Assembly (NCBI GenBank): GCA_002685935.1
Contig: NYZD01000145.1
Span: forward strand, 1-39,189
From: Planctomycetaceae bacterium
GTDB lineage: Bacteria; Planctomycetota; Phycisphaerae; Phycisphaerales; Zrk34
DNA length: 39,189 nt
Reading direction: 5' to 3'
A model generated the notes under the pieces. The model worked only from the letters and a program-made list of their open reading frames with translations. It was not told the origin of the DNA and did not search any database. This document shows positions 1 through 39,189 of the stretch, in pieces. Position 1 is the stretch's first letter; every line of letters begins with the position of its first letter. Both the position numbers and the translations under genes were made by a program.

Positions 1-1125
1 ATCTTCATGCCCATTCAGACCGATCCGTGGGGCCGCGCCACCCCCGAGTCGCGCGGCTGGGATATCTGGACCGGCGCCGCCGCTTGGCTGGCCCAGCACA
101 TGTGGTGGAGATGGGAGTACGGCGGCGACGTCGAATTCCTGCGCGGTCGGGCCTATCCCTACATGAAGGAAGTGGCCGCCTTCTATGAGACGTATCTCGT
201 GCCCGACCCGCGCGATCCTGACCGCCGACTCGTCCCCGTGCCGTCGCAGTCACCCGAGAACTATTTCGTGGGCGGCGTGACGCCGGTGAGTCTCTGCGTG
301 GCCGCGGCGATGGACCTCGAGTTCGTCCAGGAGGTCTTGTCGCACGCCATCGAAGCCGGCGAGATTCTCGAGATTGACGCCGACAAGCGCACACAGTGGC
401 GCGACATGCTGGATCGGCTGATGCCTCTGAAGATCGGTCGGCACGGTCAACTGCAGGAATGGGGTGAGGACTACGAGGAAGCCGAGCTGCACCACCGCCA
501 CTTTTCGCATCTCTACGCGCTGTTCCCCGGTGATGCGATCACGCTGGAGGACACGCCCGAACTCACCCAGGCCGCGCGCGTGTCACTGGAACGTCGTCTG
601 GCAGCCGGCGGCGGGCACACCGCTTGGAGCGCAGCCTGGGTGATGTGCTTCTGGTCGCGCCTGCGCGAGGGTGATCTGGCATACCAATACCTGCGAACAC
701 TGGCCGCCCACAGCGCCACGGGCACGCTGCTCGATCTCTACATCATGGACAATGACCCGCCGGTGTTCCAGATCGATGGCAACTTCGGCGGGACGGCGGG
801 GATCGTCGAGATGCTGATGCAGTCACACGGAGGCCTCATTCGTATTCTCCCGGCACTGCCGTCCGCGTGGCGGCGCGGTTCGGTCACAGGCCTGCGTGCT
901 CGCGGCGGGTTTGTCGTGGATATCACATGGCAAGATGGGCGATCGAAGACCGTCACGGTACGATCACAGCGTGGTGCGATGTGCCGTCTCATGCTGGGCG
1001 ATGGTCGCCAATACGCTGTCCGTGACTCCAACGCCAAGCTGGTTGAGGTCACCGCAGGGGACGATGTGATCACGTTTGAAGCGGCGCCGGGCGGAGCATA
1101 CACGATCACCCCCGAGGCCGGTTGA
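1..1125 (+). CDS. GH95-family alpha-L-fucosidase, 3' part (truncated by window start)
   Basis: The frame is open from base 1, so the start and N-terminal half lie outside the window. About 375 residues are visible of a family usually 750-850 residues long. They correspond to the second half of the (alpha/alpha)6 barrel and the C-terminal beta domain of glycoside hydrolase family 95, which removes terminal fucose from glycans by inversion. Diagnostic stretches are LQEWGEDY followed by HHRHFSHLYALFPG, then HTAWSAAW, and QIDGNFGGTAGI. The Asp of DGNFG (codon 775-777) matches the catalytic Asp region known from the bifidobacterial enzyme AfcA. The C-terminus (GAYTITPEAG) is a normal family end, so the 3' end is intact. 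The SDR gene starts 70 bases downstream on the same strand and may be co-transcribed. Some GH95 members act on L-galactose, so the exact substrate is open. The family assignment is secure from the motifs. Confidence 0.92.
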   Translation: MFMPIQTDPWGRATPESRGWDIWTGAAAWLAQHMWWRWEYGGDVEFLRGRAYPYMKEVAAFYETYLVPDPRDPDRRLVPVPSQSPENYFVGGVTPVSLCVAAAMDLEFVQEVLSHAIEAGEILEIDADKRTQWRDMLDRLMPLKIGRHGQLQEWGEDYEEAELHHRHFSHLYALFPGDAITLEDTPELTQAARVSLERRLAAGGGHTAWSAAWVMCFWSRLREGDLAYQYLRTLAAHSATGTLLDLYIMDNDPPVFQIDGNFGGTAGIVEMLMQSHGGLIRILPALPSAWRRGSVTGLRARGGFVVDITWQDGRSKTVTVRSQRGAMCRLMLGDGRQYAVRDSNAKLVEVTAGDDVITFEAAPGGAYTITPEAG

Positions 1126-1195
1126 AACGACGGGTGTTGCGTGCGACACGTGAACCGCGCCGCAGTTCGACCACTATGACTTACCGAGATGCACG

Positions 1196-2023
1196 ATGAT
1201 TCTCGTAACCGGAGCAGCGGGTGAACTGGGGAGGCCTGTTGTCGAACGGCTCGCCGAGAAGGGGGACGACATGCTGGGGACCGATCGCGTACCGCACGAT
1301 GAGTCGCCGTCAACATTCATTCAGGCCGATCTGTGCGACAGGCAGAAGGTGACGGAACTGGTGGCGGGTGCTGATGGGGTCATCCACATGGGAGCGATCC
1401 CCGGCCCCGGTCACGAGGAATACGAGACCTTCAGCAACAACGTGCAAAGCACGTTCAATGTGATCCGAGCAGCGGCGGAACAAGGCGTGCGACGTATCGT
1501 GTTTTCTTCCAGCGCCTTTGCCATGGGTTGGGCCCGCGACCCGGATGCCTTTGTGCCGCGTTACCTCCCTCTGGACGAACAGCACCCCATGATGCCGTTC
1601 GAGCCTTACGGCCTGTCGAAACAGGTTGGGGAATGCATCGGCGAGATGGTCGCGCGAAGCACGAAGACCTCGGTCGCGAGCCTGCGTTTCACAAATGTGG
1701 TGTCACCCCAGCGCCAGGCCGCATTCCCTCTGCCGCCGCCGACCCCTGACAATCCGACGACGCTGGTGATGTGGGCCTACGCCGACCCCCGTGATGTGGC
1801 ACGGGCGCACGTGTTGGCGCTTGAGGCCGATCTTGTCGGTCATGAGGCATTTTTGCTGGCACAGCCGAACACGCGATTCCGCCAACCGACGGTTGATCTA
1901 ATCCAGCGCAACTTCGGTGATCATGTCGAAATCCGAGGCCCCCTGACCGGCAACGCCAGCGTCATCAGCACAGACAAGGCCCGCCGAATGCTTGGTTTCG
2001 TGCCGCAACACCAGTGGCGCTAG
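1196..2023 (+). CDS. NAD-dependent epimerase/dehydratase (extended SDR)
   Basis: A 275-residue cytoplasmic Rossmann protein. The N-terminal nucleotide-binding motif T5-G-A-A-G-E-L-G12 fits TGxxGxxG, and an Asp (D30) at the end of strand beta2 suggests NAD(H) preference. The catalytic Y138-x3-K142 pair is present in PYGLSK, and VIHMGAIPGPG and VFSSSAFAMG are typical extended-SDR segments. Members of this branch act on nucleotide sugars, uronates or sugar acids; which one cannot be read from sequence. At 275 residues it is slightly shorter than usual (about 300), and it ends soon after MLGFVPQH, which resembles the common family ending (lGfxPxh). Its position just after a fucosidase gene suggests, but does not prove, a role in handling the released deoxy sugar. 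The ATG at 1196 is used because the glycine motif follows at once. No strong Shine-Dalgarno is visible. Confidence 0.85.
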   Translation: MILVTGAAGELGRPVVERLAEKGDDMLGTDRVPHDESPSTFIQADLCDRQKVTELVAGADGVIHMGAIPGPGHEEYETFSNNVQSTFNVIRAAAEQGVRRIVFSSSAFAMGWARDPDAFVPRYLPLDEQHPMMPFEPYGLSKQVGECIGEMVARSTKTSVASLRFTNVVSPQRQAAFPLPPPTPDNPTTLVMWAYADPRDVARAHVLALEADLVGHEAFLLAQPNTRFRQPTVDLIQRNFGDHVEIRGPLTGNASVISTDKARRMLGFVPQHQWR

Positions 2024-2100
2024 GTGGAAGTCGCGGCTGACGCGCAACGCCTCGGGCATCTGACGGCGGTGAGGCTCAATGGCGACACCCATGGATTCGA

Positions 2101-5100
2101 TCAGATCGGTTGGGTGTTCCTCAAGTTGTAAAACGGCACGACGTATTTTGTGCCGCCATGTCCGCCGCCCATGAATCGCCGCTCGGGTACCGCCAGGTGC
2201 ACCGGGACACTGCGGGAATCATGCAGCATGGCAAGGATCACCCGTTGCTTGACGAGGAAGGTGTGGAACCGGTTTCTCCTAGTCAGTGATTCCAAACGAC
2301 TATTCAGTCTCCGAGCGATCCATTCCTCGTTGGCATGCAGGTCGTCCAGTTCGGCCTCAAGCTCGTCGCGATGTTCGGCGAATCCGTCCAGATCGCTGAT
2401 CGTGCTCTTGGCCATCTTTTCGGTCCACTCGGTCGCGCCGCTGAGCGCCTTTTTCCAGATTGCGCGGCTTGGCATGGCCTGCAAATCCACGAACCAGACA
2501 TTGGAGGCATGATCGGTGTAGAACTGCCGCCACCAGACTGAAGTCGGGGGCGGCGCCAGTTCGCTGACGGGGTGGCTGGACATCTTGGCGTCGAAGTGCT
2601 GATCCAACATCTTGGCAGCCAGCGCGGCGCGCTCGTCGCGCACCTGCACGTCGATCGCGTCGAGCGGCGGCCCGGCGATGGCGCGCCAGAGGTAGAACTC
2701 CATTCCCAATTGGTGGTTTTCGATCTTCTCTATCGTTTCAGCGCGCAACACATGGCGTGCGAAGGCGGGCAGGCCGCGGAGCAGTCGCCGGAAATGATCC
2801 TCGGGCACGGCAATCGCGGCGAGCTTGCGGTACTCGTTGACGACCATGTCGACGAACGCATCGCGTCTATCTTTGGGCAGGGGATTGATTTCTTCGTTGA
2901 GCGGCAGCGCTTCGTGCAGCGCGGCGCGTAAACGAATGGATTGATCGTCGAGGGCTGCCTGTTCGGCCTCGGTGAGCGCTTGGCGAAACGGCGACGCGGA
3001 TTGCATCATCGTTGAATGGGGTATGGCCTCGCGCCGGGCGAGCAGATCGTTCCAGAGCAGGAAGAGCCAGCCGCGCTCGAAGCGGGATGGAGCGAGGCGA
3101 TGGGCGGTTTCAAATGCCTGGATGCAGGCGCGGGCGGTAGGTTCGGATTCCGCGCCGCTGTCGCGCTGGATTCGGGTGGCCCAGGTGCGGGCTTTGAATT
3201 TGGCGAAGCGGTAGTCGGTCATTGGCGGGACGCCATCGGCGCCCTGCTGATCCATGACCTTGAGGAGGGGCATGTATTCATCGTTCCAGAATGCCCGGCG
3301 CAGGGGGATGTAGGCTTGGTCGGCGGACCGGCCTGTGACTTGTGCCATGAGTTCCACGAACGGATCGACGGGCGGCGGGCCGGGCGGGGGGGGGTTGTTG
3401 GATTGCGTGGGTTTCTCGGCTACGGGTGGGTCGGGGGATTCGAATTTGATTGGCAGCCGTGCGCCGCGGGCGATTATGGCGCCGTTGGCATCGACGATCT
3501 GTACCTCGTCGTTGACGGTTTTGATTGTGCGCGGGCCGTCTTTGGTTTCCCAGACGGCTTGGCCGTCTTTGAGCGTCACTTCGCCCATGAAAGAGTACGA
3601 ACTGTTAGCGCGGAGAAAGTATCTATCGCTGTCGAATATGAGAACCACATCAGGACGCAGGACATAACGCACGTTACCTCGGTACACAGCCAGAAGTCCA
3701 TCTTCAATGCCGAACTCCAATCCCGTCACGCCGCTGGGAATGCTGCCACCGGCGGCCGAAGTGGGAATTTCGCCCGAGGCAGCGTAGACGAGCATATTGA
3801 GGAATGCGCTGTACTCTGTGTCCCACGATTGGAAGAGGCTTCCGATCGGCCAGTGCGCCGACTTTCTGTCAGGGCGGACGCCCAGCACCGCCCAGCGCGT
3901 CGAGTCAAAGGCCATTTCGATCAGCACGTAGCGCTGCGCGCTCTTGGCGGGCCAGTCGACACGAGCCATGGCAAACCGACCACGCACGTCAATCTCAGTG
4001 ATGCGCGTCATCGCGTTGGGTTCTTCGGCGAAGACCTTACGGAGCTTGGCTGCGTGTTTTGGCAGTTCGCGCGTTAGGAATGAATGCCGAGGGAAACGGG
4101 AAATCACACCGAAGGTCTGGGAGGCCGTCGCTTCATCATCGCCGTCGACGATGGCTTGCAGGAACTTCGCCGCCGCCTGCCGGACGGGTCCTTCGTAGGC
4201 TTCTCGTTTCGGGTCCATTGCTTCGCGCAGCAGTTGTTGGACTTGGGGATGCGGCCTGGCCAAATGGATCGGGCGTACGGGCGCCTCGTGGAATGGGCCG
4301 CGCGTGATGACCCATGGATCGGCGCCGTGCTCGAGCAAAAGCTCTACCAGATCATGGCGGGCGGTGGCTTCGTCTGCGCTGCCGACGTTCATATGCTCTC
4401 CGGCGGCGATGTGCAGAGGCGTCATTCCCTGGGAGTTGGTGAGCGTGAGATCGGCGTTGTGTTTCAGCAGAAGGCGGGTCATTGGCAGGTCTGCAAATTC
4501 GATCGCGCGGTGAAGCGACGTGGATTTCATATTGCTGGCTGTGATGATGTTTGGATTGGCCCCATGTGACAGCAGCCACTGGGCGAACCGCAGGTTATGA
4601 TCCGCGCGTCGGTGCGATTCACACAGACGAATGAGGGCCGTCGCCCTCCCGCCACCAGTATGATTCACGTCCACGCCCGCCCGCCGCGCGGCGTCGGCGA
4701 GTTCGAGGACGATGGGATGATCTGTCTGGTCGGCAACGGACGCGAGGCTGTGAAGCAGCGTGTTTCCATCATCATCGACCGCAGTCAGCGACGCTTTGTG
4801 TTTGAGAAGGACGCGAATGATTTCGGGTCGGGCATCTTCCTCGGGGGTTGGAAAGTGCAACAGGCGCACCGCGGCGTGGAGCGGGGAACTTAGCCAGTCG
4901 GAGATATTGGCGTAGGACTGTTGGACCCACTTGGGATGTGCGTTCAGTAGTTTGGTGAGTTGCTGGGGGTCGGCGCGGTAGATGGCGCGGAAGACGTGAT
5001 GTGGTCTTGGGCCACGCTTGGCTTGGGGAATGCGGGCGGCGAGCGGCGTGTTGTCAGCGGGCTGATCGACGATCACGTTGCCGTGACGATCTTTGAACCA

Positions 5101-6699
5101 ATCGATGAATCGCGCCAGCTTTTCAAACTGGTTAGTGGGCAACCCATCGACATCGGTGATGCGCCAGCCGGCGTCGGACTTGCTGAGCGTCAACACGATG
5201 TGGTAATCCGACGCTTCGCCAGGGATGGCAAACTCGAAGGCATTGGTGTAGGCAATGGCCTGGGTGTCGGCGACGTGCAGGGCCTGGACGTAGAGCTTAT
5301 CGATGGGGGCTAACAACGCGGGCATCATCAACATTTCGGGAAGGCCCGGGCGGCTTTGCTTGGACATCAGTGCGGTGGCGTGTTCGAACTCGCCGAGGAT
5401 GCAGGCGGTCAATGCCGCTTCGGCGACCTGGCGGGGTGTCTGACGATCCACCTCGGTCGGCCCGGGAACTATCGAACCGGCGTCGGCGGGTCCGACCATT
5501 GCCAGCGGCAAGACCACGCCGGCCAGGACCACCATCGCGACAACCACGCCGAGCCGCGTCCATGCACGGCGATTGCGGCGGGCATCCAGGATGGCACGCA
5601 TCCGCCCCTCCAGCGTCGAGCGACGCGCCATCGCGATCGAACCATACGCCGCGAGTGTCCCTTCCTTCAGACCCGAGGCGATCTCAACCAGATGCGTCGC
5701 GTAATCACTGGACCGTTGCCCGCTGGCCAGCACCAGATCGTCGCACGCTACCTCGGCTTCGCTGTGCATCCGCCTCAGCGCCAGCCAGCACAACGGATTG
5801 AACCAGTACAGCGCACAAGCCAGGCGACCGATCAGTCGGGTCAGGCAGTCATGCCGACGAGCGTGGGCCAACTCGTGAAGCAACACCGCCCATCGTCGAT
5901 CCATCGACCAGTCGTCGGCACTGAGCGGGATCACGATCGTCACGCGGAAGATGCCATAGATCAGCGGCATGGGTTCGGCGCTACTCTTCAGGAGAACCAC
6001 GCGGCGACGAATACCCAGGGACTGTGCGGCCTGGCGAGCAAGCGTCACCCACTCACCGTCGCCGACGCGCTGCGACGTGCGCGCCAGACGCCGCACACTG
6101 GCGCGGCCAAGGAGTATGGGAACGAGACACAGGATGACGCCCGTCGCCCACACGCCGAACGCCCAATGGGTCACGGACAACGCCCGTGAATCCGGCTGGG
6201 GTGATTCGTGCCGCTCCGGTGCCGCGGCGGGAATTGGATCAAAAGTGGCTGCTGGAGGAACGACGGCATCGACAACGCCCGAGGCGTGCTCGGCAGTCGT
6301 CGGCATATGTGTTGACGCAGGTACAATTACCGGCGGAGCGTCAATGGATGTGTCAGAGGCACTGACCCGATCGGAATTCGACGCCCTTTCATCGGTCTGG
6401 TCGACGACGTCGTGGCCTGCGTGCGAACTCTCGGTCAATATACTTGTCGGCGCTTCCGAACGCGCCCATGCAGGCAAGATACGCCACGCCGGCAGCGCGG
6501 CCGACGCGACGGGCAGCAGCAACATCGCCCCGAGCACGAGCGACCAACCCAGATGCCGCGTAGCGGCCGATGTCCGTCGCATGGCCGTGATCGTCACACC
6601 GACAACGATCACCAGCGCGACACTTTTGATCGTCGCGTCCAGCATCCACGGCGCCCATGCTGAAGCATACTCCATGGCAAATTCGATGAAGGTATTCAT
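2101..6699 (-). CDS. Giant BlaR1/MecR1-type M56 metallopeptidase with ankyrin repeats and long extracytoplasmic extension
   Basis: A 1532-residue membrane protein, whereas ordinary BlaR1 is about 600. Residues 20-70 and 176-197 hold membrane helices around a low-complexity loop. The M56 zinc-protease core follows, with H275-E-L-A-H279 and the downstream glutamate of HSEAEVACD (E316) as expected ligands. A last membrane helix lies near 380-402. From there on the chain should be outside the cytoplasm. It holds a domain of about 140 residues, a block of ankyrin-like repeats at roughly 570-825 (TPLHIAAGEH, LLLEHGADP), a mixed region with SnoaL-like and beta-rich segments, a proline-rich linker near 1095-1105, and a C-terminal helical domain I do not recognise. 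The start at 6699 lies 2 bases past the blaI stop. The frame stays open to 6927, but that extension would overlap blaI and carries no family sequence. The inferred role is to sense an external signal and cleave the BlaI repressor. Confidence 0.85.
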   Translation of the reverse strand: MNTFIEFAMEYASAWAPWMLDATIKSVALVIVVGVTITAMRRTSAATRHLGWSLVLGAMLLLPVASAALPAWRILPAWARSEAPTSILTESSHAGHDVVDQTDERASNSDRVSASDTSIDAPPVIVPASTHMPTTAEHASGVVDAVVPPAATFDPIPAAAPERHESPQPDSRALSVTHWAFGVWATGVILCLVPILLGRASVRRLARTSQRVGDGEWVTLARQAAQSLGIRRRVVLLKSSAEPMPLIYGIFRVTIVIPLSADDWSMDRRWAVLLHELAHARRHDCLTRLIGRLACALYWFNPLCWLALRRMHSEAEVACDDLVLASGQRSSDYATHLVEIASGLKEGTLAAYGSIAMARRSTLEGRMRAILDARRNRRAWTRLGVVVAMVVLAGVVLPLAMVGPADAGSIVPGPTEVDRQTPRQVAEAALTACILGEFEHATALMSKQSRPGLPEMLMMPALLAPIDKLYVQALHVADTQAIAYTNAFEFAIPGEASDYHIVLTLSKSDAGWRITDVDGLPTNQFEKLARFIDWFKDRHGNVIVDQPADNTPLAARIPQAKRGPRPHHVFRAIYRADPQQLTKLLNAHPKWVQQSYANISDWLSSPLHAAVRLLHFPTPEEDARPEIIRVLLKHKASLTAVDDDGNTLLHSLASVADQTDHPIVLELADAARRAGVDVNHTGGGRATALIRLCESHRRADHNLRFAQWLLSHGANPNIITASNMKSTSLHRAIEFADLPMTRLLLKHNADLTLTNSQGMTPLHIAAGEHMNVGSADEATARHDLVELLLEHGADPWVITRGPFHEAPVRPIHLARPHPQVQQLLREAMDPKREAYEGPVRQAAAKFLQAIVDGDDEATASQTFGVISRFPRHSFLTRELPKHAAKLRKVFAEEPNAMTRITEIDVRGRFAMARVDWPAKSAQRYVLIEMAFDSTRWAVLGVRPDRKSAHWPIGSLFQSWDTEYSAFLNMLVYAASGEIPTSAAGGSIPSGVTGLEFGIEDGLLAVYRGNVRYVLRPDVVLIFDSDRYFLRANSSYSFMGEVTLKDGQAVWETKDGPRTIKTVNDEVQIVDANGAIIARGARLPIKFESPDPPVAEKPTQSNNPPPPGPPPVDPFVELMAQVTGRSADQAYIPLRRAFWNDEYMPLLKVMDQQGADGVPPMTDYRFAKFKARTWATRIQRDSGAESEPTARACIQAFETAHRLAPSRFERGWLFLLWNDLLARREAIPHSTMMQSASPFRQALTEAEQAALDDQSIRLRAALHEALPLNEEINPLPKDRRDAFVDMVVNEYRKLAAIAVPEDHFRRLLRGLPAFARHVLRAETIEKIENHQLGMEFYLWRAIAGPPLDAIDVQVRDERAALAAKMLDQHFDAKMSSHPVSELAPPPTSVWWRQFYTDHASNVWFVDLQAMPSRAIWKKALSGATEWTEKMAKSTISDLDGFAEHRDELEAELDDLHANEEWIARRLNSRLESLTRRNRFHTFLVKQRVILAMLHDSRSVPVHLAVPERRFMGGGHGGTKYVVPFYNLRNTQPI
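3386..3394. repeat. Homopolymer tract of nine G (nine C on the coding strand)
   Basis: An uninterrupted G9 run sits inside the M56 gene and encodes the proline-rich linker between its middle and C-terminal regions. Such runs are prone to replication slippage and to sequencing error. A one-base change would remove the last third of the protein. The reading frame is intact as given. Confidence 0.9.
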
Positions 6700-6701
6700 G
6701 A

Positions 6702-7085
6702 TCAATCGTCTTTCCGTCGTGCCTCTCGGATGAGCTGCGCCAAGTGCCGCAGATCTTCGTCGGAAATGGTGTTGTTCTGGCGAGACAAATGCGCGGCCAT
6801 GGCGTCCCGGACTGAGCCACCAAAGAACGTGTCGATCACGCGCTGCAGAGCCGGCAATCCCGCACGCCGTCTTGAGATCGTTGGTTTGTAGATGTATTCG
6901 CGCCCACGCGTCGAGTGCGTCAGGCATTGCTTGTCTTCAAGAATGCGTAGCATCACCCGCAAGGCGCCCCGCGTGGGGGCATCTGGAAGATCCTCGCGAA
7001 TCTCGGCACTGGACGCTTCGCCCCGCGCGAAAATCACATCCATGATCTGGCGTTCCCGCCGGCTGAGCTGCGATCCCATGTCCAT
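6702..7085 (-). CDS. BlaI/MecI-family transcriptional repressor
   Basis: A 127-residue winged-helix repressor of the BlaI/MecI/CopY class. The N-terminal half carries the DNA-binding domain: LSRRERQIMDVIFARGEASSAEIRE for the first helices, TRGALRVMLRILEDKQCL as recognition helix, and HSTRGREYIYKP as the wing. The C-terminal third (LQRVIDTFFGGSVRDAMAAHL) is the dimerisation region, where partner M56 proteases normally cut. The ATG at 7085 is preceded by GGGGAG six bases upstream. A second ATG at 7079 is less well placed. The gene is followed after 2 bases by the M56 peptidase, the standard repressor/sensor pair. A palindromic operator overlaps the promoter upstream, so autorepression is likely. 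No beta-lactamase gene lies nearby. In planctomycete-type genomes such pairs are numerous and regulate unknown targets. Confidence 0.93.
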   Translation of the reverse strand: MDMGSQLSRRERQIMDVIFARGEASSAEIREDLPDAPTRGALRVMLRILEDKQCLTHSTRGREYIYKPTISRRRAGLPALQRVIDTFFGGSVRDAMAAHLSRQNNTISDEDLRHLAQLIREARRKDD

Positions 7086-7156
7086 TGGATTGCTCCCCGT
7101 CAGGCCGTACGACCAGCTTGCCGCGCCTGGAGCCCGTCGCCCCGGGTGACGCGACA

Positions 7157-7176
7157 ACGGATAATATTTTATCCGT
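7157..7176 (-). promoter_or_regulatory. Palindromic operator, probable BlaI binding site
   Basis: A perfect inverted repeat ACGGATAA-N4-TTATCCGT with 8-base arms. It is AT-rich in a GC-rich background and overlaps the -10 of the blaI promoter about 72 bases before the blaI start. Position and symmetry fit a site for the dimeric repressor encoded downstream. Binding itself is inferred. Confidence 0.75.
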
Positions 7177-7194
7177 CACTCCGAGGCCGGTCAA
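7166..7194 (-). promoter_or_regulatory. Sigma70-type promoter of blaI-M56
   Basis: Reading on the minus strand, TTGACC (7194-7189) and TAAAAT (7171-7166) are separated by exactly 17 bases. The -10 lies inside the palindromic operator, so a bound repressor would block RNA polymerase. The leader before the blaI ATG would be about 75 bases. Confidence 0.7.
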
Positions 7195-7275
7195 GGCGTG
7201 ATACACACTTCGTCAGGCAAATTATCGAATGGGCTCGGGCATGCAGGAATCGGTCGGGTCGCCAGCCGGCTCCAA

Positions 7276-9027
7276 TCACGCGAGTGTCGGCACTGGGCCG
7301 GCGATCGTGTCGTATTCGCTGATGGGGGATTTGTCGCCGCTCTTGAGTAGGTCGAGGTCACGGACGAGCGTGGCGTGATTGGTTTCAATGAAACGTCGGG
7401 CGACGCTTTGCTTGCGCTCATTCGCGATAGCCTGACGCAGCAGCAGGTGGCCGACGAGGACGGTGATCGCAGCGTCGACCAGTTTTCGGCCGTAGAGGTC
7501 CATGTAGTCGCCGCCCTGCTCCTTGACAAACGCAACGGCATCGATGACGCGCTCGCGGGCATCAATGAGTTTCCCTCGAAGAACGCTGAGCGCTTCGTCG
7601 CCATACACGGCCTTTTCGAGTTCCGTGACGCGCTTTTCAAACGCATCACCGCACACGCCGCGCACCGCCGCGACAATCTGCAATTGGCTCGTGCCTTCAT
7701 AGATGGTCGTAATTCGGGCGTCGCGCAGGTAGCGCTCCGCCGGGTAGTCAGTCATGTATCCGGAGCCGCCGAGCACCTGCAAGGCATCGTTGGCGACGGT
7801 GACGCACATCTCGGACGCGTAATACTTGCTCATGGGCGTGAGCATGCCGTTGAGCCGTTTGTACGCGCGGGCCTGGGCCTTGCGCTGCTTGAGTTCAGCC
7901 TTATCGTCAGGCGGCTGTGTTTCAAGAATGCGATGATTGTTGTTCTCCAGATCGCACACGCGACAGGTCTCGTAGACCAGGGCCCGGGCCGCTTCGATGG
8001 CGATCTTCATGTTGGTGACCATCTCGGCGACGGCGGGCAGACGTTCGATCGACACGCCGAACTGCTGGCGGGTGTGGGCGTAACGGCGTGCTTCTCGGAA
8101 CGCCGCCTCGGCGATGCCCAGGGACTGGCCGGCGATACCGAGACGGGCGCCATTCATCAGGGCCATCACGTATCGGATCAATCCGAGTTGCCGCTGGCCG
8201 ATCAGCTTGGCGGGGGTGTCGTCATACACCAGTTCACAGGTGGGGGACCCGTGGATGCCAAGTTTCCCCTCGAGGCGGCGCACCCACAAGCGCGGCCCGC
8301 GGTCGGCGAGGAACAGGCTGAGGCCGCGCCCGTCCTTACTGTCCGGTTCGCTACGCGCCAACGTCAGCAGCACGTCGCCGCAGCCGTTGGTGATGAAACG
8401 TTTGACACCCGACAAGCGCCACTGCCCGTCCTCATCCTGCCAGGCCCGCAGCGCGACGGCCTGAAGATCGCTACCCGCGTCCGGTTCGGTGAGCGCCATG
8501 GCGCCGGTCAACTCACCGTCGGCAAAACGCGGCAGGTAATCATCTTTGATGTCGTCATCAGCGAAGACGTTGATGGTCTCAGCGATGCCCTGCAGGCCGA
8601 ACAGGTTCATCAATGATGCATCGGCGCGGCTGATGATTTCGATAGCCATGGTGTAGATCGTGGTCGGACAGTTCAGTCCGCCGTATTGCCGCGGCACGGT
8701 GAACCCCATAAGCCCGGCCTGGCTGAGTGCTTCCAGATTGTCCTGCGTGTCCTCGTTGAGGGTAACGGTGCCATCGGGGTTCAGCGTGTGTCCGGCGCGG
8801 TCGACACTCGACCCGCGCGGGGCGACGGCGTCGCCCGCCACGTCACCGGCAATGTGCAATATGCGCCGATAGTTGTCGATCGCGTCGGCCACGTCGCGCG
8901 GCGCATAGGTCGGGCCCAAATCATCTTCGCCGGAAAAGCCGGCCTCCTGCGCCGCGGCGATCTCAGCCAGATCAAGGTGATCAAAGAGAAACTGAAGGTC
9001 GTCGTTGTCGTCGAAAAAGTTGGCCAT
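7276..9027 (-). CDS. Acyl-CoA dehydrogenase with C-terminal extension
   Basis: A 583-residue FAD enzyme that oxidises an acyl-CoA to the enoyl-CoA and passes electrons to ETF. Both family signatures are present: GAMALTEPDAGSDL in the middle domain and the stretch from QVLGGSGYMTDYPAERYL to IYEGTSQLQ near the C-terminus, with the usual active-site Glu in YEGT. The protein is about 200 residues longer than the classical 380-residue enzymes. It has an N-terminal helical extension (MANFFDDNDDLQF) and an extra C-terminal helical domain, as in the roughly 590-residue subfamily. The ATG at 9027 is preferred over a TTG eight codons upstream, although no clear Shine-Dalgarno is visible. The gene lies 62 bases after etfA on the same strand, so it probably belongs to the etfB-etfA unit that supplies its acceptor. 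Chain-length specificity cannot be assigned. Confidence 0.92.
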   Translation of the reverse strand: MANFFDDNDDLQFLFDHLDLAEIAAAQEAGFSGEDDLGPTYAPRDVADAIDNYRRILHIAGDVAGDAVAPRGSSVDRAGHTLNPDGTVTLNEDTQDNLEALSQAGLMGFTVPRQYGGLNCPTTIYTMAIEIISRADASLMNLFGLQGIAETINVFADDDIKDDYLPRFADGELTGAMALTEPDAGSDLQAVALRAWQDEDGQWRLSGVKRFITNGCGDVLLTLARSEPDSKDGRGLSLFLADRGPRLWVRRLEGKLGIHGSPTCELVYDDTPAKLIGQRQLGLIRYVMALMNGARLGIAGQSLGIAEAAFREARRYAHTRQQFGVSIERLPAVAEMVTNMKIAIEAARALVYETCRVCDLENNNHRILETQPPDDKAELKQRKAQARAYKRLNGMLTPMSKYYASEMCVTVANDALQVLGGSGYMTDYPAERYLRDARITTIYEGTSQLQIVAAVRGVCGDAFEKRVTELEKAVYGDEALSVLRGKLIDARERVIDAVAFVKEQGGDYMDLYGRKLVDAAITVLVGHLLLRQAIANERKQSVARRFIETNHATLVRDLDLLKSGDKSPISEYDTIAGPVPTLA

Positions 9028-9089
9028 GGCGGTAGGTCCGAATGCGATCAACGTTCATGAATCATGAACAGAACTATCTGCGCTACTTC

Positions 9090-10118
9090 TCAATCCTTCT
9101 GACGGATGGCCTTGATCATCATGGGGATAACCTTGCGGAGGTCACCAACGATGCCATAGTGGGCGACGCCGAAGATCGGGGCGTCCTTGTCCCAGTTGAT
9201 GGCGATGATTTTGGCCGACTCCTCCATACCCGCACGATGTTGAACCGCCCCACTGACGCCGCAAGCGATGTAGAGCGCCGGGCGCACCGTCGTGCCGGTC
9301 TGGCCGACCTGGTACTCCTTGCTGATGTAGCCGGCGTCAACCGCGCCACGCGAAGCCCCGACCGCCCCACCGATGGCGCCCGCCAGCTCGTGAATCAACT
9401 GAAAGTCCTGCGCGTTGGCAACGCCCGCGCCGCCGGCGACGATCGTCCGCGCCGCCTTCAGGTCCACCGTTCGCTTCTCGCGGTGACGTTCAATGAGCTT
9501 CACGGACAGATCGAAATCATCGAACTCGATGGCTTCCTCGACGATCTGTCCGCGTCGGCCGGGGTCGGCGTCGTTGAGGCGCATGACGCCCTCACGCACG
9601 GTTGCCATCTGCGGCCAACGGTCGCAGTTGATGATGGTGGCGATGATGTTCCCGCCGAACGCCGGGCGGACCTGCAAGAGAAGATTCTCGTGGACGGTTT
9701 TTGTCTTGGGCTCGGTGTATGCGCCGATGTCGAGGTCGGTGCAATCGGCGGTGAGACCGGCTCGCATCGCGCTGGCAATGCGTGGAGCCAGATCGCGTCC
9801 CTGGGCGGTGGCGCCATAGAGCACGATCTGTGGCTCGTGCTTCTGAATCAACTGGCACATCACGCGGGCGTACGGCAGCGTGCGGTAGTGCTCGAGTCGG
9901 GTGTCATGCACGTGGTACACGTTGTCAGCGCCAAGGGCGATCAGACGATAGGACAATTCGCGTACGTTCCAGCCGATCAGCACCGCGCCCATCGAAACGT
10001 TCAGCCGGTCGGCCAGCTCACGCGCCTTGCCGCACAACTCGAGGGAGACGTCACTGAGATGCTCGTCCTCCTGTTCGGCAAAGACCCAGACTTCGCCCTG
10101 TCGATTCGGTTCAATCAT
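9090..10118 (-). CDS. etfA: Electron transfer flavoprotein alpha subunit
   Basis: A 342-residue ETF alpha subunit (FixB family). The N-terminal half (VWVFAEQEDEHLSDVSLEL, GAVLIG) is the alpha/beta domain that pairs with the beta subunit. The C-terminal half is the FAD domain, with VGQTGTTVRPALYIACGVSGA and the downstream KIIAINWDKDAPIF signature. Together with ETF beta it takes electrons from acyl-CoA dehydrogenases and gives them to a membrane quinone oxidoreductase. The gene lies 133 bases downstream of etfB, with a stable hairpin between them, and 62 bases upstream of the acyl-CoA dehydrogenase. The ATG at 10118 has only a weak Shine-Dalgarno (AAGAG). I see no feature that decides between a conventional and a bifurcating ETF. 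Confidence 0.95.
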   Translation of the reverse strand: MIEPNRQGEVWVFAEQEDEHLSDVSLELCGKARELADRLNVSMGAVLIGWNVRELSYRLIALGADNVYHVHDTRLEHYRTLPYARVMCQLIQKHEPQIVLYGATAQGRDLAPRIASAMRAGLTADCTDLDIGAYTEPKTKTVHENLLLQVRPAFGGNIIATIINCDRWPQMATVREGVMRLNDADPGRRGQIVEEAIEFDDFDLSVKLIERHREKRTVDLKAARTIVAGGAGVANAQDFQLIHELAGAIGGAVGASRGAVDAGYISKEYQVGQTGTTVRPALYIACGVSGAVQHRAGMEESAKIIAINWDKDAPIFGVAHYGIVGDLRKVIPMMIKAIRQKD

Positions 10119-10211
10119 TGCAGTAGCTCTTGGCGATTGGCTGTTCGCTGTCCTGGAAGTGATGGTTTGCCATTATGTTTCGCGTGCGATTCGAGTACGT
10201 GAAGGGCCGCG

Positions 10212-10251
10212 ACGGAGCTGACCGCCTTCGGGCCATGCCCGGCCGCTCCGT
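10212..10251 (-). other. Intercistronic stem-loop after etfB
   Basis: Seven-base arms ACGGAGC/GCTCCGT directly abut the etfB stop codon and enclose a second small hairpin (GGGC-CAT-GCCC, 10230-10240). No T-run follows, so a processing or mRNA-stability element between etfB and etfA is more likely than a full terminator. Confidence 0.45.
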
Positions 10252-11166
10252 CTACCCCAACGTGTGGTCCACAATCAACTCGTGAATCATTTCACGGACC
10301 CCTTCTTCGGTCGGTTCGACAGCTTTGAACCCTTCCTTGGTAAGAACGATGGATTGAACGCGGTGCACGCGGGTCGGCGAACCTGCGATGCCGCACCATT
10401 TGAGGTCGGCGTGAATGTCGTCCAGGTCATACTGCTCGATGAGCAGGCCGTGGTCGCGCAGGGCGCCGACGCGGGCGTCCTTTTCCGCCTGGCGCTCGCT
10501 ATCGGTCGCCTGCTTCATGGCGGCATCGACCTCGCGGTCGATCTCGGCGGCAGCGCGGGCACGCTTGGCGCGCATGACGCGCCTGGCCGATGCCGGTCGC
10601 GGCCGGTTGGCGGTATCCAAAGTCGTCACGAGCACCGGGAGGCGGACGTCGAGCACCTCCCAGCCGTTGCCAACGTTGCGTCGCACGCGGGCCTGATGAT
10701 CGGACAGATCGATGAATTGCTCGAAATAGGTGATCTGCGGCAACCCCAGCTTCTCAGCCATCTGCGGCCCGACTTGCGCCGTGTCACCATCAATCGCCTG
10801 TCTTCCACAGAACACGATGTCGAAGTTGCCAACCGTGCGCACGGCTTGGGCGAGAATATAGCTCGTGGCGAGCGTATCGCTGGCGGCCGCCCGGCGATCA
10901 CTCACCAGAGCCACCCGATCAGCGCCGCGGTAAAGACATTCGCGCAACACCTCGGTTGCGCCCAACGGTCCCATGGTGATCGCGGTCACACTGCCGCCGT
11001 GCTCATCGCGCACCGCCAGTGCTGCTTCCAACGCGTGCAGGTCGTCAGGATTGAACACCGCAGGCAGCGCGCCACGGTTGACCGTGCCGTCGGCCTTCAT
11101 CGCATCGCCGGTGACGTTGGCGGTGTCTGGCACCTGCTTGACACAAACGATGCATTGATAGGGCAT
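10252..11166 (-). CDS. etfB: Electron transfer flavoprotein beta subunit
   Basis: A 304-residue ETF beta subunit (FixA family), somewhat longer than the usual 250-265 residues because of an extended C-terminal tail. The family start IVCVKQVPDTANV is followed by NPDDLHALEAALAVRDE, VTAITMGP and the nucleotide-binding CGRQAIDGDTAQVGPQMAEKL stretch typical of the AMP/FAD-binding region. The start is well supported by GGAGA eight bases before the ATG. It is the first gene of the etfB-etfA-acyl-CoA dehydrogenase unit and is divergent from the amidohydrolase gene. The shared 187-base spacer holds promoter-like sequences for both directions. The tail after about residue 200 is charged and carries an insertion (RVMRAKRARAAAEIDREVD) of unknown function. 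Confidence 0.95.
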   Translation of the reverse strand: MPYQCIVCVKQVPDTANVTGDAMKADGTVNRGALPAVFNPDDLHALEAALAVRDEHGGSVTAITMGPLGATEVLRECLYRGADRVALVSDRRAAASDTLATSYILAQAVRTVGNFDIVFCGRQAIDGDTAQVGPQMAEKLGLPQITYFEQFIDLSDHQARVRRNVGNGWEVLDVRLPVLVTTLDTANRPRPASARRVMRAKRARAAAEIDREVDAAMKQATDSERQAEKDARVGALRDHGLLIEQYDLDDIHADLKWCGIAGSPTRVHRVQSIVLTKEGFKAVEPTEEGVREMIHELIVDHTLG

Positions 11167-11216
11167 TACGACGTCTCCTTGTCTGAGGCTGGCCAGACGC
11201 TCAATGCAATAGATGA

Positions 11217-11245
11217 CAAATAGCCACAGATAATTGGATTGTCAA
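11217..11245 (-). promoter_or_regulatory. Candidate etfB promoter
   Basis: On the minus strand a perfect -35 TTGACA (11245-11240) is followed after 17 bases by TATTTG (11222-11217), a weak -10. It lies about 50 bases upstream of the etfB ATG. Confidence 0.45.
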
Positions 11246-11248
11246 GTC

Positions 11249-11277
11249 TTGATTTGGTCGGTATCAGATCGTAGATT
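11249..11277 (+). promoter_or_regulatory. Candidate promoter of the amidohydrolase gene
   Basis: TTGATT (11249-11254), 17 bases, then TAGATT (11272-11277); each box has 4 matches of 6 to consensus. It would give a leader of about 70 bases before the ATG at 11354 and lies back to back with the etfB promoter. Confidence 0.35.
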
Positions 11278-11353
11278 GCGGCGGCCATGCCGGACCCATT
11301 ACCCTTGGGCCGGATCGGCGATCCTCTCGCTCTCGTTCAAAAAGGATCTGACC

Positions 11354-12619
11354 ATGCACACACTCAACGGCACAGTCTTGCAGCCCAGGTCGGCGGACAC
11401 CTGCGACGTGATCGCCAATGCAAGCGTGCAACTCAACGATGACGGCAAGATCGCCGAGGTGACCAGCGGTAAGGCGAGCACCAGCGGCGACGCGGTCGGT
11501 GGGGAAGGCTGCTGGATTCTGCCCGGGTTCATCGACGCGCACCTGCACGTGTCTCAATGGGACCGCCGGGGCCTCGACGGCAGCTCTCTTTTCGACTGGC
11601 TCGAGACGATCGTGCATCCGGCCGAGCAGCGCATGGCCGACCTCGACTTCGCCGGGGACCTGGCCGAGCGCTTCGTCGCCGGCATGATCACCAACGGCAC
11701 GACAACCGTCGCGGCGTTTGGCAGCCCCTTTGCCACGGCGACAGACCGAGTATTCGACGTCTTCGCCAGGCGCGGCCTGCGGGCGATCTACGGCATGGTG
11801 CTCAATGACATGAACTGGCCGGACGCCCTGTGCGTGCCCGCCGACGAGGCATTGGATCAATCGCGCGAGTTGGCCGTCAAGTGGCATGGCGCCGGCGACG
11901 GTCGACTCCAATACGCGTTCAGCCCGCGGATGGCCACCTGCTGCAGTGAGACACTGCTGCACGGCGTCGTCGCCCTAGCCGAGATGATCGACTGCCACAT
12001 CTTCACGCACGTCGCCGAGTCGTCCGATCAGGAAGACCAGGTCCGCGATCGCTTCCCTGACTACATCGATGACGTGGATCTGTTCGATGATATGGGACTC
12101 CTCGGGCCGCGCACGTTGCTCGGACACGGTGTGTGCTTGAGCGATTCACAGCGGCGACAGGTGGCTGGAAAACAAGCGTCTGTCGTGCACTGTCCGACGG
12201 CAAATCTCTTCCTGGAAAGCGGGCTGATGGATTACGTCTCGCACCGCAAGGCCGGCATCCGCATCGCTCTGGGGAGCAGCATCGCGGCCGGCCCCGAGCC
12301 GTTCATGCCGCAGGTCGCCGTCGCAGCCCTGCAGACCGCCAAGGCCCTGAAGGTGCACGCGGTGCCTCGTCGCTCTTATCCCGTTCCGACGCCCGCCGAG
12401 GGCTGGTGGCTGCTGACGCGCGGAGCGGCCGAGGCCCTGAACATGGGCGACCGCATCGGCGCCATCGAGTCGGGATACGAGGCGGACTGTCTGGTGGTGC
12501 GTCCCGAACCGTGGATCGCCGATCTGCCAACCGAACAACAGGTCTCGGCGCTTCTATACACGCTGCGCCCCCAACAGATCGAGCACGTGTTCATTGCCGG
12601 GCGACGTGTCGGCGTGTGA
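11354..12619 (+). CDS. Guanine-deaminase-like amidohydrolase lacking the conserved metal-ligand Asp
   Basis: A 421-residue TIM-barrel amidohydrolase, closest by motif to guanine deaminase and related chlorohydrolase/aminohydrolase (ATZ/TRZ-like) enzymes. Visible residues are H63-x-H65 in FIDAHLHV, FSPRM near 190 (substrate loop), H219 and E222 in FTHVAES, H258 in LGHGVCLS, and VHCPTANLFLESGLM near 278. The last metal and catalytic ligand of the family, the Asp of G-T-D, is replaced: the segment reads G307-S308-S309-I310. The protein may therefore be inactive, bind metal differently or act on another substrate. The start is the ATG at 11354 after AAAGGA. The frame stays open upstream, but that part is not family sequence. 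The neighbours downstream are an MttB-like and a URO-D-like methyltransferase, a context that does not point to purine salvage. Confidence 0.85.
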   Translation: MHTLNGTVLQPRSADTCDVIANASVQLNDDGKIAEVTSGKASTSGDAVGGEGCWILPGFIDAHLHVSQWDRRGLDGSSLFDWLETIVHPAEQRMADLDFAGDLAERFVAGMITNGTTTVAAFGSPFATATDRVFDVFARRGLRAIYGMVLNDMNWPDALCVPADEALDQSRELAVKWHGAGDGRLQYAFSPRMATCCSETLLHGVVALAEMIDCHIFTHVAESSDQEDQVRDRFPDYIDDVDLFDDMGLLGPRTLLGHGVCLSDSQRRQVAGKQASVVHCPTANLFLESGLMDYVSHRKAGIRIALGSSIAAGPEPFMPQVAVAALQTAKALKVHAVPRRSYPVPTPAEGWWLLTRGAAEALNMGDRIGAIESGYEADCLVVRPEPWIADLPTEQQVSALLYTLRPQQIEHVFIAGRRVGV

Positions 12620-12635
12620 CGTTCTTGTTGTGGTC

Positions 12636-12654
12636 CGCCGCTTTGTTAGCGGCG
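12636..12654 (+). terminator. Stem-loop after the amidohydrolase gene (weak terminator or processing site)
   Basis: Perfect 7-base arms CGCCGCT/AGCGGCG with loop TTGTT, 16 bases past the stop codon. There is no T-run after the stem, so intrinsic termination would be inefficient. Confidence 0.4.
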
Positions 12655-12712
12655 ACGAGGACGGAAGTGGACCAGGCCGAATGAATCATCCCCTATCTCA
12701 GGCGTCAGACGC

Positions 12713-14128
12713 ATGATCGCTACCGGAATTAGAGTGCTCACCGAAGATGAGCGTGATCAGATCCACGCTGCGGCACTGCGCGTGCTCGACGCAGGCGGCG
12801 TGGCCGTCGAAGATAACGAACTAAGGGCACAGCTCACAGCGCGCGGCGCGACGCCCGGGCGGACCGCGGAGCAGGTCCGCATCCCATCGCAGCTCGTCGC
12901 CGAATGCCTGGAAACCGTCAACCGCGCGCCCGTCCTGCAATGCGTCAACGGCAAGACGCTCAAGCACGGGCCGAACGATCGCTACTACAGTGCGACGGTG
13001 ACCGACCCGTATATCGTCGACGCAGTGGATGGCATTCGCAGGCCTGCTCTTGACGACATCGCCCGACATGCGCGGTTGTGTGATGCGCTGCCGCTGATCG
13101 ATCACGTTCACCTGATGGACGACACGGTGCCGGACCTGGATTCGCACGTGTCGGAACTGAAGGGTCTGGAAGCGTTCGTCGCAAACACCACCACCGCCTA
13201 CCACTGCGCGCCCGGTTCGCTGGAGGGCACGCGGTATTGGATCGAAATCGCCGAGATCATGGCCGGAGGTAGCCTGGAACGCTGCCCGATCCTCAATGCG
13301 TACGTTCCCTCGGTCAGCCCGCTCACACTCACAGATTTCAACACCAGGCAGTTGAGAATGTTCCTCGAACACGGCGTGTTGTGCCAGGTCGGCCCATGCG
13401 CGATCGCGGGCGCCACCGCGCCTTATCCGGTGGCCGGCCTCGTGGTCCAGTCGTGGGCGGAGGTATTGGCGATGGTCGTGGCCGCGCAGGTGATCAAGCC
13501 GGGTGCGCCGATCGCCAGCGGCGGTGGCGGAGCGCATCCGATGGACATGCGCGACGGCGCAAGCCTGTACAGCGGCGTATCCAAAGCATTGGCCAGCGCC
13601 GCTATGGTCGAACTGGGCGGTGGGTTCGATCTTCCAACGCTGAGCGGCAATCTGTCAACGCTATGTTCAAACTACACCGTGCAAAACGGGATCGAATCGG
13701 CAGTCGGCGCATTTGGCACGTTCTTCGGCCGAGTGAGTTGCTACGGAACGATGGGATCGATCGCCAACGCCTGCGGCATGAGCGCCACTCAGATTGTGCT
13801 GCATCATGATCTCATTGAGACGCTGGAGAATTTCCGCGCAGGAATTGACGTGACCGACGAGAAACTCGCCGTTGCGTCCATTCTCGACACGGGCCCGAAG
13901 GGAGATTTCCTGACCGATCCGCTCACGCTGCGGTACATGCACAGCGATGAACATTTCTTTTCGCCGTGTCTCGAGGTGTGCGCGGCTGGGCAGGATCAAA
14001 GCACGATGACCGACCGGGCAACACGACGAGCCGAGGACCTGATCGCGACCCACGAGCCGACGGTGCCGCAGGATCGCGTTGACGAAGTCCGTCGATACGT
14101 AGAGCGAGAACTGAAGGCGTTGGGCTAG
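12713..14128 (+). CDS. MttB-family (trimethylamine/betaine-type) corrinoid methyltransferase, non-pyrrolysine
   Basis: A 471-residue member of the MttB superfamily. Family stretches include LTEDERDQIHAAALRVLDAGG at the N-terminus, a glycine-rich GGGGAHPMDMRDG, and MGSIANACGMSATQIVLHHDLIETLENFR towards the C-terminus. The reading frame has no internal TAG, so this is the pyrrolysine-free type. Characterised non-pyrrolysine members (for example MtgB) demethylate glycine betaine or other quaternary amines and pass the methyl group to a corrinoid protein. No corrinoid protein gene is in the window, so the partner must be elsewhere. The substrate is unknown. The gene ends with a TAG; the frame after that stop stays open into the next gene, which is also a methyltransferase-like protein, 156 bases on. 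The start is the ATG at 12713, which has only a weak upstream purine stretch. Confidence 0.9.
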   Translation: MIATGIRVLTEDERDQIHAAALRVLDAGGVAVEDNELRAQLTARGATPGRTAEQVRIPSQLVAECLETVNRAPVLQCVNGKTLKHGPNDRYYSATVTDPYIVDAVDGIRRPALDDIARHARLCDALPLIDHVHLMDDTVPDLDSHVSELKGLEAFVANTTTAYHCAPGSLEGTRYWIEIAEIMAGGSLERCPILNAYVPSVSPLTLTDFNTRQLRMFLEHGVLCQVGPCAIAGATAPYPVAGLVVQSWAEVLAMVVAAQVIKPGAPIASGGGGAHPMDMRDGASLYSGVSKALASAAMVELGGGFDLPTLSGNLSTLCSNYTVQNGIESAVGAFGTFFGRVSCYGTMGSIANACGMSATQIVLHHDLIETLENFRAGIDVTDEKLAVASILDTGPKGDFLTDPLTLRYMHSDEHFFSPCLEVCAAGQDQSTMTDRATRRAEDLIATHEPTVPQDRVDEVRRYVERELKALG

Positions 14129-14284
14129 GCATCCGCCGGGCAGCAGATTCTGCCACGCTCTCGCCTGTTCTTCAACGACGTGTCCGCCCCGGGGCATACG
14201 GCTGGGTATATTCGTTGCTTGGCCATCCAGAACCGTACCGTAAACCGGCCAACTGGGACAGGTCGGTTCCGAAGGGAGCAGAAA

Positions 14285-15331
14285 GTGACCAGTCGAGAAC
14301 GAGTGCTGACCGCCTGCCGGCGGGGGAAGCCGGATCGCGTGCCGCGCGACCTGTGGATGGAAGCCGGCGTGGAGCAGGACCTTAAGAGGCGCCTGCCGGA
14401 TCAGGACCTGCTGGAATATTTCAACGTGGACGTGCGCAGCGCGGCGCCGAGCCCCACGCGACTGGCGACCGACTTCTCACACTATTTCGACCGCGATGTG
14501 GAGTGCGACGAGTGGGGTCGCGGGACGGTATGGGACGATCAGCGCCACTACGCGGAGATATGCTACCCACTGCGTCATGCCCGAGACCTGGCTGACATCG
14601 AGGCGTATCCCTGGCCTGACCTGCTGGAGGACTACCGCTACGAGGAGACGTCCCGACAGGTGCGGTCCCTGCAGGACGCCGGCTACGCGGTCACGGCTCC
14701 CCTTTACGAGACCGTCTTCGAGATGGCCTGGGAGTTGCGATCGATGGACCTGCTGTTCGAGGATATGACGTTTCGCCCCGATCTGGCTGCAACTCTCCTT
14801 GACCGAATCACCGAGCGCCGTGTCTTCGCCGCCGCGAAGATGGCGGAGGCCGGTGTTGACATCGTACAGTTCGGCGACGACGTGGCCATGCAGACCGGTC
14901 TGATGATGAGCAAGACAATGTGGCGACAGTGGTTCGCACCACGGCTGCGCCGGGCCATCGGCGCTGCGAAGGGCGCCAACCCGGCCGTGCTCATCTGGTA
15001 CCACAGCGACGGGAACATCACTGACCTCATTCCCGATCTGATCGAGGTCGGTGTGGATATCCTCAACCCAATCCAGCCCGAGTGTGTGGACCAGGCGTGG
15101 GTCAAGCGGGAATACGGCGACCACCTGGCTTTCTGGGGAGGACTTGGCGTGCAGTCGGTGCTGCCGCTCGGCACGCCCGACCAGGTGCGGCAACACGTCA
15201 AGGAGGTCATCAAGGACGTCGGCGCAGACGGTGGCCTCGTCATCAGCCCCTCACACGTGCTGGAACGCGATACCCCCTATGCCAATATCCTGGCGATGAA
15301 GGAGGCGATTGATGAGTACGGCACGTATTGA
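14285..15331 (+). CDS. URO-D-fold protein (uroporphyrinogen decarboxylase / MtaA-like), copy 1
   Basis: A 348-residue cytoplasmic protein with the URO-D/MtaA fold. The start TSRERVLTACRRGKPDRVPRDLW is the classic opening of the family. GTG at 14285 is used because AAGGGAG lies six bases upstream and the family begins here. The MtbA/MtaA methyl-corrinoid:CoM enzymes bind zinc through H-x-C plus a distal Cys. Here the first motif reads H240-S-D242-G-N, with Asp in place of Cys, and the following segment is GVDILNPIQPEC. True haem-pathway URO-D is unlikely because the N-terminal substrate-binding residues are not preserved. Its position after an MttB homologue suggests corrinoid or methyl-transfer chemistry, but its reaction is unknown. 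It is one of three URO-D-fold genes in this window. Confidence 0.85.
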   Translation: MTSRERVLTACRRGKPDRVPRDLWMEAGVEQDLKRRLPDQDLLEYFNVDVRSAAPSPTRLATDFSHYFDRDVECDEWGRGTVWDDQRHYAEICYPLRHARDLADIEAYPWPDLLEDYRYEETSRQVRSLQDAGYAVTAPLYETVFEMAWELRSMDLLFEDMTFRPDLAATLLDRITERRVFAAAKMAEAGVDIVQFGDDVAMQTGLMMSKTMWRQWFAPRLRRAIGAAKGANPAVLIWYHSDGNITDLIPDLIEVGVDILNPIQPECVDQAWVKREYGDHLAFWGGLGVQSVLPLGTPDQVRQHVKEVIKDVGADGGLVISPSHVLERDTPYANILAMKEAIDEYGTY

Positions 15332-15349
15332 GCATCTCTGATGGGGCCG

Positions 15350-15370
15350 CGAACGACAAGTTGGCGTTCG
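15350..15370 (+). terminator. Near-palindromic stem-loop after URO-D copy 1
   Basis: Arms CGAACG/CGTTCG with a further closing C-G pair inside, 18 bases after the stop codon. It lacks a T-run. It may mark the end of the amidohydrolase-MttB-URO-D group before the secreted-protein genes. Confidence 0.35.
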
Positions 15371-15529
15371 ACGTCGTGAGAATGCCGTAGATGGATCGGC
15401 CCATGTTTTCTCGCCCCTCCGGGACGCTTTGCGGTCATGGCGCTTGACCTGACGGCTGCAATACTGTCGCTCCGCATGTTTTCCTGTATCGTAAGATTTC
15501 GTTCTTTCTTAGGAATCAGAGGTAGGATC

Positions 15530-17530
15530 ATGTCTCCATGCCGCGCAAATCCCAGCTCAACATCAATCCCTGCAGCGACACTGGCTCTCCTGCTGTCCGC
15601 CTGTATGCTCTGCGAAGCCGACGTCATCAGCCGCCAATATCACTACGACGCCGAGGCACTGCAGGCCTTTCGTCGTGACCGGTTCATCGACACTGCGACC
15701 TTCGCAGATGCCATTGCCCTGACGCCCTTCGTGCTCTACGCCGACGAGAACGGCTACAGTGAGTCCGCTTCCCTACATCAGAATTTGACCGACCGGCGGT
15801 GGGCGCGCAAGGAGTTCCAACTGGATCGTCCCGCAGCCCGCAGGGCCGAAGTGTATTTCACGATGTCCTCGCCGGACACACACGTCCTGTTCAACGGAAC
15901 GCCTGTGCCCATCACCGATGCCAAGAAGTGGGCTTACAGCGGCTGGGCCGTGGTAAATGTACCGGTTGATTTGCTCAAGCCCGGCCGCAACACCGTCGAT
16001 CTCTCGCACGCGGCGACTCTCGCCATCGTCCCGTGCGCGCAGCCCAATCGCAGCGCCCGCAGCATCGACGGCGGACAGACCTGGGACTACGACCACCTCG
16101 GCAACGATGGCGAATTCAATGGTGAATACATCGTTCGATTGGGGCTGGGCCAATACGCGGCGGTGGGCGTGTTGTGGTCGGACGAACTGGCGATCGCATC
16201 GCTGGCCGGTAGTGGACCGATCATGCCGACGATTGAAACTCGATCCGTGATGCTTGCCGCCGAGCGCGATACGCCGGCCGAGACGACGATCGACTACGAA
16301 GTTCGTACCGGTCCGGTGCCCAGCTACGACCCCAATCAATGGGACGCGTGGCGACCGGCATCCATGGACCGCCCACTGGACGTGCCCGCCGATCACCACT
16401 ACGTGCAGTGGCGCGCTTTCCTGCGCACAGACGACCCGCTGGTCACGCCGAAGCTGCACAGTATTTCGCTCACCGCGAAGTTCAATACGGTCACGCGACC
16501 CGCCAACGACACCACGCGCGTCACTCGATTTGACAATCAGAAGATCGTGCGCAGTTCCTACGTCTATCACTATCAAAAGCCATCGCCCCGACTCGACACG
16601 TTGCGTGAGAAATACCGCATCAACGAGATTGCCGCGGGCGAGGACGATCTGCAGCGCCTGGTTGCGCTACGCGATTGGACACGCGGCATGTGGTCGGACG
16701 GATGGGTTGACGGCGAGTACAGCCTGTGTGCCCCAATGGACGCACTGCTGATCTTTGATCTGGCGCCTGAGAACAAGGTCTCCGCATTTTGCGGCCACTA
16801 CGGCGGCGTGTTCAGTCAGTGCGCCCAATCTCTGGGCTACAACGGTCGCGTCGTCTGCGGGCGCGGTCACGCCTATGCCGAGGTCTGGTCGGACGACTTC
16901 CAGAAGTGGATCCTCATGGACGTCGGTCCGGCCGTCGATGATGTGGCTCAGTTGAACTACCACTACGAACACGACGGCATCCCGCTCAACAGTCTCGAAC
17001 TGCATCAAAGGCTTCTGGCCGATGATTGGGACGGCGTCGAGGTCGTCACCAGCGACCCAAAGAACCGATGGACGATCGCGGAATTCCCCGATCGCATGAA
17101 GCGGTACGAGTACGTCCGACTGCTGCCGCGCAACAACCAACTGGATACATGGTTCCCCGGCACGGTCAACGTCAAAGGCTGGGCTGCGGAGTTTGATTGG
17201 ATCACCTGGCGCGACGGCGCGGTCTCCGAAAAACGGCGCGACGAATTCAGCGCCACCAATCGTCCCGACGACCTCTACTGGACGATCAATCAGGTCGCCA
17301 TTTATCCGTATCAGACCGACGCCCCCGACACACTGCGTCTTGAATTCGATACCCATACTCCGAACTTCGCCACGTATCAGGTCCGCATTGATGATGGGGA
17401 TTGGTCGGACTGCGACGGATCGGTCGATTGGGATCTACTCGCCGGACATAACCGGATTGAAGCGCGCATCGTCAATGCGTTCGGCCGGCCCGGTATCGTC
17501 AGCCGGCTTGAGGTGCAGCATGCGAAATAA
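15530..17530 (+). CDS. Secreted transglutaminase-like lipoprotein
   Basis: A 666-residue exported protein. The ATG at 15530 follows AGGTAGGA and gives a signal sequence with hydrophobic core TLALLLSA and a lipobox-like L22-S-A-C25, so it may be lipid-anchored. The N-terminal half is beta-rich, with a jelly-roll-like segment (VYFTMSSPDTHVLFNGTPV). Around residues 400-470 lies a transglutaminase-like cysteine protease core: C421 in SAFCGHYGGVFSQC, H447 in GHAYAEVW and D464 in WILMDVG form a plausible Cys-His-Asp triad. The C-terminal part is beta-rich again. Such domains in bacteria usually hydrolyse or rearrange peptide or amide bonds, and the substrate here is unknown. The gene overlaps the next secreted gene by 11 bases, which points to joint translation and a shared extracellular role. 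Confidence 0.8.
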   Translation: MSPCRANPSSTSIPAATLALLLSACMLCEADVISRQYHYDAEALQAFRRDRFIDTATFADAIALTPFVLYADENGYSESASLHQNLTDRRWARKEFQLDRPAARRAEVYFTMSSPDTHVLFNGTPVPITDAKKWAYSGWAVVNVPVDLLKPGRNTVDLSHAATLAIVPCAQPNRSARSIDGGQTWDYDHLGNDGEFNGEYIVRLGLGQYAAVGVLWSDELAIASLAGSGPIMPTIETRSVMLAAERDTPAETTIDYEVRTGPVPSYDPNQWDAWRPASMDRPLDVPADHHYVQWRAFLRTDDPLVTPKLHSISLTAKFNTVTRPANDTTRVTRFDNQKIVRSSYVYHYQKPSPRLDTLREKYRINEIAAGEDDLQRLVALRDWTRGMWSDGWVDGEYSLCAPMDALLIFDLAPENKVSAFCGHYGGVFSQCAQSLGYNGRVVCGRGHAYAEVWSDDFQKWILMDVGPAVDDVAQLNYHYEHDGIPLNSLELHQRLLADDWDGVEVVTSDPKNRWTIAEFPDRMKRYEYVRLLPRNNQLDTWFPGTVNVKGWAAEFDWITWRDGAVSEKRRDEFSATNRPDDLYWTINQVAIYPYQTDAPDTLRLEFDTHTPNFATYQVRIDDGDWSDCDGSVDWDLLAGHNRIEARIVNAFGRPGIVSRLEVQHAK

Positions 17531-20500
17531 CTCATCCGCCGCCCGGCGATGGGGGCGGGTCTGTTTGCTGACGCTCGTGCTCAGCAGCGTCGCCCATGCT
17601 GATTGGCGCACCTTCGAGGATGTCCCCGAGTGGGCCCAACGCGGGAACCTGCGCTGGGTGATCACCGGATCCAGCGGACGCGACCTGCCCGCCGCACAGC
17701 AATTGATCGATCAGGGCATCAATCTGCTGTGGGGATCATACGGTGCTGCCGACGCGGGTGTGCGCGACTTTCTGGTCGATCACGGTGTCCATCGCACCAA
17801 TTACATTTGCTCCACAGGGCTCTTCTGGAATCCAAACGACGAAGTCGATCTGCTCAAACAATACCCCCCGCTCAAGGAAGGCCTCGTGCTGCGGCCCGAC
17901 GGCGGGCGGCTGATCATCTACGACAATCCGTGGGATCGCGACGGCGCGACTCGGCGCTTTGCCGGCTGTCGTATCGCCCCGGCGTGGCTTGAGTATCAGA
18001 AACGCCGAATGACCCTGATAGCCGAGGGCGGTGAGCCGTTCGCCGATGATCCGGTCTATCACAAGATGACCAGTGGCCCCGTCGAACCACTGCACGCATT
18101 CTTCTTTGACAACGCGTTCAGCCTGGAATGCTACTGCCCGCACTGTCAGGCGGCCTGGCGTGAACAATGCGTCGAACAGTTCGGCATCGAAGTGCCGGAC
18201 CCGCGAGATTATCCTGATGAGCGTGTGCGCGCCGCCTGGGATGAGTTCTTTCTCGACGCGAACGCCGCCTACTACCGCAAGCTCAAGGAACATGCCCATG
18301 CGATGGACCCGCCGCGCCTCATGGCGCCGAACTGGGTACATGGCTATCCTGAAAATTTCTATCTGATGGAGCGCGCCGAGCCGGATATCGTGCTCGTCGA
18401 ATTGGGCGGTGGCGGGGAGCGGCCGTGGGGACGTAGTGAGTTCTCCTACAAGCTCGCCCTGGCCGCGACGCACGGCAAGGCCATGGCCAACATCTGGTGC
18501 TTCCCCGCCGCCCGGCCTCGGCTTGACCTCACCCGGCCGACCCGGCCACTGCTCTGGACTGGCGACACCCGCTCCACAGAATTGACCCTCGCCGAGGGCA
18601 TGGCGTCCCTGGGCAGCTACATGACGTTGGGCCCCCCCGAACTCAACCACTTTTATGCCCAATACCGAGACTTGTATGTCAATGCCCAACCCGCGTCCGA
18701 AGTCGCCATCGTCTATTCTGTTGCCACTGAAATCTGGCGCCGACGCGTTTGGGATACACAGCTGCACACGTTTCTCGGCCCGCACTGGTGGGTCGGCATG
18801 GACTACACCCCCGCCGCACACGTCAAACACCTCGCGGACCGGTTGTCTGAACTCGGCATCCCCTATGACGTGCTGGTCGAAAGCGATCTGGATCCCGCAC
18901 GTCTGTCGCAATACCGCTGTCTGATTCTGCCCGACGTGCAATGTCTCTCTGACAAACATGCAAAAGCATTGCGGGCATACGTCGACTCGCAACCCAATGG
19001 AAAGCCCAACTCGCTGCTCATCCTCGGCGAACTTGGCTCGCGCGATGAGCATGGCATCCGACTCCCGCGAAAGACGGTCGAACAACGATTGGGAGACCTG
19101 TCCACCACGACCCGCGCCACGATACTGCGTCCCGCTAATTTTGAACTGACCGGCTACGTCGCCGACGGCTGGAGTGGACGAATCGTCGCCGGCCCCCCCA
19201 CCGCTGCCGGCCACGCCGCCACGGCTGAGTTCGTCGTCCGTCCCGACGCGCTCCCACAGGGAGATGGCGATTACGACCTGATCGTGCGTAGCTATGACAG
19301 TTCACGCGGCACCGGGTCGCTTCAACTCGCCCTGAATGGACAGATACTGAAGCAGTGGAACCTGGATCGGCAAAGTGATGACTGGCGCTGGCTCAGAATC
19401 AGGAATGTCGCGCTGACCGACGGCGACACAATGGCCGTGATCGGCACCGTCGACAAGGGCGAGCTGTGCTACATACAGGATGTGCGAATCATCAAGCCCA
19501 TCCGCACGCCGACGCACCATGCTGATACTGCGCGCACGCGCATCGTGATCGACCCCTCACCCACGCCCACCATTGGAACAACAGAACTGCGTCACGCCTT
19601 GAGTGCAATCAACGGCCTGCATCTCGCATGGCGGACCAGTCGATCCACCGACGATGTCTACGTCAATCCGCTACGACCCGCGGGGACGAACATCTTGGCC
19701 TTGCATTTACTCAATTCATCAATGCAGGAACAATACCATGCAACGATTCTCGATCATCCAGAATGTGTCGCTCAGCACACCATCGCTCTGGATGATGTTC
19801 AGCTTGAGGCCATGAATGATCCGGTCGTCTCGCTTCTTGGCTTCACGTCATACTGGTCTCAGACATTCATGGCGCGGCAGGTCGACCGCCAACCCTATCG
19901 TGCGGACCTGGCCAAGTTGTATCCAAGACTCCCCGACGACCAGTTGCCTCGGCACATTGACCCCGATCAACTGCGACTGGAGATCACCGTCAACGGTGAA
20001 CCCGCCGGTCAGATGCTGGCACAAGACATCGTTGAGGGATGGACGCACGTGAAAGTGGATCGCAAGCTGTTGCGCGTCGGTCAGAATCAGGTCGAATTGC
20101 GTGTCGCGGGTGATACCGGGTTTCGACGCTCGTATTACGGCCTTCTGATCGATGCAACCAATGTGGACGACGCGTCGCGGTGGACCGCTCCCCCGTGGCC
20201 GGACCATCAGTCCCAGAGCGCCGATGACCTGTCTCCCTTTGCGGGCGTTCAGCGCGGTCGGTTCATGATGATGCTGCGAGATGTGAAGGACGATTCACTA
20301 CCAACGTATCAGGCCAAACATGCGCCGGCACAGGATATCGTGATCGATATCCCACCCATGTTCGGCGACGACCCAGTCGCGGTGTTGCTCGCACCAGGCG
20401 ACGATGCACCGTCCTGGCTGCCGGTGAACAAAGTGGACCGACCTGGCCCAACCGACGCGCCTGCATCGGATGGCGGGACCTCCCGTCTCACCGGCACCGG

Positions 20501-20600
20501 CCCCATTCACCAGATTACGGTCCCGCGGGTCGACATCTACGCCGTGATCCTGCTCGCCCGCGATGCCGATGAACTCAAGTCCCTGTTGGCACCACGATGA
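17520..20600 (+). CDS. Large secreted glycoside-hydrolase-like protein
   Basis: A 1026-residue exported protein. The ATG at 17520 lies inside the end of the previous gene, has GAGGTG upstream and opens a clear signal peptide (RRWGRVCLLTLVLSSVAHA, cut before DWRTF). Residues about 30-430 look like a TIM-barrel glycosidase of the loosely defined putative glycosyl hydrolase families. They include AFFFDNAFSLECYCPHCQAA, a Cys-pair motif common there, and LMAPNWVHGYPENF. Residues about 470-580 (VAIVYSVATEIW, LILPDVQCLSDKHAKAL) resemble the GH42-type trimerisation domain. The rest holds at least one beta-sandwich, carbohydrate-binding-like domain (TAEFVVRPDALPQGDGDYDL). I cannot name the catalytic residues or substrate. 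The 11-base overlap with the transglutaminase-like lipoprotein gene suggests they act on the same extracellular material. Confidence 0.78.
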   Translation: MRNNSSAARRWGRVCLLTLVLSSVAHADWRTFEDVPEWAQRGNLRWVITGSSGRDLPAAQQLIDQGINLLWGSYGAADAGVRDFLVDHGVHRTNYICSTGLFWNPNDEVDLLKQYPPLKEGLVLRPDGGRLIIYDNPWDRDGATRRFAGCRIAPAWLEYQKRRMTLIAEGGEPFADDPVYHKMTSGPVEPLHAFFFDNAFSLECYCPHCQAAWREQCVEQFGIEVPDPRDYPDERVRAAWDEFFLDANAAYYRKLKEHAHAMDPPRLMAPNWVHGYPENFYLMERAEPDIVLVELGGGGERPWGRSEFSYKLALAATHGKAMANIWCFPAARPRLDLTRPTRPLLWTGDTRSTELTLAEGMASLGSYMTLGPPELNHFYAQYRDLYVNAQPASEVAIVYSVATEIWRRRVWDTQLHTFLGPHWWVGMDYTPAAHVKHLADRLSELGIPYDVLVESDLDPARLSQYRCLILPDVQCLSDKHAKALRAYVDSQPNGKPNSLLILGELGSRDEHGIRLPRKTVEQRLGDLSTTTRATILRPANFELTGYVADGWSGRIVAGPPTAAGHAATAEFVVRPDALPQGDGDYDLIVRSYDSSRGTGSLQLALNGQILKQWNLDRQSDDWRWLRIRNVALTDGDTMAVIGTVDKGELCYIQDVRIIKPIRTPTHHADTARTRIVIDPSPTPTIGTTELRHALSAINGLHLAWRTSRSTDDVYVNPLRPAGTNILALHLLNSSMQEQYHATILDHPECVAQHTIALDDVQLEAMNDPVVSLLGFTSYWSQTFMARQVDRQPYRADLAKLYPRLPDDQLPRHIDPDQLRLEITVNGEPAGQMLAQDIVEGWTHVKVDRKLLRVGQNQVELRVAGDTGFRRSYYGLLIDATNVDDASRWTAPPWPDHQSQSADDLSPFAGVQRGRFMMMLRDVKDDSLPTYQAKHAPAQDIVIDIPPMFGDDPVAVLLAPGDDAPSWLPVNKVDRPGPTDAPASDGGTSRLTGTGPIHQITVPRVDIYAVILLARDADELKSLLAPR

Positions 20601-20690
20601 TTCGCCGCTGCAAGACTGCAAATCGCTGGAGTTCATCGCACTTGGGCCCGGTCGGTGCCCCTTCCGGGCGTGACCCAGTTCGCATCTCGA

Positions 20691-20696
20691 TATACT
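20691..20696 (+). promoter_or_regulatory. Possible -10 element before URO-D copy 2
   Basis: TATACT matches the -10 consensus at 5 of 6 positions. The only -35 candidate, GTGACC (20670-20675), is spaced by just 15 bases. If used, transcription would begin near 20703. That rules out the in-frame starts at 20698 and 20704 and favours the ATG at 20773. Confidence 0.3.
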
Positions 20697-20772
20697 GATG
20701 CCGGATATGCTCGCAGCCGTCCCGGACACAGACCGCACCGGCAATCCCTTCGCAAGGCACTGGGGCCCCGCC

Positions 20773-21861
20773 ATGGCGTCAAGTCACCCGTTTGGGAACG
20801 ATCCTTCCAAGATCGATCGATACAAAGCCTTCTGGGGCAGGGCCGACGTAGACCGGCCGCTCGTCGGCTTCTCAGTCGTCGGGTGGTACCCGCTCCAATA
20901 CTTCTCCGCTTGCCGCACCTGGCACGTCAACGACTATGTCACGCCGGACATGATCAGACCGGGCGAGTGGCTGAATGATTACGAACAGCTCCTGCGAGAG
21001 GGTGAGGAACTTGAGGACGACATACTCCGAGGGGCGTGTCCGATCCAGGTCGCGTTCCCCTGTTTCATACCTGCCGCACTCGGCTGCAAGATCCGCGTGC
21101 TGCCCGGCAACGTCATCGGTGAAGATCTGGGACTGCCCTGGGACGAGGCACTGGCGAAACGACTGGATCAGCAGCATCCGTGGTTCGAGAAATATCTGGA
21201 GTTCGCGCTGGCGCTGGTCGACCGGGCGGCCGGGCGCTATCCGGTCGGCCACGGCGTCGAGCTCGGCCCCATCGATCTGCACGCGCTGCTACGCGGTCAC
21301 AACCAGAGCATATTCGACCTGATGGATCATCCCGACAGGTCGGCTGACCTGCTCATGCACCTCGGGCATATCTTTGTGGAATACTTCAAGGAAACCTGGA
21401 ACCGTCTGCCGCTCTATCACGGAGGGTATTTCGATGCCCAGTATCAACTATGGGCGCCCGGCCCGATCGTCCGGATGCAGGAGGATGCGACGGCCGTCGT
21501 TTCGCCCGAGCTTTACCGCAAGCTGCTCCAACCGGTGGATCGGATGATCGCCGAGCAGTTCGAGTGCAACTTCATGCATCTGCACTCCACGTCGATGTTC
21601 ATGCTCGATGCGTTCATCGAGATCGAGGAACTGCGATGTTTTGAGATCAACCTCGAGCAATTCAACATTTCGGTCAAGGACATGATCAAGTATTTCCAAA
21701 TGGTCCAGAATTCGAATCGCCCCCTGCTGATTCGCGGTTCACTCACTCAGGACGAAGCCCGACTAATCATGGACGGCCTCGACCCCTGCGGGCTCTATCT
21801 GCATATCATGGCGGAAACCCGGAATGAACCCGATGCCTTGAGACCGATTCTGGGTATGTAG
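20773..21861 (+). CDS. URO-D-fold protein, copy 2
   Basis: A 362-residue protein of the divergent URO-D-fold families common in PVC-group bacteria. The opening KIDRYKAFWGRADVDRPLVGF is the typical N-terminus. Family-type features follow: a barrel with PLYHGGYFDAQYQLWAPGPIVRMQEDATAVVSPELY cut across several strands, H269-L-H271-S-T in the position of the metal/cofactor motif, and a C-terminal GLYLHIMAETRNEPDALRPI. The classical zinc motif of methyl-corrinoid:CoM transferases (H-x-C) is not present. The sequence differs strongly from the other two copies in this window, so they are not recent duplicates. The frame is open to 20698, but the ATG at 20773 fits family length better. It is the last gene of the plus-strand group and convergent with the gamma-glutamyltransferase gene. 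The reaction is unknown. Confidence 0.78.
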   Translation: MASSHPFGNDPSKIDRYKAFWGRADVDRPLVGFSVVGWYPLQYFSACRTWHVNDYVTPDMIRPGEWLNDYEQLLREGEELEDDILRGACPIQVAFPCFIPAALGCKIRVLPGNVIGEDLGLPWDEALAKRLDQQHPWFEKYLEFALALVDRAAGRYPVGHGVELGPIDLHALLRGHNQSIFDLMDHPDRSADLLMHLGHIFVEYFKETWNRLPLYHGGYFDAQYQLWAPGPIVRMQEDATAVVSPELYRKLLQPVDRMIAEQFECNFMHLHSTSMFMLDAFIEIEELRCFEINLEQFNISVKDMIKYFQMVQNSNRPLLIRGSLTQDEARLIMDGLDPCGLYLHIMAETRNEPDALRPILGM

Positions 21862-21893
21862 TCACGTCGGCTCTGCCGCTCACGCGACTCGAA

Positions 21894-21913
21894 CCCGTCT
21901 CGCGGACGACGGG
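21894..21913. terminator. Stem-loop between convergent genes
   Basis: Arms CCCGTC/GACGGG with an 8-base loop lie between the convergent ends of URO-D copy 2 and the gamma-glutamyltransferase gene. No T-run is present on either side, so the terminator role is weakly supported. Confidence 0.3.
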
Positions 21914-21956
21914 ATCTATGCTCACGGCAGGGCCGTCAGCATCATCGATGCCGCCA

Positions 21957-23750
21957 TCACCACCCCATCCCGTAACCGACGCGATCGCGCGGCGACGTGG
22001 CGACGTGCAATACCTGCCGTTCGTGATCGATCTTCACCGCCTGCACCCGCCCCAGCGCCCAGTCACCGGTGATCTCAACCTTGTGGCCGCGCTGCCTCAA
22101 TGCTTCGCTGACCGCCGCGTCGTGGCGGCCTTCCATCGTCACCGCGCCCGTCATCGCTTCACGGGGGTAGAACGACGAAGGAACGTGGTGCGACACGACG
22201 GTTGGTGCATCGATCGCGTCCTGCAAGTCCATCCCGAAATCAACATGATTCAAGAAGAACTGCAACGTGATCTGGTCTTGCATATCACCTCCGGGCGTGC
22301 CGAAGCCCATGATCGGTCGTCCCTGTTGCGTGACCAGCGTCGGCGTCAATGTGGCGCGCGGGCGCTTGCGGCCGGCCAGCGCATTCGGTCGAACCGCATT
22401 GAGGTAGAACATCTGTCCGCGCGTGCCGAGCGGAAATCCCAATCCCTCGATCACCGGCGATGTCGCAAACCACCCGCCGCTGGGCGTCGCCGCGATCATG
22501 TTTCCCTCAGCATCCGCCGCATCCAGATGCGTCGTGTCGCCGGCGTGCGGGTCCGTCGTGTCACGACCCGCCTGGATGTTCGTCACGCCCAGAGCCATGC
22601 GGTTGTCGTCCAGCACCGCGCGCCGAGCATAGCTGACGTCACCCCGTCCGGCATCACCGGGACGAATGTCCATCGACGCGTGCGCCTCAATCATCGCTCG
22701 GCGGGGCACGTTGTAGTCTTCACATAGCAACGTCTCGGACGGCACGTCATCAAAGGTCGGGTCGCCGTAATACGCTTCACGGTCGGCGAAGGCCAGCTTG
22801 GCCACCTCGATGATCGTGTGAAGATAATCCGCAGAATTCTGTCCAAGCGTGGCGACGTCCAGGCCGTGCAGCAACGCCAACTGCTGGACGAACACCGGCC
22901 CCTGCGTCCACGACGGACACTTGTGCACGTCGAGGCCCCGGTAGGTGTAGCTGACCGGCTCTTCCACCGTCGCTTGCCAGTCTGCAAAATCGCTGGCATT
23001 GAGCAGGCCCGTGTGGGCCGAGCCGCTGGCGTCTTCAACCGGATGGCGGTTGATGAAATCGACGATACGCTCCGCGATCGGGCCGCGATAGAACGAGTTA
23101 CACGCCGCCTCGATCCCCGTGATACGCGAGCCACCCGCTTCCGCTTCAGCATCAGCCATTGTGCGCAGCGTCCTCGCCATCTGCGTGTTCCGGAACAACG
23201 TGCCGATCGCCACGGGTGCGCCTTCGGAGAGATAGATGGCGCCGGTGGTGGGATAGAGATCGGTGAACGTGCGGCGATTGGCGACGATGTGCTCACGCAG
23301 ATGCGCGTACATCGGGTACCCGTCCTCCGCCAGTTCGATCGCGGGTTGAAGCACATCGCCGAACGTCATGGTGCCGAAACGCTTCAACGCTTCAGCCCAG
23401 GTGCCGACCGCCGCGGGAACGCATGCCGGCAGATAGCCGTCGCCGGGGATCATGTCAATGCCGTGCTCGCGACACCATTCAATCGTCAGTGACGCCGCCG
23501 ACCATCCCATGCCGCTGATCGCGACCGTCTTGCCCTCGCGTGCCGAGTGGATCAGCATGGGCACCTCGCCGCCGATGCCGTTCTGATGGGGTTCCAGCAG
23601 GTGCAGGCAGAACGCCATGGCCGCCGCCGCATCGATCGCGTTGCCCCCCGCGTGCAGCATGCGCAGCCCGGCCTCAGTCGACAGATAGTGACCGGACGTG
23701 ACCACGCCACGCCGCCCCATGATGATCGGTCGAGGGGTGTGAGATGACAT
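21957..23750 (-). CDS. Gamma-glutamyltransferase family Ntn-hydrolase, apparently cytoplasmic
   Basis: A 597-residue member of the gamma-glutamyltranspeptidase family, enzymes that self-cleave before a Thr that then acts as nucleophile. That Thr is T406 in HAGDTTHLDAAD. Other family segments are VTSGHYLSTEAGLRMLHAGG at the N-terminus, NGIGGEVPMLIH, and GTPGGDMQDQITLQ in the small subunit. The ATG at 23750 has GAGGA eight bases upstream. No signal peptide precedes the mature sequence, unlike periplasmic GGT. This fits family members that act inside the cell as acylases or amidohydrolases, so glutathione is not a safe substrate call and no symbol is given. It lies 108 bases downstream of URO-D copy 3 on the same strand and may be co-transcribed with it. 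Confidence 0.9.
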   Translation of the reverse strand: MSSHTPRPIIMGRRGVVTSGHYLSTEAGLRMLHAGGNAIDAAAAMAFCLHLLEPHQNGIGGEVPMLIHSAREGKTVAISGMGWSAASLTIEWCREHGIDMIPGDGYLPACVPAAVGTWAEALKRFGTMTFGDVLQPAIELAEDGYPMYAHLREHIVANRRTFTDLYPTTGAIYLSEGAPVAIGTLFRNTQMARTLRTMADAEAEAGGSRITGIEAACNSFYRGPIAERIVDFINRHPVEDASGSAHTGLLNASDFADWQATVEEPVSYTYRGLDVHKCPSWTQGPVFVQQLALLHGLDVATLGQNSADYLHTIIEVAKLAFADREAYYGDPTFDDVPSETLLCEDYNVPRRAMIEAHASMDIRPGDAGRGDVSYARRAVLDDNRMALGVTNIQAGRDTTDPHAGDTTHLDAADAEGNMIAATPSGGWFATSPVIEGLGFPLGTRGQMFYLNAVRPNALAGRKRPRATLTPTLVTQQGRPIMGFGTPGGDMQDQITLQFFLNHVDFGMDLQDAIDAPTVVSHHVPSSFYPREAMTGAVTMEGRHDAAVSEALRQRGHKVEITGDWALGRVQAVKIDHERQVLHVATSPRDRVGYGMGW

Positions 23751-23858
23751 CGTGTAGTCCTCGTCGTTTCGGACCGGTATCTGCGTGCCCGTCACAGCAT
23801 CAGATGATACAGCAGAGCGCGGCCATGTGATTACGCTTCAACACCGCACCAGCGCCGT

Positions 23859-24839
23859 TCACCGGTTCTTAGTCACACGTTCCAGAATATGCCGGTAGTG
23901 GGCGTAGTTGTGATATGGCATGTTCGCCCGCACCCGGCCATCGGCCACAGGGATGTAACCACCGTCGGCCAGCAGGCGTGGCGTCTTGCTCATGATCTCC
24001 CGTTCGATCGCCGCTTCATTTAGAAGCAGGCAATCCAGGTCAATCCCGCCGATCAGTCGCAGCGACCTGCCGTATTGCCTTCTCAACGCGGAATAATCCA
24101 TCGCCTCCGTCTCTGTTTCCATGGCCCACAGGCAGTTGAATCCCGCCGCCAACACGTCATCCAGCAGCGGGCGAGCGTTGGCGTATGTCATGAAGACAAT
24201 CGTCTCGACTTGGTGTCGATGCAGCACATCGAAAATCGGCCGATAGCTGTCCAGAACGATCTGCCGGTACATCGCCGGCGACACGAGCGGGCCGTCGTTG
24301 CCCCCGATCGGCTCAGAAAATGAGACAAAATCAACATCCACTTCACGCAACACGCGATCGGCCAGCGACGCGGCGAGGGCAGCGTGGATATCCATGGCAT
24401 CCCGGACGAGCGTCGGATCATCTGCAAGCAGATACAGCACCGGCTCCAGATCCGCCCAGGCATTGACCCCCATCGAGCGAAACAACCCGCGTTGGACGGG
24501 CAGTTCAAGCAGGTAGTCTCGATCACGCCACCGCTCGACGCACTGCGCCCAATCCTCTGGCGAACGCGACGGATGATCTGGGTCCAGCCGTCGACGAAGC
24601 GCCGGCAGGTCAGCGCGCGTCAGGACGCGGACGCTCTTTTCATCAATGGGATCCAGGTTCGGCTCGATGCGCTCGCGGCGGTCATAACCGTACATCTCGG
24701 CCAGGTCGCCCCCGCGCGGGAACCCCTGTTGACACCATGCCTCCAATACATCGTCCCGCAGCCCTTCTTCCAACCATGGCACCCGATCCGGCTCACCGAA
24801 TTGCATCGTCTCTCGAAACCGTTGACGGGGCGTCATCAT
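23859..24839 (-). CDS. URO-D-fold protein, copy 3
   Basis: A 326-residue URO-D-fold protein starting with the family pattern TPRQRFRETMQFGEPDRVPWLEEG. Internal family segments include DVDFVSFSEPIGGNDGPLVSPAMYRQIV and the late SLRLIGGIDLDCLL. In the region where related methyltransferases carry H-x-C, this one reads VFMTYANARPLL, so the usual zinc site is absent. The start is ATGATG at 24839 or 24836, with only a weak GGAA upstream. The gene sits between the flavin-reductase-like gene (58 bases upstream) and the gamma-glutamyltransferase gene. The three could form an operon. Function unknown; a haem role is unlikely. Confidence 0.82.
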   Translation of the reverse strand: MMTPRQRFRETMQFGEPDRVPWLEEGLRDDVLEAWCQQGFPRGGDLAEMYGYDRRERIEPNLDPIDEKSVRVLTRADLPALRRRLDPDHPSRSPEDWAQCVERWRDRDYLLELPVQRGLFRSMGVNAWADLEPVLYLLADDPTLVRDAMDIHAALAASLADRVLREVDVDFVSFSEPIGGNDGPLVSPAMYRQIVLDSYRPIFDVLHRHQVETIVFMTYANARPLLDDVLAAGFNCLWAMETETEAMDYSALRRQYGRSLRLIGGIDLDCLLLNEAAIEREIMSKTPRLLADGGYIPVADGRVRANMPYHNYAHYRHILERVTKNR

Positions 24840-24897
24840 GGGACGGACTGTTCCAGGTGGATCGGACGAGGACCAAGGATGCGCGCGTCAAGGGCAC

Positions 24898-25410
24898 TTA
24901 CGCCGGGACAGCGCCCCCCAGGCCCAGTTCACCGCCGCGGCTGTAAAGCCGCGCTACCGAAGCGTCCTGATGCGCGTGCGCCGCGACGATGCGGCCCACG
25001 AAGATCACGTGGTCGCCAGTCGGCAGTTCCGTTTCCAGTTCACACTCGAAGTTGGCCACCGCGTCGGCCAGCAGCACACCGTCGATTCGCGTGGCCGGCT
25101 GCGTGGGCGTTCCGCAGGCAGCCAGCTTGTCCATGTCGCGTCCCGAGTGCGTGCCGAAGAACAGTGCCTCGTCGGCCATCTGCACCGAAGGGAAGCTGAC
25201 CACGAACTGGCGCGCATGGCGGATGGCCCCAAGCGAATGCCGCTCCAGCCCCACCGAAATGGCCAACATCGCCGGATCGCCCGACGTGTTCATGCACCAT
25301 CCCAGCGTGATCGGATTGAACTTGCCTTCGGCGTCCTTTGCGATTGCGATGGCCACCTGCTCCGGGTATTTCCGGCCCATCGCCTCGCCACATCCCGTTG
25401 GTTCTTGCAT
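24898..25410 (-). CDS. Flavin-reductase-like FMN-binding split-barrel protein
   Basis: A 170-residue protein of the flavin reductase-like domain family (FMN-binding split barrel). The pattern FNPITLGWCMNTSGDPAMLAIS is cut here to its core; it is followed by HSLGAIRHARQFVVSFPS and by FECELETELPTGDHVIFVGRIVAAH, all typical. Members reduce flavin with NAD(P)H or hold FMN as a redox centre. The ATG at 25410 has AAAGGA at good spacing; a TTG five codons upstream is less likely. It is the first gene of a possible three-gene unit with URO-D copy 3 and the gamma-glutamyltransferase gene, and is divergent from the holin-like gene. The partner enzyme and electron acceptor are unknown. Confidence 0.88.
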   Translation of the reverse strand: MQEPTGCGEAMGRKYPEQVAIAIAKDAEGKFNPITLGWCMNTSGDPAMLAISVGLERHSLGAIRHARQFVVSFPSVQMADEALFFGTHSGRDMDKLAACGTPTQPATRIDGVLLADAVANFECELETELPTGDHVIFVGRIVAAHAHQDASVARLYSRGGELGLGGAVPA

Positions 25411-25454
25411 GGCTGATCCTTTCAATGATGGCAGCGATTCTCAGACCCGCCGAC

Positions 25455-25469
25455 ACCGTCGCCGACGGT
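25455..25469. promoter_or_regulatory. Inverted repeat in the divergent spacer
   Basis: ACCGTCG-C-CGACGGT, a perfect 15-base palindrome with 7-base arms. It lies 7 bases upstream of the candidate holin -35 and about 45 bases before the flavin-reductase start. It could be an operator serving both genes. No regulator gene is adjacent. Confidence 0.4.
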
Positions 25470-25476
25470 CGAGGGG

Positions 25477-25507
25477 TTGACGCGGGCCGTGAAGATACGA
25501 ATATAAG
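25477..25507 (+). promoter_or_regulatory. Candidate promoter of the holin-like gene
   Basis: TTGACG (25477-25482) and TATAAG (25502-25507) each match consensus at 5 of 6 positions, but the spacer is 19 bases, longer than optimal. The leader to the ATG at 25538 would be about 25 bases. Confidence 0.45.
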
Positions 25508-25537
25508 GACTTACACATCTATTTGAAAGGATTTCCC

Positions 25538-25885
25538 ATGGACGCGTCATGCCAAACGCAGTTTGCGCGGCTCTGCCCGTGCCGTGCCGGGTTGGCCGTG
25601 GGCATCTTGTGGGGCCTGGGATGCGGTTTGGTCGCGCTGGCGACGATGTTTACCGACTCCTACGGCCGGGAGTTCGTCAATGTCCTCGGCAGCATCTACC
25701 CGGGTTATCAGGTCGACAGTTGGATCGGCGTGTTGCTCGGACTGGTGTGGGGCTTCATTGACGGTTGGATCTGCGGCGCGATCGTCGCCGCCTTGTACAA
25801 CTGCTTGTGCAAGTGCGGCAAGTGCTGCTGCCCGCCCAAGGCGGAGAAGGCGCCCGACGCCACGGATCAGCCGACTGCCGGCTAG
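25538..25885 (+). CDS. Small two-helix membrane protein, 'bacteriophage holin'-like family, Cys-rich tail
   Basis: A 115-residue protein with AAAGGA seven bases before the ATG. Two membrane helices (about residues 22-42, GLAVGILWGLGCGLVALATMF, here split as GLAVGILWG and GLVALATMF, and about 63-87, GVLLGLVWGFIDGWICGAI) flank the motif GSIYPGY. GSIYPGY plus WGFIDGW is the hallmark of a small chromosomal family often labelled bacteriophage holin in databases. Nothing around it is phage-like, so lysis is not implied. The C-terminal tail is unusual: CLCKCGKCCCPP has six Cys in ten residues, probably cytoplasmic-side, and could bind metal or form disulfides depending on topology. The promoter lies 25 bases upstream. 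Role unknown. Confidence 0.75.
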   Translation: MDASCQTQFARLCPCRAGLAVGILWGLGCGLVALATMFTDSYGREFVNVLGSIYPGYQVDSWIGVLLGLVWGFIDGWICGAIVAALYNCLCKCGKCCCPPKAEKAPDATDQPTAG

Positions 25886-26125
25886 ATCCGCACCGTCCCA
25901 AGTCCAATCCCGCGAGCAGGAAGGCACGTCGATTCTGCGCATCCACTCGTCGACAGACCGGCCGAACGACTGGCCGCGCTGGCCCACGACTTGGGCGGCA
26001 CTCCACACGACGCCGCGTGGTCTGGATTCCCATCAGGATCCAGTGACGGACACGACAAGACGGCATACGATCACTGATCGCACATCGCCAAGATCAGTCG
26101 ATCGCCGTCATTCCCAATCGCGATG
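25886..26125. other. Intergenic spacer between convergent genes
   Basis: This 240-base spacer lies between the ends of the holin-like gene and the large secreted gene. It has no convincing gene. The only structure seen is a 6-base stem CTGGAT/ATCCAG with a 10-base loop (26022-26043), without a T-run. Confidence 0.5.
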
Positions 26126-29100
26126 CTATTTCTGCAAGAACATGTCTTTGAGCCGAATCCTGAACGGCGCCGACGGCTTGGAGTCCCTGCCTTCGGCGTC
26201 GGTGTAGACCACGAACAAGTAGAAGTCCATCTCGGGGTGGAAGCCTCTGATGAGCCCTCCCGATTCGCTCAGATTGGCGGCCATGCGCTTCGCCCCGCGG
26301 CCGTCGGCGTGTTGTGAAGCCCAGACATCGTAGCGCGCCGCGCCCGGCACAAGATTGAAGTTCACATGGCATTTCGTGCCATCGGGTCCATGCATGGGAA
26401 GGTCGATGCCCGTGATGCTTGTCGGGGCGCCAACGCCATGCGCCCTCATTTCTTCAATCGGGTTCTCCGATGCTTCGGTGCCGACGGGCACGGGCATGCG
26501 AAGGCGGGACAATCGAACGACCTCGTCCGTTTGATCGGCCGGTGTCGCGTATTCCGCGATCAGATCACCAAGAAGCACATCCGCGGGATTCGCCTTGACC
26601 GGCTCATTCACATACATCACGTGCGTCCGCCGCTCCACAATCACCTTCTCCAATCGCAGCGGCAGATCGACGATGCCGTCGCCCCGCTCGAAATGGCCCC
26701 ACCACGTACTGCCGTTCTCGCGGTAGCTGTCGTAAGGCGCATTCGCGGGCATCTCGAATCGCAAGTAGCGCCAGCCGTCGAAGTTGAACGCACTCCAACC
26801 GTGAATGTCATCACAATTCCACTGCTCGCGCGACCCGATACTGACCCAGCGTTCGCCGCTGGCATCGCGCAGACTGTAGATCACCCGTCCCCAGTCGCTG
26901 TTGGCCTTCACCCATAACCCCAAGTGACTGGCCTTGCCGGGAATCGCAACCGGTTCATCAGGCGCGAGCGTCGTGTACCACGGCATCGTGACGCGCTCGG
27001 TGTCCTGTGCCTTCAACTCGATCGCCAGGGCCCGTCCTCCCTGCCGGGCCGGGGCCTGAACAGGCTTCGCGCCCATGTTGCCCAAGAAGCGAGCGACCTG
27101 ATGCGAATGGTTGTTTTCATAGGTTTCATCACGAGCCGCTTCGAGTGACCATCCGCCCGCGCCAAAGTTGCTCAGCTTCATGGCGTGTGGGCCCGGCGCG
27201 GCATCAGAATGATCCGGCCGACCCAGCACGATCGCCGGCGCACGACTGAGTCCCTCGACAAACAGCGGCGACGAAGTGACCGTCAGCGTGATCCGGCCCC
27301 GATCACGCCCAGGCGCGACGCGGTTGTCCATCTGATCGTAGACTTCGACTTCGCTGCCCACCGGTAGGGTCAGCGTCGCCGGGCGTGTTCCGCGTACCGT
27401 CCACAGCACGTGCGTTAGATCACCCGTTTCATAGTGTCCAAACTCCACACAGAACACGGTCGTGCTGCCGGTGGGCACATATTTCACAAAGTTCTTGCGA
27501 TTCAAATGCCGTGTCAGCGTCGCGTAGGCGGCATACGCCGGCCGAGGCGACAGATGCGGCACGCGACCGACCGGGTATCCGCCGCCGTAGTGCTCTTCGC
27601 CGTAGTAGTTCGAAGAGCTGACGCCCGTAATTCCCGCCGGCAGGTTGTACATGTTATAGGCTAAAAAGTGCAGATGATTACGAACAATATAGTCCGCCTG
27701 CTCCGCCTCGGTCACCGCACCGGGAATGGCCGGCACGAAGTTGCCTTCGACAAAAATATACTCCGGTTCCTTGCTTACTTTCTTCCACTCCTGACGCAAC
27801 TGCCACTTGCGATGGCCCGTGGCCTGGCCGATCTGTGCTTCCGGCAAACGCTCGAATAGCGGTTCATCGATGCCTTGGGCATCCGTGAACTCAGCCACCG
27901 TCCTATTCTGTCGCAGCATCGGCGGGATAAACATCGGATCGCCCCACGGCAGCATCATCTTGAGTTCCGGCCACTCCCGAAGGACAATCTTGCGGCCGCG
28001 CAGAAATGCATCCATATGCAGATCCAACTGTTCCTGCTCGGCCTCGGTCAACACGTATTCCGGCTCGCCGTAGTACGACGGCAGGTTGCCGTGTGTAATC
28101 GGCCCGAGCTGTGGCTCAGCGAAGAACCCCATGAAACGCGATTCATCCAGGGCGCTGGCCGGCTGCTTGAGACTCTTGAGCATTTCCAGTTGCTTGGCTT
28201 CGGCCTCGGCGGGATCCATGCCCGTCCGCAGATTATGAGCAAAGCCTGAGAAGCTCCATTTGTCATAACCCCCGAACGCAGCGAACGTCTTCATGCCGTA
28301 TTGCTTGCCGATCGCCCTCACGCCATCAGTGGTTTCGGCGAACGTCACGAACGACATCGTCTCGCAGCCGGCTTTGGCCATGATGAGCGTTTCCTTCTCC
28401 CTGGCCACACCCGCGTGACCTTCAGCATAACCCCAGAATCCGAACAGAGCTCCCCGCCCTTTCTTCCAATCGCCTCGTTCGCGCGTGTCCCGCCGCAGAT
28501 GCGCCAAACGGCGATGGGCCGTCCACGACTGATCGCCATCGGTCACGGTGAACGCCACATCATGGCTGCCGTATCGCGCCAGGCTCAATTCAATCGGCAG
28601 TCGCATCACTTCACCCGCGCCAACCGTGACACGCTTGTTCCATCGCGTGGTCTCTTCACCGTCATAGCTTCTGGTCCGCAGCTCAGCCGTCACCGTACGT
28701 GCGCCCTGGCTGTAATTGGTGAGCGTCGCCTCGTAGCTGGGTTTCTCCGGCGCCGTCCAGATGTGCGCAAGCTGGCCCGGCTGAATGTCCACTTTAATTC
28801 GCGGCTTCTCCAATGTCATCGCATACACGTGCACAGCGCTCGGCAATCCAGCGCCGTGGGTGCTGTATGAAATCGGGTCGGGGTAAGTGCGAAACAGCTG
28901 GATCGACTTCGGCAACTCCAGGCCCAGCATCGTGCGCCCACCGGTGCCTCCCGTGGCCCTGGACAGCGATTCGATCTGACAGAGCTCGGCGATCCGATCC
29001 GCGTCCAGTTCGAGCGTGATCAGGTACAACGCGCCCTTCCTGCCATCGGCAAGCTCAATGGGCAGACGTGTCGCGTCGGTGGCCTTGGTAGCGAATGTGG

Positions 29101-30241
29101 GGACCTCAGCGGATGTGTTGACTGGGAATCCCGACGCGGGCAAATAGAACTGGGCCGTGAACTGCGGGACGCTGTCGGGCTCATCGTCCGCTATCGCCAG
29201 CACATGCAGTTTGGTGTAGGCCTCCTTGGGAAGAGCAAATTGAATGCGACTGGGGTTTGCCGTCAGAGCGCTGCGCCAGCGGCCGCCAAACACACCTCGG
29301 TTCGATGTGAGATACCCGCCCACAAGCGTGCCGTACTTCACCCAACTCTTGCCCACGTCGATATGATCGTTGCCGGCGGCATCAGGTTCAGCAAACACGA
29401 AGGGCACCCCGCCGACGTCCACGCCCCCGTCCCTCAGCGCGTCACCGGATAGGGCGCTGCCGTTCAAAGCCGACGCGTTGACGTATTCATCCAGTCGAAC
29501 CGGGACGTAAAGCGGCGACGTATCCGCCCCGCCCGCGCGCAGCGATCCCAAAAGCACCTCACCGGTCAAGGTAATATCGATCTTGCCGCGAACGACTGTC
29601 TCATCGACCAACCATTCCCCGCACAGACGATCGTCCACAAAGGCACGGACCCGATCCTTGAGCGTCACGATCCGCAACGTGAACCACTTCTCGGTGACCG
29701 AGGGCAGTCCGGAATAGAGGTCGTCGACACGGAGCCGGTAATCCTCCGGCCAGTTCGTCTGATGTGTCTCCAATCCACCCAAAGAGTATTGGGTCTGAAT
29801 CGTGGCATTGGCCGGCGCGGCGATCAGCGGGTTATTGAATCGACAGGAAATGCTCAACTCATTGGCCACAGCCAGAGAAAGAGACAGGCACTTCGCGTCG
29901 ACATCTTGCCCGTCCTTCCGTCCCAGTTTGACTTCGATCGCGCCTGCCTGGGGCGACCCGAAACGCAGCTTCAAGAGAAGTTCCGTGTTCTCACCGTAGG
30001 GCATCTGACTGTGAAGCTCGACGCGCTGCCCCCCGGTTGAGACCAACCCAGTGTGGCCATGCATTGCGCCGAACACCTCGACATCTGGTGCGTGGTCAAG
30101 CGTCCAAGCCTCGGGGTTGGGCCCAACGATCGCAGACAGGTCCGCCTCCTGCCCGGCCGCTTCTGCCGCCCCCACAATGGCCAGCCCCTGCACAACGATC
30201 ACCCACAAGCCGATCCGCTGTATCACGTGATATCCCATCAT
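26126..30241 (-). CDS. Very large secreted multidomain protein with glycosidase-like TIM barrel
   Basis: A 1371-residue exported protein. AAGGA just before the ATGATG at 30241 sets the start. A signal peptide with core LWVIVVQGLAIVGAAEA follows. From the N-terminus I see a concanavalin-like beta domain (about 30-240), further beta-sandwich domains (to about 590), a barrel (about 590-960), a carbohydrate-binding-like beta domain (about 1040-1250, SHLGLWVKANSDWGRVIYSL) and a C-terminal fibronectin-type-III-like domain (VPGAARYDVWASQ). The barrel has the spacing of a clan GH-A enzyme: E709 in FFAEPQLG and E832 in YIFVEGNF are candidate acid/base and nucleophile. The substrate is unknown; agarase-like or beta-galactosidase-like families are possible relatives. 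The gene stands alone on the minus strand, divergent from the PhyH gene across a 444-base spacer. Confidence 0.75.
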   Translation of the reverse strand: MMGYHVIQRIGLWVIVVQGLAIVGAAEAAGQEADLSAIVGPNPEAWTLDHAPDVEVFGAMHGHTGLVSTGGQRVELHSQMPYGENTELLLKLRFGSPQAGAIEVKLGRKDGQDVDAKCLSLSLAVANELSISCRFNNPLIAAPANATIQTQYSLGGLETHQTNWPEDYRLRVDDLYSGLPSVTEKWFTLRIVTLKDRVRAFVDDRLCGEWLVDETVVRGKIDITLTGEVLLGSLRAGGADTSPLYVPVRLDEYVNASALNGSALSGDALRDGGVDVGGVPFVFAEPDAAGNDHIDVGKSWVKYGTLVGGYLTSNRGVFGGRWRSALTANPSRIQFALPKEAYTKLHVLAIADDEPDSVPQFTAQFYLPASGFPVNTSAEVPTFATKATDATRLPIELADGRKGALYLITLELDADRIAELCQIESLSRATGGTGGRTMLGLELPKSIQLFRTYPDPISYSTHGAGLPSAVHVYAMTLEKPRIKVDIQPGQLAHIWTAPEKPSYEATLTNYSQGARTVTAELRTRSYDGEETTRWNKRVTVGAGEVMRLPIELSLARYGSHDVAFTVTDGDQSWTAHRRLAHLRRDTRERGDWKKGRGALFGFWGYAEGHAGVAREKETLIMAKAGCETMSFVTFAETTDGVRAIGKQYGMKTFAAFGGYDKWSFSGFAHNLRTGMDPAEAEAKQLEMLKSLKQPASALDESRFMGFFAEPQLGPITHGNLPSYYGEPEYVLTEAEQEQLDLHMDAFLRGRKIVLREWPELKMMLPWGDPMFIPPMLRQNRTVAEFTDAQGIDEPLFERLPEAQIGQATGHRKWQLRQEWKKVSKEPEYIFVEGNFVPAIPGAVTEAEQADYIVRNHLHFLAYNMYNLPAGITGVSSSNYYGEEHYGGGYPVGRVPHLSPRPAYAAYATLTRHLNRKNFVKYVPTGSTTVFCVEFGHYETGDLTHVLWTVRGTRPATLTLPVGSEVEVYDQMDNRVAPGRDRGRITLTVTSSPLFVEGLSRAPAIVLGRPDHSDAAPGPHAMKLSNFGAGGWSLEAARDETYENNHSHQVARFLGNMGAKPVQAPARQGGRALAIELKAQDTERVTMPWYTTLAPDEPVAIPGKASHLGLWVKANSDWGRVIYSLRDASGERWVSIGSREQWNCDDIHGWSAFNFDGWRYLRFEMPANAPYDSYRENGSTWWGHFERGDGIVDLPLRLEKVIVERRTHVMYVNEPVKANPADVLLGDLIAEYATPADQTDEVVRLSRLRMPVPVGTEASENPIEEMRAHGVGAPTSITGIDLPMHGPDGTKCHVNFNLVPGAARYDVWASQHADGRGAKRMAANLSESGGLIRGFHPEMDFYLFVVYTDAEGRDSKPSAPFRIRLKDMFLQK

Positions 30242-30685
30242 TGATTCCTTAAACATGTAGAGCGCCGCGGTTGAATCGGGAATCCGAGCAAGAACGGTTG
30301 CTTCGGATTACTGACTTCCAACATAACGGCCCCACCGCAGAATCCAAGCAGATGCATTTCGTCTCGGCCTGACGCCGGGACCTCACGTCGATTCGAGGAT
30401 AGGTCGGAAATCACCGCGAGCCATCGAAACACGGTATTACGACGATTCAAACGATGTAGGTGTGATGCATGTTGTCGCCAGTTCACGGGCTGACTCGTGT
30501 TCGCATGTCAGCGACTGGATTCGATTGGCTGGCGAAAGCCTCGTGCGAACGAGGAGGTAAGATATAGCGACTATCGTCCATCTGAGGCCGTTCACCGATT
30601 ATGCCAAGGGCACCCCGGTGCGGCTAACGGGCGGACGCGTGGACTTTGGCCGGCGTCGGGACGGCACCCCGCTTAGGAGTTGACC
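30242..30685. other. Long divergent intergenic region
   Basis: This 444-base spacer lies between two divergent genes. I see no convincing coding frame. Near its right side is a hairpin CCTCGT-GCGA-ACGAGG (30539-30554) followed by a small palindrome ATAG-CGA-CTAT (30564-30574). A GGCACCCCG nonamer occurs twice (30609-30617, 30663-30671). No promoter with both boxes at normal spacing could be assigned in either direction. Confidence 0.5.
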
Positions 30686-31573
30686 ATGGTGATGACGGAA
30701 ATGGAAACGATTCGGCCGCACGAGGACAGCACGTCGCTGCTGTCGGATGCCGAGGCGCTACGGGCAGGGGCAGAGGCCGACGGATACTTCTATTTCCGTG
30801 GACTGCTGCCGCGGGATGAGGTGCTGGCGGTGCGTCGGCAGATCACGACCACGTGGCAACATCACGGATTCTTGAACGATGACGTGCCGGCGGAGCAGGG
30901 CATCGTCCGGGATGGATTATTCCACTATGAGAACGACGAGAACCCGCATTGGGTGGCGTATTACCGCGACGTGTTGAAGCTGCGTGACTTCCACGCGCTC
31001 GCGTTGCATCGAAATATTATTTCGATCTTGGAAATGCTGTTCGATAAGCCGGTCCTCCCGCACAGCCGGAATATCGTGATGTCGATCTTCCCGGGAGACT
31101 TGCGGGTCACGACGCCGGTACATCAGGATTTCGCATACATCGGCGGGACCGAGGACACGTGGACGGCGTGGATTCCCTGCGGCGATTGCCCCCTCGATCT
31201 GGGTGGACTGGCGATTCTGCCCGGCTCGCATAAACAGGGCATCCACCCCAAGGGGCATTTCAGCTCGTTCGACACGGGCCTGGCGGTGCCGGCGGACAGC
31301 GTGTGGGCGGCAAGCGATCTGGCATGTGGTGACGTGCTGATGTTCAAGAGCACAACGATGCATCAGGGCATTGAGAACGTGACGGGCAATCGGATCAGGT
31401 TGTCCATGGATTTTCGGTATCAGCCGCGCAGCCATGTCGTGCGACGTGATTCGATGCAGCCGCATCAGCAGTGGTGCACATGGGAAGATATTTACCAGGA
31501 CTGGGCAGCGGACGATCCGCTGAAATACTACTGGTCGGACTGGGACCTGAAATATGTGGACAAGCAGCAGTGA
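30686..31573 (+). CDS. Phytanoyl-CoA dioxygenase (PhyH) family Fe(II)/2-oxoglutarate oxygenase
   Basis: A 295-residue cupin-fold oxygenase. The iron triad is visible as H146-Q-D148 in TPVHQDFAY and H226 in TMHQGIENVTGN; R238 in RIRLSMDFRYQP is the expected 2-oxoglutarate carboxylate ligand. PGDLRVTTPVHQD and GGLAILPGSHKQG are typical of the family. Members hydroxylate small molecules, often in secondary or osmolyte metabolism; the substrate is unknown, and phytanoyl-CoA itself is unlikely in this setting. The ATG at 30686 has AGGAG upstream. A TTG two codons earlier is less likely. The gene is flanked by long spacers and seems to be its own transcription unit. Oxygen dependence implies at least periodic aerobic growth. 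Confidence 0.92.
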   Translation: MVMTEMETIRPHEDSTSLLSDAEALRAGAEADGYFYFRGLLPRDEVLAVRRQITTTWQHHGFLNDDVPAEQGIVRDGLFHYENDENPHWVAYYRDVLKLRDFHALALHRNIISILEMLFDKPVLPHSRNIVMSIFPGDLRVTTPVHQDFAYIGGTEDTWTAWIPCGDCPLDLGGLAILPGSHKQGIHPKGHFSSFDTGLAVPADSVWAASDLACGDVLMFKSTTMHQGIENVTGNRIRLSMDFRYQPRSHVVRRDSMQPHQQWCTWEDIYQDWAADDPLKYYWSDWDLKYVDKQQ

Positions 31574-31581
31574 GTCGGACC

Positions 31582-31610
31582 CAGCGCGGGGGCGCGGGGA
31601 AGGCGCGCTG
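31582..31610 (+). terminator. GC-rich stem-loop after the PhyH gene
   Basis: Perfect 7-base arms CAGCGCG/CGCGCTG begin 9 bases after the PhyH stop codon, with a 15-base loop and no T-run. It may end or stabilise the PhyH transcript. Confidence 0.35.
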
Positions 31611-31694
31611 TGGACGACAACGGGGGAAACTGTGTCGAGGTGGAAGCGTCACGGGCCGCTCGGCCTCTGATCCCGACGCCCCGAAATCCATTTG

Positions 31695-31730
31695 TTGTCT
31701 CAACTATCTATATTTAGATATACTTATCTA
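31695..31730 (+). promoter_or_regulatory. AT-rich promoter and operator-like repeats before the redox complex
   Basis: TTGTCT (31695-31700), 18 bases, then TATACT (31719-31724, 5 of 6 to consensus). The box region is built from TATCTA-N4-TAGATA (31705-31720), an inverted repeat with 6-base arms, plus a further TATCTA at 31725-31730. This AT-rich island stands out in GC-rich DNA. A repressor or activator site overlapping the promoter is likely; the regulator is unknown. Confidence 0.55.
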
Positions 31731-31747
31731 GACGTGTGTCGGCACAG

Positions 31748-31781
31748 CGCCGGGCGCCTGGGTATTGTTCGATGCCCGGCG
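31748..31781 (+). other. Leader hairpin upstream of the iron-sulfur/NrfD gene
   Basis: Perfect 8-base arms CGCCGGGC/GCCCGGCG with an 18-base loop lie between the promoter and the ATG at 31820, inside a leader of about 90 bases. It could modulate translation. If translation instead began at the in-frame GTG at 31736, this stretch would be coding, but it gives no recognisable sequence. Confidence 0.45.
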
Positions 31782-31819
31782 GACCCCGCGCCGGGTACAC
31801 ACGCTGCTACGAGGTCGGC

Positions 31820-34129
31820 ATGAGTTGCGGCGGATTATCGTCTTCGGCTGGGAAACCGGGTGCGCCCAAATCGTCCGATCGGCGGGATTTCCTGATGCAT
31901 CTGGGGCAAATCGCGGCGGCGGGCGCTGTGGTCGGGTGCCCGCAACTGGCGCTTGGCGCAGATGGCGGTGACGGTGCCCACGGTGGCACCCCATCCGACT
32001 CGATGGGCGTGCTTGTCGACCTGTCTGCGTGTGTGGGATGCCGGCTCTGCGAATACGCGTGCAAGAAGGCCAACGGCATCGACCCGGGGACTGTGGAATC
32101 CTATGACGATCAGTCGGTCTTCGAGCACAAGCGGCGACCGGCGCCCGATGCCTTCACGGTCGTCAACGCCTGGGATAATGTCGGCGATGGTCATCCCCCC
32201 GTCTACGCTAAGCTCAACTGCATGCACTGCAACCAGCCGGCTTGCGTCTCGGCGTGCATCGTCGGAGCACTGCGCAAGCAGGACAACGGGGCCGTCACCT
32301 ACGACGCGTGGAGGTGCATCGGCTGCAGGTATTGCATGGTGGCCTGCCCATTCCAGTTGCCGGCCTACAGTTACGATGACGCGTTGACGCCACAGATCAT
32401 GAAGTGCCAGTTCTGCTTTGCCCGGGCGGATGATGTCGAGCAGCCAGCTTGTGTCGAGGCGTGTCCTCGGCAGGTGTTGACCTATGGGCGCCGCAACGAT
32501 CTGCTGCAGATAGCCCACGATCGCATCGGCGAGCACTCCGACCGCTACGTCGATCACGTCTACGGCGAACATGAGATCGGCGGCACATGCTGGTTGTACC
32601 TGTCGCCCGTACCGTTCGAGCAGGTCGGGTTTCTGACGCTCGACGACAAAGCGCCGCCGGTGCTGACCGAGACCATCCAGCACAGCGTCTTCAAGTACGG
32701 CCTCCCGCCGCTGGCGGTCTACGGTGCCCTCGGGGCCGCGATGTTCCTGACGCGCCCGCGTCCAACAAGCGATGGCGGCGCCGCCGCGTTGTCCCACGAT
32801 ACGTCCAGCGCAGATGATCGCGCCGGTCCGAATCACTCCGGTCCCGGGCAGCCGATGCTGGCTCTCGCTGCCGGCGGCGCCATGGCGTTGCCCGCGACCG
32901 CGATCACGGTCGCCGCACCACGTCAGACGCCTCACGAGATAGACGATCACGCACCCGCCCCCGTTCGCCGCAAGTTCCTCACCCCCGGCGTGCTCGTGTT
33001 GCTGGGTCTGGCGCTGACCGGGCTGGGCTTCGCCACGTACCGATTCATCTTCGGCCTCGGCGCCAGCACAAACCTGGATCAGCAACACCCGTGGGGCATC
33101 TGGATTGCGATCGATGTCGCCAGCGGCGTGGCGCTCGCCGCGGGCGGGTTCACCACCGCAGCGCTGGCACACGTGTTCCACCGGCACCACTACCACGCCA
33201 TCGCCCGCCCCGCGCTGCTCACCGCGATGCTCGGCTACACCTTCGTTTCACTGGGCCTGCAGGCCGATCTCGGACGCTATTACAACGTCTGGCACCCGAT
33301 GATTATGTGGCAGGGCAACTCGGTGCTGTTTGAGGTGGGCCTGTGCGTGATGGCCTACCTGACCGTGCTGTATCTGGAGTTCACCCCGGTGGCGTGCGAG
33401 CGGTTCCTTTCCGAACCCAAACGGTTCCCGCGCATCAGCCGCATCGCCGCCTTCGTGCACGGCAAGCTTGAACGCTTCATGTTCTTGCTCGTGATCGCCG
33501 GATGCGTGCTGTCGTGCCTGCACCAATCATCGCTGGGGAACCTGATGGTGATCGCGCCCAACAAGCTGCATCCGTTGTGGTGGAGCCCGATCCTGGCGCT
33601 GCTCTTCCTCCTGTCCGCGATCGCCGTGGGCTTCCCGATGGTCATCTGGGAGTCGCTGTTTGCCTCGTGGTCACTGAAGCTGAAGCCGGAAATGAGCATA
33701 CTCGGCCCATTGGCGCGATACGTGCCGATGCTCTTAGGAATCTACCTGATCGTAAAGCTCGGCGACATGGCCTGGCGCGGCACGTACGTCTACCTCGCCG
33801 AGATGTCGCCGCAGAGCGTGTGTTGGCTGATCGAGATCTTCGTGGGCGTGATCATCCCGATCGCGATGATGCTGTCGCGTCGCGTCCGCCAGTCGCCGCG
33901 CCTGATCTTCGCCGCCGCGACCATGATCGTGCTGGGTGTCGTGTTCAATCGCGTCAACGTGTTCCTCGTCGGTTACAGCCCGCCGTTCACGGAAGGTTCA
34001 TACGTTCCCGCCGTCGCCGAAATCGCCGTGACAATCGGCCTGATCGCGACGTTGATGCTCTGCTACCGGGCGCTGGCGACGATCTTCCCCGTCATCAGCG
34101 GGCATCGGGCCGGGGAACCGCATGAATGA
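31820..34129 (+). CDS. Tat-exported 4x[4Fe-4S] protein fused to NrfD/HybB-type membrane subunit
   Basis: A 769-residue fusion. Residues 20-46 are a Tat signal (R21-R22-D-F-L, then a hydrophobic stretch). Residues 60-260 are a DmsB/HybA/HmcB-type ferredoxin with 16 Cys for four clusters: C71-x2-C-x2-C-x3-C81, C134-x2-C-x4-C-x3-C146, C166-x2-C-x2-C-x3-C176 and C196-x2-C-x11-C-x3-C215. A helix near 294-311 resembles the anchor of HybA-type proteins. An Ala/Pro-rich linker (to about 385) leads to about nine or ten helices of an NrfD/HybB-type quinone-binding subunit (390-760, with LGLALTGLGFATYRFIFG and HPWGIWIAID). Normally these are two proteins. The ATG at 31820 follows GAGG. The next gene, a multiheme cytochrome, overlaps by 8 bases. 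The inferred role is electron transfer between menaquinone and the periplasmic cytochrome. No catalytic molybdopterin or hydrogenase subunit is adjacent. Confidence 0.9.
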   Translation: MSCGGLSSSAGKPGAPKSSDRRDFLMHLGQIAAAGAVVGCPQLALGADGGDGAHGGTPSDSMGVLVDLSACVGCRLCEYACKKANGIDPGTVESYDDQSVFEHKRRPAPDAFTVVNAWDNVGDGHPPVYAKLNCMHCNQPACVSACIVGALRKQDNGAVTYDAWRCIGCRYCMVACPFQLPAYSYDDALTPQIMKCQFCFARADDVEQPACVEACPRQVLTYGRRNDLLQIAHDRIGEHSDRYVDHVYGEHEIGGTCWLYLSPVPFEQVGFLTLDDKAPPVLTETIQHSVFKYGLPPLAVYGALGAAMFLTRPRPTSDGGAAALSHDTSSADDRAGPNHSGPGQPMLALAAGGAMALPATAITVAAPRQTPHEIDDHAPAPVRRKFLTPGVLVLLGLALTGLGFATYRFIFGLGASTNLDQQHPWGIWIAIDVASGVALAAGGFTTAALAHVFHRHHYHAIARPALLTAMLGYTFVSLGLQADLGRYYNVWHPMIMWQGNSVLFEVGLCVMAYLTVLYLEFTPVACERFLSEPKRFPRISRIAAFVHGKLERFMFLLVIAGCVLSCLHQSSLGNLMVIAPNKLHPLWWSPILALLFLLSAIAVGFPMVIWESLFASWSLKLKPEMSILGPLARYVPMLLGIYLIVKLGDMAWRGTYVYLAEMSPQSVCWLIEIFVGVIIPIAMMLSRRVRQSPRLIFAAATMIVLGVVFNRVNVFLVGYSPPFTEGSYVPAVAEIAVTIGLIATLMLCYRALATIFPVISGHRAGEPHE

Positions 34130-37100
34130 ACCCCGATCTCATCGCTCGGCTTTCCGCATTATCGCCGCCGCGGTGCTTGCAGTCATCACCATGCTACTCA
34201 TGACCGCCCGGGCGCAGGAGGATGAACCGGTGGACATGGGGCCGGACGTCGTGATTCTGCGCGAACTGCAGGACATATACGAGCCGGTGCCGTTCGATCA
34301 CAAGTCGCACGCCCAGATGGCGCAGATGTGGTACGGGTGTGTGACGTGTCACCATCGCCCACCGCACCCAACGGAAACCGACCCGAACGATGATGCGACG
34401 GCGCCGCCACCCCGCGCACACACGCAGGAGGAATCCGAGCAGATTCCTGCGTGCAAGTCGTGTCATCCGGTGTCAGGCGAGGACACCGATATCCGCATGC
34501 CAAGCCTGAAGGGCGCGTACCATCGCCAATGCCTCAACTGTCATAAGGACTGGTCGGACGCCAACAACTGCGTCGTGTGCCATGAGCCGATCGAGGGCCG
34601 CGATCCGGCTTCGGCAGAGCCCACGCCCGGCGACGTCATCGCCCGAATGCACCCGCCGCTTGACCCGCCGAACGTCAAGGTCTACCGGACCCGCTTCACC
34701 CCCGTCGACGGCAGTAACGTGATGTTCCGACACGACGAGCACGTCGCGCGGTTCGGCCTGACGTGCGTGGACTGCCATCACGGCGACACCTGCGCCAATT
34801 GCCACCAACCCGCCGCAACGCCCGGACGACACAAGGTGCTGCGGCCCGCCCGATCATGGCGGCAGTCCCATGGCCCATGCATGAGCTGCCACCAGGGCCA
34901 GTCGTGCCGACACTGCCACTATCACGACGATGAAGAGCCGCCGCCGTCGTTCGATCATCAAACGACCGGCCAGACGCTGGACGAAGACCACGCCACATTC
35001 GGATGCCGACCGTGCCATCAGCAGTTAGACTTCCAGGCCCAACCCTCGTGTGACACCGCTGGATGTCACGATCGTGATGAACCAATCACCTTCCCTGATG
35101 ACCGACCCGGCGCCGTTTTGGCGATGCCGGCACCCGATGAGAACCTGACGCCAACGTCACCCGTCACGATCAAGGGACCGAGGGTCATGCCCGACTGGTA
35201 CCGCGATCGGTATGGAATCGACGAGACCGATGTCGCCCAGTCAACCAACGAGCCGCCACCAACATCAGATGACATCAATACGCCGCCGCCTACCGCGCTG
35301 ACTACGACACCGGATGTTGAACCCCCCGAGCTCCCGCCACTGGCATTGAAGCACGGGCGTCCTACGCAAATCGTCGCCGCGAACCGATGCGCCACGCCCG
35401 ACTGCCACGCCGCCGTCAAGATGTCCGCGTATGTTCACGGGCCTGTCAGTATCGACGCCTGCGATGTCTGCCATCAGCCGCTCGATGTCGAGACCCACAC
35501 GTTCCGAATGCTTCGCGACGGCCCGGAGTTGTGCACCTATTGCCACGAGTTCGCCGGACGCCCCATGCCGGTGATGCACAAGCCGGTGGAAAGAGGTGAA
35601 TGTCTGGGCTGCCACGATCCGCACGGTGGGCATGATCGAACGCTGACGCGCGAGGATTCGATACCGCAGTTGTGCGGGCGCTGTCACGACAGCGCCGCGT
35701 GGAATCGGTCGGCGCCGCACGCGCCCGTAGCCGATGGACGATGCGTGTCCTGCCACGCACCGCATGGCTCGGTATTCCCGGGCCTCCTCGATGCCACCGG
35801 CCCCGACCTGTGTCTGGCCTGCCACGACAAGTTCGACCGTCGCCTCGGCGACGTCCGGTTCATGCACAAAGCGCTGGAAGACGGCTGCAAAGTCTGCCAT
35901 GACGTGCATGGGTCTGATTTCCCGATGACGATCAGGCAGCCCCTGACCGCGACCTGCGCCAAATGCCATGAGGAAGTAGAGAATCGCGCAACCGGCGCCC
36001 AGTATTCCCATTCGGTCGTCACGACCGATCGCGCCTGCCTGAACTGTCACACCCCGCACGGCGGCAATGTCCCGGCGCTGATGATCGATCGGCAGGCTGA
36101 CGTCTGCATGCAATGTCACGACGAGGAAATTGATCTCGCCGACGGACGCACCGTCAAAGCCACGCCCGAAGTCATGGACCCGCAGGTCCGCAAGCACGGG
36201 CCGATCAGGGACGACGAGTGCAGCGCGTGCCACGAGCCACACGGATCGGATCGTGCGCTGCTGTTGGCCAAATCCTATGACTGGGACATCGCCCCTCAAT
36301 TCACGATGCCGGCGAATGAGTTGTGTTTCGACTGCCATGACAAGCGCCTCGCCGAAGATCAGCGTCTTGATGGCGTGACTCACTTCCGCGACGGTGACAT
36401 GAACCTGCACTACGTCCACCTCGCCCGGCGTTCATGGGTACGGTATTGCCCCGCCTGCCACAGTCCCCACGGCAGCCGGCAGGATCAGAACGTGCGCCAG
36501 TTCGTCAGCTTCGGGCAGTGGCAACTACCAATCCAATTCGAGCGCACGGCGACCGGGGGTACATGTACGCCCGGCTGTCACCTGCCGTTCGATTACGACC
36601 GTGAGCAGCCTGTCGGCTATGATCGGCAGAAGCCGGCGTCCGACGATCCGCGCCACGCCGCGCCGACCACTGCCCTCCACGCCAAGATTGTCCGAATCAC
36701 TATGCCCGCTCCCGATGGCGATGCCGCCCAGCAGTGGAAGATCACCTCATGGCAGGCGAAGGACGCGACCGGCCGGGCCCTCGTCGTGCCCGACCCGCAG
36801 CGGCCAAGCATCCTGCTGTTTCTCCGCCCCGACGCGCCGCAGGCGAAGGCGACGCTTCAAGTGCTCGCCGCCGCGCTCCAGCCTCGGGCCTCGATGCAGA
36901 CCATCGTCATCCTCAACGGCGAGTCGATGCCACAACAATGGGCCGTCGTCACTCAAGACTCACCCGAGTCCTGGGCCGTTGTGATGGATCCGGACGCCCG
37001 TTTGGCCCAACAGCTTGGCGTCTCCGCCTGGCCGACCGTGTTCATCGTGCGCCATGACGGCGTCGTCGCCAGCGTCGGCGGCACGGCGCCATCTTTGACC

Positions 37101-37610
37101 ACGAAGCTCAACGCCTACATCGACTGGGCGACGGGCAAAGCCACATCGCCCGCCATCGACGAGCAACCCACCGAACACCAGACCATCAGCGACACACTTC
37201 CCCGACAGACCGCATGGGTTCTTTTCACCGCCCAGAATATGCTGGACGAAGGCAACGCAGCACAGGCGGCACAGTCCCTCAACGACGCGATCAAGCGACA
37301 ACCGGACTCGACTCCGCTTCAGATTGCCTTGATCGAAGCAATGATCTCAGCGGATCAGGCCGACGAAGCGATAGATCGGTTCGATCAGCTTCCCTCCGGC
37401 GCGATGCCGCCCGGACGCAGCGTTTTGCTGCGGGCCCGCCTGCTGACCGCGATGGACCGGACGACCGAAGCGCTGGACCTGTTGCGCGAACTGCTGGCAG
37501 ATGATCCCGATCTGGCTGATGCACATTTCCTGACCGGTCTGATCCATCAGGCCCAGGGAAACTGGGAGGAAGCGGCGGCGGCCTTCCGCGCGGCACATGA
37601 TTCACGCTAG
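34122..37610 (+). CDS. 25-haem cytochrome c fused to thioredoxin-like and TPR domains
   Basis: A 1162-residue exported protein with signal core FRIIAAAVLAVITMLLMTARA. Between C73 and H820 I count 22 CXXCH sites plus two CX4CH (CDTAGCH, CATPDCH) and one CX3CH (CTPGCH), 25 candidate haems. Six of the later sites have the CXXCHxPHG/VHG pattern of doubled-CXXCH domains (for example CLGCHDPHG, CVSCHAPHG). A Pro/Thr-rich linker near residues 340-420 separates two haem blocks. After the haems, about 850-1010 is a thioredoxin-like domain with the cis-Pro region W970-P-T-V-F-I-V but no CXXC, and 1025-1160 holds about three or four TPR repeats ending ANWEEAAAAF-like. The gene overlaps the iron-sulfur/NrfD gene (ATG at 34122 before its TGA), so the two are translationally coupled. 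The protein should act outside the cytoplasmic membrane as acceptor or donor for that complex. The final partner is unknown. Confidence 0.9.
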   Translation: MNEPRSHRSAFRIIAAAVLAVITMLLMTARAQEDEPVDMGPDVVILRELQDIYEPVPFDHKSHAQMAQMWYGCVTCHHRPPHPTETDPNDDATAPPPRAHTQEESEQIPACKSCHPVSGEDTDIRMPSLKGAYHRQCLNCHKDWSDANNCVVCHEPIEGRDPASAEPTPGDVIARMHPPLDPPNVKVYRTRFTPVDGSNVMFRHDEHVARFGLTCVDCHHGDTCANCHQPAATPGRHKVLRPARSWRQSHGPCMSCHQGQSCRHCHYHDDEEPPPSFDHQTTGQTLDEDHATFGCRPCHQQLDFQAQPSCDTAGCHDRDEPITFPDDRPGAVLAMPAPDENLTPTSPVTIKGPRVMPDWYRDRYGIDETDVAQSTNEPPPTSDDINTPPPTALTTTPDVEPPELPPLALKHGRPTQIVAANRCATPDCHAAVKMSAYVHGPVSIDACDVCHQPLDVETHTFRMLRDGPELCTYCHEFAGRPMPVMHKPVERGECLGCHDPHGGHDRTLTREDSIPQLCGRCHDSAAWNRSAPHAPVADGRCVSCHAPHGSVFPGLLDATGPDLCLACHDKFDRRLGDVRFMHKALEDGCKVCHDVHGSDFPMTIRQPLTATCAKCHEEVENRATGAQYSHSVVTTDRACLNCHTPHGGNVPALMIDRQADVCMQCHDEEIDLADGRTVKATPEVMDPQVRKHGPIRDDECSACHEPHGSDRALLLAKSYDWDIAPQFTMPANELCFDCHDKRLAEDQRLDGVTHFRDGDMNLHYVHLARRSWVRYCPACHSPHGSRQDQNVRQFVSFGQWQLPIQFERTATGGTCTPGCHLPFDYDREQPVGYDRQKPASDDPRHAAPTTALHAKIVRITMPAPDGDAAQQWKITSWQAKDATGRALVVPDPQRPSILLFLRPDAPQAKATLQVLAAALQPRASMQTIVILNGESMPQQWAVVTQDSPESWAVVMDPDARLAQQLGVSAWPTVFIVRHDGVVASVGGTAPSLTTKLNAYIDWATGKATSPAIDEQPTEHQTISDTLPRQTAWVLFTAQNMLDEGNAAQAAQSLNDAIKRQPDSTPLQIALIEAMISADQADEAIDRFDQLPSGAMPPGRSVLLRARLLTAMDRTTEALDLLRELLADDPDLADAHFLTGLIHQAQGNWEEAAAAFRAAHDSR

Positions 37611-39189
37611 AAATTGCTCGACCCGCTCGCCAAACCTCTGTACCCCACCACATTCATGTGCGTCGGCTCGCCGGGCGTTTCGTCCAATTCGTCAATACCG
37701 TCGATTTCACCTGCCACCAGCGCCATCAGCCGCTCCTGCAATTCCCGATACCGACGTATCAACCCCGCGTTCCGTATCTGAATCACTTCCAGGCCGAAAG
37801 GCTTGTTGCGTCGCAGCCACTGTCGGCCAAACGACCCATCCAACCGCTCCAGCAACGCCACCATCGACGGCACCGCCTCCGCGATTTCTTTCAGCGCCGC
37901 CATGTCACGCCGCCCATACGCCGCGTCCAACCGCAGTCTCAGCCCAACCTTCATCTTCAACACCTCGGCCAGGTTCAACGCGTGCTCCAGATCACCCGCT
38001 CCATTGGCTCCCGCCTGGTGCTCGGCCAACTGACTTGCCAGTCGTCCATAAAGTGTCGCCGCGTCACCCCACACATCTCCCTCCCACAGCTTCATTTCCT
38101 CCGAATAAATGCCGAGCAATGGGTCATCCCAAAGAACACACATCGCCAGGACCATCTCGTCGATGCTATCGCCGGGCTTCAATTGAATGTCCATTTCCCC
38201 CGCCAGGCGGCTGCCTACGTAGTCGCCCTGACATATCTCCGCCACCTTCGCCGCCACCTTCGTTTCTGAGAACGCCCCGCTATAGGCCTGCTCCGCGACA
38301 TACACCAGCCCGCCCAGCGCCGAGTCAAACTCGCAAGCCGCTCCATCGTCCCCCCACATACAAAAGTACAGTTCCTTGACCTTGGCCTTCTTGCATGCCG
38401 CGATGCACGGCACCGCATTGCGCAACGTCAATGCCCAACTGTGCCAAAGCTCCACCCACGTCCACAGCGCCGAGAACACCATCGGCTCAAAACCCAACGC
38501 CCGGTGCCGTTCGATGTAATCCAGATAGAACGCCTCATCCCCATGGTAATAATCCCAATACACCAATTGCATCGCCGCCGGCATCGCACGCCTGACGTCA
38601 TCGGGCATGACCGCATCCGGGTCGTAGTAATCCATCGTCGCACTGCCCATGCGAAAATACATATCGCTCGACACAATCGGCCGCAGCTCATATTTGTTGC
38701 ATATCTCGATCAGCCGCGCCAAGTGCTCGTTGAAAATATCAAACCGCCGCCGCTCCCCGTGCAGATCCATGTACCTCCCGCGTCCCAGATCGATCGCCTC
38801 ATCCATATTCAGCATGATCCGCCTTGAGTCGTACACGTCCGCAAAGTGCTTGATCTTCTTCTCCAGCAGCGCGTACGTCTTCTCCTCGCCCACCAGCAAT
38901 ATGTCAGCCGTATCACGCACCTCGCCATAGGCATGCCCCCATTTTAGCACCTGCGTCAGATGGGCCAATCCCTGAATGCAGCCGATCATCTCAATGCCCA
39001 ACCGCTTCGCAAACGCGTTGATCTGACGCAACTCGTCCGCCGTGTACGCCCCGCGACAGTAACCGAAGTACGGCTCGCCCGGCAGTTGATACGTATCCTC
39101 CGTATACAACTTCGCCGCGTTGAACCCCAGCAGCGCCAAACGCCGTAGCCACTTCTTGAGGTGGTCGACTTTCATCACGGCGTTGCGCG
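37607..39189 (-). CDS. GH20-type beta-N-acetylhexosaminidase (N-terminus beyond window)
   Basis: About 526 residues are visible and the frame is open to the window edge (residues RNAV before MKVDHLKK), so the start lies outside. The sequence LGFNAAKLYTEDTYQLPGEPYFGYCRG and the later RRIMLNMDEAIDLGRGRYMDLHG match the hexosaminidase-D-like branch of family GH20. The D-E pair of MDEA would be the assisting Asp and acid/base Glu of substrate-assisted catalysis. The C-terminal 200 residues form a helical domain ending GLASGSSNF. The enzyme releases terminal beta-linked GlcNAc or GalNAc. The gene converges on the multiheme cytochrome gene: the two stop codons share the palindrome CTAG (37607-37610), so no terminator fits between them. 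Whether it is exported cannot be seen. Confidence 0.88.
   Translation of the reverse strand, partial: RNAVMKVDHLKKWLRRLALLGFNAAKLYTEDTYQLPGEPYFGYCRGAYTADELRQINAFAKRLGIEMIGCIQGLAHLTQVLKWGHAYGEVRDTADILLVGEEKTYALLEKKIKHFADVYDSRRIMLNMDEAIDLGRGRYMDLHGERRRFDIFNEHLARLIEICNKYELRPIVSSDMYFRMGSATMDYYDPDAVMPDDVRRAMPAAMQLVYWDYYHGDEAFYLDYIERHRALGFEPMVFSALWTWVELWHSWALTLRNAVPCIAACKKAKVKELYFCMWGDDGAACEFDSALGGLVYVAEQAYSGAFSETKVAAKVAEICQGDYVGSRLAGEMDIQLKPGDSIDEMVLAMCVLWDDPLLGIYSEEMKLWEGDVWGDAATLYGRLASQLAEHQAGANGAGDLEHALNLAEVLKMKVGLRLRLDAAYGRRDMAALKEIAEAVPSMVALLERLDGSFGRQWLRRNKPFGLEVIQIRNAGLIRRYRELQERLMALVAGEIDGIDELDETPGEPTHMNVVGYRGLASGSSNF

Follow-up and report, generated by a model that had tools for sequence, protein, structure and literature searches.

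A 25-haem-site cytochrome chain with a cysteine-free thioredoxin-like/TPR tail in an NrfD-linked operon of Planctomycetota and its origin from neighbouring genes

In very large multihaem cytochromes, many haems have to be attached in order ahead of folding, and for extended haem motifs the way in which this is achieved is an open question outside the proteobacterial models. A locus on contig NYZD01000145.1 of Planctomycetaceae bacterium (assembly GCA_002685935.1), of which the window analysed here is the whole 39,189-nucleotide stretch, encodes a single cytochrome chain that ends in a thioredoxin (Trx) fold without a redox pair, followed by a TPR domain. The interest lies in a conserved pairing of cytochrome with Trx-TPR protein and in its fusion, rather than in the haem number, and such a pair, consisting of a 15-haem cytochrome and a cysteine-free Trx-TPR protein that were fused in one lineage, represents a testable cytochrome-specific factor.

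The chain is encoded at 34122–37610 of the forward strand, on which all features below are located, as a single unbroken open reading frame of 1162 aa. Its N-terminus (residues 1–31; 34122–34214) resembles a signal peptide in the translation. The protein contains 22 CXXCH, two CX4CH and one CX3CH motifs, or 25 CH sites, and 2000 shuffled copies of it contained a mean of 0.12 and a maximum of 2 CXXCH; the corresponding DNA pattern showed no excess over a reversed control in the whole genome. All 50 cysteines of the chain are accounted for by these 25 sites, each of which would be expected to carry haem, so the tail is left without cysteine. The haem part matched the Pfam family Paired_CXXCH_1 (1.8e-56) as well as Cytochrome_C7 and class III cytochrome families.

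Two domains make up the haem part. The class III/HmcA-like N domain (residues 41–335; 34242–35126) has 10 haem sites, comprising nine CXXCH and a conserved CX4CH (residues 310–316; 35049–35069), with Pfam Cytochrom_CIII at residues 53–150 and structure matches to HmcA and nine-haem cytochrome. The DmsE/MtrA-like M domain (residues 416–840; 35367–36641) has 15 sites, in which 13 CXXCH are accompanied by a conserved CX4CH as the first site (residues 423–429; 35388–35408) and a CX3CH as the last (residues 815–820; 36564–36581), immediately preceding the tail. It matched DmsE/GSU2203-family models (NCBIfam DmsE-family decahaem, 5.3e-33) and, across the M region, PDB 6r2q_A (3.2e-15), but it differs from the MtrA/DmsE decahaem cytochromes in having 15 sites instead of 10 and in the conserved variant sites at its two ends, and it was rejected as a DmsE family member (TIGR03508, 114.6 bits against a cut-off of 192.2). 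Similarly, the N domain is matched by the C-terminal part of HmcA, whose chain, however, has 16 haem sites and stops after the haem domains, whereas the present chain has 25, an MtrA/DmsE-like domain and a 342-residue Trx-TPR tail; HmcA family membership was also rejected (NCBIfam NF045713, 64 bits against a cut-off of 400).

The tail consists of a cysteine-free ResA/TlpA-like thioredoxin fold (residues 877–1003; 36750–37130), recognised with AlphaFold2 and Foldseek, and a TPR domain of eight helices in four helix pairs (residues 1026–1161; 37197–37604), recognised with Pfam and AlphaFold2. The AlphaFold2 model of residues 845–1162 had a mean pLDDT of 75, with TPR blocks mostly above 90; the full-length model, with pLDDT below 50 in the haem part, was left unused. 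Among solved structures searched with Foldseek, ResA was the best match of the tail (6.6e-8, TM score of 0.77 by target) and YbbN/CnoX the second (8.1e-8). Pfam detected TPR families at residues 1041–1160 (TPR_19, 2.8e-11; TPR_16, 1.6e-8), among which a weak match to the CcmH/CycH TPR was not above those to generic TPR models, and called no thioredoxin domain in the 1162-aa chain; a stand-alone homologue matched AhpC-TSA (2e-5). In an alignment of 24 Trx-TPR regions, A-P-Q-A (residues 905–908; 36834–36845) stands in the chain in place of the CXXC active site of ResA/TlpA, and CXXC was found in none of the 24 regions. Because the tail has no cysteine, its thioredoxin site is incapable of thiol chemistry, and thiol-disulfide exchange by the tail was ruled out. 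An active thioredoxin reducing the disulfides of haem motifs, to which the ResA-like fold might have pointed, is thus hardly credible in view of the cysteine-free tail and its 24 CXXC-less homologous regions. The first-pass annotation, made by reading the sequence, had described this domain order behind one signal peptide, counted 22 CXXCH and three variant motifs and noted the missing redox pair. Pfam, AlphaFold2 and Foldseek upheld the order, the count of 25 sites was reproduced, the redox pair is indeed replaced by A-P-Q-A, and a signal-peptide-like stretch can be read in the translation; the absence of thioredoxin or TPR folds, named there as a ground for rejection, was not what we observed, given the matches to ResA and YbbN/CnoX.

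An assembly join or a frameshift could produce such a chain artificially, as that annotation had also considered. This was ruled out by independent assemblies, since N, M and Trx-TPR are encoded as one chain in five genomes: the window genome (3.5 Mb, 79% complete), G129, G156, Phycisphaera sp. RI_382 (G017) and Planctomycetales bacterium ZRK34 (G006), the last in a complete chromosome (CP050848). The window genome shares its family with G006 and hence falls in Planctomycetota. In a three-way residue alignment, 25 of 25 CH sites were invariant, including the three variant spacings, with an identity of about 41%. Among 301 sampled genomes of the order, whole-chain matches were found in at least six, one of which (G150) is split by a stop, and the M-type cytochrome alone was more widespread than the whole chain; of 392 genomes sampled across the phylum, at least 22 had a strong match. 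The incompleteness of many of the genomes makes these counts lower bounds. The domain order, which the first-pass annotation had proposed to look for in other genomes, thus recurs in relatives, and a Victivallales genome of Lentisphaerota has a split form. A viral origin was rejected, with no match in PHROGs, and we found no description of this architecture for Planctomycetota in the open-access literature.

The cytochrome gene overlaps by 8 bases with an upstream gene (31736–34129, likely start ATG at 31820) that encodes an HmcB-HmcC (HybA-HybB)-like fusion with a Tat signal (RRDFLM), four 4Fe-4S motifs and an NrfD membrane part (Pfam NrfD, 3e-18; Fer4_11, 2.7e-16). Its NCBIfam matches included PRK10881/HybB-type (1.7e-99), HmcB (3.3e-93) and HmcC (1.3e-84), all below the curated cut-offs, and membership of the HmcB, HmcC, HybA and HybB families was rejected on these scores. 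We compared nine NrfD-linked loci by six-frame profile searches. The ferredoxin-NrfD fusion noted in the first-pass annotation is present, and its proposed constancy held: the NrfD part lies upstream in nine of nine loci and HmcB in all seven whose contigs extend to it, the contigs of L043 and L063 ending inside NrfD with HmcB out of sight. The order HmcB-NrfD, N, M and Trx-TPR was constant across the nine loci as far as the contigs reach (that of L042 ends inside M), with 10 sites in all nine N domains and 15 sites in all eight complete M domains.

An HmcB-type Fe-S protein and its NrfD partner are therefore found in the same operon with a multihaem periplasmic cytochrome, as in the Hmc complex of sulfate reducers, from which the locus differs in that HmcB and HmcC form one chain and the HmcA, HmcB and HmcC scores fall below the curated cut-offs. 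The locus also resembles HybA-HybB of Escherichia coli hydrogenase 2 in its Tat-exported Fe-S part and NrfD-type membrane part (these models gave some of the best NCBIfam scores for the upstream protein, 333.8 and 232.7 bits, both below cut-offs), but here the cytochrome occupies the place of the hydrogenase. In Hmc and hydrogenase 2, NrfD and its periplasmic Fe-S partner make up an established module linked to quinone, so that electrons can be expected to move between the quinone pool and N, and then M. A quinone-linked periplasmic electron relay is the well-supported part of our interpretation, in which HmcB-NrfD would exchange electrons with the quinone pool and its periplasmic Fe-S clusters would deliver them to the 10-haem N domain; the 15-haem M domain may then carry them outward, the presumed direction, to a putative partner, for which no gene was recognised in this incomplete genome. 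The chain is accordingly an unusual merger within the known NrfD-linked multihaem respiratory type rather than a new type.

How the merger came about is indicated by loci in which its parts are separate. In four NrfD-linked loci (L042, L043, L044 and L065), N is a separate gene with a stop after it, and M restarts with its own signal-peptide-like stretch and is joined to Trx-TPR where the contig reaches; L043 is the Victivallales locus, and L065 (genome G150) gave a full-length match with one TGA but holds two genes, the second of which begins with a new signal peptide past the stop. In L066 (genome G211), M and Trx-TPR are two genes (9228–10661 and 10707–11735). Among stand-alone M-type genes without a further M gene after them, 20 of 23 have a same-strand Trx-TPR gene directly downstream, or 17 of 20 when L039–L041, which were found via Trx-TPR, are left out to free the count of that bias. 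In the M-domain tree, eight NrfD-linked M domains formed one clade (100/100), which was joined (97/86) by nine stand-alone cytochromes whose genes lie immediately before one for Trx-TPR. The tree and the neighbouring M and Trx-TPR genes therefore lead to two adjacent genes having become one, and the NrfD-linked 10-haem cytochrome was probably joined later, after this first fusion; this order of events is an inference, because the deeper forks of the tree are weakly supported. As judged from these comparisons, three proteins encoded elsewhere by separate neighbouring genes have merged in the chain, namely a 10-haem cytochrome, a 15-haem cytochrome and a Trx-TPR protein.

Fusion by loss of a stop codon could have caught the Trx-TPR gene, leaving a passenger tail that has lost its original function and serves only as a spacer or stabiliser. 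The tail indeed evolves faster than the haem part, with 25–30% identity compared with about 40% for whole chains and 48–51% for the N domain, and the residues at the CXXC place point in the same direction. These read Q-x-x-S in all 14 main-type stand-alone proteins and H-G-K-T in a divergent second type; among the readable split NrfD-linked loci, Q-x-x-S is intact in L043 and the Q is present in L044 and L065, and the five one-chain forms all lack both the Q at this place and the Q-x-x-S pair. On the other hand, the M-Trx-TPR fusion was retained without disrupting stops in all eight loci able to show it, in two phyla, and the TPR helix pattern is retained, as is the cis-proline position in all Trx-TPR regions covering it, which makes a mere passenger quite improbable. 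The simplest reading of the site is that Q-x-x-S is important when the protein acts in trans and comes under relaxed constraint in cis. Poor conservation of the tail and loss of Q-x-x-S in one-chain forms also fit relaxed constraint, a point against an assembly role.

The gene-neighbour and fusion patterns imply that the business of the tail is with this cytochrome. The tail descends from a separate periplasmic protein encoded beside a homologous 15-haem cytochrome. It would act as a holdase or maturation factor for that cytochrome, working in trans before the fusion and in cis after it. We tentatively favour this role over docking or a passenger tail, and the locus as a whole may be read, with a little less than even confidence, as a periplasmic electron relay that is linked to quinone and carries its own non-redox assembly/holdase tail, by analogy with CnoX, NrfG and CcmI. 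The fold matches are to ResA, an apocytochrome thiol reductase, and to YbbN/CnoX, a Trx-TPR holdase. Chaperedoxins of the CnoX type hand their clients to GroEL. CnoX itself is cytoplasmic and stands alone, and it has an SXXC site and a reactive cysteine, Cys63 (PMC8129009); its structure (3QOU) has, like the tail, a thioredoxin domain without CXXC followed by TPR; unlike it, the tail lacks the substrate-trapping cysteine of the thioredoxin domain along with every other cysteine, its thioredoxin part is ResA-like, and the chain looks exported from its signal-peptide-like start and haem sites. The periplasmic TPR domains of CcmI and NrfG bind apocytochrome C-termini, and NrfG serves an unusual haem motif (PMC3884852). 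The tail would share with them a periplasmic TPR domain, although both are separate System I proteins without a thioredoxin domain and unfused to a cytochrome. The unusual CX3CH, which is conserved in linked and stand-alone M domains, directly precedes the tail, in a manner reminiscent of NrfG and its motif, and ResB of System II is encoded in the window genome. A stronger version, in which a dedicated NrfG-like factor became part of its own substrate, so that the tail is an intramolecular chaperone presenting the chain, and above all its CX3CH and CX4CH sites, to the haem lyase of System II in a self-assembling cytochrome, is doubtful. It also counts against an assembly role that the CX3CH site is shared by three stand-alone M cytochromes whose genes are not directly followed by one for Trx-TPR.

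TPR domains bind many kinds of partners, which speaks against assembly in particular and leaves room for docking, in which the tail holds the mature cytochrome to a porin-cytochrome complex, a terminal reductase or an envelope scaffold. The first-pass annotation had proposed either a docking platform or an assembly checkpoint; this interpretation is partly supported and would fit the reading that we favour, and the origin by fusion could not be seen from the one sequence. Docking gains from the stand-alone Trx-TPR clusters, which encode NHL proteins, an 11-haem NapC/NirT-like protein, a 10-haem protein whose membrane part resembles cytochrome b561, and a 10-haem MtrA-like cytochrome whose gene overlaps that of a putative barrel of 669 residues, and from at least four genomes (G006, G017, G129 and G150) that hold both a linked N-M-Trx-TPR locus and a stand-alone cluster cytochrome. 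Against it, the flanks of the NrfD-linked loci had no partner gene in common beyond the operon itself, and the window operon has no MtrB-type barrel beside the cytochrome gene, as an MtrA-type conduit would. The sole barrel homologue found in the window genome (G000:C75, 25% identical, on another contig of this 79% complete genome) was rejected as a partner, its neighbours being a glycoside hydrolase and others but no cytochromes, and Paired_CXXCH was found on the window contig only. Docking is somewhat unlikely.

The barrel profile matched no solved structure, so the MtrB-likeness of the putative barrel lies in its size, its position and the 10-haem MtrA-like gene beside it. In domain make-up, the b561-like and NapC/NirT-like proteins of the stand-alone clusters represent the same kinds of quinone-linked entry as CbcL and ImcH of Geobacter (PMC6295460); this likeness is confined to these clusters, and the window operon has NrfD instead. 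The stand-alone clusters also point to candidate porin-cytochrome conduits in Planctomycetota.

A large conserved cytochrome cluster of Planctomycetota, found through Trx-TPR (a cysteine-free thioredoxin fold followed by TPR), was located at L039:2757-16871, L040:3248-15220 and L041:2241-10204. Its quinone-linked proteins are CbcL-like and NapC/NirT-like, and the cluster also encodes 13-haem and 12-haem cytochromes, Trx-TPR and NHL proteins. Encoded on the other strand are a 10-haem MtrA-like protein and, in an overlapping gene, a putative barrel of 669 residues, for which no match was found in Pfam or among PDB sequences. We consider this cluster a candidate porin-cytochrome conduit.

The window's own genome carries a further cytochrome locus (L093:8304-16137, contig G000:C75), where the gene for a TPR and FG-GAP protein precedes those for a four-CXXCH cytochrome and an FG-GAP/ASPIC-UnbV protein. 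In a Candidatus Eisenbacteria contig, 42 CXXCH motifs were found in one open frame (L046:7875-11078), adjoined by a second frame with 13.

Other genes in the window, from this Planctomycetota genome, encode a 1608-residue BlaR1-type M56 peptidase with ankyrin repeats (2101-6927), the alpha subunit of electron transfer flavoprotein (9090-10118) and a protein of the trimethylamine methyltransferase family (MTTB, PF06253; 12713-14128).
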